From Pseudomonadota bacterium (GTDB lineage Bacteria; Pseudomonadota; Gammaproteobacteria; Burkholderiales; Rhodocyclaceae): a stretch of DNA of 64,000 nucleotides. The number at the start of each line of letters is the position of its first letter. Position 1 is the first letter of the stretch. Positions 1 to 64,000 of this stretch are shown here, piece after piece. The stretch covers positions 31,854-95,853 of the forward strand of contig JAFEDI010000082.1 of assembly GCA_018241725.1 (NCBI GenBank), read 5' to 3'. The notes under the pieces were generated by a model. The model was not told the origin of the DNA. It was given only the letters and a program-made list of their open reading frames with translations, and searched no databases. Both the position numbers and the translations under genes were made by a program.

Positions 1-279
1 CTCTACGGCGGCACCTTCGTCGGCATCGTCAGCCTGACCCTGTCGATCATCGGCCGCTGCTTCCCGGCCAACCCGGCCAAGGCGATGGCGCGACTGACCC
101 TCAGCTATGGCGTCGCCCAGGTGGTCGCGCCGGCGATGGCCGGCTATATCGCCACGGTGAGCGGCAGCTACAAAGGTGCGCTGATCGTCGCTGCGTGGGT
201 GATGGTTGCCGGCATGGCGCTGTTGGTGGCCTTGATGCGCCAGCAACGGATCGAGCGCAACGCCCAGCACACGGCGTAA
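1..279 (+). CDS. MFS transporter, YbfB/YjiJ type, C-terminal fragment
   Basis: The reading frame is open from the first base of the window, so only the last 92 residues of a membrane transporter are present. They hold two hydrophobic helices. The first contains the segment ARLTLSYGVAQVVAPAMAGY, which matches the conserved late helix of YbfB/YjiJ-type major facilitator proteins. The second (about VAAWVMVAGMALLVALM) is the last membrane segment, followed by a short Arg/Gln-rich cytoplasmic tail. The substrate of this subfamily is not established. The start, substrate channel and neighbours lie upstream of the window. It faces a minus-strand cytochrome operon, with a hairpin between them. Confidence 0.7.
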   Translation, partial: LYGGTFVGIVSLTLSIIGRCFPANPAKAMARLTLSYGVAQVVAPAMAGYIATVSGSYKGALIVAAWVMVAGMALLVALMRQQRIERNAQHTA

Positions 280-322
280 ACGCAAGAAAGGCCTGCCGCA
301 GCAAGCCTTTCCGCTTTCACAT

Positions 323-354
323 CGGCCGGGCCCGGCCCCCCACCGGGCCGGCCG
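323..354. terminator. GC-rich hairpin between convergent genes
   Basis: A nearly perfect GC inverted repeat (CGGCCGGGCCCGG paired with CCGGGCCGGCCG, one bulged base) lies between the stop of the transporter and the stop of the cytochrome c gene, which converge. There is no convincing T tract on either side, so intrinsic termination is only plausible. Confidence 0.4.
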
Positions 355-361
355 ACGCAAA

Positions 362-748
362 TCACTTCAAAGTCGCCAGATAGGCCAGCAGCTCGGCCCT
401 CTCGGCCGCGCTGGCCAACCCGTCGTACTTCATCTTGCCACCGGGCACGAGCTTCTTCGGCGCCGTCACGTAGGCGTCGATCTTGTCGGGCGTCCAGGTG
501 ATGCCGCTGGCCTTGAGGCCGTCGGAATAGCTGGCGTCGGCCACCGTGGCAGCCTTGCGGCCGACCACGCCGAACAGGCTCGGGCCCTTCTTGTTCTTGC
601 CTTCACGGGCGCTGTGGCACTCGGCGCACTCGGTGGCGAACACGTCCTTGCCCTTTTCCACGTCGCCCGCGGCGCGGGCCTGGAAGCTCAGGGAGCTGGC
701 TGCCGCCACCACCAGCAGCGGCAGGAGGGTACGAGAGATCATTTTCAT
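362..748 (-). CDS. Class I cytochrome c, periplasmic
   Basis: This is a small soluble electron carrier of 128 residues. A signal peptide (residues 1-26, ending ARA) sends it to the periplasm. The single heme site is CAECH at residues 41-45, and Met106 in PGGKM is the likely sixth ligand. The motif GPSLFGVVGRKA is typical of cytochrome c2/c550-like class I proteins. ATG at 748 is preferred over the GTG one codon upstream because GGAG lies 7 bases before it. It is the last gene of a three-gene minus-strand operon, 12 bases after the Cyc2-like gene. It is therefore a natural candidate to accept electrons from that outer-membrane protein, which is an inference from context. Confidence 0.85.
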   Translation of the reverse strand: MKMISRTLLPLLVVAAASSLSFQARAAGDVEKGKDVFATECAECHSAREGKNKKGPSLFGVVGRKAATVADASYSDGLKASGITWTPDKIDAYVTAPKKLVPGGKMKYDGLASAAERAELLAYLATLK

Positions 749-760
749 CACGCTACTCCG

Positions 761-2134
761 TCAGAACGAGGTCCACGCGAACAGGAACAAGGTGTTGTTG
801 TCCTTCGCGTCGCGGCCGTTGCCGTCATAGTTGGTCTTGGCACCGTTGTACTTGTCGTACATGGTGTATTGGGCACCGAGGCGGACGTTGGCCCACGGCG
901 CGCCCCAGGAGCTCTCCTTGCCCCACGGCGTCCAGTCGGCCTGCAGGATGTAGCCGGAGGTGTTCGGCGAACCGTTGGCGAAGCCGTCGCTGTATAAGGT
1001 CGCGTCGGATGTGCCATGGGTCACGAAGCGGCCGATGGTCGCTCCCCAGGTCTGCATGTAGTGGTAGGACGCGTTCAGCTTGAACTCGTTGAGCCGGCCC
1101 TTCAGGTTGTCGGCGCCTTCGGTGGCGACGAGCTGGTTGCGGGTCTGGCGCTCGCGGATGTAACTGGTGTTGACGGTCGCCACGTGCTCGCGGGTGCCGA
1201 GGAACTGGTAGGACGCATCGACGCCGAGATCGTTGAACTTGTTGGAGCCCGGCGTGCTGCGATCCGGCTGGACCGAGGTGTTGAGGCCGAAGATGCCGGC
1301 ATTGAAGGCCTGCTTCTTCAGGTCCTGGAACACCGCCAGGCGCCAGTAGGCAGTGTTCCCGCCAATGTGGCCCATGTCGTCGCCCTTGCCAAGGCCGAGA
1401 CGGCTTTGCATGGTCGGGGTCAGCGCCCGGTAGGTGCCCAGTTCGGCATACACCATGTTGTTCCAGAAGGTATAGGCGGACACGCCGGTGACGCGCTGCT
1501 CAAGACCACCGTTGATCATCGTGGCGGCATCACCCTGGCCGAAGGCCAGTGCCGAGGCGGTGTAGGGGAAACTCCACACCGGCATGCTGTTGAACGGATC
1601 CTGCACGCCGGGGTTGTTGTTCACCGACACGCCGAAGACGGTTTCCTTGCCGGCCACCTCGGTGGTGTGGGCGAAACGCACGTCGGCCTGGTCGATGGAG
1701 GTACGCTGGCCGATGCCGTCATAGGTGGCCTGCACAAAGGCGCCGATCTTGTCGCTCAGGCGGCCGGCCAGGAAGACCGACGCCTCGTCCAGGGAGTGGT
1801 TGTTGTTGGGGCTGGACTTGTCCGGTGCCGGGTCCTGGCTCTTGGCGGTGCGCGTGAAGGATGCCACCACCATGCCGGACAGCGGCACTTTGCCGCCCTT
1901 GCCGTCGGAGTCGGTATAACCGCCGATCTTGAACTTGACGCCGTAGGGCGTCAGTTGCGGGCCGTAAGCACCGATATGGCAGGCCGCGCATTCCTGCCCG
2001 GTCTGGCGGGCAAAGCTCGGCACGGCATGGGCGGCCGGCGCGGCGGTGAGGAAGCCGGCCGTGGCCAGCACCAGGCCGGCCGTATGCCGGATCGCGGACA
2101 GACGGGTTTTCCCCCCGGAAAGAATCGGATGCAT
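761..2134 (-). CDS. Cyc2-like fused monoheme cytochrome and outer-membrane porin
   Basis: The protein has 457 residues. After a signal peptide (about 1-37) comes a short cytochrome segment with one heme site, CAACH at 49-53, embedded in VPSFARQTGQECAACH and followed by LTPYGVKFKIGGYT. The remaining 390 residues alternate hydrophobic and aromatic beta strands with Gly/Asn/Asp-rich loops. They end in Trp-Thr-Ser-Phe, a typical outer-membrane beta-barrel C-terminus. This layout matches fused cytochrome-porins such as Cyc2, which move electrons from extracellular Fe(II) across the outer membrane. Related monoheme barrel proteins of unproven function also exist, so iron oxidation is not demonstrated. 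An in-frame TTG lies eight codons upstream, but ATG at 2134 has AAGGA at good spacing. Confidence 0.65.
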   Translation of the reverse strand: MHPILSGGKTRLSAIRHTAGLVLATAGFLTAAPAAHAVPSFARQTGQECAACHIGAYGPQLTPYGVKFKIGGYTDSDGKGGKVPLSGMVVASFTRTAKSQDPAPDKSSPNNNHSLDEASVFLAGRLSDKIGAFVQATYDGIGQRTSIDQADVRFAHTTEVAGKETVFGVSVNNNPGVQDPFNSMPVWSFPYTASALAFGQGDAATMINGGLEQRVTGVSAYTFWNNMVYAELGTYRALTPTMQSRLGLGKGDDMGHIGGNTAYWRLAVFQDLKKQAFNAGIFGLNTSVQPDRSTPGSNKFNDLGVDASYQFLGTREHVATVNTSYIRERQTRNQLVATEGADNLKGRLNEFKLNASYHYMQTWGATIGRFVTHGTSDATLYSDGFANGSPNTSGYILQADWTPWGKESSWGAPWANVRLGAQYTMYDKYNGAKTNYDGNGRDAKDNNTLFLFAWTSF

Positions 2135-2222
2135 GTTTGTCCTTGTATTTGTGGTCAAGAAAAAGGCGAGCTAGCCCGTGGCGGCATGCTCTCGCTGCGC
2201 CACGGAAAGAATCGGAAACGGC

Positions 2223-2813
2223 TCAGGACTGGCGTGCCGGCAGCATCGCGCGCAGCACGTTGTCGCGGCGCACGAAGTGGTGATAGAGGGCCGCTGCGGC
2301 ATGCACGCCCACCAGACCGATCAACAGCCAGGCGGCGTTCTCGTGGTATTCGGCCAGATCATCGGCGAGGTCCTCGTCCTCCTTAACCAGCGGTGGCAGG
2401 GTGATCAGGCCGTAAAAGGAGATGGGCTTGCCATGGGCGCTGGACAAGGCCCAGCCGATCAGCGGCAACGCCATCAGCAGCATATACAGGCCCAGATGGG
2501 CCAATTCGGCCGCCAGACGGGCCAGCGGCGACATCTCGCCGGTCGGCGGCAACGGCCGATGCGCCAGGCGCACGACAATGCGGGCCATCGCCAGCAGGGC
2601 GATGGTGAGGCCGATGCTGCGGTGGATGTTCATGAGGGTGGCGCGCAGGGCCTTCTCCTCGATGCCGTCACGCACGAAGGCAATGCCCACCACCAGCGCG
2701 ATGAGCAAGGCCGTCGCCCAGTGCAGGAAAACCAGCGGACGGGGGCGGCGCAGGCCGGCGTAGGAATCGAGGGCGGGGGAGTCGGAAGTGCTGTGCATGA
2801 CCACGGGGTCCAT
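2223..2813 (-). CDS. Cytochrome b561 family membrane protein
   Basis: This is a 196-residue inner-membrane di-heme b cytochrome with four predicted helices. Candidate heme-ligand histidines sit in FLHWATALL, MNIHRSIGL, ELAHLGLY and GVHAAAALYHH, the pattern of bacterial CybB-like proteins. These usually exchange electrons between the quinone pool and periplasmic partners. It is the first gene of the minus-strand operon, 88 bases upstream of the Cyc2-like gene. The set could therefore link the outer membrane, a periplasmic cytochrome c and the quinone pool. Start choice is the first ATG; a second ATG lies five codons in. Confidence 0.85.
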   Translation of the reverse strand: MDPVVMHSTSDSPALDSYAGLRRPRPLVFLHWATALLIALVVGIAFVRDGIEEKALRATLMNIHRSIGLTIALLAMARIVVRLAHRPLPPTGEMSPLARLAAELAHLGLYMLLMALPLIGWALSSAHGKPISFYGLITLPPLVKEDEDLADDLAEYHENAAWLLIGLVGVHAAAALYHHFVRRDNVLRAMLPARQS

Positions 2814-2933
2814 GTTGGATGACCCCGCAGACCTTAGCGGCCCGCAGCCTTCAATTACCTGACAATCCAGAAGGGATTATTTGAAGCGGCATATGGCGCG
2901 GCGACGGATGGGCAGGCTCATCCACCCCGGAGA

Positions 2934-4340
2934 TCATTGCCGGGCGGGCGTGATCACATCGGAGGCATCCGGAAAGACAACCCGGATGCATGTACCGATC
3001 CCCTCGCTGCCGCTGGCGATCGTCACGTCGGCGGCATGGCGGTCGGCCACCTCCTTGACGATGGCCAGCCCCAGTCCGGTGCCCGGCACGCCATCCCCCG
3101 CAGCCCGGTAGAAGCGCTCGAAGACGCGGCTGCGTTCGCTCTCCGGGATGCCCGGCCCATCGTCCTCGACCTCGACGAAGACTCCCGCCTCGTCGCTGCG
3201 CCCACAGCGCACGGTCACCCGGCCGCCTTCCGGCGTATAGGCGATGGCATTGTCGATCAGATTGACGAGCATCTCCCGCAACATCCAGCTGGACCCCAGC
3301 ACCGGAGCCGGCGCCGTCTCGAAACCCAGGTCGATGTGCTTGGCGAGGGCGTCGTCGAGCAGGTCCGACGCGGCATCCTCCAGCAGCGCGGCCATGTCCA
3401 CAGGACGGTGGTCGCTGATCAGCGCCCCTCCCGACGACGAGCGAGCCAGCGCCAGCATCTGGTTGGTGAAATGGACCAGGCGGCCGGTGGACTCGCGCAG
3501 ACGCTCGATGCGCGGCCGAGCCTCGGCAGGCAGGGCTTCGACGGCCAGCTCGAGCTGGGTCTGCAGACCGGCCAGCGGCGTGCGCAGCTGATGGGCTGCA
3601 TTCGACAGGAAGGCCTGCTGGGCCCGCCCCGCGCGCCCCAGGTGCTGCAGCAGACGGTTGATGGCCCGCACCAGCGGACCGGCCTCGGCCGGCACGCCGG
3701 CTTCGGCAATCGGGCTGAAATCGTTGGGTCCCCGGGTGGCAATGCTGTGGCCGAGGGCGTCCAGCGGCTTCAGCGCATAGCGCACGCCGAAGTACACCAG
3801 CAGCAACGCCGTCGCGATGAGCAGCAGGTTCGGCCAGAAGATCGTCGCCAGAATGCGATGAGCGGCACTCCGGCGCTTGAGGGTGGTTTCGGCGACGATC
3901 ACCGTCGCCGTCATGCGGGGGCTCTCGTAGCGGTAGCTGGCCGCTCGCAGCGCGCGTTTGCCGACCGTCACATCCTGCAGGATGCTGCGGTTGGCGACGT
4001 CCGGCCGCGGCAACTGCAACAGCTCGGCATCGCCAGCGATGACTTTTTCCCGGCTGTCGAAAACCACATACTGGACCTTGTCGACGGCGTCGGAGCGCAG
4101 GATCTCGTCGGCTGCCGGAGGGATGTCCACCTCGATGTCCTTATCGTCGTCGTCCCGCTCCAGACGCGTGACCAGGGCCACCACGGTGCCGGTCAGCGCG
4201 TTGTCGTAGGCCTCGTCGGCGATGCTCAGCGCCGAACGGTAGTCGGCGATCATGCTGGCCGCCAGCAGGATCAGCAATGGCCAGGAGATGACCATCAGCA
4301 ACCGGTTGCGCAGCGCGCGCCCCTCACCCCGCCGCGGCAT
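2934..4340 (-). CDS. Sensor histidine kinase, TctE/QseC-like
   Basis: This inner-membrane kinase has 468 residues. It has two membrane helices (about 14-32 and 164-184) flanking a periplasmic 2CSK_N-type sensor region, then a HAMP-like linker. The dimerisation box NAAHQLRTPLAGL contains phosphoacceptor His250. The ATPase domain has NLIDNAIAYT (N box), DDGPGIP (G1) and GTGLGLAIV (G2). The H-box wording is typical of the TctE subfamily, often linked to tricarboxylate or other organic-acid sensing; the ligand here is unknown. The frame stays open 36 codons further upstream, but ATG at 4340 is preferred because it overlaps the regulator stop by only 17 bases and gives a normal N-terminus. Confidence 0.85.
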   Translation of the reverse strand: MPRRGEGRALRNRLLMVISWPLLILLAASMIADYRSALSIADEAYDNALTGTVVALVTRLERDDDDKDIEVDIPPAADEILRSDAVDKVQYVVFDSREKVIAGDAELLQLPRPDVANRSILQDVTVGKRALRAASYRYESPRMTATVIVAETTLKRRSAAHRILATIFWPNLLLIATALLLVYFGVRYALKPLDALGHSIATRGPNDFSPIAEAGVPAEAGPLVRAINRLLQHLGRAGRAQQAFLSNAAHQLRTPLAGLQTQLELAVEALPAEARPRIERLRESTGRLVHFTNQMLALARSSSGGALISDHRPVDMAALLEDAASDLLDDALAKHIDLGFETAPAPVLGSSWMLREMLVNLIDNAIAYTPEGGRVTVRCGRSDEAGVFVEVEDDGPGIPESERSRVFERFYRAAGDGVPGTGLGLAIVKEVADRHAADVTIASGSEGIGTCIRVVFPDASDVITPARQ

Positions 4341-5010
4341 CGCCCTCTCCAGCCTCGATGCGGTAGCCGATGCCGCGCACGGTGCGGATGCCGACCCCGC
4401 TACCGGCCAGCTTGCCGCGCAGGCGCGACACATAGATCTCCACCGCATTGGGGGTGATCTCCCGGTCCCATTGGCTGAGGCTGTCGGCCAGCTTCTGCTT
4501 GGCGACCACCTTGGGCGCCACCAGCGCCAATTGTTCGAGCACGTCCCACTCCCGTCCCGTCAGCTCCAGTTCAACGCCGGCCAGCGTCGCACTGCGCCGC
4601 TGTACGTCGAGTTCCAGCGAACCGACGCTCAGCACCATGCTGGCTGCCGCGCGGCTGCGCCGGATCAGCGCCCGGATACGGGCCAGCAGCTCGGGCAACA
4701 GGAAGGGCTTGACCAGATAGTCGTCGCCGCCCACGTCCAGTCCGACAACCCGGTCGTCCAGCCCGTCGCGGGCGGTCAGGATCAGGATCGGCGTCAGCAC
4801 GCCACGGCGGCGCACCCGGCGGATCAGCTCCAGCCCGTCCATGCCCGGCAGGCCGATGTCCACGATCGCCAGGTCGTAGGCCGTGTGCGTAAGCACCGCC
4901 TCGGCTGGCTCGGCTGCCTCCAGGCAGTCCACCATGAAGCCCTCCCGCTCCAGGCCTTCGATCAGGCCGGCGGCCAGGGTCTTGTCATCTTCAACCACCA
5001 GAATACGCAC
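4324..5010 (-). CDS. OmpR-family response regulator, TctD/QseB-like
   Basis: This 228-residue transcription factor has an N-terminal receiver domain with acidic residues EDD at 7-9, phosphoacceptor Asp51 (AIVDIGLPGMDG), Thr in LILTARD and Lys in YLVKPF. A C-terminal winged-helix DNA-binding domain follows (about 130-220; motifs LTGREWDVLEQL and VEIYVSRLRGKL, ending TVRGIGYRI). It starts with GTG, preceded by GGAGG. It is encoded 15 bases after the K+ channel gene and overlaps the downstream kinase gene, so the three are probably co-transcribed and the kinase is its cognate partner. Confidence 0.88.
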   Translation of the reverse strand: MRILVVEDDKTLAAGLIEGLEREGFMVDCLEAAEPAEAVLTHTAYDLAIVDIGLPGMDGLELIRRVRRRGVLTPILILTARDGLDDRVVGLDVGGDDYLVKPFLLPELLARIRALIRRSRAAASMVLSVGSLELDVQRRSATLAGVELELTGREWDVLEQLALVAPKVVAKQKLADSLSQWDREITPNAVEIYVSRLRGKLAGSGVGIRTVRGIGYRIEAGEGDAAAG

Positions 5011-5025
5011 GCTCGAAAGCCTCCG

Positions 5026-5466
5026 TCAGTTGCTGTCGCCCAGCCCATCGCGCCAGAAGCGCTCCATCGCGATGTAGGCGTAGGACGCCGACCAGCCGAT
5101 CAGCAGCAGGCCGTTGAGGGCCTCGGTGCCGGCCAGCAAACGCACATCGCCACCGGGCACCACGTCGCCGTAACCGAGGGACGTGAAGGTTTCGGTGGAA
5201 AAATACAGGCACACGGCGAACGAAAAACGCCCCACGTCGCCCACCGACCCGAGCTCCGCATAGCGCACCAGCGCAAACACCGCGAAAGCGTACAGCCCGA
5301 TCTCCATGAGATGGGCGATGAAGGTGCCGAGTATCACGACGATCAGCTTGGCCCGCGGGCGGATGGCGAGCCCAGGTAGCCACAGGCTCAGGCCACGCAG
5401 CACCTCGTAGTGGATGATGGTCGTCAGTACGACTAGCAACAGGCAAACAGAAACGATCAGGGCCAT
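5026..5466 (-). CDS. Two-helix potassium channel
   Basis: The protein has 146 residues and consists almost entirely of membrane segments: an extra N-terminal helix, then the two-helix pore unit of Ion_trans_2 channels. The selectivity-filter motif TSLGYGD at 95-101 sits between pore helix FAVCLYFSTETF and the last membrane helix. No RCK, cyclic-nucleotide or other cytoplasmic regulatory domain is present, so it is a minimal channel. It is the first gene of an operon with the response regulator and kinase. This arrangement suggests that ion flux or envelope stress is tied to that two-component system, which is inference. Confidence 0.8.
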   Translation of the reverse strand: MALIVSVCLLLVVLTTIIHYEVLRGLSLWLPGLAIRPRAKLIVVILGTFIAHLMEIGLYAFAVFALVRYAELGSVGDVGRFSFAVCLYFSTETFTSLGYGDVVPGGDVRLLAGTEALNGLLLIGWSASYAYIAMERFWRDGLGDSN

Positions 5467-5542
5467 CGACGCAGAAACTCCTCAACAGGCGGCGGCACAG
5501 CCGCCGGCCCGCATTCTGTCACGTCAAGCTGACAACAAACGC

Positions 5543-6985
5543 TCAGACCGGCTCGTCGCCGCCGTAGCCGATGACCGCCTTCACTTCGAGGAACTCCTCC
5601 AGCCCGTAGGCGCCCCACTCCCGCCCCAGGCCCGACTGCTTGTAGCCGCCGAAGGGTGCAGCGAGGTCCACCGGCGCGCCGTTGAGGTGCACATTGCCGG
5701 TCCGCAACTGTCGCGCCACGGCCCGCGCCCGCACCGGATCGGCCGACGACACGTAGCCCGACAAGCCGTAGGGGGTGTCGTTGGCAATACGGATGGCGTC
5801 CGCCTCGTCCGCATAGGCCAGGATGGACAACACCGGGCCAAAGATCTCCTCGCGGGCGATGGCCATGTCCGGCCTCACCCGGCTGAATACCGCCGGGCGC
5901 ACGAAATAGCCGCGCCCGATGCCGTCCGGCCGGCCCGGCCCGCCGGCCACGAGCTTCGCACCTTCTGCAATGCCCTGGGCGATGAAGGCCTGCACGCGCT
6001 CGAACTGGGCACGATTGGCCAGCGGCCCCATCGTCGTCGCCTCATTCAGCGGATCGCCGACCACCACCCGCGCCAGGCTCGCCGCGGCGATCGCCTCCAC
6101 CTCGTCGAGGCGGCTTTCCGGCACCAGCATGCGCGACGGCGCGTTGCAGTTCTGCCCGCTGTTGGTCATCAGGCTCAGCACCCCATGGCGCACGCTCTTT
6201 GGGAAATCCACGTCGTCGAGCAGGATGTTGGCGGACTTGCCACCGAGTTCGAGGGCGACCTTCTTTACGCTGTCGGCGGCATTGCGCATCACCTGCTTGC
6301 CGGCCCGCGTCGAGCCGGTGAAGGAGACCATGTCCACCTCAGGATGCGTGGTCAGCGCGTTGCCCACGCCCGCCCCATCGCCATTGACCAGATTGAAGAC
6401 GCCGGCCGGCACGCCGGCTTCATGCAGGATCTCGGCCATCACGATGGCCGAGAACGGCGCCAGCTCGGACGGCTTGAGAACCATCGTGCAGCCCGCCGCC
6501 AGTGCCGGCGCGATCTTGCAGGCCATCTGGTTGGCCGGCCAGTTCCACGGGGTGATCAGTGCGCACACGCCGATCGGTTCGCGCAGGATGCGCGTCGTGC
6601 CCTGGGCCTTTTCAAAAGGGAAATCCTTCAGAACCGCCAGCGCAGTCTTGAAATGGGCCAGGCCGGAGCCCGCCTGGGCGCTGCCGGCCAGGGCCTTCAG
6701 CGGCGCCCCCATCTCCTCGCAGATGGCGCGGGCCATGTCGTCGTAGCGCTTCTTGTAGGCCGCGCAGATGCGCGCCAGCAGGTCCAGGCGTTCCTCCCGG
6801 GACGTCGCCGCGAAGGCTGGAAACGCCGCCCGCGCCGCCGCCACGGCGGCCTCCGCATCGGCGGTGCTGCCGATTGCGATGTTGCCTGCGACCGCCTCGG
6901 TGGCGGGGTTGATCACATCCAGGCGGGCCGTGCCGAGGGCTTCGACCCAACGCCCGCCGATGTAGAACTGATGATGATTGCGCAT
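5543..6985 (-). CDS. NAD(P)+-dependent aldehyde dehydrogenase
   Basis: This is a full-length 480-residue member of the aldehyde dehydrogenase superfamily, oxidising an aldehyde to its acid. Visible catalytic residues are Asn148 (TPWNWP), the cofactor-site motif FTGSTRAGK near 222-230, general base Glu246 (ALELGGK) and nucleophile Cys280 (NSGQNCNAP). Its closest subfamily cannot be fixed by eye; it resembles broad-range aldehyde dehydrogenases with the NCNAPSR active site. It lies between the K+ channel operon and a gene of unknown function, all on the minus strand, with about 80 bases to each neighbour. It may therefore be transcribed separately. Substrate unknown. Confidence 0.85.
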   Translation of the reverse strand: MRNHHQFYIGGRWVEALGTARLDVINPATEAVAGNIAIGSTADAEAAVAAARAAFPAFAATSREERLDLLARICAAYKKRYDDMARAICEEMGAPLKALAGSAQAGSGLAHFKTALAVLKDFPFEKAQGTTRILREPIGVCALITPWNWPANQMACKIAPALAAGCTMVLKPSELAPFSAIVMAEILHEAGVPAGVFNLVNGDGAGVGNALTTHPEVDMVSFTGSTRAGKQVMRNAADSVKKVALELGGKSANILLDDVDFPKSVRHGVLSLMTNSGQNCNAPSRMLVPESRLDEVEAIAAASLARVVVGDPLNEATTMGPLANRAQFERVQAFIAQGIAEGAKLVAGGPGRPDGIGRGYFVRPAVFSRVRPDMAIAREEIFGPVLSILAYADEADAIRIANDTPYGLSGYVSSADPVRARAVARQLRTGNVHLNGAPVDLAAPFGGYKQSGLGREWGAYGLEEFLEVKAVIGYGGDEPV

Positions 6986-7067
6986 GTCTCCGTCCTTCTC
7001 GTTGTCATTGAGGACGGAAAGTACAGGAAACGGCGGCGGGCCGGTAAGGCTCCGCCTCCGACCGGGC

Positions 7068-8051
7068 TCAGGCCTGATCGATGCTGAGATAGACCTGGGT
7101 CTGATTGAGCAGAAGGTAGGCGATCTCGCCGAAGGTCATCGGCCCGACGAGAGAACCCGAACGCCGCCCCTCCAGCCCACAGTAGAGGTAGTTGAGGATG
7201 CAGTTGCACGACCACAGCGGCGGATGGTCAGGCTCCGCTCCGATTGCCGCACCGAAATCGGCCGGCGCAGCAAAACGGTACTCCACGTCGTCGAACACCG
7301 GCGCGTAGAAGTCCACCCGCCCAGCCTGGGCATCGACCTGCTTGATCGACACATTCACCGACGCACCGCCATAGTCCGCCACCAGCGGCAGGCGGATGTC
7401 CGCATGGCGGGTCGCCAGGTAGCTGGCGAAATCGGTCTCGACGCCATTGACCAGGCAACGGGTGGCCGAGAAGCCCGTCTCGGGGAAGCGCAGGCAGTCA
7501 CCATCGCCCTGTACCATGCGGTTGAAGATCTCGATGCGGGCGTACTCGCTGTCCGGCAAGGGCACGTGCATCACCACCGCCCGCTCTCCGTCGAAGGCGA
7601 GCTCCCTGCCATCGACCACCAGCGGCGCGACGCGGCCGGAGTCGGCCAGATGGCTGCCGGCGATCCAGCCGACGATCGGCTTGATGAACATGTCCGTGAA
7701 GCCCGGCGCCTTGCGGGCGTACAGGGAATGGATTGCCGAGAAGGCGGGGACGATGATCAGCGTGAAGCCGTTGGCCGGGCCGTCCTCGCAGACGTGTTCG
7801 AGGTTGGTGATGTCGTAGAAACGGATCTTCGGCGCACCCGCTGTCGCCGGGATCTCGGTGACGAACACCTGCTCGGACGTCACCAGGCCGCCCTCGTCAC
7901 CCATGAAATAGGGGATCGTGCCACCTATCCAGTTACCGGCAGGTAGGCGCCGCAGTGCGGTTTCATCGCCGGAGATCATCAGGAAGCAGCCCGACGCGAT
8001 CAGCGCGGCCGCCTCGTCCACCGTCGTCAGGCGGTTCGCAGGGGCGTTCAT
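7068..8051 (-). CDS. Conserved protein of unknown function (DUF6976-like)
   Basis: This is a 327-residue soluble protein without signal peptide or membrane helices. I recognise the N-terminal pattern (VDEAAALIASG, LMISGDETALRRLP, NWIGGTIPYFM) as a conserved betaproteobacterial family, tentatively DUF6976. The SGDE and NWIGGT stretches recall the first part of FIST-type sensory domains, but I cannot confirm this. A Cys-rich patch near the end (SCNCILNYLYCGLEG) also resembles the conserved CNC of FIST C-terminal regions. It lies 34 bases downstream of the ISL3-N-like gene and is probably co-transcribed with it. A ligand-sensing role is a guess. Confidence 0.6.
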   Translation of the reverse strand: MNAPANRLTTVDEAAALIASGCFLMISGDETALRRLPAGNWIGGTIPYFMGDEGGLVTSEQVFVTEIPATAGAPKIRFYDITNLEHVCEDGPANGFTLIIVPAFSAIHSLYARKAPGFTDMFIKPIVGWIAGSHLADSGRVAPLVVDGRELAFDGERAVVMHVPLPDSEYARIEIFNRMVQGDGDCLRFPETGFSATRCLVNGVETDFASYLATRHADIRLPLVADYGGASVNVSIKQVDAQAGRVDFYAPVFDDVEYRFAAPADFGAAIGAEPDHPPLWSCNCILNYLYCGLEGRRSGSLVGPMTFGEIAYLLLNQTQVYLSIDQA

Positions 8052-8085
8052 TATTGGTTCTCCCTCGGTAGAACAGCGAGACGGC

Positions 8086-8841
8086 TCAGGCCGCTTCTTT
8101 GCTGAGTTGCTGCAGTTCGTGGGACAGCATGCGTTCGTTCTTGACGAAGTAGCGATGCAGATCGCGCAGCTTCATCATGCGCACCTCCTCATCGGCGATC
8201 ACCGCCACCTGGGAGCGGATGCGCGACAACAGCAACTGGAGGCTCAGCACGCGCACGTCGATGTTGAGCGTGCCATCCACCAGGCGCAGCCACACCGGGT
8301 CGGTAAGACTCGGCACCTGGCTGCCGGGCAGCGGTTTTACGCCGTCCTCGAAATACGCGAGCACCGCGCTGAGCGGCCGTTGCGTTCCGGCCTCCTGAGC
8401 CGGGGCTGCCTCACCGACGCCGTGCTGGCCCTTGTCGAGGGCATAACGATAGCGCCACAGCTCGCCCATCGGCACCTCAAGCAGCGTGCACACGCCGGCC
8501 ATACCGACGCCTTCGTTGAGCAGTGACAGGATCTGCCGGTCCAGCGCCCGCGTGAAGGGCATGCCGGCCTCTCCCGCCCATTGCTGGCGTGGCAGCTCGC
8601 TGCCGAGGGGCGGACGCACCCGTACCTGCACCTTCCAACCGCCAAAACCGATATGGCGCCACATCACTTCCGGACCGCTCTCCACGGGCTTGCCGCGACC
8701 GAAGCCGAACCAGCTCCGTGGTGCCTCCACACCAATATAGACATCCATGCAGCGGTTGAACTCGTCGGCGCGGCAGTCCAGAACCGTCCAAGGTTCCTGG
8801 ACCTGCAGCAACTGGCGCCACAAACTCAGTGCATCTGCCAT
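8086..8841 (-). CDS. Protein resembling the N-terminus of ISL3 transposases, no zinc cysteines
   Basis: The protein has 251 residues. ATG at 8841 is chosen because GAGGTG lies 5 bases upstream; an in-frame extension exists but lacks support. Residues about 15-125 read like the zinc-finger plus helix-turn-helix head of ISL3-family transposases. They include a WRHIGFGGWKVQVRVRPP strand pair, then FTRALDRQILSLLNEG and MAGVCTLLEVPMGELWRYRY, which parallel the FT..FE..I..LL and VA.LLG.SW..VW helices. The finger cysteines are absent and no DDE catalytic domain follows. Instead there is a helical C-terminus. It may be a domesticated DNA-binding protein acting with the adjacent DUF6976-like gene; this assignment is an inference from pattern similarity. 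Confidence 0.5.
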   Translation of the reverse strand: MADALSLWRQLLQVQEPWTVLDCRADEFNRCMDVYIGVEAPRSWFGFGRGKPVESGPEVMWRHIGFGGWKVQVRVRPPLGSELPRQQWAGEAGMPFTRALDRQILSLLNEGVGMAGVCTLLEVPMGELWRYRYALDKGQHGVGEAAPAQEAGTQRPLSAVLAYFEDGVKPLPGSQVPSLTDPVWLRLVDGTLNIDVRVLSLQLLLSRIRSQVAVIADEEVRMMKLRDLHRYFVKNERMLSHELQQLSKEAA

Positions 8842-9195
8842 ACCCACCTCACTCGATAATCGTTGCCGGCACGCCATGCACGTCGGCCCAGGGACGGAAG
8901 CAAAGTGGAGAAACGCTGGCAAAGGACATGCCAGCCGCGTGTTTTCCTGGCGCTGACAGCCCGTCTCCGTGCGTACCGGGACATATCCATGCGGATGCCA
9001 CTCAGCACGCCATCAATTGCCGCGGCGCACCATGTACTGCATCTAAACACCTGCTCCGCCGTCAGGCGCAGAGCCTGCTACAGAGCGAGTCAACTGGCCC
9101 GGGCAAGAAACCCATCCCCATATTTCCGTGCGAAGGATATTACCGCCTGCACGGGGGCTTGGGGCCTCCCCAAAAGAGGTATTGGTACCACGCGA
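8842..9195. other. Intergenic stretch, no gene seen
   Basis: About 350 bases between the ISL3-N-like gene and the clpB terminator. I see no open frame with coding character or start signal, and no RNA-like structure. It should contain the minus-strand promoter of the two unknown genes, but no convincing -35/-10 pair stands out. Confidence 0.5.
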
Positions 9196-9235
9196 AACGA
9201 AAACGGAGCCGGCCTCCCGAAGGAAGCCGGCTCCG
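9196..9235 (-). terminator. Intrinsic terminator of clpB
   Basis: A perfect 10-bp stem (CGGAGCCGGC at 9204-9213 with GCCGGCTCCG at 9226-9235) lies 29 bases past the clpB stop. Read on the minus strand it is followed by TTTTCGTTTCG, a U-rich tail typical of rho-independent termination. Confidence 0.8.
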
Positions 9236-9264
9236 CTCACCTGGGCCGCCGATCAGAACTGCGC

Positions 9265-11844
<2,580 letters not shown>

Positions 11845-11872
11845 AAGGCCTCCGGATTTTGGTCTGAGGCCT

Positions 11873-11900
11873 AAATGGGGGAGCGGGGGCAAACTTCAAG
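11873..11900 (-). promoter_or_regulatory. Sigma-32 heat-shock promoter of clpB
   Basis: Read on the minus strand, CTTGAAG (11894-11900) and CCCCATTT (11873-11880) are separated by 13 bases. This closely matches the RpoH consensus CTTGAAA-N11-16-CCCCATNT. Transcription would begin near 11866, leaving a leader of roughly 20 bases before the clpB ATG. Confidence 0.85.
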
Positions 11901-11939
11901 GCCACCCGGCGCAGCCAGCTGATCTATATCAAACCGGAC

Positions 11940-12821
11940 TCAACGCAAGCCGTCGAGAAAAGCCATGACCCGCGCTGCAACCAGTTCCGGCGCTTCCACA
12001 TGGGGGTAGTGACCGCCGCCCTCCAGCAACAGGCTTTCGCCGCGTAGCAAGGCGGTAATGAGACGGGCCTCGTCAGCCGGATCGGCGAAATCCGGATCGT
12101 CGGAGCCCATCACCACCAGACTGGGCACACGGACCTGATCGAGGATCGCGTCCGTGTCGGCCTTCGACAAACCGATCATCGTCTCCAGCGCCTGCATGCG
12201 ACCCGGTTCGCGCAGGCTGCGGGCCAGGCGCTCGCGCTGCGCCGCCTGGTCGGGCGGCGGCGCCGGCGGAAACAGGCTGTCCCAGTATTTCAGCCAAAAA
12301 GCCGTCCGCCATGGCCCGGCAAAGCCCAGCCACAGGACGGCCCTCATCCACGGCGAAGCCGGCAGATCGCGTAGAACCGGGCCAAGCGACACCGTGCCGC
12401 GCACCCGCTCCGGCGCATCATGGGCTGCCCACAGGGCAGCACCGGCAGCGAAGGAGTTGCCGAGCACCACGGCCGACGGCATACCAAGGTGATCCATCAG
12501 CGCCAACACATCGCCGCCGAGCGCGTGGGCCGAGTAGTCCGCCCACGCAACGCTCGATTCGCCCTGCCCGCGCACATCCATGCTCACCACCCGATAGCCC
12601 GCCGCCGCCAGCAGCGGGCGCAGGAAACGGTACTGGGAGCGCAGATCGCCCATACCGGGCAGCGCGATGACAAGCGGACCGTCGCCGCCGCTGTCGTCAT
12701 AGGCAAGCAGTCCACCGTCACGCGCCAAGAAGCGGGTGGCGGGAATCGGTCCGAGCTCTTCGGCGGCAACCGGGGTGGTCAAGAAAGCAGCCAGCAACAA
12801 CAGGGAGGGCAGGAGCTTCAT
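11940..12821 (-). CDS. Secreted alpha/beta hydrolase
   Basis: The protein has 293 residues with an N-terminal signal peptide (MKLLPSLLLLAAFLTTPVAA). The alpha/beta-hydrolase fold shows an oxyanion-loop stretch (LVIALPGMGDLRSQYRFL), strand DVRGQGES, nucleophile elbow GNSFAAG with the catalytic Ser, acid Asp in MGSDDPDFADP and His in EGGGHYPHVEAPE. Substrate unknown; esterase or peptidase-like activity is possible. ATG at 12821 is chosen because it starts the signal peptide; an upstream extension of 23 codons would destroy it. It is divergent from the LysR gene, 97 bases away. This is the usual geometry of a LysR regulator and its target. Confidence 0.82.
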   Translation of the reverse strand: MKLLPSLLLLAAFLTTPVAAEELGPIPATRFLARDGGLLAYDDSGGDGPLVIALPGMGDLRSQYRFLRPLLAAAGYRVVSMDVRGQGESSVAWADYSAHALGGDVLALMDHLGMPSAVVLGNSFAAGAALWAAHDAPERVRGTVSLGPVLRDLPASPWMRAVLWLGFAGPWRTAFWLKYWDSLFPPAPPPDQAAQRERLARSLREPGRMQALETMIGLSKADTDAILDQVRVPSLVVMGSDDPDFADPADEARLITALLRGESLLLEGGGHYPHVEAPELVAARVMAFLDGLR

Positions 12822-12873
12822 CGTCGTGACGTCCAGCGAGAGGGGAATAGCGTCACTGTAGGGATTTGGCCCC

Positions 12874-12921
12874 CATACGAAAATTGCCAAAACTCGTTGA
12901 GAGGCTATACATTTTCGTATG
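12874..12921. promoter_or_regulatory. Perfect 11-bp inverted repeat between hydrolase and lysR genes
   Basis: CATACGAAAAT (12874-12884) and ATTTTCGTATG (12911-12921) are exact reverse complements separated by 26 bases. The right arm covers the lysR start codon and the left arm overlaps its -35 box. Such placement suits an autoregulatory operator for the divergent LysR protein, though the classical T-N11-A core is not obvious. Confidence 0.6.
12884..12911 (+). promoter_or_regulatory. Predicted promoter of the LysR gene, possibly leaderless
   Basis: TTGCCA (12884-12889) and TATACA (12906-12911) are spaced 16 bases and match sigma-70 boxes at 5/6 and 4/6 positions. The expected transcription start falls at about 12918-12919, on the ATG itself. 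No Shine-Dalgarno sequence is present, so a leaderless message is likely. Confidence 0.55.
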
Positions 12922-13821
12922 AGCTCAACCTTGCCCGACGAACCCGACTGGGACCTCTATCGCAGCTTTCTGCACGTCTTGCGCGAAGGCAGCCTGTCCG
13001 GCGCCGCGCGCACCCTCGGCACCACGCAGCCGACCGTCGGACGCCGCCTGCAAGCCCTGGAGGCCGCCCTCGGGTGCACGCTGTTCATCCGCACGCAGAC
13101 CGGCCTGCAGGCCACCGACGCCGCCCGGCGCCTGAGCGCGCCGGCCGAGGCGATGGCCGCCCAGGCCGGCGCGCTGCGGCGGGCAGCCTCCGCCGGCAAC
13201 GACGACATCGCCGGCACGGTGCGCCTCACCGCCAGCGAAACCGTCGGCGGCGAGGTGTTGCCGCCCATCCTTGCCGATCTGCAGGCCGCCTATCCGGCGA
13301 TCCGCATCGAACTGACCCTCACGAACCGCAGCGAAGACCTGCTGCAGCGGGAAGCCGACATCGCGGTGCGCATGCTCCGCCCGAGCCAGGACGCCCTCGT
13401 CGCCCGCCGCATCGGCACGCTGGCCATCGGCCTCTACGCCCACCGCCGCTACGCGGAACGGCGCGGCCTGCCCACGTGCATCGAGGGACTGGCCGGCCAC
13501 GCGCTGATCGGCTTCGACCGGGACGCCAACGCATTGCGCACCCTGCAACAAAGCGGCCTGCCGCTGACGCCCGAGGACTTTGCCTTCCGCTCCGACAGCG
13601 AGCACGCCCAGCACGCGGCCCTCCTCGCCGGCCTCGGCATCGGCGCCTGTCAGGCCGCCATCGCCGCGCGCCAGCCGGATCTGTTGCCGGTACTGCCGGA
13701 ACAAGTCCGCTTCGAACTGGAGATGTGGCTGGCGATGCACGAAGACCTGCGCGACGACCCGCGCATCCGGCGGGTTTTCGATTTTCTCGCCGACGGGCTG
13801 GTACGCCACACCCGCGGCTAG
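12919..13821 (+). CDS. LysR-family transcriptional regulator
   Basis: This 300-residue regulator has an N-terminal winged HTH (about 11-70: WDLYRSFLHVLREGSLSGAA, TTQPTVGRRLQALEAALG) and a C-terminal periplasmic-binding-like effector domain (about 95-295). The effector domain includes VRLTASETVGGEVLPP and RIGTLAIGLYAHRRY. The HTH variant with TQPTVGRRLQALE belongs to the large group regulating nearby oxidoreductases or transporters; its ligand is unknown. Its stop codon overlaps the stop of the convergent flavoprotein gene inside the tetranucleotide CTAG. Divergence from the secreted hydrolase and the shared inverted repeat suggest control of that gene and of itself. Confidence 0.9.
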   Translation: MSSTLPDEPDWDLYRSFLHVLREGSLSGAARTLGTTQPTVGRRLQALEAALGCTLFIRTQTGLQATDAARRLSAPAEAMAAQAGALRRAASAGNDDIAGTVRLTASETVGGEVLPPILADLQAAYPAIRIELTLTNRSEDLLQREADIAVRMLRPSQDALVARRIGTLAIGLYAHRRYAERRGLPTCIEGLAGHALIGFDRDANALRTLQQSGLPLTPEDFAFRSDSEHAQHAALLAGLGIGACQAAIAARQPDLLPVLPEQVRFELEMWLAMHEDLRDDPRIRRVFDFLADGLVRHTRG

Positions 13822-15152
13822 CGCATCTGGAACAGCTCCTGGTGGAAATCCGCATCGGCCAGCCCGTGGGCGACAAAGTCTTCCCGCAGGGCCTGCCCGA
13901 AAGCCGGCGGACCGCAGAACCAGATGCTCGCATCCGCCCATGCCGGCACCGCCGCGCGGACGCGGTCGCCATCCAGCCGTCCGTCCCGCTTCCCCACCAG
14001 CAGGTGCAGGCGCACCCCGGCCGCCGCCGCGTCGGCCACCAACTTGTCGATAGCGGCCTGCTCGAAGTCCGCCGTCGGATGGAACAGGTCGATGCTTTGC
14101 GTGCCCGCGGTGCGAGCGAGCTGCTTCATCCGCGCGACGAAAGGCGTGATGCCGATGCCTGCCCCAACCCAGATCTGGCGGGACTTGCGGTCCTCGAAAT
14201 CGAAACAACCGTAGGGGCCTTCGACACGCACCGGCATGCCCACGCGCAAGCTGTCGCGCAGACGGCCGGTATGGTCGCCGAGGGCCTTGGTGATGAAGAC
14301 GATGCGGCGCTCGGCGGCATCCCACGCCGACGCGATGGTGTAGGGATGCGCGCCTTCCTTCGGGTTGGAGGTCACGAAGGCGAACTGCCCCGCCGTGTGC
14401 CCGGACCACCCCGCATCGAGTTCGATGGCCGTCTCCAGCACGCGCAGTTCCGGATAATAGGTCAGCGCCCCGATGCGCCCGCCGACCCGCCGCCGGGCGC
14501 CGATCCGCCCCGTCAGGGACAGCAGCGCGGCCGTCACTCCGGCGAGAATCAAGACCGCCATCACCCAGCCCAGCGGCTGCGCCCAGTAGGCGAACTTCAT
14601 CAGCACCAGGGAGTGATAGGCGAGCACCAGAAACAACGCCGCCAGCCATTTGTGGGTTTTGGTGAACAGGTGATAGGGAAAGCGTTTGACGAGGGCCAGC
14701 GCGATCAGCACGACCGCCGCGTAGAAGGCCCATTCCCCGAGGGACTCCGCCGTGCCCCGCTGCGTGCGCAGCCAGCCTTCGAGCAGTCCCAGGCTCTCGC
14801 CGGACGGCGGTTTGCGCGGCGGCTTGACCAGCCAGCCCCAGCCGACCATCCACTTGGTGCCCTTCGCCACCCACCAGTGCAGCACGCCGGCAACCAGCGC
14901 CGCGATACCCAGCCATTTGTGCAGCCGGTACATCTTGTCGAGCCCGTCCAGATGCGGCTCCAGCCACTTCGGCCGCACCGCCAGCAACATGCCGACGCTC
15001 ATCGCCCCGATGGCGATCACACCGCTGAACTGGACAAAGACCGTCCGGAAGGAAAAATAGGTAAAGGGCTCCGGCACCAGCGTGTCGGCCAGCAGCCACA
15101 GCCCGGCGAGCGCCAGCAAGGACGCCCCCAAGACGAGTTTGATGCGTTTCAT
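13818..15152 (-). CDS. Ferric-reductase-like transmembrane flavoprotein (ferredoxin reductase family)
   Basis: The protein has 444 residues. The N-terminal half holds about six membrane helices of the ferric-reductase/NADPH-oxidase type, with histidines suited to heme binding (YRLHKWLG, VLHWWVAKG, FTKTHKWLAALFLVLAYHS). The C-terminal half has an FAD-binding barrel (HPYTIASAW, about 270) and an NAD(P)-binding domain with VGAGIGITPFVARM (about 325) and the terminal FCGPPAFGQAL. It should pass electrons from NAD(P)H through FAD and heme across the inner membrane; the acceptor (ferric iron, oxygen or another) is unknown. ATG at 15152 is chosen over one 11 codons upstream because it begins the first helix cleanly. 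Confidence 0.82.
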   Translation of the reverse strand: MKRIKLVLGASLLALAGLWLLADTLVPEPFTYFSFRTVFVQFSGVIAIGAMSVGMLLAVRPKWLEPHLDGLDKMYRLHKWLGIAALVAGVLHWWVAKGTKWMVGWGWLVKPPRKPPSGESLGLLEGWLRTQRGTAESLGEWAFYAAVVLIALALVKRFPYHLFTKTHKWLAALFLVLAYHSLVLMKFAYWAQPLGWVMAVLILAGVTAALLSLTGRIGARRRVGGRIGALTYYPELRVLETAIELDAGWSGHTAGQFAFVTSNPKEGAHPYTIASAWDAAERRIVFITKALGDHTGRLRDSLRVGMPVRVEGPYGCFDFEDRKSRQIWVGAGIGITPFVARMKQLARTAGTQSIDLFHPTADFEQAAIDKLVADAAAAGVRLHLLVGKRDGRLDGDRVRAAVPAWADASIWFCGPPAFGQALREDFVAHGLADADFHQELFQMR

Positions 15153-15210
15153 GATCGATCTCGAAACATGGCGCGGCATGCCCACGCCGACTTCATGGCG
15201 GCACTACGGA

Positions 15211-16284
15211 TCAACCGACGCGGATGCGCTCACCGTAGCCGGTCATCTCCAGGTAACCGCGGCCCACTTCCCGTCCGCCTTCGATGACCCGCACCGCCCC
15301 CTCCCAGTACATTGAACCGGTGGAGCGACGGCTGTCCAGCTCCTGGTCGTCGAGCAGCGGGCGCAACCCGAATTCCCGCTCGCCGACGCGCAGCCGCCAT
15401 TCCACCGGATAGCGGATGCCCGTGCGCGGCGAACGCCATTCCCGACCGGGCGTGAAGACGACCTCCGCCGGACGCATGACCCGCGCGCCACCGCCAGCCA
15501 GTTGCCAAGTCGCCGCCGCCCACAACGCCCGCCCCTGCCCGTCGCGCAGGCGGAAGGCCATCAGCGCGCTGCCGTCATCCAGGTTGAGGCCAACCCAGTC
15601 CCAGCCCTTGGCGCCGTCCGGCAGCAGCTCGCTGGACCATTCGTGGTCCAGCCAGGCTCGGCCGCGCACGGGCAGTTGCTTCCCGTCGAGGGTCACGCTG
15701 CCGCTCACCGCCAGCTGCGGGCGGCTGTAGTAGTAGCTGGCGTGGCGCGGATCGGCGGCCTTGGCGCTGAAGCCGCCCTGGCCGTTGAGCAGCGGTGGCC
15801 CCGCCGGTCGCAGCTCCAGCGAGTAGGCGAAATCCTCGGCATGCACTTCGGCGCGGTAACGCTCGCCATCCAGTGCGAAACGCCAGTCGCCGACCCATAC
15901 GCCGGTGCGCCCCAACTCGAAGCCAGCCCGCCCGAAACCAACCCGCGCGGAGCGCTCCCCGTGGCGCAGGCGCTCCAGGCGCGGATCGGCGATTGCTGCG
16001 TGGGCCAGGATCAACTGGCGCGGCGAAAAGGCGCTCGGGCTGTCCTCCCCCACGCCGGTCCGGACACGGAAGAAGGTCGTCTGGAAGCCCAGCGGACTGC
16101 CGTCCGGCAGGTTCAGCCAGCCGGTGGCATACCACCACTCGGTACGGAAATCCGGGTGGGCGCCATGGTCGGCCGGAAAGACCAGCCGCCGGCCCGGCAG
16201 CACCGGCGCAAAATCCACCGCCGCCGTGGCGGAACGCCCGGCCGCCCCGAGGGCCAGCGCCAGCAGGAAACGACGCCGCTCCAT
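15211..16284 (-). CDS. AttH/CrtC-like lipocalin-fold protein, exported
   Basis: The protein has 357 residues. The N-terminus (MERRRFLLALALGAAGRSATA) is a signal peptide with a twin-Arg-like RRRF start. The mature part shows the AttH/CrtC signatures TEWWYATGWL, the DHEWSS motif in a tandem lipocalin fold, WDWVGLNLDDGSALMAFRLR and GYLEMTGYG. The family includes carotenoid 1,2-hydratase, but no carotenoid genes lie here. It overlaps the stop of an FtsX-like permease by one base (TGATG) and is the last gene of an ABC operon. It therefore fits the AttH component of AttEFGH-type exporters, whose substrate is unknown. Confidence 0.8.
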   Translation of the reverse strand: MERRRFLLALALGAAGRSATAAVDFAPVLPGRRLVFPADHGAHPDFRTEWWYATGWLNLPDGSPLGFQTTFFRVRTGVGEDSPSAFSPRQLILAHAAIADPRLERLRHGERSARVGFGRAGFELGRTGVWVGDWRFALDGERYRAEVHAEDFAYSLELRPAGPPLLNGQGGFSAKAADPRHASYYYSRPQLAVSGSVTLDGKQLPVRGRAWLDHEWSSELLPDGAKGWDWVGLNLDDGSALMAFRLRDGQGRALWAAATWQLAGGGARVMRPAEVVFTPGREWRSPRTGIRYPVEWRLRVGEREFGLRPLLDDQELDSRRSTGSMYWEGAVRVIEGGREVGRGYLEMTGYGERIRVG

Positions 16285-18794
16285 CACCAGTCCTCCCGCA
16301 CCGCCAGCACCGCGTCCCGGCGCATCGCCTGGCGCCCGGCAAGCACTGCGGCGAGCGCCGCCAGCGCCACCAGGCCAAGGCCGAAAATCAGCAGCGACAG
16401 CCACGGCACATGCAAATCCATGCTCCAGTGGAAGCTCTGCCGATTGACCACCTCGATCAACACAAGCCCGATCGCCCCACCCGCCAGCAGACCTGCCAAC
16501 ACTCCGACGCCGGCGGCCAGCGCGCCCTCCTGGGCCAGCATCCAGCCAATCTGGCGGCGCGTCAGCCCCAGGTGACGCAGCATCCCGAACTCCTTGCGGC
16601 GGGCCGCAGCCAACGCCGCGAAGCTGGCCGCCACGCCGGCCAGGCCGATAGCCACCGCCACCGCTTCGAGCAGGTAGGTCACCGCGAAAGTACGGTCGAA
16701 GATGCGCAGCGTGATCGCCCGGATCTCCCCGGGGAAAGTCACTTCCAGCACGCCGGGGCCGGCCAGCGCGCTCAGCGCATTGGCCGTGCGCAGCGCGTCC
16801 GCGCCGGGCGCGAGGTGGATCGCCGCGTCGTTGGCAAGGCGGTCGCCCGTCAGGCGGCGGTAGGCGTCCAGGTCGATCATGACCGCGCCGGTCTGGCGCG
16901 CATAGTCCCGCCACACGCCGGCCACCGTCAGGCGCACCGGCTTGCCGGCCAGTGGCAGCTCGACCTGCTGGCCGGGCCGCCAGCCGTACAAGTCCTGCAT
17001 GGCCTCGGAGATCCATACCTCCGGCCCGTCCACGGCAACCGGCTGGCCGACCAACGGCAGGCCGCCGCCGGCAGCCGACACCGGCCGCGCCAGCAGGGCC
17101 ACCGGTGCGTGCCCGGCGGCCAGGCGCAGCCCGTCGTGGCGGGTAAAGGCAACGGACCCGACACCTGCAGTCGCAACGATGCGCGCCTGCAGTGCTTCGT
17201 CCAGGTAGCCGCCGGACTGGGCACGGCCGGCGCGCAGGTAGAGGTCGGCCGGCAGCAGCTGGGTCAGCCACTGGTCCACCGAATCCCGGAAGGACGCCAC
17301 CATGATCGCCATCGCCGCCGCCAGCGCGACACTGGTCAGCACGCCAGCGGCCGCCACTACCGCGTGACCGGGTGCCGCGGCGAGCCGGGCCACCGCCAGC
17401 CGTGCGGCCACCGGTCCACCGCCCGGCAGCAGGCGGGCCAGCAACGCGGCGATGGACGGCAACAACAGCACCGCCCCAGCCAGTATGCAGGCCACCGCCA
17501 AGTAGCCGCCGAGGGGCAGCCCATCCAGCGGCGGAATCGCGCAGGCCGCCAGGCTGCCAGCCAACAAAGCCAGGCCGAACAACGGATGGCCGCGCCCGCC
17601 GTGCAGCGCAGCCTCGTCACCCGCCTTCAGGGCTTGAGCCGGCGCCACCGTGGCGGCTTCCTTGGCTGGCAGCCACGCACCGGCCACACCAGCCACAACA
17701 CCGAGCAGCGTATAGACAGCACTGGCCAGCGGCTGGAACTGCAGGCGCGGCGCCAGGCCGGCGAAGTAGCCGGCCCCCAGGTCGCCGCCGAGCAGAGCAA
17801 GCGCCCCCCAGGCGAGCCCATGGCCGGTCACCACGCCGAGCACGCCGCCAAAGAGGCCGACCGCCGCCCCCTCGCAGACGAGCCAGCCGAACAAGGCGTT
17901 CTGCGACAGGCCGATGGCGCGCAGGAACGCGAACTCGCTACGCCGGCGCACCACCGACAAGGCCTGCGCCGAAAAGACCAGGAAGCCGCCAGTGAGCAGC
18001 GCGATCGCCGCCAGCAAAGTCAGGTTCACCCGGTAGGCCCGCGACAGGTTGGCCGCCTGGTCCGCCTCGGCGGCCGGCGTCTCCACCAGCACACCGTCCG
18101 GTAATTCGGCCTGCAGGCTGCGCCGGGCGGTTTCCGCATCGACGCCGCCCTTCAGGCGCAGATCGATGCGGGTCAGGTGGCCGAGCTTGCCGAACAGGGT
18201 CTGTACGGCGGCGATGTCCATCACGCCAAGGCAGCGTCCGTCGCCCATCGCCGGCAGATCGCCGGCCACTTTCAGCGCGACCTCCGCGCTGCCGGCCTGC
18301 ACGCGCAGCAAGCCGCCCGCTTTCACGCCAAGCGCGTCGACCGCCGCGTGGGACAGGAAAACCCCGTCGCCGGCGAAGATTGCGTAGCGGTCGCCGCCGT
18401 CAGCGCGGGGCAGCAGCTGCGGCGTAACCCGCGCCAGCACGAAGGCATCGACGCCCAGCACCTGCAGGGACTCGTCGTGCCCCACCAGCCGCACCTCGAC
18501 CTCTAGCACTGGACTGGCCTCGGCTACGTCCGGATGGGCCGCCAGCCGCGCGTAGAGCTGTTCGTCGAAGCCACCGCGCGGCCCGACCACCTGCAGGTCC
18601 GCAGCCCCCGCCATGTTGCGCAGGCCCCGGTCGAACTCCGACAACGCCGCCTCATGCACAGCCTGCACGGCCATGCCCAGCGCCACGCCGAGCACGATGG
18701 CGACCAACGAGAACAGCGTCGTCAGCCGCCGCCGGGCCAGGGAGCCGAGGAATACCGGCGCCAGGCACCTCCACCCCATCACCTGTCCGTTCAC
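16284..18794 (-). CDS. FtsX-family ABC transporter permease (AttF/AttG fused type)
   Basis: This 836-residue integral membrane protein has an N-terminal helix, a large periplasmic MacB-like domain, and FtsX core helices (about 245-385). A central helix block, a second periplasmic region and a final FtsX core (about 700-815, ending AGRQAMRRDAVLAVREDW) follow. The duplicated FtsX architecture suggests a fusion of two half-permeases, matching the AttFG pair of related systems. It probably begins at GTG 18794, overlapping the ATPase stop as GTGA; an ATG five codons later is an alternative. Such permeases extract or push lipid-like substrates rather than forming a channel. Confidence 0.82.
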   Translation of the reverse strand: MNGQVMGWRCLAPVFLGSLARRRLTTLFSLVAIVLGVALGMAVQAVHEAALSEFDRGLRNMAGAADLQVVGPRGGFDEQLYARLAAHPDVAEASPVLEVEVRLVGHDESLQVLGVDAFVLARVTPQLLPRADGGDRYAIFAGDGVFLSHAAVDALGVKAGGLLRVQAGSAEVALKVAGDLPAMGDGRCLGVMDIAAVQTLFGKLGHLTRIDLRLKGGVDAETARRSLQAELPDGVLVETPAAEADQAANLSRAYRVNLTLLAAIALLTGGFLVFSAQALSVVRRRSEFAFLRAIGLSQNALFGWLVCEGAAVGLFGGVLGVVTGHGLAWGALALLGGDLGAGYFAGLAPRLQFQPLASAVYTLLGVVAGVAGAWLPAKEAATVAPAQALKAGDEAALHGGRGHPLFGLALLAGSLAACAIPPLDGLPLGGYLAVACILAGAVLLLPSIAALLARLLPGGGPVAARLAVARLAAAPGHAVVAAAGVLTSVALAAAMAIMVASFRDSVDQWLTQLLPADLYLRAGRAQSGGYLDEALQARIVATAGVGSVAFTRHDGLRLAAGHAPVALLARPVSAAGGGLPLVGQPVAVDGPEVWISEAMQDLYGWRPGQQVELPLAGKPVRLTVAGVWRDYARQTGAVMIDLDAYRRLTGDRLANDAAIHLAPGADALRTANALSALAGPGVLEVTFPGEIRAITLRIFDRTFAVTYLLEAVAVAIGLAGVAASFAALAAARRKEFGMLRHLGLTRRQIGWMLAQEGALAAGVGVLAGLLAGGAIGLVLIEVVNRQSFHWSMDLHVPWLSLLIFGLGLVALAALAAVLAGRQAMRRDAVLAVREDW

Positions 18795-19444
18795 CCGCGC
18801 AAGCCTTCCGCCGTTAGATGCAGAATCCGGTCGGCGGTCGCCGCTGCCTCCAGGGAATGGGTGACCAGGATGCCGATCGTCCCGGCGGTGCGAATGCGTT
18901 CGGCCAGCAGGGCCAGCACCCGCGCCGCATTGGCCGGGTCCAGGTTGCCAGTCGGCTCGTCGGCGAGCACCAGGCGCGGAACATGAACCAGCGCCCGGGC
19001 GATGGCGACCCGCTGCATCTCGCCACCCGACAGCTCCCGCGGCCAGCTACCAGCCCGCGCGCCCAGTCCCACCGCGTCGAGCAGCTGGCGGGCCGGGCCG
19101 TCGGCGGCCTCCTGCTCGACGCCCTGCAGCCACAAGGGCAGCGCCACGTTCTGAACCACGTCGAGGTGCGGCAGAATATGGAAGGCCTGGAACACGAAGC
19201 CCAGCTTGTCACGACGCAGACGGGTCAGCGCATCCTCATCGTGCTGCGCATAGTCCTCGCCGTCGAGACGCAAGCGGCCACTGTCGGGCCGGTCCAGTCC
19301 GGCGATGAGGTTCAGCAGCGTAGACTTGCCGACCCCCGACTCGCCGACGATGGCCACATACTCGCCAGGAGCAAGGCGCAGGGAAATGTTCTGCAGCACG
19401 GTCCGGCCATTGAAGCTGCGGGACAGGTTTTCGATTTCGAGCAT
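18791..19444 (-). CDS. ABC transporter ATP-binding protein, LolD/MacB type
   Basis: This 217-residue nucleotide-binding domain has Walker A GESGVGKST (about 35-43), the Q-loop in FVFQAFHILPHLDV, signature LSGGEM, Walker B LVLADEPTGNLDP and the H-loop in VTHSLEA. It energises the permease encoded immediately downstream (4-base GTGA overlap). With the AttH-like gene it makes a complete three-gene exporter. Its nearest relatives are the LolD/MacB/YbbA group, which work mechanically with FtsX-type permeases. Confidence 0.9.
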   Translation of the reverse strand: MLEIENLSRSFNGRTVLQNISLRLAPGEYVAIVGESGVGKSTLLNLIAGLDRPDSGRLRLDGEDYAQHDEDALTRLRRDKLGFVFQAFHILPHLDVVQNVALPLWLQGVEQEAADGPARQLLDAVGLGARAGSWPRELSGGEMQRVAIARALVHVPRLVLADEPTGNLDPANAARVLALLAERIRTAGTIGILVTHSLEAAATADRILHLTAEGLRG

Positions 19445-19684
19445 GGACTGGGACGAAGCGGAACAGCTGAACGAAATTAGGGATAGGAATCAGCAGCTGA
19501 GTTTGCCACGGCAGGGATTGGTTCCCATCCGGGCCATGGAAGCACATTCGCGCCCCGACGGACACCGCCTGGACGTATCTGCGCGCAAATTTGCCTCCAT
19601 AGTGACCTACGCCGCGGAAATTCCCCGCCGCGGCAGCACTGCCACCGCCTGTGGCCGGGCGCCGCGGGTATACTCCGCGCGCCG

Positions 19685-20506
19685 ATGCCCGTCGAACACT
19701 ACGAGAACTTTCCCGTCGCCTCTTTCCTGCTGCCGGCGCACCTGCGCGAGCCGGTAGAGGCCATCTACGCCTTTGCCCGCAGCGCCGACGACATCGCCGA
19801 CGAGGGCGATGCGACACCAATCATGCGTCTGGCGCGCCTCAACGACTACAAGCGGGCGCTGCTGGCCATCGAGCAGTACCGCCCCTTCGACGATCCGACG
19901 CTGGAGCCGATCTTCAAACGCCTCGGCCGCAACATCCGCGACTTCGGGCTGCCGATGCAGCTCTTCCGCGACCTGCTGGACGCCTTCAGCCAGGACGTGG
20001 GCAAAACCCGCTACGCGGACTTCGACGAACTCGGCGATTACTGCCGCCGCTCGGCCAACCCGGTCGGGCGCCTGCTGCTGCACCTCTACGACGAGGCCAC
20101 GCCGGACAATCTGATCCTGTCGGACCTGATCTGCACCAGCCTGCAGCTGATCAACTTCTGGCAGGACGTCGCGGTGGACTGGCAGAAGCAGCGCATCTAC
20201 CTGCCACAGGCCGAACTCGAACGCTTCGGCGTCAGCGAGGCCTGCATCGCCGACGGCCGCGTGACGCCGCATTTCACCGCGCTGATGGATTTCCAGATCC
20301 AGCGCACCCGCTGCATGATGCTGCGCGGCGCCCCCCTCGCCCACCGCCTGCCCGGCCGCATCGGCTGGGAGCTGCGCCTCGTGGTACAGGGCGGACTCGC
20401 GATACTCGACAAGATCGAGGCGAACGGCTACGACGTGTTCCGCCGCCGTCCGACCCTCGGCAAGACAGACTGGCCGCGCCTCGCCTGGCGCGCCCTCACC
20501 CGGTAG
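19685..20506 (+). CDS. hpnC: Hydroxysqualene synthase HpnC
   Basis: This 273-residue member of the trans-isoprenyl diphosphate synthase head-to-head family converts presqualene diphosphate to hydroxysqualene. It has the Asp-rich motifs RSADDIADEGD (about 33-43) and LINFWQDVAVDW, and the substrate-binding stretch YCRRSANPVGRLLL. It lies 6 bases upstream of hpnD and in the standard order hpnC-hpnD-hpnE, the bacterial three-enzyme route to squalene. A TATACT box at 19669-19674 lies only about 10 bases before the ATG, so the leader is very short or absent. Downstream hopanoid genes (for example shc) are not in the window. Confidence 0.93.
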   Translation: MPVEHYENFPVASFLLPAHLREPVEAIYAFARSADDIADEGDATPIMRLARLNDYKRALLAIEQYRPFDDPTLEPIFKRLGRNIRDFGLPMQLFRDLLDAFSQDVGKTRYADFDELGDYCRRSANPVGRLLLHLYDEATPDNLILSDLICTSLQLINFWQDVAVDWQKQRIYLPQAELERFGVSEACIADGRVTPHFTALMDFQIQRTRCMMLRGAPLAHRLPGRIGWELRLVVQGGLAILDKIEANGYDVFRRRPTLGKTDWPRLAWRALTR

Positions 20507-20512
20507 CGCCCC

Positions 20513-21349
20513 ATGACCGATCCCCACGCCTATTGCCAGGAGAAGGCCGCCAGCAGCGGCTCCAGCTTCTACTACAGCTTCATGTTCCTGCCCCCCGAGC
20601 GGCGTCAGGCGATCACCGCCTTGTACGCTTTCTGCCGGGAGGTGGACGACGTGGTGGACGAATGCCACGACATGCAGATCGCCCAGACCAAGCTCGACTG
20701 GTGGCGCATGCAGGTGGCCCAGGTCTATGACGGCGCGCCGGAGCACCCGGTTGGCCAGGCCCTCCAGCAGATCAACAAGCAGTTCCCGTTGCCCCGCGAA
20801 CAGCTGCTCGAAATCATCGACGGCATGCAGATGGACCTGCAGCAGACCCGCTACCTGGACTGGAAGGCGCTGCAACTGTACTGCTACCGTGTGGCCAGCG
20901 TGGTCGGCCTGCTGTCCGCCGAGATCTTCGGCTACAGCAACCGCCAGACCCTGAAATACGCCCACGACCTGGGCATGGCCTTTCAGCTCACCAACATCAT
21001 CCGCGACGTGGGCGAGGACGCCCGCCGCGGCCGCATCTACCTGCCTATCGACGAGTTGCAGCGCTTCAACGTGCCAGCCCGGCAGATCCTCGACGGCCAG
21101 CATTCGGACAACTTCCGCGAGCTGATGACCTTCCAGACCCAGCGCGCGCGCCAGTTCTACGACCAGGCCTTTGCCCTGCTACCGGACGAGGACCGCAAGA
21201 CCCAGCGCCCCGGCCTGGTGATGGCGGCGATCTACCGCACGCTGCTCGATGAGATCGAGGCCGACGGCTTCCAGGTGCTCGACCGCCGCACCTCCCTGAC
21301 GCCACTGCGCAAGATCTGGATCGCCGGGCGTACCTGGCTGCGCGGCTGA
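20513..21349 (+). CDS. hpnD: Presqualene diphosphate synthase HpnD
   Basis: The protein has 278 residues and condenses two farnesyl diphosphates into presqualene diphosphate. Asp-rich motifs are visible as FCREVDDVVDEC (about 42-53) and NIIRDVGEDARRGRIYLP (about 162-179), the strongly conserved second motif of the family. YCYRVASVVGLL matches the substrate pocket. The stop overlaps the hpnE start by one base (TGATG), indicating translational coupling. Confidence 0.95.
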   Translation: MTDPHAYCQEKAASSGSSFYYSFMFLPPERRQAITALYAFCREVDDVVDECHDMQIAQTKLDWWRMQVAQVYDGAPEHPVGQALQQINKQFPLPREQLLEIIDGMQMDLQQTRYLDWKALQLYCYRVASVVGLLSAEIFGYSNRQTLKYAHDLGMAFQLTNIIRDVGEDARRGRIYLPIDELQRFNVPARQILDGQHSDNFRELMTFQTQRARQFYDQAFALLPDEDRKTQRPGLVMAAIYRTLLDEIEADGFQVLDRRTSLTPLRKIWIAGRTWLRG

Positions 21350-22668
21350 TGAATACCGGCCCCGACATCGCCGTCATCGGCGGCGGCTACGCCGGCTTCG
21401 CGGCTGCCGTCACGCTGGCCCGCGGCGGGGCCAAGGTCACGCTGTTCGAATCCTCCCGCGTACTCGGCGGGCGCGCCCGCGTGGTGGACAAGGACGGCTA
21501 CCGGGTGGACAACGGCCAGCACATCCTGCTCGGCGCCTACACTGAGACCCTGCGCCTGCTGCGCCTGGTCGGCGTCAAGCCGAGCGTGCTGGAAACGCGC
21601 AAGCTGGCGCTGGTCTATCCGGGCGAATGCGCGCTGCGCGCCGCCCCGCTGCCGGCGCCGCTGCACCTGGCCATCGGCCTCCTCGGCGCCAAGGGTCTGG
21701 ACTGGCGCGACAAGCTGGCGATGGCGCGGCTGATGCGCAGCCTCAAGGCCCGCAAGTTCCGCGTCGAACCGGATCGGCCGGTCGCCGAGCTGCTCGCCGA
21801 AACCGCCCAGACCGAGAGACTGAGCCAGCTGATCTGGGAGCCCCTGTGCGTGGCGGCCCTCAACACACCGGTCTCCGACGCGTCGGCGCAGGTCTTCGCC
21901 AACGTGCTGCGCGACAGCCTGGCCGCCAGTGCTTCCGCATCGGACCTGCTGCTGCCACGGCTGGACCTGTCCGAGCTGTTCCCCGTGCCGGCATCCCGCT
22001 GGCTGGCCATGCGCGGCCACACGGTGCGCATCGCCGAGCCGATCAAGGCGATCGAGAGCATCGGCGGCGGCTACCGCCTCGACGGCGACCCATGGACCAC
22101 GCTGTTCGAACATGTGGTGATCGCCACCGCGCCCTATCACGTCGCACCGCTGGTGGAGACGCTGCCGGCGATGGCGCCGGTGGTGGCCGGCCTCGCCACA
22201 CTGCGCCACGAGCCCATCGTCACCGCCTGGCTGGCCTTCGACGGGCCGCTGAACTTCCCGGAACCGATGATCGGCATCAGCGGCGGCTACGGCCAATGGG
22301 CCTTCGACCGCGCCGCGCTGGGCGGTGAGCAAGGCCTGGTCAGCGTGGTCATCAGCGCCCGTGGCGCCCATCAGGAAATCAGCAAGGAAGCGCTTGAGGT
22401 CGCGCTGCTGCAGGAGTTGCAGCATGTGCTCGGCCCACTGCCGGCGCTGGCCTGGTCGCAGATCATCACCGAGAAGCGCGCCACGTTCTCGTGCACGCCG
22501 GGCCTCGTCCGCCCTGGCGTCGCCACGCCGCAGCCCGGCCTGTGGCTGGCCGGCGACTACGTTGCGTCGGACTACCCGGCCACGATCGAGTCTGCCGTCC
22601 GCAGCGGTGTGCAGGCCGGCCGCAGCATCCTCAAACGCTGCGGGCTGAAGGAACAGATCCTGCCGTAA
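21349..22668 (+). CDS. hpnE: Hydroxysqualene dehydroxylase HpnE
   Basis: This FAD-dependent amine-oxidase-like protein of 439 residues removes the hydroxyl from hydroxysqualene to give squalene. The N-terminal dinucleotide fold reads IAVIGGGYAGFAAAVTLARGG, followed by FESSRVLGGRARV and DNGQHILLGAY. Close to the C-terminus, GLWLAGDYVASDYPATIESAVRSG binds FAD. Homology to phytoene desaturases is expected, but the HpnC/HpnD context identifies the squalene-pathway enzyme. It completes the plus-strand operon. Confidence 0.93.
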   Translation: MNTGPDIAVIGGGYAGFAAAVTLARGGAKVTLFESSRVLGGRARVVDKDGYRVDNGQHILLGAYTETLRLLRLVGVKPSVLETRKLALVYPGECALRAAPLPAPLHLAIGLLGAKGLDWRDKLAMARLMRSLKARKFRVEPDRPVAELLAETAQTERLSQLIWEPLCVAALNTPVSDASAQVFANVLRDSLAASASASDLLLPRLDLSELFPVPASRWLAMRGHTVRIAEPIKAIESIGGGYRLDGDPWTTLFEHVVIATAPYHVAPLVETLPAMAPVVAGLATLRHEPIVTAWLAFDGPLNFPEPMIGISGGYGQWAFDRAALGGEQGLVSVVISARGAHQEISKEALEVALLQELQHVLGPLPALAWSQIITEKRATFSCTPGLVRPGVATPQPGLWLAGDYVASDYPATIESAVRSGVQAGRSILKRCGLKEQILP

Positions 22669-22853
22669 GCCGACGCCCATCGGACAAGCCTGTGGGGTAA
22701 GCCCGGGGGAACGAAGCCGTTCGCTCTACGCGGCTTTCATCGCCTCCGTGAGCGAATGAATCCGCCCCCACAAGGCCAACCCTGCACAGCCAGCTAGGAG
22801 CAGCCCCCATAAGGCAGCCATTCCGGAAGATGGCCGCCACAGAAAATCCGCTG

Positions 22854-23573
22854 TTACACCAGCTTGCCGGCAGAAAGGCGCAGGCTGCGCCCGCAGCGCT
22901 CCGCCAGGCTGGTGTCGTGGGTGACCAGCACGAGGGTCGTGCCGGATTCGACGTTGAGGGAGAACATCAACTCGATGACAGCCTCACCGGTAGCCACGTC
23001 CAGGTTGCCAGTCGGCTCGTCGGCCAGCACCAAGGCCGGACGCGGCGCGAACGCTCGGGCCACCGCGACGCGCTGCTGCTCGCCACCGGACAGCTGGCGC
23101 GGGTAATGTCCCAGGCGGCAGCCCAGGCCGACCCGCTGCAGCCAGCCCTCCGCCTCCTGGCGGGCATCCTTCCGCCCGGCTAGCTCCAGCGGCAGCATCA
23201 CGTTCTCGAGGGCCGTCAGCGCCGGCAGCAGCTGGAAGGACTGGAACACGAAGCCCACACATTCGCCGCGCAGTGCAGCGCGGCCGTCCTCATCGAGGGC
23301 AAACAGGTCCTGCCCGCGGATATGCACGGAGCCGCCGGACGGCGAATCCAGTCCGGCCAGCAGCCCCAGTAGCGTGGACTTGCCCGAGCCGGATGCCCCG
23401 ACGATGGCCACGGCCTCGCCGGCGGCAATGCTGAAGGAAACGTCCTCCAGGATGTGCAGCGTGCCGCCGTCGTCGGCGGCCACGCTGCGGCTCAGATGTT
23501 TGACGTCAACCACGGGCGCCAGCGCGGCCACTGTGGATGAAGAATCAGATCGGGTTCGGGTCAGCATGGCCAT
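22854..23573 (-). CDS. Orphan LolD/YbbA-type ABC ATPase
   Basis: The protein has 239 residues if ATG at 23573 is used; the frame is open about 50 codons further upstream but the extension crosses the guaB terminator. Walker A is GASGSGKST, signature QLSGGEQQRV, Walker B ALVLADEPTGNLDVAT, and the H-loop is VTHD. It belongs with YbbA, whose FtsX-type permease YbbP is usually adjacent; here neither neighbour (hpnE, guaB) is a permease. It may therefore serve a permease elsewhere, such as the FtsX-like gene 4 kb away, which already has its own ATPase. No strong Shine-Dalgarno is visible, so the start is uncertain. Confidence 0.78.
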   Translation of the reverse strand: MAMLTRTRSDSSSTVAALAPVVDVKHLSRSVAADDGGTLHILEDVSFSIAAGEAVAIVGASGSGKSTLLGLLAGLDSPSGGSVHIRGQDLFALDEDGRAALRGECVGFVFQSFQLLPALTALENVMLPLELAGRKDARQEAEGWLQRVGLGCRLGHYPRQLSGGEQQRVAVARAFAPRPALVLADEPTGNLDVATGEAVIELMFSLNVESGTTLVLVTHDTSLAERCGRSLRLSAGKLV

Positions 23574-23677
23574 GTGGAGTGGATTTTCGGCGATAGGTTC
23601 AGCACCGGTACGCGGCTGTCCGCAATTATTCCGGCCCTGGATGACATCCCGCCACCGGCCGCAGCCCGTCAACGAAC

Positions 23678-23701
23678 AAGGGCAGCCCGCGGGCTGCCCT
23701 T
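23678..23701 (-). terminator. Terminator hairpin of guaB
   Basis: A perfect 24-base palindrome (AAGGGCAGCCC GC GGGCTGCCCTT) lies 22 bases after the guaB stop. On the minus strand it is followed by GTTCGTT, a modest U tail. Confidence 0.7.
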
Positions 23702-23722
23702 GATGCACGGGACCGGAAAGAC

Positions 23723-25728
<2,006 letters not shown>

Positions 25729-25752
25729 GGCGACGCGGTACAGCCGGCGGGC

Positions 25753-26073
25753 TCAGGCTTCCGCCGGACCGCCGCCCTTCTTCATGACCTTCCCCTCTTC
25801 GGCACGCTTGCGGCGCACCTCCTTGGGGTCGGCGATCAAGGGCCGATAGATCTCGACCCGGTCCTTGTCCCGCAACACCGTATCGGCCTTGACCAGCTTG
25901 GCATACACGCCGAGCTTGTTGGCCTTGGCCAGATCGATCTCGGGATGCTTCTGCAACAGGCCCGAGGCCTCCACCGCCCGTTGCACCGTGCTGCCCGCCG
26001 GCAGCCTGAGGCGCACGATTTCCTGGCGCTCCTTGAGCGCATAGCAGACTTCGACGTTGATCGAATCAGACAT
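25753..26073 (-). CDS. rnfH: RnfH family protein (UPF0125)
   Basis: This 106-residue protein has the ubiquitin-like beta-grasp fold of the RnfH family: [61 protein letters not shown]. Despite the name, in most proteobacteria it is linked to ratA and smpB, as here, rather than to the Rnf complex. It follows ratA by 2 bases and is certainly co-transcribed. Its biochemical role is not settled. Confidence 0.92.
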
Positions 26074-26075
26074 GG

Positions 26076-26513
26076 TCAGCCCTTGCGGTAGATTTGCGAG
26101 GCGCGCTTGACGAAGGAGTCGACGAAAGTGTTTGCGATGTGGCTGAACACCGGCCCCACCGCCTTCTCGATCAGACGGTTGGAAAACTCGTAGTGCAGGT
26201 TGAACTCGACCTTGCAGGCGGCATCGCCCAACGGAATGAACTCCCAGCTGCCGTCCAGGTGCGTGAACGGTCCGTCGGTCAGGCGGATGTGCATGTGCCG
26301 CGGATAGTCCTTGTCGTTCTCGGTGCTGAAGTGGGACTTGATGCCGTGGTAGTTGATGTGCAGCGTAGCCTTGGTGACCTTCTCGTCACGGCCATGCACC
26401 TCGCTGCCGCCACACCAGGGCAGAAACTTGGGGTAATCCTCGCAGCGGTCCACCAGATCGAACATCTGGGCCGGAGTGAATTCGATCAGAACGGTTTTCT
26501 TGACGGCTGCCAT
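26076..26513 (-). CDS. ratA: RatA/Coq10-type START-domain protein
   Basis: This 145-residue single-domain protein of the polyketide cyclase/START superfamily shows the conserved segments [23 protein letters not shown] and [13 protein letters not shown], and ends with [20 protein letters not shown]. Members are called ribosome association toxin RatA in E. coli and are related to the ubiquinone-binding protein Coq10. Either description could apply, and ubiquinone chaperoning is as likely as toxin activity. It forms an operon with rnfH and is divergent from smpB by 67 bases. Confidence 0.9.
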
Positions 26514-26580
26514 TGGAGCGCGGGCGAACTAACGAGCTGTTAAAATGCGCGATTTTACGCGTCCGTTCAAGCCTACGCCA

Positions 26581-27027
26581 ATGAGCATCATCGACAACCG
26601 CAAGGCCTTCCACGATTATTTCATCGAGGAAAAATACGAAGCCGGCCTCGTGCTCGAGGGCTGGGAGGTCAAGGGCATCCGCGCCGGGCGTGCCAACATC
26701 AAGGAAAGCTACGTGGTGATCCGTAGCGCCGAGATCTTCATCGTCGGCATGCACATCACGCCGCTGGAGTCAGCCTCCACCCACGTGCATCCCGACCCGA
26801 CCCGCACCCGCAAGCTGCTGCTGCACGCCGAGGAAATCGCCAAGCTGATCGGCAAGGTGGAACGCGCAGGTTATGCACTGGTGCCACTCGACCTGCATTA
26901 CGCCAAGGGTCGCGTGAAGATCAGCATCGGCCTTGCCAAGGGCAAGAAACAGTACGACAAGCGGGAAACCGAGAAGGAACGCGACTGGGAGCGCGAGAAG
27001 GCGCGCCTGATCCGCTCCAAGGGCTGA
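26581..27027 (+). CDS. smpB: SsrA-binding protein SmpB
   Basis: This 148-residue partner of tmRNA in trans-translation loads it onto stalled ribosomes. Landmarks are the OB-fold start [43 protein letters not shown], the heart [14 protein letters not shown] and the basic C-terminal tail [24 protein letters not shown] at 26581 starts the canonical protein; an in-frame ATG 12 codons upstream would add an atypical extension. The tmRNA gene itself is not in this window. Confidence 0.96.
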
Positions 27028-27075
27028 GGCCCCCCTGCTACCGCCCCAGCCTTGGCGGCGGCATGCCACAGGAAC

Positions 27076-28005
27076 CTACTCGGTTTCGCCCAGGGCCCAT
27101 TCCACGTCCAGGCGCTCCAGCGCATCCACCGGCTGGCACACCCCCGCTGCCGCAAACAGTTCGTGAGCACGGCCGTGCTGCGCGGCGCCGAAGGCCAGCA
27201 AGGTCGAGCGGGCGTATTCCGCCAACACAACCGGTGACTGGGGGGTGAGCTTGCGGGCCGTCTCGAAGTGCTCGATGACGGCCTCCTTGCGGGCGCCATA
27301 GGTCAGGCCGGCCACCACGCTGCCGATCTTGTCGATCACTTCGGCGTTGTAGACGCCCAGCGCCACATAGGCATCGGCATGGTCATTATCCAGTTCGACG
27401 ACGCGCTGCAGGCAATCCCGCACCTTGCCACCAAGGCCACGGGCCAGCGCTTTCACCACCGAGATACTCTGGCTGTAGCGCCCCAGCGCCAGGCCATGCA
27501 CATACCAGGCATTGGCCCAGTTCGGCGCCAGCTCGGTCAGCGCCGTGCAGAATCCAAGCGTTTCATCGAGGATTCGGGTACGGCGCAGTTCGTCCTCTTC
27601 CAGGTGGGCGGCGTAAACGACGGCTGCCCGCGCTGCCGCCACCAGCCCCACCGGACCTGCCGCCAAGCCGTATTCGACGGCATCCGCGAAATCCCCCGCA
27701 TGATAGGCGCGCCAAGCCTCCTCGATCTGCAGCGCGGCCGCCGCCGGATCCGGTACATGAGCCTGAAGGGCCGGATTTGCGTCGAGCAGCGCATGCACGC
27801 TGACCACGTCCGGATAGGGTTCCCGGTCGCCCCGGTGCAGGCGTGCCCAGTTGCTCGACAAGGCCGTGCCTCCATAGCGATAGACACGGTTGCCATAGGG
27901 AAAACGCTTCCAGCTGCGACGGCCGCCATCCTGCTCCGAGCGGACTTCGGCCACGCGCTGCCGCGAACGGCGCAGGGCCATGCTCCAGTCAAAGCTCAGA
28001 TGCAT
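27076..28005 (-). CDS. Tetratricopeptide-like helical protein, unknown function
   Basis: The 309-residue protein has no signal peptide or membrane helices. The middle and C-terminal parts (about 105-300) are a string of helix pairs (FCTALTELAPNWANAWYVHGL, CLQRVVELDNDHADAYVALGVYNAE, HFETARKLTPQSPVVLAEYA). Their Ala/Leu/Tyr spacing resembles tetratricopeptide repeats. The N-terminus is unusual (MALRRSRQRVAEVRSEQDGG) and basic. ATG at 28005 is chosen for its AAAGGA at good distance. It is likely an adaptor for protein-protein contacts; no partner is evident from the neighbours. Confidence 0.65.
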   Translation of the reverse strand: MHLSFDWSMALRRSRQRVAEVRSEQDGGRRSWKRFPYGNRVYRYGGTALSSNWARLHRGDREPYPDVVSVHALLDANPALQAHVPDPAAAALQIEEAWRAYHAGDFADAVEYGLAAGPVGLVAAARAAVVYAAHLEEDELRRTRILDETLGFCTALTELAPNWANAWYVHGLALGRYSQSISVVKALARGLGGKVRDCLQRVVELDNDHADAYVALGVYNAEVIDKIGSVVAGLTYGARKEAVIEHFETARKLTPQSPVVLAEYARSTLLAFGAAQHGRAHELFAAAGVCQPVDALERLDVEWALGETE

Positions 28006-28149
28006 CGGCAGTCCTTTCCCGCGAACGGCGCCCAATGACGGGCACTCTCGAAAAATGCCACGACCATCAAGGACGGTACAGGCAGGCCGCGGAGAGTAGC
28101 ACCCCGCTCGCCATTAAGCATGCTGCGCCGCGGCAACGCGGCGGCCCGT

Positions 28150-28443
28150 TCAGGCCGCGATCCGGTCCATGAAACGGGCCAGCTGGATATCCAGTTCGGT
28201 CAGCCCACCGGCATCATGGGTGCTCAACACCACCTCCACCCGGTTATACACGTTGCTCCATTCCGGGTGGTGGTCGAGCTTCTCCGCCATCAACGCGACC
28301 CGCGACATCCAGCCGAAGGCCGCGTTGAAGTCGGCGAAGCGGAATTGCTTGCGGATTGCATCGCGGTCGGGTTCCAGCTGCCATCCTGCCAGGCCCGCCA
28401 ACGCCGCCTGGCGCTGCGCGTCGTCCAGTTTCTGCGCTCTCAT
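28150..28443 (-). CDS. 4a-hydroxytetrahydrobiopterin dehydratase
   Basis: This 97-residue pterin-4a-carbinolamine dehydratase (PhhB/PCD family) regenerates tetrahydrobiopterin after aromatic amino acid hydroxylation. It has the family motif [15 protein letters not shown], followed by [24 protein letters not shown] at 28443 is chosen because GGAGG lies 8 bases upstream; ATGs 7 and 6 codons earlier lack one. It lies 17 bases after the AsmA-like gene, and the two are probably co-transcribed. No phenylalanine hydroxylase is in the window, so a role in another pterin-dependent reaction is possible. Confidence 0.9.
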
Positions 28444-28460
28444 CGGAATCGCCTCCTTCA

Positions 28461-31400
28461 TCAACGCAGGGAAAAATCCACCCGACTGGCTTTCGCCTTG
28501 GCCTTGCCGTCGTCGCCTTCATGCGGCGCCAGCAGGAAGACCCGGTCGGCCGGCACCTGGCCCTTGTCGAGCAGCCAGTTCTTGGCCGCCTGGGCGCGCT
28601 GCTGCGCGAGCAGGCGCAGGTCCTCGTCGCTGACGGTGGTGTTCGCGAGGATCAGCTTCTCCATCTCGGGCACCGGCAAATCCTTGGTCAGGCCGATCAG
28701 GTTGCGGGGCTTCGGAAATTTCTCATCCTTATAGACACGGGTCAGCAGCGCTGGGTACTCGGCGGCGTCGATATGCACGCGGCCGTCCTCGCCAAGAGAT
28801 TCGCCCTTCTTCGCCATGTCCTTGATCTTCAGCGCCTCGACCTTGCCGAGCATGACCGCGTGCTTGAGGCCTTCCCGGTCGGTCTGCGGATCGACGCGGC
28901 CGGCAATGTCGAGCTTGAGGCCGGTCTTCTCGGTCATGGCCTTGGCGATGGCGTTCAGCTTGGGCTCGGCGCTGTCGGGCAGGCGCGCGAAGCCGGGGTC
29001 GAACTCCAGCCAGGCCAGTTCCTCGCTGTTGCCACCGAACATCGAGCCTAGCAAGGCAAACGGCGAGGTTATCGCCTTGCCGATCAGATTGACGAGGACC
29101 TTCCAGATGATGCCGCCGATACTGAACTGCGGGTCGTCCAGCGAACCGCCGATCGGCAGGTCCAGATCGATCTCGCCACGGCTGTTCTTCAGCAGGGACA
29201 CCGCCAGCAGCACCGGCAGCTTGAGGGCATCCGGGCTGTCCACCTTGTCGCCGAAGGTCAGCTGGTCGAGGAAGACCTGATTGGTGGCGGTCAGCTTACG
29301 GTCCTCGATCTTGTAATTGACACTGGCCGACAGCTTGCCCTTCTCGATGCCGTAGCCGACGTACTTGCCGGCATAGGTGGACACGCCGGACAACTCGAAA
29401 TCCTTCACCGAGGCCTTGATATCCAGCGCCTTGTCCTGCCGGAAGGGATTGAGCTTGCCGACGACCTCCACCGGCGCCGCGTTGTCCACCTTGCCGCGCA
29501 ATTCCAGTTCGGCGATCGTACCGGGATCGGACGACAGGCCGACCAAGCGCCCGCCCATGCCAGTCAGGTTGGCGTCGTAATTGGGCCGGATGAAACGATC
29601 GCTGTAGGCGATGTTGCCGCCCTGCAGGGTGATCCGCTTGATCGACACCGGCGGCAGCGGCTCGGCAGGCTTTGGAGGTGGCAACTGCGCCGTCGCCACT
29701 CCAGGCGCGGACAGCTTGCCACCGTTGGCCTTCTTCACAGCATCCTGTTCATCCTTCTGCTCCTGGGCCCGCTGGGCGGTGATCTCGCGGATATTGAGGC
29801 CGCCCTGGGCGTCGAGGATCAGGCGGGTGTAGAAGTCGCTCAGCGCGATGTCGTCGATGCTCACCGCCAGTGGTGCCAGACGGATGTCCACGCCACCGAA
29901 GTACAGCGACTTCCAGCGCAGGAAGTCGGCCGCGTTGAGCTTGTCCACCGATGCGAAATCGCCCACCGTCAGGTTGCCCTTGAAGCCGCCCTTCATGCCA
30001 CCTGCCGCGGGCAACTCGAAAGCCAGCTTGCCGCGGGAGGTGACATTGCCGCGGGTAATCGCGATCTTTACCTTCTCGGTGACGTAGGGCTGCAGCATGG
30101 CCAGGTCGACCGCCTTCAGGTCCAGATCCAGAATGCCGACCAGCGGCGCCAGGCCGACCGTACCGGCCACCCCGATCTTGCCGCGCTTGTTGATCGCTGC
30201 CCGCAGATCCACTTTGGCCTTGCTACCCTTGGCGGTGGACAAGCCATCCACCTTGATGGCCAGCGGCTCCGCGTTGAAGACGATGGACGGTGACAGGGTC
30301 TGGTCCTCCAGACGCACGCCCCAGTCGTCGAGAGCCACATGCTTGACGCTCACCTGCCAGTCGGGACCGGCCGGAGCCTTCTTGGCGGGCGCCGCCCCGT
30401 GCTTGCGCGTCGGCGCGGCCGGCGCCTTGGCAACCGGTGCATCACCGGTGGCGGCAAACTGCTCGGCATTGAAGTGGCCATCCTTGCCACGCACGACGGC
30501 CAGGCGCGTCGCCTTACCGAGCACCTCGCCGACCGTCACGCGGCGCGTGGCCGTATCGACCTCGGTGTCGCGCAGTTCGAGCAGGCCGACGCGGGCCAGC
30601 GGTGTCTTGTCGCCCTTCAGGCGCACGCCCAGGTCCTTCAGCGCAACGCTCTCTGCCTTGACCTGGACCTTGGGTTCGCCGGACGCCTGCGCGAAATCGT
30701 AGGCCAGGCGCGCATCCACCTTGCCCGACGCCACCTCGCCCTGCTTCAGGAAAGGCGCGTAGTACGGCCGCGGCCCGACCAGGTCGAGACCACTCAGCTC
30801 CAGCGTGCCGGAGGCCTTGAGAGCCGACACGTCCAAGCTGCCCTTGTGCTCGACATGCTCGCCCGCGTCGGTGGAGAAACCAGCCTCCAGCTCCGCAGGC
30901 GTACCACCGGCCAGGCTGAACTTGCGCAGGGAAACATGCAGATCCTGCAAGGTCTTGTGGAAGGGGCCGGTGGGCAGATCGTCGCTGAAGGCGATGCGCC
31001 CGCCGCTGAGCTTGAGTTCATTCAGCGTCAGCGCAAAGGGCTTGTCCTCGGCAGCTTTCGGCGGTTCGGTCGCGGCAGGCGCGGCTGGAGGTTTGGGCTC
31101 AGTCGCAGTGGCAGCGGCCGGCTTCGGCAGCAGCGCGAGCAGGCTGATCGTCCCGTCGCGCTGGCGCTCCACCGTGACATCGGGCCCTTCAATGGAGACC
31201 GTACCGATGGCCGCCTCCCGCGCCAAAGGCGCCAGCTTGTCGATGCCGACCTTCAGCGCCGCCAGCTTGATCGCCGGACGACCGTCTGCATGCTGCACCT
31301 CGACCCCGTCCAGCCCGACCGAGCCTTTCACGCTCACGCTGGGCGGCTGGCCCGCCGGCTGCGCGAAGCTCAGCTCCAGGTCGGACGACAACTTGGCGCT

Positions 31401-32141
31401 CGGCAGGCGGAAGGTCTTGTCGACCGGCAAGTAATCCACATAGCGCGTCAGGTCGAAACCATCGAACTTGATGCCGACCACCGATTCGCGGGCAAGGGAG
31501 AAAGGCTTGGATTTGCCCTTTACAACGAAGGGCGCCCCATTCACCTTCAGCGCCAGCAACGGCTCGACGAAGGTATCCACCTGGGACGGCAGGTTCGACA
31601 CGAAGGGCACGCCCAGATCGAGATCAGACACCACCTGCGTCTGCTTCAGCGGCCGGTCGTCGAAATCGATGCGGCCCTTCTCGACGCGGATGTTATGCAC
31701 CGCGAAATGGGTCTTGGAACCATCGTCGGGCTTGCTGAGGATTTCGTCGATGACATCCGACCAGTTGTAGCGCTGACCTTCCAGGCGCACCACGCTGACC
31801 GTCGGCTCTACCAGCTTCACCTCCTCCACCACCACGCCACCGCGCAGCAGGGATTCCGCCTCCACGTTCACGTACAGGGACGTGAAGCTCGCCGCCGGGC
31901 TCTTGCCGTCCGGCTCCAGCATGCGGAAGCCACGCACCTCGGCGGACAGCGCATAGGGATTGATCGACAGCCCCTCTATCGTCACCGGGCGATGCAGCAG
32001 TTCGCCGAGTTGCTTCTCGGCCACCGACTTGACCAGTGGCGGCGCGATCCAGAACCCCGCCACACCCACCAGGGCCACCGCTGCCAGCCCCCGCAGCGCC
32101 CATTTCGCCGGACGTCCGGCGGCGCGCAGCTTTTCGATCAT
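28461..32141 (-). CDS. AsmA/DUF748 family envelope protein
   Basis: This very large protein of 1226 residues has a single N-terminal membrane anchor (about 18-37, [20 protein letters not shown]). The periplasmic region that follows is of the AsmA/TamB/YhdP type, rich in repeated beta strands, with DUF748 segments (for example [20 protein letters not shown], then [21 protein letters not shown]). Low-complexity Pro/Ala stretches occur near 345-365 and 585-605. The C-terminus (about 1080-1226) resembles an OmpA-like peptidoglycan-binding fold with [26 protein letters not shown]. Such proteins form grooves for phospholipid transport or support the outer membrane. It precedes the pterin dehydratase on the same strand. 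Confidence 0.85.
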
Positions 32142-32316
32142 GTTCTTGTCCCTTGTTCTCCGCGCGGATGGCGCAGGCGAGCTTTTCGTTCAATATTCAT
32201 CAAGCCTAGCAGCGTAAGCCATTCAGGCAAATGACGATGTAAGCAGTGTTTGCCCTGACGCAAGCCAGGGTCTATCCTCCCCGCCCTTTCCGGCCTTCCC
32301 TCCGCTCGCCAAGTCC

Positions 32317-33552
32317 ATGAATCCGCACACCAAACCATCTGCAGCCGGTTCTCACTTCGACGTCATTGTGATCGGCGCCGGCGCGGCGGGGATGATGTGC
32401 GCAGCCCAGGCCGGGCAGCGCGGCCGCCGCGTGCTGATCCTCGACCACGCCGCCAAGTTAGCCGAGAAGATCCGCATTTCCGGCGGCGGCCGCTGCAACT
32501 TCACCAACCTGACGGTCGGCATCGCCAACTACCTGTCGCGCAACCCGCAGTTCTGCCGTTCGGCGCTGGCCCGCTTCACGCCCAACGATTTCCTCGACCT
32601 GATGGCCCGCTATGGCATCCCCTGGCATGAGCGGGAACACGGCCAGCTGTTCTGCGATGACTCGGCCCAGGACATCATCGACATGCTGCGCACCGAATGT
32701 GAAAACGGCAACGTGCGCTGGGCGATGCCATGCTCGCTCAACGGCGTGACGGCCGGCAACACACCCGAGGCGCGCTTCATGCTCGACAGCAGCCACGGCC
32801 GCTTCAGCTGCGAAAACCTGGTGATCGCCACCGGCGGCCTGTCGATCCCCAAGATCGGCGCCTCGCCGCTGGGCTACAGGATTGCCGAGCAGTTCGGCCT
32901 CGCCATCGTGCCGCCCAAGCCGGCGCTGGTACCGCTGACCCTGCCGCCGGAAGAACTGGCCATCTACAAGGAGCTGGCCGGCATGGCCTTCGATGCGGTC
33001 GCCGAATGCGGCGCCGGGTACTTCCGCGAGAACCTGCTGTTCACCCACCGCGGCCTGTCCGGACCCGTGATCCTGCAAGTATCGTCCTACTGGCAAGCGC
33101 GGGACTATGGCGACAGCGACGGTGGCCGACAGGTCGTCGTCAATCTGTTCCCTGCCGAGGACGTACGCGCCTGGCTCGGCGAACGGGCGCGCAGCAAGAC
33201 CCTGCTCTCCAACCTGCTTTCCGACCGCCTGCCCAAGCGCTTTGCCCACGCCTGGTGCGAGCAGCGCGGCTGGAACCGCCCCACCAACCAGTTCAACCCG
33301 AAGGAACTGGACGCCATCGCCGCCGCGCTGACCGGCTGGACGATCACGCCCAACGGCACCCTGGGCTACGCCAAGGCGGAGGTCACGCTCGGCGGCGTGG
33401 ACACGCGGGAACTGTCGTCGAAGACCATGGAAGCGCGGAAAGTGCCGGGCCTGTACTTCGTCGGCGAGGTCATGGACGTCACTGGCCACCTGGGCGGCTA
33501 CAACTTCCAGTGGGCATGGGCGTCGGGCTACGCGGCGGGCCAGGCGGTATAA
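32317..33552 (+). CDS. HI0933/BaiN-family FAD-dependent oxidoreductase
   Basis: This 411-residue flavoprotein has an N-terminal Rossmann motif (VIVIGAGAAGMMCAAQAGQRG) and the family signature EKIRISGGGRCNFTNL. Residues 150-175 (FSCENLVIATGGLSIPKIGASPLG) close the FAD site, and the C-terminal stretch GLYFVGEVMDVTGHLGGYNFQWAWASGYAAG is diagnostic of the YhiN/HI0933 group. Its reaction in this group is not well defined; BaiN from gut bacteria acts on bile-acid intermediates, which is unlikely here. It converges on ppa with a shared terminator. Confidence 0.88.
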   Translation: MNPHTKPSAAGSHFDVIVIGAGAAGMMCAAQAGQRGRRVLILDHAAKLAEKIRISGGGRCNFTNLTVGIANYLSRNPQFCRSALARFTPNDFLDLMARYGIPWHEREHGQLFCDDSAQDIIDMLRTECENGNVRWAMPCSLNGVTAGNTPEARFMLDSSHGRFSCENLVIATGGLSIPKIGASPLGYRIAEQFGLAIVPPKPALVPLTLPPEELAIYKELAGMAFDAVAECGAGYFRENLLFTHRGLSGPVILQVSSYWQARDYGDSDGGRQVVVNLFPAEDVRAWLGERARSKTLLSNLLSDRLPKRFAHAWCEQRGWNRPTNQFNPKELDAIAAALTGWTITPNGTLGYAKAEVTLGGVDTRELSSKTMEARKVPGLYFVGEVMDVTGHLGGYNFQWAWASGYAAGQAV

Positions 33553-33585
33553 AAAACAAAGGCCCGCATGACGCGGGCCCTTGTT
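33553..33585. terminator. Bidirectional terminator between BaiN-like gene and ppa
   Basis: The stem GGCCCGC (33561-33567) with GCGGGCC (33573-33579) has flanking AACAA/TTGTT that extends it. An A tract lies on the left (giving a U tail on the minus strand) and CTTGTT lies on the right. It serves two convergent genes. Confidence 0.8.
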
Positions 33586-33604
33586 CATCGCAGCAGGCAG
33601 GCGC

Positions 33605-34132
33605 TTACTTGGCAGCGGCAGCCAGACCGTCGAGGATTTCCTTCTTGGCATCTTCGACGGAGCCCCAGCCGGTCACCTTGACCCACTTGCCCGGCTCCAG
33701 ATCCTTGTAGTGCTCGAAGAAGTGCACGGTCTGCTTCATCAGCAGCTCGGGCAGGTCGTCAATGGTCTGGACCTTGTCGTACAGCGGGGTCAGCTTGGAC
33801 ACCGGCACGGCGACGACCTTGGCATCCACGCCGCCTTCGTCTTCCATCTTCAGCACGCCGACGGGACGGGCACGGATGACCACGCCCGGCTGCAGCGGGA
33901 AGGGGGTCACGACCAGCACGTCCACCGGATCGCCGTCGCCGGCAACGGTGTGCGGCACGTAGCCGTAGTTGATCGGATAGCGCATGGAGGTGCCCATGAA
34001 GCGGTCAACGAAGACGGCGCCGCTGTCCTTGTCCACTTCGAACTTGATCGGATCGCCTTGAGCGGAAATCTCGATGATCACGTTGATGTCGTTCGGAACG
34101 TCCTTGCCAGCCTTGACCTGATCGAAACCCAT
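33605..34132 (-). CDS. ppa: Inorganic pyrophosphatase
   Basis: This 175-residue family I soluble pyrophosphatase hydrolyses PPi to two phosphates and pulls biosynthetic reactions forward. Active-site motifs include [30 protein letters not shown], and the metal-binding [14 protein letters not shown] with its three aspartates. Length matches the bacterial hexameric enzyme. Upstream lies an 89-base gap to a copper-related operon. Confidence 0.97.
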
Positions 34133-34221
34133 ATCACTACCTCCCGTTATTAGATATAAGACAGCTCGGTATTATAAGTGAGCCTTGTGACGCTGGGACA
34201 AACCCTTATGACGGAAAGCGC

Positions 34222-34428
34222 TCAATCCGAGTCGAAGCCCGCGTCCTCGATCACCGTGCGCAGCGCATTGGCCGACACCTTGGCCGGGTCGTAACTGACA
34301 CGCGCCTCGCCCTGCTCCAGGGAAACCTCCACGCTGGCCACACCGGGCGTCGCGGACAGCGCGCCGGTCACGTTCTTCACACAGCCCTGGCAGCTCATGC
34401 CGCCGACCTTGATCACCACGTCTTCCAT
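34222..34428 (-). CDS. CopZ-like heavy-metal-associated copper chaperone
   Basis: This 68-residue single HMA (ferredoxin-like) domain has the metal-binding loop GMSCQGC at about 9-15 and ends EDAGFDSD. It binds Cu(I) and hands it to the CopA-type ATPase whose gene stops 11 bases upstream in the same operon. The pairing of a P1B ATPase with a CopZ-like chaperone is typical. No CueR-like regulator is adjacent, so control is unknown. Confidence 0.9.
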   Translation of the reverse strand: MEDVVIKVGGMSCQGCVKNVTGALSATPGVASVEVSLEQGEARVSYDPAKVSANALRTVIEDAGFDSD

Positions 34429-34439
34429 CGTTTTTCCTT

Positions 34440-36845
34440 TCAGTTGGTTTTTCCCGGGCGCCAGCGCCGCAGCAACAGGGAGTTGCTGACCACCGACACC
34501 GAACTCATCGCCATCGCCGCACCGGCGATCACTGGATTGAGCAGGCCGAGCGCCGCGGCAGGAATGCCCAGCACGTTGTAGATGAAGGCAAAGAACAGAT
34601 TCTGGCGGATCTTGCCGAGCGTCGTCCGCGACAGGGAAATCGCGTCGGCCACGCTGTTCAGGTCATTGCGCACCAGAGTCAGGTCCGCAGCCTCGATGGC
34701 CACGTCGGAACCGGCGCCGATTGCGAAGGACACATCGGCCGCGGCCAGCGCCGGTGCATCGTTGATGCCATCACCGACCATCGCCACGCGGCCACTGCCA
34801 CGCAGGGCCTCCACCGCTGCGGCCTTCTCGCCCGGCAGCACCTGGGCCTTGTATTCCGAGATACCCGCCTCCGCTGCGATGCGCGCGGCCACCGCCGGGT
34901 GGTCACCGGTCAGCATCACGACCCGCACGCCGAGCGCCTGCAGGCGCGCCACTGCCGCCCTGGAGCTGGCACGCAGCGGATCGGCGAGGCCCAGCGCGCC
35001 CCATGGCCGTCCATCGACGGCCACGCACACCGGCGTCAAGGCCCCAGCGAACAGGGGCTGCAGCACCTCAGCAGGCAACTCAGCGCCCTGCCCGGCCAGG
35101 AAGTCCGGCGAGCCGATCCACACCTCGCGCCCATCGACACGACCACCGATCCCCTTGCCGCCGCTTGTCTGTACCGCGTCGGCAAGGCTCCACTGCAGGC
35201 CGGCTGTCTGCGCCGCATCGACGATAGCCTTGGCTAGCGGGTGGTGGCTGGCCTGCTCGACCGCCGCCGCAACGGCCAGCAATTCGTTCGGCGTCACACC
35301 TGCCAACGGACGCACATCCAGCACCGCCGGGCGTCCTTCGGTCAACGTGCCGGTCTTGTCCACCGCCAGCACAGCTATCTTCTCGGCCAATTCCAGCGCC
35401 TCGGCGTTACGCACCAGGATACCGGCTCGGGCCCCCTGCCCGGTCCCAACCATCACCGCCGTCGGCGTGGCCAGACCCAACGCACAAGGGCAGGCAATCA
35501 CCAGCACCGCCACCGCATTGACGAGGGCTGGCGCCAGTTCGCCGCCCAGCCACCACCAGGCCACGAAAGTCAGCGCGGCGATCGCCACTACGGTCGGCAC
35601 GAAGATCGCCGCGATGCGGTCGGCCAGCTTCTGCACCGCCGGCTTGCCGCCCTGGGCCTGCTCGACGAGGCGCACGATGCCGGCCAGCAAGGTTTCTGTA
35701 CCCACACCGGTGGCCCGGCAGCGCAATACGCCATCGCCATTGACGGTCGCCGCAAAAACCTTGTCGCCCTCCCTTTTGGGAACCGGTACGCTCTCGCCGG
35801 TCAGCATCGCCTCGTCCGCCGACGACTCACCACTCAGCACTTCGCCATCCACCGGCACCGAATCGCCAGCGCGCAACACGAAGACCATACCCGCCATGAC
35901 GCGCTCGACCGGCATCTCCTGCAGCGCGCCATCCTGCTCAACCCAGGCGGTGGGCGGTTGCAGGCGCAGCAGCGCCTCGATGGCCGCCGACGTGCGCGCC
36001 CGCGCCCGCGCTTCCAGCAGCTTGCCGAGCAGAACCAGCGTGATGATGCTGGCCGAGGCCTCGAAATACACGTGCAGATCATGGCGATCGAACACCACCA
36101 CGACCAGGCTGAAGAAGTAGGCAACGCTGGTGCCCAGCGCCACCAGCACATCCATGTTGGCACCACCGCCGCGCAGGGATGACCAGGCGCCCTTATAGAA
36201 GCGCCGCCCGATCCAGAACTGCACCGGCGTCGCCAGCAGGCACTGCAGCCAGCGCGGCAGCCACTCCGCGTGATGGGCCGAGGCCTCCAGACCGCCGGCA
36301 AGCATGCCGATCATCTGGACCAGGAAAGGCGCGCTGAGCAGCGCCGAGATCCAGAACAGCCGCAGCTCGGCGCGAAACTCGGCCTCCTTGCGCTGCTTGT
36401 CGGCCTCCCGGTCGCGGGCGACGATGGGCGTTGCCGTAAACCCAGCTTTTTGAATCGCCGCGATGATCGCCGCCGGCTCGGACAGCCCCGGCACATAGCG
36501 GACGCGCGCGCTTTCCGCAGCGAAATTGACGCTGCCCTCCACACCGGGCAAGCGATTGACGACTTTCTCGATACGCGCCGCGCAGGCGGCACAGCTCATG
36601 CCGGACAGACTCAGTTGCAACGTCTGCGGCGCCACATCGAAACCGGCCTTGCGGATCGCCGCCAAAATGTCCGGAGCACCGGCCCCATCGGGTCCGGCGG
36701 CCAGCCGCGCCTTGCCAGTGCCGAAATTGACCTCGGCGCTGATACCGGGCAATCGGTTGAGTACCTTTTCGAGCCGCGTCGCGCAGGCCGCGCAGCTCAT
36801 CCCGGAGACCGGCAGGTCGTAACGCCCACCTGGCTCGTTCCCCAT
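34440..36845 (-). CDS. copA: Cu(+)-exporting P1B-type ATPase
   Basis: This 801-residue copper pump has two N-terminal HMA domains with GMSCAAC motifs (about 15-21 and 82-88). Eight membrane helices follow. The CPC metal motif is in [13 protein letters not shown], the phosphorylation site is DKTGTLTEG, and [19 protein letters not shown] and the TGE loop (LTGES) are present. It probably exports Cu(I) across the inner membrane. With the neighbouring TauE/SafE-like protein and FNR/HemN genes it could instead supply copper for cbb3 oxidase (CcoI/FixI role); two HMA domains and the CopZ neighbour favour CopA. ATG at 36845 is preceded by GGGAGG. Confidence 0.9.
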
Positions 36846-36856
36846 CGCGTCCTCCC

Positions 36857-37282
36857 TCAGCCGACCAGCAGCACCGGCAGCGTGGCCCGCTGCAACACCC
36901 GCGTCGCCACCGAACCGACGAAGAAGTCGGCCACCACGCCGCGACCATGCCGGCCGAGGCACAGGTAATCACACTCCAGCAAAGTCGCCTGATGCAGCAC
37001 CACATCTGCCGGCTGACCCACGAGGATATGCGGCGTCACCGGCAAACCAGCTGCCTTGAACCGGGCCAGCGGCGCCTTGAGCACCCCCTCGCCTTCGTCC
37101 CTGTAATAGCTATCCAGGGCTTCACGGGCCACGTGGCGGGTTGCAAACTCGATGGGAATTGGCGGATGCACGTACAGCACATGCACCTCAGGCACGCTCT
37201 TCAGTTGGTCTGCCAGACCGATCACCTGATCGACGACGCGCTGGGCAACTGGAGAATCATCTACGGCCAGCAGGATTTTCAT
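36857..37282 (-). CDS. Universal stress protein, UspA family
   Basis: This 141-residue single Usp domain has the typical N-terminus [17 protein letters not shown] and a nucleotide-binding motif near the end ([25 protein letters not shown]), which indicates an ATP-binding subtype. It lies in the same minus-strand run as the TauE/SafE-like gene (27 bases upstream) and copA (11 bases downstream). It may therefore respond to copper or oxygen stress, though this is by association. Confidence 0.9.
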
Positions 37283-37309
37283 GATTCGCTCCGCCTTTCA
37301 GGAAAAGAC

Positions 37310-38017
37310 TCAGAAATGGCAGACCACACCATTCCACAGATTGCTGCCGAGGGTCGGCGTCGTCACTAGGCCATATACGCCGAAGGCCAGCACCACCAGT
37401 CCAGACCCCGTGCGCACCGCCCGGTTCCGCACCACGTCACGCAGACGCTTCAGCAGCATGCCGGCCAGCAGCAGGTTGGGCAGCGTACCGAGACCGAAAG
37501 CCAGCATCAGGCCTGCGCCACGCTCCGCAGAGCCGGTCACCAAAGCCGTCGCCAACACACTGTACACCAGACCACAGGGTAGAAAGCCCCACAGCAGGCC
37601 CAAGGGAAAAGCCTGGCCCACGCTGCGCGCCGGCAGGAAACGTCGGGTCAGCGGCTGGATGCGCGCCCACAACTTGTGGCCAAGCCGCTCGACACCGGAC
37701 AGGGCCCGCGTGAAACCGGTCAGGTAGAGCCCGAGCGCCACCAGCATCAGGTTGGCAGCCACATACAGGACCAGCTGGATAGGCAGGATGTTGTTGAACA
37801 ACAGCCCTACCGTACCGATCGCCCCCATCGCGGCACCAGCCAGCGTGTAGCTGCTGATCCGCCCGACGTTGTAAGCCAGATGCAGGGGCCAGTCACTGCG
37901 CTGCTGGCCCGGCAACTGCACGGTCAGCGCGCTGACGATACCACCGCACATACCGACACAGTGGGTGCCGCCGAGCAGGCCGATGAGGAAGACTGCGAAA
38001 TAGCCGGTTTCGGGCAT
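37310..38017 (-). CDS. TauE/SafE-like membrane protein with GTHCVGMCGG motif
   Basis: This 235-residue inner-membrane protein has about six helices. The N-terminus contains GGTHCVGMCGGIVSAL with two cysteines in a thiol/metal-binding pattern. The centre has WGFLPCGLVYSVLATA, a further conserved Cys. This subgroup of the TauE/SafE/CcdA-like superfamily is often encoded beside cytochrome cbb3 assembly and copper genes. It is thought to handle copper or thiols across the membrane; the exact activity is unknown. It starts the operon that continues with usp, copA and the chaperone. Confidence 0.78.
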   Translation of the reverse strand: MPETGYFAVFLIGLLGGTHCVGMCGGIVSALTVQLPGQQRSDWPLHLAYNVGRISSYTLAGAAMGAIGTVGLLFNNILPIQLVLYVAANLMLVALGLYLTGFTRALSGVERLGHKLWARIQPLTRRFLPARSVGQAFPLGLLWGFLPCGLVYSVLATALVTGSAERGAGLMLAFGLGTLPNLLLAGMLLKRLRDVVRNRAVRTGSGLVVLAFGVYGLVTTPTLGSNLWNGVVCHF

Positions 38018-38038
38018 GGAGATTCAACCTGGACAAAC

Positions 38039-38066
38039 AAAAACGCCCCGTGGGCAACACGGGGCG
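38039..38066 (-). terminator. Terminator of hemN
   Basis: The perfect 9-bp stem CGCCCCGTG (38044-38052) with CACGGGGCG (38058-38066) lies 63 bases past the hemN stop. On the minus strand it is followed by TTTTTGTTTG. Confidence 0.85.
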
Positions 38067-38129
38067 CGTTCCAACACTTGGCTCGGCATTCTAGCCCGCC
38101 CACCTCGGAGCGGCCAGCCGGCCGGAAGT

Positions 38130-39524
38130 TCAGATCACCTTCGAGTAACGGGTGCGCTCCCGGTCGGCGCGCAGGTACTTGTCGAAGACCATCGCAATCG
38201 CCCGCACCAGCATGCGGCCGGCAGGCAGCACGGTGATCCACTGCTTGTCGATCTTCAGCAAGCCGCCCTTCTCCATCTCGCGCAAGTCGGCGAGTTCCGC
38301 GGCGAAATACTTGTTGAAGTCGATCAGGTGAGCGATCTCGATGGACTCGATGGACAGTTCGAAGTGGCACATCAGCGCCTGGATGATCGCCCGCCGCAGC
38401 AGGTCGTCCGGCGTCAGCTCGATGCCGCGCAGCACCGGCAGGCGGCCCGTGTCGATGATGTCGTAGTACTCGTCGAGGGTCTTCACGTTCTGCGCGTAGG
38501 TCGGGCCGACCTTGCCGATGGCCGACACGCCGAAGGCCAGCAGATCGCACTCCGCATAGGTGGAGTAACCCTGGAAGTTGCGGTGCAGGCGTCCCTGGCG
38601 CTGGGCCGTGCTCAGCTCGTCGTCCGGCTTGGCGAAGTGATCCATGCCGATGTACACATAGCCCGCCTCGGTCAGGCGGCGGATCGCCAGTTGCAGGATC
38701 TGCAGCTTGGTCTCGCCGGACGGCAGCTGCGCGTCGATGATGCGGCGCTGCGGCTTGAACAAGCTCGGCAGGTGCGCGTAGTTGTAGATCGACAACCGAT
38801 CCGGTGACAGGGCCAGGATCTGCTCGAGGGTACGGTTGAAGCTGATGACGTTCTGCTTGGGCAAGCCGTAGATCAGGTCCACGCTGACCGACTTGAAGCC
38901 ATGGGCCCGCGCCGCGTCGATGACGAGCTTGGTTTCTTCCTCGCTCTGGATGCGGTTGACCGCCTTCTGCACGTCCGGATTGAAATCCTGGATGCCAACG
39001 CTCATGCGGTTGAAGCCGAGTTCGGCCAGCAACGCGACGGTGGCTTCGTCCACCTTGCGCGGGTCGACCTCAATGGAATACTCACCGTCCGGCACCAGCG
39101 TGAAGTGCTTGCGGACCATGCCCATCAGGCGGCGCAGTTCGTCGTGGGACAGGAAGGTCGGCGTGCCGCCGCCCAGGTGCAGTTGGAGAACTTCCCGCGA
39201 CCCGTCGAGCTTGGCCGCCTGCATGTCCACTTCTTTTTCAAGATAATCCAGATACTTGGCGGAGCGACCGTGATCCTTGGTGATGATCTTGTTGCACGCG
39301 CAGTAGTAGCAGATCGTATTGCAGAAGGGGATGTGGAAGTATAATGAAAGCGGTTTGCCGATTCCGCCGACAGTACGTCTCCCGAGCCAATGCTCCAAGG
39401 CGTCGGAGTTGAAGGCTTCGACGAAGCGGTCAGCGGTCGGGTACGACGTATACCTCGGGCCATTCACATCAAATTTGCGAATGAGCTCGGGATCGAATAT
39501 CAGGTCTTTTTGTGTCGTGTTCAT
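38130..39524 (-). CDS. hemN: Oxygen-independent coproporphyrinogen III oxidase
   Basis: This 464-residue radical-SAM enzyme oxidatively decarboxylates coproporphyrinogen III during anaerobic heme synthesis. The 4Fe-4S motif is CNTICYYCAC (about 63-72; CX3CX2C plus a fourth Cys). Other marks are HLGGGTPTFLS, VEVDPRKVDEAT in the SAM fold, and the family C-terminal domain with EMEKGGLLKI. Length and the N-terminal RYTSYPTADRF match E. coli HemN. It is divergent from fnr, with an FNR box in the 112-base gap, so it is almost surely oxygen-repressed. Confidence 0.97.
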   Translation of the reverse strand: MNTTQKDLIFDPELIRKFDVNGPRYTSYPTADRFVEAFNSDALEHWLGRRTVGGIGKPLSLYFHIPFCNTICYYCACNKIITKDHGRSAKYLDYLEKEVDMQAAKLDGSREVLQLHLGGGTPTFLSHDELRRLMGMVRKHFTLVPDGEYSIEVDPRKVDEATVALLAELGFNRMSVGIQDFNPDVQKAVNRIQSEEETKLVIDAARAHGFKSVSVDLIYGLPKQNVISFNRTLEQILALSPDRLSIYNYAHLPSLFKPQRRIIDAQLPSGETKLQILQLAIRRLTEAGYVYIGMDHFAKPDDELSTAQRQGRLHRNFQGYSTYAECDLLAFGVSAIGKVGPTYAQNVKTLDEYYDIIDTGRLPVLRGIELTPDDLLRRAIIQALMCHFELSIESIEIAHLIDFNKYFAAELADLREMEKGGLLKIDKQWITVLPAGRMLVRAIAMVFDKYLRADRERTRYSKVI

Positions 39525-39577
39525 GGTGCACTTCTGTTGGTTGCGCTGAACAATCGCAGAATCGATCCAAAACAGTA

Positions 39578-39591
39578 TTGACGTGGATCAA
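39578..39591. promoter_or_regulatory. FNR box between hemN and fnr
   Basis: TTGAC-GTGG-ATCAA differs from the FNR consensus TTGAT-N4-ATCAA at one base. It lies about 54 bases upstream of the hemN ATG and about 46 upstream of the fnr start. FNR could thus activate hemN and autoregulate its own gene. Confidence 0.8.
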
Positions 39592-39636
39592 AGGGCTCCA
39601 AACGTTGGTAAAACCATCCAGTTCAGGTGATTGCGC

Positions 39637-40377
39637 GTGCAGATGAAATCGGTGATTCCGGTGACGGTCGTGGACATCAAGGTCGCGTGTTCCCAGTGCA
39701 ATCTGCGGGAATTGTGTCTTCCCTTCGGCCTCGACCCCAATGAGATCGACCAGCTCGACGAGCTCGTCGGCAGCCGCCGCAAGATCAAGCGGCAGCAGCA
39801 CCTCTACCGCTCCGGCGACAACTTCGAGGCGATCTACGCGATTCGCGCCGGCTCGTTCAAGACCGACGTGATCCTTGAGGACGGCCGCGACCAGGTGACC
39901 GGCTTCCAGATGACCGGCGAAGTCCTGGGCCTCGACGGCATCAGCACCGAACACCATTCGTGCAACGCGATTGCGCTGGAAGACAGCGAAGTCTGCGTGA
40001 TCCCCTTCAACCGGCTCGAAGAGCTGTCACGGACGGTGGAGAGCCTGCAGCACCAGTTCCACAAGATCATGAGCCGCGAGATCGTCCGCGACCATGGTGT
40101 GATGATGTTGCTCGGCTCAATGCGCGCAGAGGAGCGGCTGGCGGCCTTCCTGTTGAACATGTCCCAGCGCTTCACTGCACGGGGCTTCTCTCCGTCGGAA
40201 TTCCACCTGCGCATGACCCGCGACGAGATCGGCTCCTACCTGGGCCTCAAGCTCGAGACGGTATCCCGCGCCTTCTCCCGCTTCCAGGAAGAAGGCCTGG
40301 TCGCCGTCCAGCAGAAGCACATCCGCATTCTCGATACGCCGGGCCTGAAGCGCCTGCTCAACCACCACTCAGCCTGA
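39637..40377 (+). CDS. fnr: FNR-family oxygen-sensing transcriptional regulator
   Basis: The protein has 246 residues. The N-terminal cysteines C18, C21 and C27 (CSQCNLRELC) plus C109 (HHSC) are placed to hold the oxygen-labile 4Fe-4S cluster. The cyclic-nucleotide-like beta-barrel, a long dimerisation helix and a C-terminal HTH (about 195-220, RDEIGSYLGLKLETVSRAFSRF) with the E..SR recognition residues complete an FNR. It switches genes on when oxygen is low. Start choice: GTG at 39637 has AGGTGA six bases upstream; an ATG two codons later and a TTG two codons earlier are the alternatives. Confidence 0.93.
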   Translation: MQMKSVIPVTVVDIKVACSQCNLRELCLPFGLDPNEIDQLDELVGSRRKIKRQQHLYRSGDNFEAIYAIRAGSFKTDVILEDGRDQVTGFQMTGEVLGLDGISTEHHSCNAIALEDSEVCVIPFNRLEELSRTVESLQHQFHKIMSREIVRDHGVMMLLGSMRAEERLAAFLLNMSQRFTARGFSPSEFHLRMTRDEIGSYLGLKLETVSRAFSRFQEEGLVAVQQKHIRILDTPGLKRLLNHHSA

Positions 40378-40396
40378 GCACCGCCGGCGCCCGGCC

Positions 40397-40783
40397 TCAC
40401 AGCCAGGCCAGCCAGCCGAGCGGATTCTTGCTGACCGCCACCGAGACGATCCACGACAGCGTCGCCAGCGCACCCACGTAAGCCGCGGCGCGCTGCACAC
40501 GCGGTCGCGTCGCCTTCAGCGCGACACTCCCCAGCCCGATATAGACAAGCAAGCCCAGCACCTTGGCCGTCAACCAAGCGTGCACGAAGGGGTATTGGGC
40601 GGCCATCCAGGCCAGGCCGAGCGCACTGGCCAGCAGGCAGGAATCGACGATATGGGGCAGCACCCGCGCCAGACGGGCCCGCAACAGCGGCGAGCCGCTC
40701 AACGACCACCAGCCCCGCAAGGCGAAGCCACAGCCGCTGAGCACCACGCAGGTGATGTGAAAATGTTTGAGAGCCAGATACAT
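40397..40783 (-). CDS. SirB2 family membrane protein
   Basis: This 128-residue protein has about four hydrophobic helices. It begins MYLALKHFHITCVVLSGCGFALRG and contains LPHIVDSCLLASALGLAW and AKVLGLLVYIGLGSVALK, the SirB2/YchQ pattern. Function is unknown. It lies downstream of the ODP gene but a hairpin separates them. It converges with fnr, 19 bases away. Confidence 0.85.
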   Translation of the reverse strand: MYLALKHFHITCVVLSGCGFALRGWWSLSGSPLLRARLARVLPHIVDSCLLASALGLAWMAAQYPFVHAWLTAKVLGLLVYIGLGSVALKATRPRVQRAAAYVGALATLSWIVSVAVSKNPLGWLAWL

Positions 40784-40826
40784 GCCGCGCCTCCATTGTT
40801 CCGCGGCAAAGCTCCGGCTGCCGGCG

Positions 40827-40846
40827 GGCCCCGCAAAAACGGGGCC
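40827..40846 (-). terminator. Hairpin after the ODP gene
   Basis: GGCCCCG (40827-40833) and CGGGGCC (40840-40846) form a perfect 7-bp stem with a CAAAAA loop, nine bases after the ODP stop. The following minus-strand bases are not U-rich, so termination strength is uncertain. Confidence 0.45.
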
Positions 40847-40854
40847 GCGACACT

Positions 40855-41595
40855 TTAGCTGCGCAGCACGCCCACTTCCAGTGCGGCGAACCAGTTGATG
40901 AATCGCTGCACGTCGGCACCTTGGTAAATAGCCCCATGCTGCGGCACCAGCATATCGATCTCCAGGCGGGAAACGCGCTCGCACCAATCGCGCTTGGCCC
41001 GGTCCGAGCCCATCCAGCGCTTGTGAAAACCTTCCGCATGGCGGATGTGGCGGGAGAAGTCCTGCACATACAGCTCGTTATGGTCCGCCGGCAACAGGGC
41101 TGCGCCGACATCACCCGAGAACAGGATCTTGGCCTTCGGATCGTACAGATGGAAATTGCCCGACGAATGCAGGTAATGGGCCGGAATCGCCTGCAGTTCA
41201 AGACCATCGAGACGGATCGTCACGCCCGAATCGGGGATCGGCACAAAAGTCGAATCCTGCCCACCGAAATGGGGCAGAAAACTCTGCCACAACCAGCTCG
41301 TATAACACTTCAGGTCGGGCTTGAACTCCAGCCACAAAGCCAGGGAGGAAATGATGTCCGGATCCTGGTGGGACGCGAAAATACCCGCCAGACGCGTCGG
41401 ATCGCACTCCGCCGACAAGGCGGAGAACACCGACGGAAAGATCTCGATCCCACCCGGATCGCACAGCAGGGCCTCCTCCCCGTGAATGACCACATATTCA
41501 TTGGTATCGATGATGTAACCAGGCTTGGTGGTATCCCGTGCGATCGCCAGCCAGCGGTGATCCTCGTCCTGATAGATGCAATGGGCCTGTTTCAT
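40855..41595 (-). CDS. Oxygen-binding di-iron protein (ODP), metallo-beta-lactamase fold
   Basis: The 246-residue protein has the flavodiiron-type MBL fold but no flavodoxin domain. Candidate iron ligands are H76, D78 and D80 (SHQDPD), H143 (with the spacing seen in flavodiiron proteins), D162 (SGDVGAA) and H220 (PQHG). A stand-alone ODP in Treponema binds oxygen at a di-iron site and signals to a chemotaxis kinase. Here the gene directly follows (7 bases) a chemoreceptor-hairpin protein gene, supporting a sensory rather than NO/O2-reducing role. The FNR/HemN genes nearby fit an oxygen theme. Confidence 0.8.
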   Translation of the reverse strand: MKQAHCIYQDEDHRWLAIARDTTKPGYIIDTNEYVVIHGEEALLCDPGGIEIFPSVFSALSAECDPTRLAGIFASHQDPDIISSLALWLEFKPDLKCYTSWLWQSFLPHFGGQDSTFVPIPDSGVTIRLDGLELQAIPAHYLHSSGNFHLYDPKAKILFSGDVGAALLPADHNELYVQDFSRHIRHAEGFHKRWMGSDRAKRDWCERVSRLEIDMLVPQHGAIYQGADVQRFINWFAALEVGVLRS

Positions 41596-41602
41596 GGGTT
41601 TC

Positions 41603-42226
41603 CTAATCCTTTACGAGGCGTTCCTTGCCGAGAACTTCGAGGGATCGCTTGATCTGCGCGATCACCTCGGCAAAATCCGTCGAGACCTGCATCAATGCAG
41701 CACTGAAGCTGCCGCCATAGGCCGCCTCGATCTTCGCTGAACGAGCCAGCACACCACCCAGTTCGACCAATTGCTGGGTTTCCTCGACTGCCGCACGCAA
41801 GCGCAGATCGAGGGAACGCAGGCGTACCTGCTGCTCAGCAAGCCGCGTGGCACCACGCCTGCGAGCCTCCCGCGCACCCGGCACACCGTCGCCGCTGAGC
41901 CTCAAGGCCTCCGCCAGAATCGCCGCAATACGCTGCTGCTGCACGACACCGGTGACACTCCCGACCGAACCGGAAGTCATTTCCCTCAGGGATGCCATGT
42001 GGCGGGTCAGATCCTGGGCGAAGCGCCGCAACTCATTGGACAGCACACCGAACCCGAGCGCGGCATTACCCGCCCGCTTGGCGAGAAAGATCGCATTGAG
42101 GGCCATCAGATTGATGCGGAAGGCCGTCGCCACGATGGCCTTGATCTCCTCATTGACCCGGACGATACGGGCAAGCTCGCCGGTCCGCGGAGCAATCCCG
42201 TGAAAATTCGGTTCTGGCGCATTCAT
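41603..42226 (-). CDS. Small protein with degenerate chemoreceptor signalling hairpin
   Basis: The 207-residue all-helical soluble protein has no sensor or membrane segment. Residues 38-70 (INLMALNAIFLAKRAG, then GFGVLSNELRRFAQDL) match the hairpin tip of methyl-accepting proteins, normally INLLALNAAIEAARAG...GFAVVADEVR. The tip Glu residues that meet CheA/CheW are altered (E to L, E to N), and the rest is shorter than a full receptor. It is co-transcribed with the ODP gene, suggesting a two-part oxygen sensor that either feeds a chemotaxis array or has diverged from it. This is inference; binding partners are not visible. Confidence 0.65.
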   Translation of the reverse strand: MNAPEPNFHGIAPRTGELARIVRVNEEIKAIVATAFRINLMALNAIFLAKRAGNAALGFGVLSNELRRFAQDLTRHMASLREMTSGSVGSVTGVVQQQRIAAILAEALRLSGDGVPGAREARRRGATRLAEQQVRLRSLDLRLRAAVEETQQLVELGGVLARSAKIEAAYGGSFSAALMQVSTDFAEVIAQIKRSLEVLGKERLVKD

Positions 42227-42350
42227 GTGGACTCTCTGGAGCAGGCAGACTGTGGTGGCTGATTAACGGCGAAGATGCAATCGGCTTGAGCCATTCGATG
42301 CGGAAAAGACGGCACCGCCCCAACTTCACGCCGCCAGCGCCGTAAACGAG

Positions 42351-42378
42351 AAAACCCGCTGACGAATCAGCGGGTTTT
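42351..42378. terminator. Terminator downstream of the tRNA cluster
   Basis: AAAACCCGCTGA (42351-42362), loop CGAA, TCAGCGGGTTTT (42367-42378) is a perfect 12-bp stem with flanking A and T tracts in both directions. It lies 9 bases past the 3' end of tRNA-His on the minus strand. Confidence 0.85.
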
Positions 42379-42386
42379 CTTATACT

Positions 42387-42462
42387 TGGGGCGACATACC
42401 GGGATCGAACCGGTGACACCTGGAATCACAATCCAGTGCTCTACCAACTGAGCTAATGCCGC
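42387..42462 (-). tRNA. tRNA-His(GUG)
   Basis: On the minus strand the anticodon stem-loop CTGGA-TTGTGAT-TCCAG gives anticodon GTG. The acceptor stem GCGGCAT pairs with ATGTCGC. The discriminator base is C with encoded CCA at 42387-42389. A genomic G at 42463 supplies the G-1 typical of tRNA-His. Confidence 0.95.
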
Positions 42463-42509
42463 CACTGGTAATCGTCGACCGAAATCGCCGATTTGAAACT
42501 TCCAAAGAG

Positions 42510-42583
42510 CCTGCCCGACAGGAATCGAACCTGTAACCCCCGGCTTAGAAGGCCGGTGCTCTATCCAGTTGAGCTACGGGCAG
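42510..42583 (-). tRNA. tRNA-Arg(UCU)
   Basis: The anticodon stem-loop CCGGC-CTTCTAA-GCCGG gives anticodon TCT. The acceptor stem CTGCCCG pairs with CGGGCAG, and the T arm is ACAGG-TTCGAAT-CCTGT. The CCA end is not encoded (the genome reads CTC after the discriminator G), unlike the two neighbouring tRNAs. Confidence 0.92.
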
Positions 42584-42610
42584 TTCGCCGCGGGCACTCG
42601 GGTCAAGCTT

Positions 42611-42687
42611 TGGTCGGGGTGGAGAGATTCGAACTCCCGACATCTTGCTCCCAAAGCAAGCGCGCTACCGGACTGCGCTACACCCCG
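42611..42687 (-). tRNA. tRNA-Pro(UGG)
   Basis: The anticodon stem-loop CTTGC-TTTGGGA-GCAAG gives anticodon TGG. The acceptor stem CGGGGTG pairs with CACCCCG, with discriminator A and encoded CCA at 42611-42613. It is the first gene of a probable tRNA operon (Pro-Arg-His). Confidence 0.95.
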
Positions 42688-42734
42688 AGAGCCGCGAATA
42701 GTACACACCTATCGGAAGCTCGTCAAATAAAATT

Positions 42735-42768
42735 GGCACGAATTTTCATGCTCGACGAAATTCGTGCC
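42735..42768 (-). other. Hairpin upstream of the tRNA operon, unexplained
   Basis: GGCACGAATTT (42735-42745) and AAATTCGTGCC (42758-42768) form an 11-bp perfect stem with a 12-base loop. Read on the minus strand it is followed by AATTTTATTTG, like a terminator, but no minus-strand gene lies upstream. It may be a relic terminator or an RNA element. Confidence 0.5.
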
Positions 42769-42873
42769 TGCGGGACGCGCCAGGTCACGACGCCTCACCT
42801 CCTCGTGCCACACCCCGAATGCATGCCTTCCGGGTAAGCGTTGCATGCGCGCAACAAATTGAATTCACACAAA

Positions 42874-42887
42874 TTGACCTAGATCAC
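42874..42887. promoter_or_regulatory. Possible FNR/DNR-type site
   Basis: TTGAC-CTAG-ATCAC matches TTGAT-N4-ATCAA at eight of ten bases. It sits about 150 bases before the synthetase/GNAT gene. Weak; it could be chance. Confidence 0.35.
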
Positions 42888-43039
42888 AGCTTTCGTTGTG
42901 CAACGCAATAAATCAGTAGGATTACCAATACCAGGATCCCCACCGCAGGGTAAAATCCGGCCCGGCCCCAGACGCCCCGAAGCCCCGTGGCAACGGCAAC
43001 CCAATAGCCGCACGATTCGCACTCACCCGAGTACCCATC

Positions 43040-45727
43040 ATGAACGAACAGCACTACCTCACGCCCCTCTTCGAGCCCCGCTCCGTGGCCATCATCGGCG
43101 CCAGCGAAAGAGAGCTGTCCCTCGGCAACATCCTCGTCCGCAACATGCTGGAGGCCAGCTTCAAGGGCAAGCTGTTCACGGTCAATCCCAAGTACGACCA
43201 AGTGCTGGGCGTCCCCTGTTACAAGAGCGTCGAGGACATCCCCCAGCGCCTTGACCTGGCCGTCATCACCACCAAGGCCGACCGCGTGCCGGCCATCGTC
43301 GACGCCTGTGGGCGTGCCGGCTGCAAATCCGTGGTAGTGCTGCCGTCGGGCTTCTCCGACGCCGGCCCGCGCGGCCGCATGCTCGAGAAGAACACCGTCG
43401 AGAACGCCCGGCGCCACCGCATCCGTCTGCTCGGCCCCAACTGTCTGGGCGTGCTGCGCCCCGAACTCGGCCTCAACGCCAGCTTCGCCCACGGCGGTGC
43501 CATCAAGGGCTCCATCGGGCTGATCTCCCAGTCCGGAGCCCTCTGTTCGGCAATCCTCGACTGGGCCCGGCCCAACAACGTCGGTTTTTCGTCGGTCGTA
43601 TCCCTCGGTACCTCGGTGGACATCGACTTCGGTGAGGTCCTCGAATTCATGGTCTCGGACGCCCGCACCGAGAGCATTTTCCTATACGTAGAAGGCATCA
43701 AGGACGCGCGCCGCTTCGTCAGTGCGCTGCGCGCTGCGGCCCGCGTCAAGCCGGTGCTGCTGATCAAGGTCGGGCGTCATCCGGCCGGCTCCCACGCCGC
43801 ACTTCTGCACTCCGGAGCCACGGTCGGCGAGGACGCGGTGTTCGACGCCGCGCTGCGCCGCGCCGGCGTGATCCGCCTGTACAACATGGGCCAGCTGTTC
43901 GCTGCCGCCAACGCGCTGTTCTCCCACTTCCGCCCGCGCGGCAACCGCCTGGCCGTGATCACCAACGGCGGCGGCCCCGGCGTGATGGCCGCCGACCGCG
44001 CCGCCGACCTGCGCATTCCGCTGGCCACCCTGTCCGACGGCACGGTCGCCAAGCTCAACGAGATCCTGCCGGCCAACTGGTCCCACTGCAATCCGGTGGA
44101 CATCATCGGCGATGCTGACCCCGAGCGTTACAGCAAGACCCTCGACATCGTGCTGGCCGACGAAAACGTGGAAGGCGTGCTGACCATCCTGACCCCCCAG
44201 GCCATGGCCCGCCCCACCGAAGTGGCGCAAAAGGTCATCGAGATCGAACGGGCTGCCGACAAGCCGGTGTTCACCTGCTGGATGGGCGAGGAGCAAGTGC
44301 GTGAGGGACGCAAGCTGTTCGAAACCGCCGGCATTCCCACCTTCCGCACGCCGGAACCGGCGGTGGAGCTGTTCGGTCACATCTCGGCTTACTACCGAAA
44401 CCAGAAACTGCTGGTACAGACGCCGAGCTCCCTGTCCTCCGACCTCAACCCACCATCGGTGGAAAGCGCCCGCCTGGTCATCGAAACAGCCCTTTCCGAG
44501 CGCCGCAAGAACCTCAACGAGATGGAGTCCAAGGCCCTGCTGGCTGCCTTCCGGATTCCCATCGCGCAGACCGTCGTCGCCCGCTCCGCCACCGAGGCAA
44601 TGGTACTGGCCGAAGAACTGGGCCTGCCGGTCGCCATGAAGATCGACTCCCCGTCGATCACCCACAAGGCTGACACCGGCGGCGTGCGCCTCAACCTCAG
44701 CGGCCTTGCCGCCGTGCGCTCCGCCTATCAGGAGATCCTTGAGGAAGTGAAGCGCAAGCGCCCTGACGCCATCATCAACGGGGTTGCCATCGAGCCGATG
44801 GTCATCAAGCCCTACGGCCGCGAGCTGATGGTCGGCGCCTTCCGCGACCCGATCTTCGGGCCAGTGATCACCTTCGGCGAAGGCGGCGCCCACGTCGAGA
44901 TCCAGGCCGACCGCGCAGTAGCCCTTCCGCCGCTCAACAACTACCTGGTCAAGGACCTGATCAAATCCACCCGCGTATCCACGCTGCTTGGCGAATACCG
45001 CAACATGCCGCCGATCAATATGGAGTCGCTGGAGTTCGTGCTGCTGCGCATCTCCGAAATGGTCTGCGAACTGCCGTGGATCCGCGTGATGGACATCAAC
45101 CCGCTGATCGTGGACGAGCACGGCGCCGTCGCCGTCGACGCGCGCATCGTGGTGGACAACATCGCCCCCACTGCCGACCGCTACGACCACATGGCGATCC
45201 ACCCCTATCCGTCGCACCTGATCACCAAGATCTCGATGCCGGAAGGCGAGATCACCGTAAGGCCGATCAAGCCCGAAGATGCGGATCTGGAAATCGAGTT
45301 CGTGCGCAAGCTGTCGCCGGAAACCAAGTACCTGCGCTTCATGAACACCCTGCGCGAGATGCCGCCGGCGATGGTGGCCCGCCTCACGCAGATCGACTAC
45401 GACCGGGAAATGGCCTTCGTCGCCACCATCGAGGAAGACGGAGTCGAAGTGGAAATCGGCGTGACCCGTTACGCGGTCAATCCGGATGGCGAGACCTGTG
45501 AGTTCGCGATCGTAGTCGCCGAGGACTGGCAGCACCGCGGCCTCGCCCGGCGCCTGATGGGCGTGCTGATCGAGACCGCGCGCAACCGCGGCCTGCACGC
45601 GATGACCGGGATCTTCCTGTCGAACAATGAACGCATGCTGAAATTCGTCGCCAGTCTGGGCTTCGTGTTGACCAACGACCCGGAAGACAACACCGTCAAG
45701 CACGGCATCCTGACCCTGCAGGGCTGA
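43040..45727 (+). CDS. Acetate-CoA ligase-like (NDP-forming) and GNAT fusion protein, Pat/PatZ type
   Basis: The protein has 895 residues. It has a CoA-binding domain (about 8-130, SVAIIGASE), a succinyl-CoA ligase-like domain (LISQSGALCSAILDW, AVITNGGGPGVMAADRA), an ATP-grasp domain (about 490-705, GLPVAMKIDSPSITHKADTGGV) and a C-terminal GNAT acetyltransferase (about 735-890, EDWQHRGLARRLMGVLIETA). Such fusions are protein lysine acetyltransferases that regulate acetyl-CoA synthetase and other enzymes; the ligase part is usually inactive but senses acetyl-CoA. A His in LLHSGATVG sits where the ligase phosphohistidine would be. It leads a plus-strand run with tag. Confidence 0.88.
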   Translation: MNEQHYLTPLFEPRSVAIIGASERELSLGNILVRNMLEASFKGKLFTVNPKYDQVLGVPCYKSVEDIPQRLDLAVITTKADRVPAIVDACGRAGCKSVVVLPSGFSDAGPRGRMLEKNTVENARRHRIRLLGPNCLGVLRPELGLNASFAHGGAIKGSIGLISQSGALCSAILDWARPNNVGFSSVVSLGTSVDIDFGEVLEFMVSDARTESIFLYVEGIKDARRFVSALRAAARVKPVLLIKVGRHPAGSHAALLHSGATVGEDAVFDAALRRAGVIRLYNMGQLFAAANALFSHFRPRGNRLAVITNGGGPGVMAADRAADLRIPLATLSDGTVAKLNEILPANWSHCNPVDIIGDADPERYSKTLDIVLADENVEGVLTILTPQAMARPTEVAQKVIEIERAADKPVFTCWMGEEQVREGRKLFETAGIPTFRTPEPAVELFGHISAYYRNQKLLVQTPSSLSSDLNPPSVESARLVIETALSERRKNLNEMESKALLAAFRIPIAQTVVARSATEAMVLAEELGLPVAMKIDSPSITHKADTGGVRLNLSGLAAVRSAYQEILEEVKRKRPDAIINGVAIEPMVIKPYGRELMVGAFRDPIFGPVITFGEGGAHVEIQADRAVALPPLNNYLVKDLIKSTRVSTLLGEYRNMPPINMESLEFVLLRISEMVCELPWIRVMDINPLIVDEHGAVAVDARIVVDNIAPTADRYDHMAIHPYPSHLITKISMPEGEITVRPIKPEDADLEIEFVRKLSPETKYLRFMNTLREMPPAMVARLTQIDYDREMAFVATIEEDGVEVEIGVTRYAVNPDGETCEFAIVVAEDWQHRGLARRLMGVLIETARNRGLHAMTGIFLSNNERMLKFVASLGFVLTNDPEDNTVKHGILTLQG

Positions 45728-45729
45728 AG

Positions 45730-46329
45730 ATGAACAACGCCAGCCAGCCCATCCGCTGCGCCTGGTGCGGGGACGACCCCCTGTACCAGGCCTACCACGA
45801 CGAGGAATGGGGCGTGCCGCTGCACGACGACCGAGCCCTGTTCGAACTCCTGACCCTCGAAGGCGCCCAGGCCGGGCTGTCGTGGATCACCGTGCTGCGC
45901 AAGCGCGAGAACTACCGCCAGGCCTTCGCCGGCTTCGATCCGGCCGCAGTGGCCCGCTTCACCGAAGCCGATCAAGCCGCCCTCCTCGCCAACCCGGGCA
46001 TCGTCCGCAACCGCCTGAAGGTCGCCTCCACCATCGACAACGCCCGTGCTTTCCTGGACATCCAGGCCGAGTTCGGCAGCTTCGACACATGGTTGTGGCG
46101 CTTTGTGGACGGCCAGCCGATCCACAACGAGCTGCGCAGCCTGGCCGACGCCCAAGCCAGCACACCACTGTCCGACCAGCTCAGCAAAGCCCTCAAGAAA
46201 CGCGGCTTCCGCTTCGTCGGCACCACCATCTGCTACGCCTTCATGCAGGCCGCCGGCATGGTGAACGATCACACCACCGACTGCTTCCGCCACCGGGAAG
46301 TCGCCGCGTTATCATCGCGCCCTCTGTAA
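45730..46329 (+). CDS. tag: DNA-3-methyladenine glycosylase I
   Basis: This 199-residue base-excision repair enzyme removes 3-methyladenine from alkylated DNA. Signatures are RCAWCGDDPLYQAYHDEEWGVPLHDD with the zinc-binding Cys, the HhH-like region GLSWITVLRKRENYRQAF and the C-terminal MVNDHTTDCFRH with the other zinc ligands. It starts 2 bases after the synthetase stop, so the two are co-transcribed. That coupling is unusual but does not alter the assignment. Confidence 0.95.
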   Translation: MNNASQPIRCAWCGDDPLYQAYHDEEWGVPLHDDRALFELLTLEGAQAGLSWITVLRKRENYRQAFAGFDPAAVARFTEADQAALLANPGIVRNRLKVASTIDNARAFLDIQAEFGSFDTWLWRFVDGQPIHNELRSLADAQASTPLSDQLSKALKKRGFRFVGTTICYAFMQAAGMVNDHTTDCFRHREVAALSSRPL

Positions 46330-46367
46330 CACTGAAGCGCCGGCCCCACGCGGCCGGCCCGCGAAAC

Positions 46368-47216
46368 ATGACCGACCAGATCGAAACCGCCGAATTGCAT
46401 GGCCAGCCCGTTCTCAAGCTGCAGACGCCGGACGGCGCTGTCGCCCTGATCTCCCTGTTCGGCGCCCATGTACTGTCCTGGACACCCGCCGGCGGCGAAG
46501 ACCGTCTCTATCTCAGCCCCAAGGCCGTCTTCGACGGCAGCACCGCCATCCGCGGCGGCGTGCCGGTGTGCTTCCCGCAGTTCGCCGGCCTCGGCCCGCT
46601 GCCCAAGCACGGCTTCGCCCGCAACCGTCGCTGGGCAGTTTCCAGCTCCCGCGCCGGCAAGGACTACGCCGTCGCCACGCTGCGCCTCACCGACGACGAC
46701 GCCACCCGCGCCCTGTGGCCGCACGCGTTTGCAGCCGAAATGAGCGTCTCTATCGGCGGCGACCGCCTCGACATGGAACTGGAAGTGGAGAACACCGGCG
46801 ACACGCCGTTCAGCTTCACCGCCGCCCTGCACACCTACCTGAAAGTGCGCGAGGTGGAAGCCCTGAGCGTCGACGGCCTGCGCGGGCTCGAATACCGGGA
46901 CAGCGCCGACGGCGACCGGATCAAGAAGGAAACCGGCGTCGGCCTCGCCATCGACAGTGAAGTGGACCGCGTGTATCACGGCGCGCCCCGCACGCTGCTG
47001 GTACGGGAAGATCACCGGGCCATGGGCATCCACACCGAGAACTTCCCCGATGTAGTGATCTGGAATCCGTGGGAGGAAAAGTGCGCGGCCCTCGCCGACA
47101 TGCCTGCCGACGGCTTCCGCCGCATGCTGTGCGTCGAAGCCGCCGCGGCGAAGGAGCCTGTCGAGCTGGCTGCCGGCACCAACTGGTGGGGCCGGCAGAC
47201 CCTCATCGCAATGTAA
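46368..47216 (+). CDS. D-hexose-6-phosphate mutarotase (YeaD-like)
   Basis: This 282-residue aldose-1-epimerase-fold protein interconverts alpha and beta anomers of glucose-6-phosphate. Typical family stretches are GAHVLSWTP, RGGVPVCFPQFAGLG, KHGFARNRRW with the catalytic His, FTAALHTYLKV and DVVIWNPWEEK with the catalytic Glu region. It starts 38 bases after tag and is likely in the same transcript. A hydrophilic N-terminus excludes export. Confidence 0.9.
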   Translation: MTDQIETAELHGQPVLKLQTPDGAVALISLFGAHVLSWTPAGGEDRLYLSPKAVFDGSTAIRGGVPVCFPQFAGLGPLPKHGFARNRRWAVSSSRAGKDYAVATLRLTDDDATRALWPHAFAAEMSVSIGGDRLDMELEVENTGDTPFSFTAALHTYLKVREVEALSVDGLRGLEYRDSADGDRIKKETGVGLAIDSEVDRVYHGAPRTLLVREDHRAMGIHTENFPDVVIWNPWEEKCAALADMPADGFRRMLCVEAAAAKEPVELAAGTNWWGRQTLIAM

Positions 47217-47309
47217 GAAGTAGCGGCCTCAAGAAAAGAAAACGTCGGGCAGCCCCAGCTTTCCCTGTCCCCGCGGGGGTGGGCTGGGCGCCGCCTAGCC
47301 CTGGGGTGC

Positions 47310-48545
47310 TCAGTTGGCCGCCCGCACCGTATCGGCCACGTTCCGGCCATTCACGCGGACGATCGCGAGGGTATGGCCGGAGCCATCCATCTCCACCGGC
47401 TCAATCGTCACGCTGCCCGAATCCAGCGCCCGTTGCAGGCGCTGGGTAGCATGCTCGGAGGTCATGCCGGGCTCACGTACATCGAGCCCCTGCACCCGGA
47501 TCTTGCGACCGCCCTGATAGAAGGTCGCACCATCCATCGCATAAGCCCGCGAAGCGCCCCGCACCGGACGTGACGGCGTCGGTGTCGTCACCGCCAGCGG
47601 CGCATTGCCGGAAGACACGGCAGTACTCGCAGGCGGCGCCTGCGGCACACTCACGGGCACAGTTGGCGCAAGGACCGCACGGGGGACGGGAGCGGGAGCC
47701 GGGGCCTGAGCGGGCGCAGCCGGCGCATTGACCGCGGCGGCCGCGGCAGCCGCCGCTTCCGCCGCCGACATTTCCCCACTGGAAAAGCTGGACGGCGCAC
47801 GTACGGCATGAACCTGGGGCGCAGGAGCCGGACGCGGCGCCGCAACGGCCGTCGGCGCAACAGGGGCCGGCGCACTGACCGGCGGGGGAATCACCACGCT
47901 CTGGCGCCCACTGGACACGGCCGGCGGCGGCACCGGAATCGCCGCGCGACGCTCCGCCGGCGGCAGCGGTGCCGAATTCGGCGTAAAGGCCTCACGCCCC
48001 AATGCCTCGCGCCCCACCATCGGCGCATAGGCCTCCCGCCCGATGGCGCGGCCATGGCTGCGGCTAGGCGGCTTCGGCGGCTCGACGCGGGACTCGACGG
48101 TCTTCAGCGCGGCAGCCTTGGCAGCCGCCTTGGCATCCGGCGACAGGGGTGCAGCGACCTGCGGCGTCCGCTCCTCCCGAACCGCCTTGCCGTGATGGCG
48201 GCGGTCATTACGCTCGGCCTTGCCCTTTCCCTTGCCCGTCTTGCCGCCTTTCTCGGCAACCACGGCTTTGTCGTGGTGGCCGGCCTTGCCGGATTTCACG
48301 GCATGGCGCGGCGTTTCGGCCTTGGCGGCCTTGCCCGAGGCGGACTTGGCCGAAGAGGTTTTCTTGGATGCGCTGGCCTTGGCCTCGGAAGACTTTCCGG
48401 CCTTGGCGGTCTTTTTGGCCTCCGGCTTGGAAGCCGGGGCTGCCTTGTGAGCACCGGCCTTGGCCTGGTGATGGGCGGCAGAGGCTTCGCCTCCGGCCAT
48501 CATCAGGCCCAGCGCCAGCGTCAGCGCGGCAATCTTGGGATTCAT
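47310..48545 (-). CDS. Exported Ala/Lys/Pro-rich protein with SNase-like C-terminus
   Basis: The protein has 411 residues. A signal peptide (MNPKIAALTLALGLMMAGGEASA) leads into a long low-complexity stretch rich in Ala, Lys and Ser (about 25-140), then a Pro/Ala/Val linker (200-320). The last 70 residues (IRVQGLDVREPGMTSEHATQRLQRALDSG, then DGSGHTLAIVRVNGRNVADTV) follow the outline of a staphylococcal-nuclease-like fold, in which R.IG.D.PE and YGR.LA.V..G.NV are usual. The nuclease Arg and Asp are not clearly kept. The Lys-rich middle could bind nucleic acid or peptidoglycan. ATG at 48545 begins the signal peptide. Confidence 0.6.
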   Translation of the reverse strand: MNPKIAALTLALGLMMAGGEASAAHHQAKAGAHKAAPASKPEAKKTAKAGKSSEAKASASKKTSSAKSASGKAAKAETPRHAVKSGKAGHHDKAVVAEKGGKTGKGKGKAERNDRRHHGKAVREERTPQVAAPLSPDAKAAAKAAALKTVESRVEPPKPPSRSHGRAIGREAYAPMVGREALGREAFTPNSAPLPPAERRAAIPVPPPAVSSGRQSVVIPPPVSAPAPVAPTAVAAPRPAPAPQVHAVRAPSSFSSGEMSAAEAAAAAAAAVNAPAAPAQAPAPAPVPRAVLAPTVPVSVPQAPPASTAVSSGNAPLAVTTPTPSRPVRGASRAYAMDGATFYQGGRKIRVQGLDVREPGMTSEHATQRLQRALDSGSVTIEPVEMDGSGHTLAIVRVNGRNVADTVRAAN

Positions 48546-48727
48546 GCGGTGTGCTCTCCTGCTGTATCGGGTCGCCCCAAGGGGCGCTCCGACTGGATGT
48601 ACGCGAAAACGGCAGTCTGCGCGACATGGATAATCGTGAGATTTTACCGGAAACTCCACCGGCTACGGACTTGCAGGCGCGGCTGCCTTTCTGCACCATG
48701 CGCCCTTTTTGAGGCCTTCCCCCGTCC

Positions 48728-51055
<2,328 letters not shown>

Positions 51056-51108
51056 GCCCGCGCCCACTCCGGGACGGCTAAAATCCGTCCCATCTGTTTG
51101 ATTTTCCA

Positions 51109-51138
51109 GCGACGCCCTCCGGGGCGTCGCGCTGTTTT
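51109..51138 (+). terminator. Hairpin after tex
   Basis: GCGACGCCC (51109-51117), TCCG, GGGCGTCGC (51122-51130) followed by GCTGTTTT. It lies 53 bases past tex and directly before the ArsC-like start, so it may attenuate rather than end transcription. Confidence 0.65.
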
Positions 51139-51142
51139 CCCG

Positions 51143-51508
51143 ATGACCACGATCTACGGCATAAAAAACTGCGACACCATGAAGAAGGCCTTCGCCTGGC
51201 TCGACGAACATGGCGTCGCCTACACCTTCCACGACTACAAGAAGGCCGGCATCGACTCGGGCAAGCTGCACGCCTGGAGCAAGGCCATCGGCTGGAAGAG
51301 CCTCGTCAATACCCGCGGCACCACCTGGCGCAAGCTGTCCGCCGAGCAGCAGGTCATCGAGACCCAGAGCGCCGCGGTGCAACTGATGCAGGAATTCCCC
51401 AGCCTGATCCGCCGCCCGGTGATCGAAACCGACAACGGCCAATTGCTGGTCGGCCTCGACACCACCCTGTACACCAGCTTCCTCACCGCGACGGGAACCC
51501 CGGAATGA
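51143..51508 (+). CDS. ArsC/Spx-family protein (YffB-like)
   Basis: This 121-residue thioredoxin-fold protein has a single active-site-like Cys in the N-terminal loop YGIKNCDTMKKAFAWLDEHGV and the helix RRPVIETDNGQLLVGLD. The YffB subgroup resembles arsenate reductases but has no arsenic operon here; it is more often a glutathione-linked or Spx-like protein. ATG at 51143 is preferred over one 15 codons upstream. It overlaps hslO by 4 bases (ATGA). Confidence 0.88.
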   Translation: MTTIYGIKNCDTMKKAFAWLDEHGVAYTFHDYKKAGIDSGKLHAWSKAIGWKSLVNTRGTTWRKLSAEQQVIETQSAAVQLMQEFPSLIRRPVIETDNGQLLVGLDTTLYTSFLTATGTPE

Positions 51509-52362
51509 GCAACTCCTACATCCAGCGCTTCCTGCTCGAGGACCTCGACATCCGCGGCGCCGTCGTCAAGCTCGACGACGTCTGGCAAGGCATCCTCGAA
51601 AACCGCGACTACCCGGCCAACGTCCGCGACCTGCTCGGCGCCATGAGCGCCATCGCCAGCGTCATCGGCGGCAACCTCAAGCAGGCCGGCCGCCTGACCA
51701 TCCAGCTGCAGGGCCACGGCCCGGTCAGCCTGCTGGTGGTGGACATCAACGAAGCCCTCAACCTGCGCGGCTACGCCAAGGCCGCCCCCGAAGCCGCCGG
51801 CCAGCACGGCATCGCCGACCTGCTCGGCGACGGCCAGCTGCTGCTGAGCCTCGACATGCCCGGCCTGCGCCACCCGTACCAGAGCTATGTGCCGATCGAA
51901 GGCGACAGCGTCGCCGAGATCTTCGAGCACTACCTGACCCAGTCCGAGCAGCAACCCGCCGCGCTGCACACCGCCGCATCGGAAAAGGGCGCCGCCTGCC
52001 TGTTCCTGCAGAAGCTGCCGGACGCCGACAAGAAGGACGCCGACGGCTGGGACCGCGTCACCCGCCTGGCCTCGACGATCCGCCCCGAAGAACTGCTCAA
52101 CCTGCCCGCCGACGAAGTGCTGCTGCGCCTCTTCCACCAGGAAACCGTGCGCCTGCTGGACGCCCGCGAAGTCACGCACGACTGGCCACAGGACTGGGAC
52201 AAGGTACGCGACATGCTGCGCTCCCTCGGCCGTGCCGAACTGGAGTCCATGCTGGCCGAACACGGCGAAGTGCTGATCCACGACGACCTGTCGAACCACG
52301 AATACCGCTTCAGTGCGGACGACATCGGCGCACTGTTCGACGAACCGCCCACCCTTCACTGA
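51505..52362 (+). CDS. hslO: Hsp33-family chaperone lacking all redox cysteines
   Basis: The 285-residue protein shows the Hsp33 core: YIQRFLLEDLDIRGAVVKL, LLGAMSAIASVIGGNLKQAGRLTIQLQGHGPVSLLVVDIN and ACLFLQKLPDAD. Hsp33 normally senses oxidants through four zinc-binding cysteines near the C-terminus (CxC then CxxC). Here the corresponding residues are His225/Trp227 (VTHDWPQD) and Asp260/Ser263 (HDDLSNHEYRF), and the only cysteine is C165. The surrounding motifs (ML..LGR.E....L.E.G) align well, so this is a genuine family member without the redox switch. It is coupled to the ArsC-like gene and precedes minC by 90 bases. Confidence 0.88.
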   Translation: MSNSYIQRFLLEDLDIRGAVVKLDDVWQGILENRDYPANVRDLLGAMSAIASVIGGNLKQAGRLTIQLQGHGPVSLLVVDINEALNLRGYAKAAPEAAGQHGIADLLGDGQLLLSLDMPGLRHPYQSYVPIEGDSVAEIFEHYLTQSEQQPAALHTAASEKGAACLFLQKLPDADKKDADGWDRVTRLASTIRPEELLNLPADEVLLRLFHQETVRLLDAREVTHDWPQDWDKVRDMLRSLGRAELESMLAEHGEVLIHDDLSNHEYRFSADDIGALFDEPPTLH

Positions 52363-52452
52363 CACAACCCCTTGCACCCGCGGACTTGCCCGAAACCCTG
52401 CCGAAAAGTAGACTTCCACGGCTTTAGTCCGCACTCACGCAGCAGATCTTCT

Positions 52453-53265
52453 ATGGCCGACGCTTCCCAGGGCAAATTGATCGAATTCAAAGGCGCCAGC
52501 CTGGCGGTGATGACCGCCTACGTCAGGGAGACGGACGCCGTGCGTCTCGCCGACGCCATGCACATGATGATGGGCGGCATGCCCGACTTCTTTGCCGGCG
52601 AACCGGTAGTGCTCGACTTCTCCCAACTGACTGGCGCCCCCGACTGGGTGGACTGGACCGCCATCACCAGCCTGCTGCGGCGCTACCAGGTGCAGCCCAT
52701 CGGCGTGCGCCACCTGCCCGGACACCTGCACGAAGGCGCCCGCCGTGCCAACCTGGCCCTGCTCGGTCAGGAAGGCATGTCGGCCGAAAGGCCCGTCGTC
52801 ACGCCGCAACCCGCAGCGCCGGCGCCCCAACCCGAACCCGTGGCGGCACCCGCTCCGGCCCCTGCGCCGGAACCCGTTGCCGAAGCCCAGCCGACTGCCG
52901 GCAGTTCCGTGGCCCCCACACTGATCGTCGAGCGCCCGCTGCGCTCCGGCCAACAGGTCTACGCCAAGGGCGGCGACCTCGTGCTGCTCGCCGGCATGAG
53001 CCCCGGCTCGGAAGTCATCGCCGACGGCAGCATCCACGTCTATGGCCCGCTGCGCGGCCGCGCCCTCGCCGGCGCCCGGGGCGACACATCGGCCCGCATC
53101 TTCAGCACCAATTTCGGTCCCGAGCTGGTATCCATCGCCGGGGTGTACCGCACCTTCGAACGCGGCATCCAGCAAAACGTCGCCGGGCGTGCCGCCCAGG
53201 TGCGCCTCATCGGCTCGGACAACCAACATACTCTCGAAATCACCCCGCTTCAGAACGACCACTGA
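52453..53265 (+). CDS. minC: Septum site-determining protein MinC
   Basis: This 270-residue FtsZ-assembly inhibitor has an N-terminal FtsZ-interacting domain (about 1-100), a Pro/Ala/Glu linker (about 115-155) and a C-terminal beta-helix dimerisation domain. The C-terminal domain contains GQQVYAKGGDLVLLAGMSPGSEVIADGSIHVYGPLRGRALAGA, the MinD-binding face. It is the first gene of minCDE. ATG at 52453 is preferred over an upstream ATG that would add 27 atypical residues. Confidence 0.95.
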   Translation: MADASQGKLIEFKGASLAVMTAYVRETDAVRLADAMHMMMGGMPDFFAGEPVVLDFSQLTGAPDWVDWTAITSLLRRYQVQPIGVRHLPGHLHEGARRANLALLGQEGMSAERPVVTPQPAAPAPQPEPVAAPAPAPAPEPVAEAQPTAGSSVAPTLIVERPLRSGQQVYAKGGDLVLLAGMSPGSEVIADGSIHVYGPLRGRALAGARGDTSARIFSTNFGPELVSIAGVYRTFERGIQQNVAGRAAQVRLIGSDNQHTLEITPLQNDH

Positions 53266-53292
53266 AGCGACACCACTATTTAAGGGGATCCC

Positions 53293-54108
53293 GTGACACG
53301 CGTCATCGTAATCACGTCCGGCAAGGGCGGCGTCGGCAAGACCACCACCAGTGCGAGCATCTCGTCCGGGCTGGCCTTGCGTGGCTTCAAGACCGCGGTC
53401 ATCGACTTCGACGTCGGCCTCCGCAACCTCGACCTGATCATGGGCTGCGAACGCCGGGTGGTGTACGACCTGGTCAACGTCATCAATGGCGAAGCCAACC
53501 TGAGCCAGGCCCTGATCAAGGACAAGCACTGCGACAACCTGTTCATCCTGCCCGCCTCGCAAACCCGCGACAAGGACGCGCTGACCGAAGAAGGCGTCGA
53601 GAAGGTCCTGAAGGATCTCTCCCACCAGGGCTTCGACTACGTGGTCTGCGACTCCCCCGCCGGCATCGAGCGCGGCGCCGTCATGGCGCTGACCTTCGCT
53701 GACGAGGCCATCGTCGTCTCCAACCCCGAAGTCTCCTCGGTACGTGACTCCGACCGCATCCTCGGCATCCTGCAGAGCAAGAGCCGCCGCGCCATCGAAG
53801 GCCGCGAACCGGTCAAGGAACACCTCCTGATCACCCGCTATGCAGCCAAGCGCGTCGAAGAAGGCGAAATGCTGTCCTACAAGGACGTGCAGGAGCTGCT
53901 GCGCGTGCCGCTGATCGGCGTGATTCCCGAATCCGACGACGTCCTGCAGGCCTCCAACCAGGGCACGCCCGCCATCCACCTGAAGGACAGCGACGTCGCC
54001 TTCGCCTATCAGGACGTGGTGGCCCGCTTCCTCGGTGAAGACCGCCCGCTGCGCTTCGTCAGCTACGAAAAGCCCGGCATCCTGAAGCGACTCTTCGGAG
54101 GCAAGTAA
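53293..54108 (+). CDS. minD: Septum site-determining ATPase MinD
   Basis: This 271-residue membrane-associated ATPase of the deviant Walker type ([10 protein letters not shown] at 9-18) has [11 protein letters not shown] and CDSPAGIE, and a C-terminal amphipathic membrane anchor ([10 protein letters not shown]). It binds the membrane with ATP, recruits MinC and is released by MinE. It starts with GTG, preceded by AGGGG. It is followed after 1 base by minE. Confidence 0.98.
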
Positions 54109-54109
54109 G

Positions 54110-54370
54110 ATGTCCCTCCTTTCCTACTTTTTCGGCTCGAAGCCCAAGACCGCCGCGGTAGCCAAGGAGCGCCTGTCGCTCATCATTGCCCACGAGCGCA
54201 CCAGCAACCGTGCACCGGACTTCCTGCCCGCGCTGCAGAAGGAACTCATCGAAGTCATCTCCAAGTACGTCAATGTCGGCCTCGACGACATCAAGGTCCA
54301 GCTCGAAAAGCAGGACAACTGCGAGATCCTCGAAGTGAACATCACGCTGCCCGAGCAGCCGCAGAAATAA
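54110..54370 (+). CDS. minE: Topological specificity factor MinE
   Basis: The 86-residue protein has the membrane-targeting start [20 protein letters not shown], the MinD-binding stretch [14 protein letters not shown] and the C-terminal dimerisation strands [21 protein letters not shown]. It drives the pole-to-pole oscillation that places the division site at mid-cell. The tRNA-Leu gene begins 8 bases after its stop, so read-through from the min operon is likely. Confidence 0.97.
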
Positions 54371-54378
54371 ACCAAACA

Positions 54379-54463
54379 GCCCGGATGGTGAAATTGGTAA
54401 ACACAGCGGACTTAAAATCCGCCGCCTCACGGCTTACGGGTTCGATTCCCGTTCCGGGCACCA
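54379..54463 (+). tRNA. tRNA-Leu(UAA), island attachment gene
   Basis: An 85-base class II tRNA with acceptor GCCCGGA paired with TCCGGGC, anticodon loop CTTAAAA in stem GCGGA/TCCGC (anticodon TAA), a long variable arm and encoded CCA (54461-54463). Its 3' part from 54405 onward is repeated at 55658 and, with divergence, at 56751. It is thus the insertion site of a small island. Confidence 0.97.
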
Positions 54464-54475
54464 GCCAAACCACAT

Positions 54476-54517
54476 AAAAAACAAAAGCTTGCAATAAACT
54501 GCAAGCTTTTGTTTTTT
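54476..54517. terminator. Terminator after tRNA-Leu
   Basis: AAAAAACAAAAGCTTGCA (54476-54493) and TGCAAGCTTTTGTTTTTT (54500-54517) form a perfect 18-bp stem with a 6-base loop and A/T tracts. It acts in both directions, 12 bases after the tRNA CCA end. Confidence 0.92.
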
Positions 54518-54904
54518 CAGCAGTTTGCGACTATTGCTAATACGACGGAGTGGTCGATGCAACTGATGGATTTCGACGATATTTGTCGCTGGATCAAGAC
54601 AACGGCTACACCTCAGCGTCGATAGAGATGTTGTCGGTAGCGCCGCGTCAGTAAGTAGCTTGCATACATCGCTGCCCCCCTGGCTACTGCACGGCGATCA
54701 GATCGTGGAGTCTTGACTCTGGTCTATATTTTCATGCTCACGTCTGTGCCTCAAATTGCCTTAAGCCGTACAGCCAGTACATATGTGAGTGTTTCAGCGC
54801 GCCCGACGCTGAGTCCTTGTTCTGTCGGCATGTGGAAGTAGTGTTTGCCTTCCCTTGTTAGCCAGACTAGACTAACCACGTTGTTTTTGGAGAATGTGCG
54901 ATCG
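54518..54904. other. Non-coding left part of cassette A
   Basis: About 390 bases of lower GC content with no supported gene. A 22-codon frame from ATG at 54557 reads as a plausible peptide start but stops quickly, so it may be a gene remnant. The promoter of the antitoxin should lie near the right end, where AT-rich sequence precedes the GGAGA Shine-Dalgarno at 54889. Confidence 0.5.
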
Positions 54905-55153
54905 ATGCAAGCCGTCAATATGCTACAAGCCAAGTCCTCATTGTCCCGTTTGGTGGAAGCCATCGAGCAAGGGCAGGAGCGCGAAATCATCATTGCTCGT
55001 AATGGCCGTCCTGTCGCCAAGCTGGTCCCGATGGATACGGTGCAGGTCGAGCAGCGTATCGGCGTCGCCAAGGACAAGTTCGAGGTTCCGGATAGCATTG
55101 ACGCTCATAACGAGGAAGTGGCGCGCTTGTTCATGGGCGGGGAGCAGTCTTGA
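54905..55153 (+). CDS. Phd/YefM-type antitoxin
   Basis: The 82-residue protein has the Phd fold: an N-terminal DNA-binding part (NMLQAKSSLSRLVEAIEQGQEREIIIARNGRPVAKLVPMD, matching the N.....LS.L...V..GE...I...G.PVA.LVP pattern). A disordered toxin-binding tail follows (QRIGVAKDKFEVPDSIDAHNEEVARLFMG). It neutralises the PIN toxin encoded next and represses the operon. ATG at 54905 fits the family; an in-frame extension of 20 codons upstream is unlikely. The stop overlaps the toxin TTG start. Confidence 0.9.
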   Translation: MQAVNMLQAKSSLSRLVEAIEQGQEREIIIARNGRPVAKLVPMDTVQVEQRIGVAKDKFEVPDSIDAHNEEVARLFMGGEQS

Positions 55154-55536
55154 ACCTGCTGCTGGACACCCATGTTGCCCTGTGGGCGATTGCGGATAGC
55201 CCGAAGCTACCGCAAAAGGCGCGTGAACTGATCCAGTCCCCAAAGACGACCGTCTGGATCAGCGTCGCCAGTGTGTGGGAGATTGCAATCAAGCACGCGC
55301 TGGGCCGGGGGGACATGCCGGTGTCCAGTCAGGATGCCGTGCACTACTTCAAGGAGTCAGGCTACCGCTTCCTAGTGATCGAGCCGGAGCATGCAGTGGC
55401 CGTTGAAGACCTGGCTGCGCACCACCATGACCCGTTTGACCGCATTCTGGTAGCCCAAGCACTTGTTGAACCGATGCGGCTGATAACTCATGATCCCATG
55501 GTAGCGCTCTACAGTGACACCATTATCAAGGTGTGA
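55150..55536 (+). CDS. PIN-domain (VapC-like) ribonuclease toxin
   Basis: This 128-residue PIN nuclease has acidic active-site residues in LLLDTHVALWAI (Asp6), ISVASVWEIAIK (Glu about 43) and HHHDPFDRILVAQALVE (Asp pair about 95-98). Members cleave RNA, often tRNA or rRNA, when released from their antitoxin. TTG at 55150 is the start, with GGGGAG five bases upstream and overlap of the antitoxin stop (TTGA), typical of coupled toxin-antitoxin genes. Confidence 0.9.
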   Translation: MNLLLDTHVALWAIADSPKLPQKARELIQSPKTTVWISVASVWEIAIKHALGRGDMPVSSQDAVHYFKESGYRFLVIEPEHAVAVEDLAAHHHDPFDRILVAQALVEPMRLITHDPMVALYSDTIIKV

Positions 55537-55635
55537 TGGACGGCCACAACTGACAACAAAGTGACGACGGCGAAGGCGCTCCTGGGCGAATAATGGCGTC
55601 CCGAGCCTTGGCAAGCTGTTGAAATGACGAACAAA

Positions 55636-55658
55636 GACGTACAATGACCAACCTTTTA
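55636..55658 (+). repeat. Conserved right-end sequence of cassette A
   Basis: The 23 bases directly before the second tRNA repeat match those before the third repeat (56728-56750) at 19 positions (core ACAATGACC-N-AC-N-TTTT). The same sequence is absent from the tRNA gene. It therefore belongs to the cassettes, perhaps a recombinase arm site. Confidence 0.7.
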
Positions 55659-55716
55659 GCGGACTTAAAATCCGCCGCCTCACGGCCTACGGGTTCGATT
55701 CCCGTTCCGGGCACCA
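55658..55716 (+). repeat. Direct repeat of tRNA-Leu 3' half, copy 2
   Basis: 59 bases that equal tRNA-Leu positions 54405-54463 except for one base in the variable arm (T to C). They span the anticodon stem-loop through the CCA end, the usual core of tRNA attachment sites. There is no 5' half, so it is not a functional tRNA. Confidence 0.95.
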
Positions 55717-55732
55717 CCCAACACCAAGCGAT

Positions 55733-55757
55733 GGCCCCTCACGGGGCCGTTGTTATT
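55733..55757 (+). terminator. Terminator at the left end of cassette B
   Basis: GGCCCC (55733-55738), TCAC, GGGGCC (55743-55748) followed by GTTGTTATTT. It lies 16 bases after copy 2 of the repeat, just as another terminator follows the real tRNA. Confidence 0.75.
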
Positions 55758-55805
55758 TATGATCGAGAAGATCGTAATTACTCGTCGTGATCGGAGGGTA
55801 AGGCA

Positions 55806-56096
55806 GTGACCGCCAGAGATGTGGAATCCGCGCTGCTCGCCCGGTGCTCTTCCGTTGCACGAGAAGCTGCGCAATCGGCCCAGGACCAGCGCGAAGCCAA
55901 TGTGTTCCGCTTGGCGGCGATGGTCGTCCAGTCTCGATTTCCCGTCGAATCCAGGTGCTTGCTGCAAGCCAGCGAGCAGTATTTCGCCTTGCATCCGAAC
56001 GAAAGACTGGCTCCGGCAGATGTCGTCAGAAAGGGCTGGATTTTCAGCCTGCCTCGCTTGCGGGACATGCTGACACACCGGTTCTACAGGCATTGA
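55806..56096 (+). CDS. Small helical protein paired with the DUF6036-like gene
   Basis: This 96-residue soluble, mostly helical protein is rich in Ala, Arg and Glu (LLARCSSVAREAAQSAQDQREANVFRL, then VVQSRFPVESRC and LAPADVVRKGWIFSLPRLRDML). I do not recognise the family. GTG at 55806 has a perfect GGAGGG seven bases upstream. It ends 4 bases before the nucleotidyltransferase gene, the layout of an antitoxin-toxin pair, but the order and role are unproven. Confidence 0.65.
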   Translation: MTARDVESALLARCSSVAREAAQSAQDQREANVFRLAAMVVQSRFPVESRCLLQASEQYFALHPNERLAPADVVRKGWIFSLPRLRDMLTHRFYRH

Positions 56097-56100
56097 AGCC

Positions 56101-56724
56101 ATGTCGGCCAACCAGATGTTTCATACCCACACGGCCCTGGCGGAGGGATTGCGGGAGTTGTTCAAGCAACTTGCAGAACGGCTGTCACTGTGCAGCCCCG
56201 TAAATGTGTACCTGGCGGGTGGGATGGCCGTTCATCTCTACACCGCCAATCGCGTCACGACCGATGTAGACGCGGAATTCGGGGGACGCATCTATCTTCC
56301 GAATGATCTGATGGTCGAGGTCACGCTGGAGGATGGCAGCCAGCAGGTCGTCTATCTCGACACCAATTACAACTCGACCTTTGCACTGTTGCACGAGGAC
56401 TACCTGGATGACGCCATTCCAGTAGATCTCGGCGTGGATCAGCTTCGCGTGCATGTCCTTTCGCCCGTTGATCTTGCCGTAAGCAAGATCTCCCGCTTCG
56501 CCGACAACGACAAAGAGGACATTGCAGCATTGGTTCGACTCGGCCTGACAAGCGCCGACGAAATCGAGCAACGTGCAACGAGCGCCCTGGCGGGTTACGT
56601 CGGCGGACAAGCCATGCTGCAACTGAATCTGCGGGATGCAGTCGCCATGGCTCGTCGGGTTGAAGCGGAACGGCTGTCAGCCACACAAGCACACAGCGGC
56701 GAGCATCAGCCTTATAAAGAATGA
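56101..56724 (+). CDS. DUF6036/AbiEii-like nucleotidyltransferase
   Basis: The 207-residue protein has the minimal nucleotidyltransferase signature: VYLAGGMAVHLYTANRVTTDVDAEFGG (GG followed by D.D of the first strand-turn) and a later acidic residue in PVDLGVDQLRVHVLSPVDLAVSKISRFADNDKEDIAAL, as in AbiEii and DUF6036 proteins. AbiEii-type toxins transfer nucleotides to tRNA or other targets and form phage-defence toxin-antitoxin pairs. Here it pairs with the small gene upstream inside an island cassette, so a defence or addiction role is plausible. Confidence 0.75.
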   Translation: MSANQMFHTHTALAEGLRELFKQLAERLSLCSPVNVYLAGGMAVHLYTANRVTTDVDAEFGGRIYLPNDLMVEVTLEDGSQQVVYLDTNYNSTFALLHEDYLDDAIPVDLGVDQLRVHVLSPVDLAVSKISRFADNDKEDIAALVRLGLTSADEIEQRATSALAGYVGGQAMLQLNLRDAVAMARRVEAERLSATQAHSGEHQPYKE

Positions 56725-56727
56725 ATG

Positions 56728-56750
56728 GACGCACAATGACCCACATTTTT
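56728..56750 (+). repeat. Conserved right-end sequence of cassette B
   Basis: The 23 bases immediately before copy 3 of the tRNA repeat; 19 of 23 match the corresponding bases before copy 2, including ACAATGACC and a T run. Confidence 0.7.
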
Positions 56751-56808
56751 GCGGACTCGAAATCCGCCTCTTCGCAGCCTTCGGGTTCGATTCCCGTTCC
56801 GGGCACCA
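56751..56808 (+). repeat. Diverged direct repeat of tRNA-Leu 3' half, copy 3
   Basis: 58 bases aligned without gaps to tRNA-Leu 54406-54463, with eight substitutions confined to the anticodon loop and variable arm. The last 27 bases (T arm to CCA) are identical. The anticodon triplet reads CGA instead of TAA. It marks the right edge of the island, 28 bases before the DUF1178 gene. Confidence 0.9.
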
Positions 56809-56836
56809 CCTTTGCCGGCGTCAGCCGTTTCGCGCC

Positions 56837-57256
56837 GTGATCGTCCTCGACCTCAGCTGCGAGCAGGGCCATCGCTTCGAAGCCTGGTTCGCCTCCAGCG
56901 ACGCCTTTGAAAACCAGCTCGCCCGAAATCTGGTGAGCTGTCCCCACTGCGGCACTCACCAGGTCAGGCGGCTGCCCTCCGCGCCCTACGTGCAGACCTC
57001 GTCCCACGCCCGGCCGCCTGTCGCGGAGCCGGACCCGCAGGCCATCGCGGCCAAGCTGATCGAAGCCCTGCGTACCGCCGCCCGGCAGTCCGAGGACGTC
57101 GGCGAGCGTTTCGTCGAGGAAGCCCGCCGCATTCACCATGGCGATGCCGAAGAACGGGCCATCCGCGGCCAGGCCAAGCCCAGCGAGATGATGGAACTGC
57201 TGGAAGAAGGCATCCCCATCCTGCCCGTTCCGCCGGACAAGGACGACCTTCACTGA
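56837..57256 (+). CDS. DUF1178 family protein
   Basis: The 139-residue protein begins VIVLDLSCEQGHRFEAWFASSDAF, the conserved DUF1178 start, and has a zinc-ribbon-like CPHCGTHQVRRLPSAP. The two pairs of cysteines/histidines (C..GH and CPHC) suggest metal binding. The C-terminal half is helical (AIAAKLIEALRTAAR) and ends with EMMELLEEGIPILPVP, also family-typical. Function unknown. The GTG start is only 28 bases from the island boundary, so its promoter may lie within or beyond the island. Confidence 0.88.
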   Translation: MIVLDLSCEQGHRFEAWFASSDAFENQLARNLVSCPHCGTHQVRRLPSAPYVQTSSHARPPVAEPDPQAIAAKLIEALRTAARQSEDVGERFVEEARRIHHGDAEERAIRGQAKPSEMMELLEEGIPILPVPPDKDDLH

Positions 57257-57278
57257 GCCTCCGCGCCGGGGATACACC

Positions 57279-58703
57279 TCATCCCCCGCCGTTCACCACC
57301 GTCACCCGCCCCTCCGTCTCGCGGACGAGCCGCTCGGCCAGCGCCTGGCGGGCTGCGGCTTCGCCATGGACCAGGCGCACCTCCGCCGGCAACATCAGCA
57401 TGCGGGTGACGAAGCGCACCAGATCGTTCTGGTCCGCATGCGCCGAATAGCCGGACAGGGAATGAATACCGGCGCGGATCCCGATGCGCTCCCCATCGAT
57501 CTCCACATAGCCGCCCTGCGGCCCGTAGGTCTGGATCGCATGGCCCGGCGTACCGCGGGCCTGGTAGCCGACGAACAGCACATCGTGGCGCGGGTCGTGC
57601 AGCATCGCCTTCAGATAGTTCATCACCCGCCCGCCGGCGCACATGCCGCTGGCCGCGATCACCACCGCCGGCTCGCCGCTGCGGGCCAGGCGGCGCACTG
57701 TCGCCTCGTGTTCCGCATGATCCTCTATCCCCGTCAGCTGCTCGAAGGCCAGCGGCTTGCGGCCGGCACGCACACGGGCCAGCCCCTCCTCGTCCCAGAA
57801 CGGCTGCAGCTCCCCATACAGCCGCGTGAAGCGCCCGGCCAGCGGTGAATCCAGATAGAACGGCAAGCTCGCCCAGCTTGCCGCATGGGGCCCCGGCTGG
57901 CGCCGCTGCTGATACAGGATGTCCTCGAACTCGTAGAGCAACTCCTGCGTACGGCCGATGCTGAAAGCCGGCACGATCACCGTGCCACCGTTGCCGAGCG
58001 CCTTCTCCACCACCGTCTGCAGCTGCCGGCGCCGATCGTGGCGGTTCTCGTGGATCTTGTCTCCATAAGTGCTCTCCAGCACCACCACATCCGCAGCCTC
58101 AGGCGAGCGTGGCGCCGGCAACAGCGGCGTAAACGGCGCCCCCAGATCGCCCGAGAACACCACCCGCCCCACCGCGCCGCCGGCCCGCGTCAGTTCCACC
58201 TCCACATAGGCCGAACCGAGAATGTGCCCGGCGCGCTGCAGACGAATCCGGCAGCCCGCCCCCTTTGCCCCATTCCCATCGAAAACCCGGTACCAGGTAT
58301 TCCACTTGAGCGGGCGGATGCGCTGCTCGACCATCTCCAGATAGCGCTCCACCAGCCGCGCATCGCGGCTCACCCCGAACGCGAAGGCATCCGCCAGCAC
58401 CACCGGCAACAGCTTGGCCGACGGCTCGCTGCACAGGATCAAGCCCTTGAAACCCGCCGCCAGCAACCACGGAATCCGCCCCACGTGATCGATATGCACA
58501 TGGGTCACCACCAAGGCCCGCACAGCCTCCAGCGGAAAACCGATCTCCAGCCGATCCTGCGCCGCCGCACCGTCCGGTGCCGTCTCCGCCCCCTGGAACA
58601 GGCCGCAGTCGATCAACAGGCTGTTGATGTCATCGATGAAGAGCTGGTGACACGATCCCGTCACCCCGTCGACTGCCCCGTGATGGATGATGTTTGCATT
58701 CAT
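57279..58703 (-). CDS. Beta-CASP metallo-beta-lactamase RNA nuclease
   Basis: This 474-residue member of the CPSF73/Ysh1-like group has the zinc motif THVHIDHVGR (HxHxDH, about 72-82), CGLFQGAE, VVFSGDLGAP and VVLESTYGDK. The beta-CASP domain follows (VIVPAFSIGRTQELLYEFEDI) with VIAASGMCAGGRVMNYLK, and then a C-terminal RNA-specificity domain (GYSAHADQNDLVRF). It probably cleaves RNA endo- or exonucleolytically. It converges with DUF1178 and diverges from the DUF2325 gene by 141 bases. Confidence 0.92.
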   Translation of the reverse strand: MNANIIHHGAVDGVTGSCHQLFIDDINSLLIDCGLFQGAETAPDGAAAQDRLEIGFPLEAVRALVVTHVHIDHVGRIPWLLAAGFKGLILCSEPSAKLLPVVLADAFAFGVSRDARLVERYLEMVEQRIRPLKWNTWYRVFDGNGAKGAGCRIRLQRAGHILGSAYVEVELTRAGGAVGRVVFSGDLGAPFTPLLPAPRSPEAADVVVLESTYGDKIHENRHDRRRQLQTVVEKALGNGGTVIVPAFSIGRTQELLYEFEDILYQQRRQPGPHAASWASLPFYLDSPLAGRFTRLYGELQPFWDEEGLARVRAGRKPLAFEQLTGIEDHAEHEATVRRLARSGEPAVVIAASGMCAGGRVMNYLKAMLHDPRHDVLFVGYQARGTPGHAIQTYGPQGGYVEIDGERIGIRAGIHSLSGYSAHADQNDLVRFVTRMLMLPAEVRLVHGEAAARQALAERLVRETEGRVTVVNGGG

Positions 58704-58844
58704 GGCGGCAGTTTATACGGCGCACAAAAAATTCCATACAAATAAATTGAAGTTCTTCCGAAAGCCCCTGGACCACAAGTCACATTGCAAGGTGGAGCAT
58801 CGCTGTATATCTTTGTGTACAACGAAATCTCCGGAGCTGCCGTC

Positions 58845-60155
58845 ATGAACCGTCCCGCCCATCTGTTCCAGACCGACAATACCGCCACAACGACACCCGC
58901 CTGGATGGAAGACGCGTTCCCCCCGCCGGCCAGACTGCCCGCCGGCACCTTCGTGCGGCGGCGCACGCGGCTGCACGAGCTCGACGGCTATTTCCACTGC
59001 TCGTTGATCGGCACCTGCCTGAGCACCGCCGATCTACGCAAGCTCATCCCCAAATATTCCGAACTGGATCGCACCAAGGCCACCGACCTGGACATCCACC
59101 ACATGGCCGTCCGCCTCTCCGGCGACGGTGGCCCCGGCGCCAAGGCCCTCAACAAACTGCTCGACACCCTCTATGCCGCCGACCTGAAGCGCTTCCAGCG
59201 CCACAAGAACGACGACGAACTCTATGCTGCCTGGGCCGAATGCCTGCGCCACGGCGACGTTCCCGGCGCCTACTGGGCCCTGATGACCCACCCGGCCACC
59301 TCCCTCAGCCTACGCCAGCTGGTCTTCGGCGAAGTGCACATGCTGTCCCACCTGGTCGGGGCGGCCAATCGCGCCGACATCCGCCGCCTGCTCGCCCTCG
59401 AAGAAGACAACGCCCAGCTCAAGGAAAAGGTCGAACGCCAGCAAGCCCGCCTGCAGGAACTCGCCCAGCAACACAGCGCCCTCGAACGGCAGCACGCCGC
59501 CGCCCCCCTCCCCACCCCGGCGGACACCCGCATCACCCAACTGGAAGCCCAGGTGCACGCCCTCGAAGCCGCCCTGCAAACGCAAAACCAGCAGGCCGCC
59601 CACCACGAGGCCCGCGCCAACAAACTGGAAGAGCGCCTGCAGGAAGCCGACGCCAAGGCCCAGTCCCTCAAGACCGCCCTCACCGAATCGCGCCGCTTCG
59701 GCGACGAGATCCGCGCCGAATTCGAAGCCATCGACCGCCACCTCACCGCCCAGTTCTCCGACGCCGGCCCCGCCCAGGGCAGCATCGCCGACGCCCTGCG
59801 CGGCAAACGCATCCTCTACGTCGGCGGCCGCCCCCATTCATCCCAGGCCATCCACGCCATGGTCAAGACCGCCGGCGGCGAACTCATCCTCCACGACGGC
59901 GGCATCGAAGACCGCCGCGGCCTGTTTGCCAGCAGCCTGGCCAACACCGACCTCGTCGTCTTCCCCACCGACTGCGTCGGCCACAACGCCGTCACCCTGC
60001 TCAAACGCGCCTGCGAACGCCACGGCGTCCCCTACCGGCCGCTGCGCAGCGCCGGCCTCGCCAGCTTCGCCGCCCTGGCCGCCGAACTGGCCCGGACGGA
60101 AAGCAGCAGCACGGCCTGCCCGCCCCCATCCCGCTTCTGCCTGCACCACGGCTAG
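58845..60155 (+). CDS. DUF2325 protein with central coiled coil
   Basis: The 436-residue protein has an N-terminal helical region (YFHCSLIGTCLSTADLRKLIPKY), then a coiled coil (about 190-310, ALEEDNAQLKEKVERQQARLQ). The C-terminal DUF2325 domain follows (about 325-410; GKRILYVGGRPHSSQAIHAMV, HDGGIEDR, DLVVFPTDCVGHNAVTLLKRAC) with possible metal-binding His/Cys/Asp residues. The domain resembles a Rossmann-like sensor; its ligand is unknown. ATG at 58845 has GGAG eight bases upstream. A terminator follows. Confidence 0.85.
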   Translation: MNRPAHLFQTDNTATTTPAWMEDAFPPPARLPAGTFVRRRTRLHELDGYFHCSLIGTCLSTADLRKLIPKYSELDRTKATDLDIHHMAVRLSGDGGPGAKALNKLLDTLYAADLKRFQRHKNDDELYAAWAECLRHGDVPGAYWALMTHPATSLSLRQLVFGEVHMLSHLVGAANRADIRRLLALEEDNAQLKEKVERQQARLQELAQQHSALERQHAAAPLPTPADTRITQLEAQVHALEAALQTQNQQAAHHEARANKLEERLQEADAKAQSLKTALTESRRFGDEIRAEFEAIDRHLTAQFSDAGPAQGSIADALRGKRILYVGGRPHSSQAIHAMVKTAGGELILHDGGIEDRRGLFASSLANTDLVVFPTDCVGHNAVTLLKRACERHGVPYRPLRSAGLASFAALAAELARTESSSTACPPPSRFCLHHG

Positions 60156-60190
60156 AACACCTGCCCAAGTACCCAGTGGAAGCGAGCCCT

Positions 60191-60232
60191 GCGCCGGGGT
60201 ACTCCGGCGCGCTACATTTCCTTGCATTTCTT
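60191..60232 (+). terminator. Terminator after the DUF2325 gene
   Basis: GCGCCGG (60191-60197) and CCGGCGC (60204-60210) form a 7-bp stem with a 6-base loop, followed by GCTACATTTCCTTGCATTTCTT. Confidence 0.65.
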
Positions 60233-60299
60233 AACCGCCCCTTGCGGAGACTTCGGAAAGAATGCCTTCCGGATTCCCCCACCTGCGAAGGAGACACCC

Positions 60300-61190
60300 A
60301 TGAGTCATGCACACGAGAATCTGAACGCCAGGACCACCGCCGGTTTCCAGTTCACCTTCACCGACGGCCAGGTAACGGGTATCAGCACTGTGTACGGCAC
60401 ACACACCCATAGCCTCACCATCCCCAGCAACACCACCTTCACGGTAACGGACGACGTGGTCACGGAAACCCTCACCAAACCGTGGGGCACCGACACCATC
60501 CAATACACCCAGGACACAAGCGACGCCACGCTCTACCACATCACGTCCGAAACCCACACCATCGCCGAGCCCGACACCACCGACAGCCAGGGCCACCTCC
60601 ACGGCTACACCTTCACCATCAGCGACGGCGCCGTGACGGGCGTCCAGACGGTCACCGGCACGACGGGCGACGATGACGACAACGGCAAGACCATCACGCA
60701 CAACCGGGAGATCCTGCCCGGCCAGCACTTCACGCTGAACGCCGACGGCAGCATCACCGAAACCACCCTGTCCGGCAGCACCGTCAAGACCATCCAGTTC
60801 GTCGCCGATGGCACCAGCGGCTTCTACGCCATCGCCTCCGAAACCACCACCTTCATCCAGGCCGGCAGCGCCACCACCCGCCTCAACGTGCAGCCCCTCA
60901 TCCGCGACAGCTTCACCTTCGACGCCAGCGGCGCCATCACCCAGGTTGAAGCGGTCCGCCCGGACGGCAGCACCAAGGTCCTCAACACCTCCCCCAACAC
61001 CACCTTCACCGAACTCGAAGCCGGCTACGTCCTGGAAACCTTCACCAAGGGTCACAAAAGCTACTTCGAGGTTTACCACGACGGCAACGGCGACGGCATC
61101 TACACCAGCGTAGCCCAGGGCAGCGGCACCGCCGTCGACCTCGTCGGCCTCAAGGCCCAGATCGACGCCACCGTCGACGCGCTGACCTGA
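60300..61190 (+). CDS. Protein with three internal repeats of about 80 residues, unknown function
   Basis: The 296-residue protein is very rich in Thr, Ser, Gly and Asp and has almost no Cys or Lys. No signal peptide is visible. Three related segments (about 14-88, 102-188 and 200-278) repeat the pattern FTF.DG.VTG...V.GT...L....TTFT...D..VTET...G....FYxI.SET. The last carries DGNGDGIY, a Ca-binding-like turn. The beta-rich repetitive build recalls RTX-type or adhesin repeats exported by type I secretion, but the exporter is not in the window. ATG at 60300 has GAAGGAG five bases upstream. Confidence 0.7.
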   Translation: MSHAHENLNARTTAGFQFTFTDGQVTGISTVYGTHTHSLTIPSNTTFTVTDDVVTETLTKPWGTDTIQYTQDTSDATLYHITSETHTIAEPDTTDSQGHLHGYTFTISDGAVTGVQTVTGTTGDDDDNGKTITHNREILPGQHFTLNADGSITETTLSGSTVKTIQFVADGTSGFYAIASETTTFIQAGSATTRLNVQPLIRDSFTFDASGAITQVEAVRPDGSTKVLNTSPNTTFTELEAGYVLETFTKGHKSYFEVYHDGNGDGIYTSVAQGSGTAVDLVGLKAQIDATVDALT

Positions 61191-61314
61191 GCCCCCCGCT
61201 TCGTGAAGGGCGAACGAATCCGCCATCGCCTCGCCCTGCACGAAGTTCGCGCCCCCCGGATCGAGTTGCGCAGCAGTCACACCGACCGGCGCAACCAATG
61301 CGGGGGCGCTCCCC

Positions 61315-62127
61315 CTACGCTTTGCCGCCCTCCAGCCACGCCCTCACCTTGCTGGCGGGCATCGGACGGGCGATGGCGAAGCCCTGGGCGGTTTCGCACC
61401 CCAGACGCGTCAGCTGGACCACATGGGTGAGCGTTTCGGCCCCAGTGGCAACCACCGGCCAGCGAAAAGCGTCCGCCAGGGCCAGAATGCTCCGCACAAC
61501 GGCACGGTCATCCGGATGTTCCAGCATGCGTCCGACGAAGCGGCGATCGATCTTCAAGCGCACCGGCGGCAAGCCACTCAGATAAGTGAAGCGCGCAAAA
61601 CTCGTCCCGAAACCATCGATGGCAAAGCGGATGCCCAGCTCCGTGCACGCCCGCACCTGCCTCAGCAACGCCGGCATCTGCTCGATCAATGCCCGCTCCC
61701 GCACCTCCAGCTCGAGATCGGCGGCGGACAAATCGGGATAGGCATCGATCAACGCCCCGATGTACGCACTCAAATTGCTGCGCTGGAGCGAACGTGCCGA
61801 AATATTCACGCTGACCGGCACCCGCACCCCCACCGCACGCCACGCCGCCATCTGGCGCACAGCCTCGTGCAACACCCACAGATCGATCCTCTCCGCGGCC
61901 CCTGCGTCGTCCAGCAACGTACGGAAATCCCGCGGCAACAGAATCCCCCGGTCCGGGTGCCGCCAGCGCAGCAAAGCCTCCATCCCCGTCGCCTGCTGCG
62001 TACGCAGCCCCAGCTGAGGCTGGAAGAACAGGCAGAACGCCCCACGGGCAAAACACTCGAAATCCCGCCCGAGCTGGCGCGCCGCCGACAGACTCAAAAG
62101 CGAATCCGGGTTGTCACACTCGAACAT
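61315..62127 (-). CDS. EAL-domain protein with eroded catalytic site
   Basis: The 270-residue protein is a lone EAL domain. EALLRW, VNISARSL, ELEVRE and LKID are kept. The metal-binding DDFGTG is replaced by DGFGTS, and AEGVET by ATGAET, so two key acidic residues are missing. It is probably unable to hydrolyse cyclic di-GMP and may bind it or act as a partner. ATG at 62127 has GAGG seven bases upstream. It overlaps the end of the intact EAL gene by 14 bases, and the two look like a tandem duplicate pair. Confidence 0.85.
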   Translation of the reverse strand: MFECDNPDSLLSLSAARQLGRDFECFARGAFCLFFQPQLGLRTQQATGMEALLRWRHPDRGILLPRDFRTLLDDAGAAERIDLWVLHEAVRQMAAWRAVGVRVPVSVNISARSLQRSNLSAYIGALIDAYPDLSAADLELEVRERALIEQMPALLRQVRACTELGIRFAIDGFGTSFARFTYLSGLPPVRLKIDRRFVGRMLEHPDDRAVVRSILALADAFRWPVVATGAETLTHVVQLTRLGCETAQGFAIARPMPASKVRAWLEGGKA

Positions 62128-62956
62128 CGGCACGCCTCACCCCCCAATCATCGTCAAACCGGAAGCACTCCGCCCAGGCCCGCACCTGCTCGGCCGGCAT
62201 CGGTGGCGCCACACAAAAGCCCTGGATCACATCGCAGCCCAGTTCCGCCAACAGGCTCGCATGCGCCGCCGTCTCCACCCCCTCGGCCACCACGGTGTGA
62301 TGGAACGCATGCCCCAGGCCCAGCACACCCGCCACAATAGCCCGGTCCTGCTCATCGTCCACCATCCCCGCCACAAAGGAACGATCGATCTTCAGACTGC
62401 CCACCGGCAGGCACTTGAGATGGCTCAGGGACGAAAAGCCCGTACCGAAATCATCGAGCGCAAAGCGGATCCCCCCCGCCGCACACCGCTCAATCTGCGC
62501 CCGCACCTGGGCCAGCGGCGCGATCAGGGCCGTCTCGAGAATCTCCAGCTCGAGATCCAGCGGCGACACCTCCGAACTGCGCGCAAACAAGCCCTGCAGA
62601 TACCCGCACAAACCGACGCGCCGCAGCGCATGGGGAGACACATTCACGCTCACCGACGTCCTGAACCCCGCCCGCCGCCACGCAGCCAACTGGCCCACAG
62701 CCGCCTGCAGCACCCACAAGTCGATCTGCTCGGCCGTCCACGGATCGGCCAGCAAACCCGCAAAGTCCTGTGGCAACAATATCCCGCGGCTCGGGTGACT
62801 CCAGCGCAGCAAGGCCTCAAAGCCCACCAGGCTGCGCGCGCCCAAAGCCACCTTGGGCTGGAAGAACAAGCAGAACGCCCCCTGCCCGCCCTCCGCCTCG
62901 CCCCCTATCCCGCCGGAATCCAGACCGGCGGCAAGCTCATCACCATCACCTATCAC
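62114..62956 (-). CDS. EAL-domain cyclic di-GMP phosphodiesterase
   Basis: The 280-residue stand-alone EAL domain has all key residues in place: EALLRW, VNVSPHAL, ELEILE, LDDFGTGFSSL, LKIDRSF, VAEGVET and IQGF. It should hydrolyse cyclic di-GMP to pGpG. GTG at 62956 is the start, with GGAGG upstream. It overlaps the XRE gene upstream by 11 bases and the eroded EAL gene downstream, so the three form one minus-strand operon. Confidence 0.93.
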   Translation of the reverse strand: MIGDGDELAAGLDSGGIGGEAEGGQGAFCLFFQPKVALGARSLVGFEALLRWSHPSRGILLPQDFAGLLADPWTAEQIDLWVLQAAVGQLAAWRRAGFRTSVSVNVSPHALRRVGLCGYLQGLFARSSEVSPLDLELEILETALIAPLAQVRAQIERCAAGGIRFALDDFGTGFSSLSHLKCLPVGSLKIDRSFVAGMVDDEQDRAIVAGVLGLGHAFHHTVVAEGVETAAHASLLAELGCDVIQGFCVAPPMPAEQVRAWAECFRFDDDWGVRRADVRV

Positions 62957-63191
62957 CGGCCTTCTCCTCCATGCGCACCGCCGGGCTGAAACGCTCCGGG
63001 TACAGCAACTGCTCCTCGTTGATCACATGCCTGCCCAGCGCCTCCGCCAGGCGCGCCGCCAGCTCCGGCGAAGGGCGCTGCACACCGCACTCCAGCGCCG
63101 AAATATGCGGCTGGGTCACCTGGACCAAACGTGCCAACTGGCTCTGGGTCAGCCCCAGACTCATGCGCACAAGGCGCAGCGGCGTTGTCAT
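62946..63191 (-). CDS. XRE-family helix-turn-helix regulator, small
   Basis: The 81-residue protein is essentially a single HTH (residues about 5-55: LRLVRMSLGLTQSQLARLVQVTQPHISALECGVQRPSPELAARLAEAL), followed by a short tail. It may regulate the downstream EAL genes, with which it overlaps. ATG at 63191 is the only sensible start. It is divergent from a second XRE gene, 114 bases away. Confidence 0.9.
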   Translation of the reverse strand: MTTPLRLVRMSLGLTQSQLARLVQVTQPHISALECGVQRPSPELAARLAEALGRHVINEEQLLYPERFSPAVRMEEKAGDR

Positions 63192-63277
63192 GAAGCCAAC
63201 CTCATATGCAAAACATGTATCAGTAACTATAAGTTTCGATTATCAAACAAGTCAACAGCATTAATTATTTACCGGCA

Positions 63278-63294
63278 TATAGGCATTACCTATA
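63278..63294. promoter_or_regulatory. Palindromic operator candidate 1 of the XRE gene
   Basis: TATAGG (63278-63283), CATTA, CCTATA (63289-63294) is a perfect 6-bp inverted repeat 11 bases before the ATG of the plus-strand XRE gene. The half-site CCTAT recurs in candidate 2. Confidence 0.65.
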
Positions 63295-63300
63295 TTTTGA

Positions 63301-63318
63301 GTCCTATGAAGATAGGAC
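63301..63318. promoter_or_regulatory. Palindromic operator candidate 2 of the XRE gene
   Basis: GTCCTAT (63301-63307), GAAG, ATAGGAC (63312-63318) is a perfect 7-bp inverted repeat covering the start codon (63306). It shares CCTAT/ATAGG half-sites with candidate 1, so a single dimeric repressor may bind both. Confidence 0.65.
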
Positions 63319-63656
63319 AACGAATCAAAGCAACACGGGAACTTAGGGGGCTCAGCCAAGGAGAACTCGCCCGGCGGGTTGGTGTGTCTCAGCCCGCCGC
63401 ATCCGAATGGGAAAGCTGCCGAACCGAACCCACCGTCGAAAACCTCCGCGCCCTCGCCGTGGAACTCGACCTGTGGTTTGAGTGGCTCGTCACCGGGCGC
63501 GGCGCCCGCGACTACGACCCCAACCAGCCCCAGCCCCCCGAATACCGCGTCGCGCCGCCCCTCCCCGCCGACGAGCGCGACCTCCAGGCCGCCTACCGCA
63601 AGCTCACCCCCGCCCGCCGCGAAGCCCTGCTCGACTTCCTCAAGCGCTGGGGCTGA
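63306..63656 (+). CDS. XRE-family transcriptional regulator
   Basis: The 116-residue protein has an N-terminal HTH (about 5-60: RIKATRELRGLSQGELARRVGVSQPAASEWESCRTEPTVENLRALAVEL). A C-terminal region follows with WLVTGRGARDYD and Pro-rich EYRVAPPLPADERDLQAAYRKLTPARREALLDFL, resembling phage-type repressors that lack a peptidase domain. It is likely autoregulated through the two palindromes at its start. Divergence from the smaller XRE gene suggests a paired switch. Confidence 0.88.
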   Translation: MKIGQRIKATRELRGLSQGELARRVGVSQPAASEWESCRTEPTVENLRALAVELDLWFEWLVTGRGARDYDPNQPQPPEYRVAPPLPADERDLQAAYRKLTPARREALLDFLKRWG

Positions 63657-64000
63657 ACGCCCCGGAACACCGCGCCCCGCAGTGCCCCCGCACGCGGGGC
63701 ATCCGGCGCTACCGCACCCGCCGGACAAGCTCCACCGCCCCCTCACCCCACCCCTCCGGGCCGCCCACTGCCGGCGCCCCGCCTCCCCACGTTCCGCGTC
63801 TCCTCCCCTTCGGCGACAGCGCCCGGCCCCCCTGCGCCCGGCCCCTCAAAATATTCACATACAATATTCGATTAGGGTAACCTGCAAATCCGTGAGATGT
63901 TTGGCCTGCGCCACAAAATCAAACCAGCGCGACGCATGAAAATTCCATCCCGTTGCTTCGCGTAAAGATCCAGCGGGGCCGACAAGCGATTTTTTGGATC
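63657..64000. other. End of window, no gene seen
   Basis: The first 190 bases are very GC-rich and the last 150 become AT-rich (for example around 63850-63880), which may hold a promoter for a gene beyond the window. No open frame with a credible start and coding character is present. Confidence 0.5.

What the first reader, a model, noticed from the sequence alone, without database searches (positions are those of the whole stretch)
54379..56808. Tandem integrase-less mini-islands anchored at tRNA-Leu(UAA)
Seen: the 3' half of tRNA-Leu appears three times (54405, 55658, 56751) as direct repeats that delimit two cassettes of about 1.25 and 1.1 kb. Each cassette follows the same plan: tRNA end, terminator within about 20 bases, two-gene cargo, a conserved 23-bp sequence, repeat. 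Cargo in one is a Phd/PIN pair, in the other a small gene plus nucleotidyltransferase. No recombinase is present. Known: islands in tRNA genes usually carry their own tyrosine integrase. Inference: this may be a class of mobile addiction or defence cassettes moved in trans, stacking in an array at one tRNA.
Basis: partly seen in the sequence, partly recalled or inferred. Interest (0 to 1): 0.85.

Follow-up and report, generated by a model that had tools for sequence, protein, structure and literature searches.

The report
Stacked toxin-antitoxin relics at tRNA gene
Next to one tRNA gene of a Zoogloea bacterium lie two tiny DNA pieces, each holding a pair of genes (one a likely toxin-antidote pair); one of them has an edge matching that of a filamentous virus inserted at the same spot in a relative, so they are probably the last remnants (or hitch-hikers) of such elements, stacked one behind the other.

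Summary
The tRNA-Leu(UAA) 3' half occurs three times and bounds two units of 1253 and 1092 bp (Phd/PIN; small gene + DUF6036 nucleotidyltransferase). The genus is Zoogloea. Of 21 genus genomes with minE, 13 show no unit, 3 an integrase-type island (two by Pfam, one by eye) and 5 integrase-less TA or TA-like units (Phd/PIN, DUF6036, MazEF); sister species differ. In Z. oleivorans the same tRNA carries a 14.75-kb inovirus prophage with a P2/186/Pf-like integrase. Beyond the tRNA itself, its ends match the right end of unit 1, both ends of the G011 unit and the left ends of G010 and G013. An 18-bp arm-like motif matches exactly only 4 times in about 108 Mb, all at this locus. Unit 2 matches the prophage no better than chance; it shares only a right end with unit 1. 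No unit keeps both arms, and one joins ends of two element types. I favour decayed prophages or islands preserved around an addiction module and accreted in tandem (CIME-like) over an active trans-mobilised class, which is not excluded. A metagenomic inovirus shows the same tRNA-half, hairpin, Phd/PIN order at tRNA-Met. Movement and toxicity are untested.

The parts
54379..54463 (+). intact tRNA-Leu(UAA); its 3' half 54406-54463 is the proximal att repeat (attL)
   Evidence: ARAGORN; repeats; one variable-arm letter differs from the relative G016, as expected if the 3' part came in with unit 1
54464..55716 (+). unit 1 (c1, 1253 bp): from the base after CCA to the end of the second tRNA 3' half
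54476..54517 (.). long-stem hairpin directly behind the tRNA (likely bidirectional terminator; inferred)
   Evidence: z -8.5
54905..55153 (+). Phd/YefM-type antitoxin
   Evidence: PF02604, E 2.9e-8; homologues in G010, G011
55150..55536 (+). PIN-domain (VapC-like) toxin, 128 aa, overlaps the antitoxin's end
   Evidence: PF01850, E 2.9e-11; 90% aa identity in G011
55551..55568 (+). arm-like motif TGACAACAAAGTGACGAC, 166 bp before the unit's end, the same distance as in the Z. oleivorans inovirus
55636..55658 (+). conserved right end of unit 1 (GACGTACAATGACCAACCTTTTA), abutting the displaced tRNA half
   Evidence: last 45 nt before CGGACT: 34 of 45 identical to the inovirus end, shuffle maximum 22
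55659..55716 (+). second, displaced tRNA-Leu 3' half (attR of unit 1, proximal att of unit 2)
   Evidence: same letters as the tRNA 3' half of relative G016
55717..56808 (+). unit 2 (c2, 1092 bp)
   Evidence: a homologous unit alone at the same site in G020
55727..55754 (+). hairpin behind the second tRNA half (terminator-like)
   Evidence: z -5.3
55806..56096 (+). small gene, 96 aa, no Pfam match; codon-position pattern against G020 suggests coding
56101..56724 (+). DUF6036 nucleotidyltransferase, 207 aa
   Evidence: PF19502, E 7.8e-14; the gene pair also lies on Xanthomonas plasmids
56728..56750 (+). conserved right end of unit 2 (GACGCACAATGACCCACATTTTT)
   Evidence: resembles the right end of unit 1 (24 of 45, shuffle maximum 23) but not the inovirus end (18 of 45, shuffle maximum 23)
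56751..56808 (+). third, altered tRNA-Leu 3' half (distal attR)
56837..57256 (+). DUF1178 gene, the neighbour that directly follows the tRNA in 8 relatives

Best explanation
The two units are CIME-like relics of tRNA-Leu-targeted integrative elements. Unit 1 derives at its right end from an inovirus-type prophage with a P2/186/Pf-like tyrosine integrase, of the kind still present at this tRNA in Z. oleivorans; the parent of unit 2 is not identified. Shown: these end matches, the precise resumption of the flank, and an exchange of the tRNA 3' end with a crossover upstream of the variable arm. Inferred: each element integrated into the intact tRNA, donated a new tRNA 3' end and hairpin, and pushed older arrivals downstream, so unit 1 is younger than unit 2. 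The integrase and phage genes were then lost, while a two-gene addiction module was retained because losing it is costly. What remains is att - hairpin - gene pair - att, stacked by accretion. They might still be excised or carried by a related integrase in trans or in cis, but none that I read keeps a complete pair of arms.
For: Prophage at the same tRNA with Zot, pIV-like secretin, DUF2523 and integrase. With the tRNA half left out, the last 45 nt of the right end agree with the prophage in G011 35 of 45 and c1 34 of 45 (shuffle maximum 22); left ends of G013, G010 (both) and G011 score above all 500 shuffles. Arm motif exact 4 times in 23 genomes, all at this locus (about 0.2 expected genome-wide; reversed control 1 hit at up to one mismatch). 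Spacing: -166 in G018 and c1, both exact; +70/71 behind CCA in G018 (exact), G010 and G013 (one mismatch each). tRNA letters: in G018 and G000 the displaced copy equals the relatives G019 and G016 in the variable arm while the intact tRNA carries the variant. Variable filling, with sister pairs G011/G004 and G010/G012 differing. Truncated or mixed ends: c1 lacks the left arm, G011 full arms, G013 has an inovirus-type left end and a G002-type right arm. Even G004, which lacks the Phd/PIN unit, has behind its tRNA a stretch like the second left end of G010 (above all 500 shuffles), i.e. perhaps an older scar. L222: inovirus in tandem with tRNA half, hairpin, Phd/PIN at tRNA-Met. CIMEs and accretion are established elsewhere (PMC5704250, PMC3146451; passages).
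Against: Unit 2 and its G020 relative match the prophage ends no better than shuffles once the tRNA half is left out and have no arm motif; c1's left end is only marginal (10 of 500 shuffles as good). No phage gene remnant was found in c1 or c2: a 37-aa frame in the c1 leader has no match in plasmids and c1+c2 DNA none in phage records. No Phd/PIN was seen among the G018 prophage proteins examined, and PIN has no match in the phage collection. The G018-type integrase was found at E 1e-30 in 2 of 120 genomes (G018, and G093 as a 40% partial match), not in G000; G000 has 18 other integrase-family matches whose att sites I did not examine. G011 keeps inovirus-like stretches at both ends around only a TA operon, while its sister lacks the unit, which also fits arrival of a ready-made mini-unit.
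Confidence: 0.57

Rival explanations
1. Trans-mobilised mini-satellites: the 1-kb units are a selected class with attP-like ends and an addiction module, moved by integrases of inoviruses or islands that share the tRNA-Leu site.
For: Same plan and similar size in G000 (two), G011 and G020; G011 has inovirus-like stretches at both ends. Over the first 130 codons the unit-2 nucleotidyltransferase of G000 and G020 is 72% identical at third positions while minD is 93%, so the two were acquired or replaced separately. Sister species differ. Several gene-pair types share the site.
Against: No unit read has both arms; end points differ; G013 is mixed; no G018-type integrase in G000 (its 18 other integrase matches were not tested); 0 matches of the end pattern in viral contigs; in genome contigs 3 of 11 hits are Zoogloea and 8 Paenibacillus hits are unrelated.
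Confidence: 0.23
2. One ancient Phd/PIN unit was inherited vertically from an early Zoogloea ancestor and lost precisely many times by recombination between the tRNA repeats.
For: Phd/PIN divergence tracks flank divergence: G000/G011 85.8 vs 87.5%, G010/G011 91.3 vs 89.1%.
Against: Three separated clades carry it, each with a sister lacking it (8 of 18 inner branches weak); the units share mainly the operon and short ends; it does not explain unit 2, where flanks are 97% and the unit 84% identical.
Confidence: 0.13
3. Ordinary segmental duplication or assembly artefact of the tRNA region.
For: Repeats next to each other in a draft assembly of 151 contigs.
Against: Duplication would copy upstream tRNA sequence, not unrelated shared element ends; tRNA letters are exchanged as in site-specific recombination; similar structures appear in other genomes.
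Confidence: 0.02

Closest known systems
CIMEs (cis-mobilizable elements) and site-specific tandem accretion, as defined in PMC5704250 (passages)
   Same: att-flanked, no integration or transfer genes, stacked at one tRNA-type site by insertion of newcomers next to decayed residents
   Different: here about 1 kb with one gene pair, and unit 1 has an end homologous to an inovirus prophage rather than to an ICE/IME
Dehalococcoides ssrA genomic islands (PMC3146451, passages)
   Same: tandem islands bounded by repeats of an RNA gene 3' end with a conserved motif before the repeat; 15 islands lack the integration module
   Different: serine recombinase, ssrA target, reductive dehalogenase cargo
Pf filamentous prophages of Pseudomonas aeruginosa (PMC7549136, passages)
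   Same: filamentous phages with site-matched tyrosine integrases in tRNA genes, common parDE toxin-antitoxin morons, duplicated attP sites in some chromosomes
   Different: complete prophages, other tRNAs, other TA family; no TA-only relics in the passages I read
Integron gene cassettes (recalled)
   Same: small gene units stacked at one end of an array
   Different: recombination site is a tRNA 3' half rather than attI/attC

Membership tests
CIME | lacks integration and transfer genes | tested here: met
   the four main ORFs are none of these; remaining ORFs were not searched
CIME | bounded by attL/attR including the target gene end | tested here: met
   three tRNA-Leu 3' halves; flank resumes as in G016
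CIME | att sites still functional | not testable with these tools
   no recombination assay; no unit read retains both arm motifs
CIME | arises by decay of an ICE or IME | tested here: inconclusive
   unit 1 and G011 match an inovirus prophage, not an ICE/IME; unit 2 has no identified parent; decay itself was not observed
Inovirus prophage (as the units themselves) | pI/Zot ATPase, coat and replication genes | tested here: not met
   none among the units' four main ORFs; Zot present in G018 and L222
Type II toxin-antitoxin Phd/YefM-PIN (unit 1) | antitoxin and PIN toxin in an overlapping operon | tested here: met
   overlap 55150-55153; homologous pair annotated Phd/YefM-VapC on a Sulfuricystis plasmid
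Type II toxin-antitoxin (unit 1) | toxicity neutralised by the partner | not testable with these tools
   needs expression
Toxin-antitoxin (unit 2, DUF6036 pair) | recognised TA family | tested here: inconclusive
   Pfam names only a nucleotidyltransferase; PADLOC none; no solved relative; the pair recurs on plasmids
Integron cassette array | attC recombination sites | tested here: not met
   the shared boundary is a tRNA 3' half; attC models were not run
Integron cassette array | integron integrase | not tested
   integrase-family matches were listed, in a capped list; IntI was not singled out

The most novel reading that the evidence does not exclude
A class of about 1-kb, protein-poor satellites, made only of inovirus-like attachment ends, a hairpin and an addiction module, exploits resident filamentous phages for integration (and perhaps for export as very short single-stranded genomes) and accumulates in stacks at tRNA genes.
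Probability: 0.17. Interest if true: 0.82.

Novelty: new variant of a known kind. Interest (0 to 1): 0.48.

Why it matters
It suggests how addiction genes can outlast the element that brought them: everything but att ends and the toxin-antidote pair disappears, and the scars pile up at one tRNA. It gives a site with unit-free, mini and full-length forms in related species, on which to test whether integrase-less minimal units can be moved by a helper phage. It also warns that chromosomal TA pairs beside tRNA genes may be phage or island relics.

Tried and rejected
The 17-bp core as a finder gave no further tRNA-linked place in 100 genomes. A relaxed pattern matched 5 of 249 family genomes: G000, G020 and G018 at this site, and two unrelated 3-mismatch hits (only one of the two, L050, was looked at); viral contigs 0; genome contigs 11, of which 3 Zoogloea and 8 Paenibacillus, seven of these sharing one unrelated sequence. 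Corrected on recheck: BLAST matches of the right ends include the 58-bp tRNA half. With it left out, only G011 and c1 stay clearly matched to the prophage, unit 2 and G020 do not; I lowered confidence from 0.6 to 0.57 and interest from 0.5 to 0.48 for this. Rejected: Phd/PIN always sits at tRNAs. Of 45 PIN loci scanned, the window's own not among them, tRNA repeats were found in one (G011, L057) and a tRNA-Met beside the operon in two (L229, L230; no second repeat seen); four others have non-tRNA direct repeats of 15-171 bp, not followed; the scan missed the decayed repeat of G010 (decayed repeat). The second Phd/PIN copy of the own genome (L088) and the DUF6036 copies L213-L216 share only the gene-pair region with c1 and c2, not the ends. 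For DUF6036, 4 viral contigs stretches matched a peptide pattern, none confirmed. PDB: 0 hits for the nucleotidyltransferase profile, one engineered protein for PIN. Structure prediction was not run. A regex error made empty; corrected.
Full report
What is there. The intact tRNA-Leu(taa) at 54379-54463 is followed by two more copies of its 3' half, at 55659-55716 and 56751-56808, spaced 1253 and 1092 bp. Unit 1 holds a Phd/YefM antitoxin and a PIN toxin; unit 2 holds a 96-aa gene without a Pfam match and a DUF6036 nucleotidyltransferase. Each unit has a strong hairpin 10-12 nt behind CCA and ends with a 23-bp block; the pattern for it, extended into the tRNA, matches twice in the own genome, both times here. 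The generic terminator scan shows no excess over shuffles, so calling the hairpins terminators is inference. PADLOC finds no defence family among the four proteins.

The site in relatives. Public contigs with the same sequences name the genus as Zoogloea (L191 Zoogloea sp., matching G011; L192 Z. oleivorans, matching G018). minE was found in 21 of 23 genus genomes. Behind the tRNA-Leu next to minE (read partly by eye) I find three classes. (i) In 13 no unit is seen: DUF1178 follows directly in 8 (G003, G005, G007, G008, G009, G015, G016, G019), another neighbour follows in 5 (G004, G006, G012, G014, G022). For G014 only 1.1 kb could be read. G006 has about 2 kb more than its sister G022 between the tRNA and glucokinase, so it may hold a decayed unit. 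G004 has behind its tRNA a stretch like the second left end of G010 (above all 500 shuffles), so unit-free does not mean never visited. (ii) Integrase-type islands in 3: G018 14.75 kb and G021 7.9 kb (integrase by Pfam), and G002, where 573 bp were readable and an interrupted integrase-like start is read by eye. (iii) Units without a seen integrase in 5: G000 (two), G020 (unit-2 type; its nucleotidyltransferase is interrupted by a frameshift), G011 (Phd/PIN, 964 bp), G010 (MazEF plus Phd/PIN, distal repeat decayed), G013 (MazEF, inverted, split over two contig ends and partly unread, distal repeat decayed). On a minD-minE tree (21 rows; 7 of 18 inner branches well supported, 8 weak) G011 pairs with G004, G010 with G012 and G000 with G020, all three pairs well supported.

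Site-specific recombination. In G018 the intact tRNA has GGCCTACGG where the displaced copy and the relative G019 have GGTTTACGG. In G000 the intact tRNA has GGCTTACGG while the displaced copy equals the relative G016, GGCCTACGG. So the tRNA 3' part came in with the element and the host's own was displaced, with the crossover upstream of the variable arm; tandem duplication would not do this. Downstream DNA resumes as in the unit-free relatives (G004 against G011; G016 against the third copy of G000).

The parent-type element. The G018 island encodes a tyrosine integrase, a Zot-family ATPase, a pIV-like secretin, DUF2523 and an IS66 transposase: an inovirus prophage with an IS insertion. The integrase is 43% identical to those of phage 186 and Pf phage PfAC16. 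BLAST joins its right end to G011 (119 bp), c1 (104 bp), c2 (78 bp) and G020 (57 bp), but 57-58 bp of each are the tRNA half. Without it, the last 45 nt agree in 35 (G011), 34 (c1), 23 (G020) and 18 (c2) positions, shuffle maxima being 22, 22, 25 and 23. So only G011 and c1 are shown to share the inovirus right end; c2 and G020 are tied to it only through c1 (24 and 28 of 45; shuffle maxima 23 and 22). The left ends of G013, G010 (both) and G011 exceed all 500 shuffles against the prophage, c1 is marginal (10 of 500 as good), c2 and G020 do not.

The arms. TGACRACRAANTGACRAC matches exactly 4 times in 23 genomes of about 108 Mb (about 0.2 expected), all at this locus: both ends of the G018 prophage, c1, and the second hairpin region of G010. 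With one mismatch there are 8 more, of which G010 (first hairpin) and G013 lie here and 6 elsewhere; the reversed control gives 1. Distances agree: 166 bp before the element end in G018 and c1; 70-71 behind CCA in G018, G010 and G013; core ACAATG 76 bp before the end in c1, c2, G011 and G018, 73 in G020. That these are integrase-binding arms is inferred.

Relic or passenger. No unit read has both arms: c1 only the right, G011 neither in full, c2 and G020 none, G010 left ones only. G013 has an inovirus-type left end and, 106 bp before its decayed CCA, a GTGGTAGT/GTGGTAGTC motif that G002 has 59 bp behind its tRNA. Such truncated and mixed ends fit deletion inside tandem elements. In the other direction, over the first 130 codons the unit-2 nucleotidyltransferase in G000 and G020 is 72% identical at third positions (95 and 98% at first and second) while minD is 93%, so the two were gained or replaced separately, and G011 has a complete mini-form whose sister lacks it. 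Phd/PIN divergence is close to flank divergence and would allow old vertical inheritance with repeated loss.

A second system. Viral contig IMGVR_UViG_3300005511_000707 (L222) holds an intact tRNA-Met, a prophage with Zot, DUF2523 and a tyrosine integrase, a second tRNA-Met 3' half, a hairpin-like stretch (by eye), and then Phd/PIN of the same family; the contig ends 25 residues into PIN. An inovirus thus lies in front of a tRNA-half/Phd-PIN unit at another tRNA; whether that unit has a distal repeat is not visible.

Cargo. Both gene pairs recur as pairs on plasmids (DUF6036 pair in Xanthomonas and others, Phd/PIN in Sulfuricystis; 14 records matched in all, some over one gene only) and elsewhere in chromosomes without the att ends. 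This fits an addiction function; for unit 2 that is inference.

Literature. CIMEs and tandem accretion are established (PMC5704250; Dehalococcoides ssrA islands, PMC3146451; Pf phages with parDE morons and duplicated attP, PMC7549136; inovirus-encoded TA pairs, PMC6813254; passages only). The listings of searches show, by title and start of abstract, no paper on integrase-less TA mini-units with inovirus-like ends or on this Zoogloea site; two of the listings were cut (20 of 27, 12 of 35) and one showed 10 of 273, and most subscription papers are not in that library.

Verdict. Real and informative, best read as relics of tRNA-targeted phages and islands kept by addiction genes: a small, partly inovirus-linked variant of CIMEs. 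Active trans-mobilisation remains possible and can be tested.

Noticed in passing
L194-L198 (G016 C217, C717, C260; G020 C3; own genome C117:27166 and about 28330): A dispersed repeat of over 100 nt ends in a tRNA-Leu-like T-arm/acceptor stretch (GGGTTCGATTCCCGTTCCGGGCACC), in most copies followed by a stretch like GTGACACCTGGAATCAC; two copies lie 1.16 kb apart in the own genome, a few kb from an integrase. Nature unknown.
   Followed up: partly
L088 (own genome C93:2688-3071): A second Phd/PIN operon, 86% identical in DNA, in a context shared with G016 C152; no tRNA or direct repeat found nearby.
   Followed up: partly
L229, L230 (genus g146, same order): Phd/PIN lies directly and convergently behind tRNA-Met; in L230 the tRNA 5' half is replaced, so only a 3' half remains.
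   Followed up: partly
L037 (G021) and L045 (G002): Further integrase-type elements at the same tRNA-Leu with different flanking repeats (GGGACACC- and GTGGTAGT-type), suggesting a hotspot for several integrase types (G002 by eye).
   Followed up: partly
L044 (G006), about 2 kb behind the tRNA: Extra DNA between tRNA-Leu and glucokinase compared with G022, containing a TGACAACACCATCC stretch like that of the G011 unit; possible decayed unit.
   Followed up: no
L038:about 18355-18555 (G010): The leader of the second G010 unit looks by eye like a remnant of an ISAs1-type transposase read on the L038 + strand; the family name is recalled and was not searched (sequence).
   Followed up: no
53938-54016 (-): ARAGORN calls a tRNA-Leu(cag) inside minD, probably a false positive; a similar call appears in L057.
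   Followed up: no
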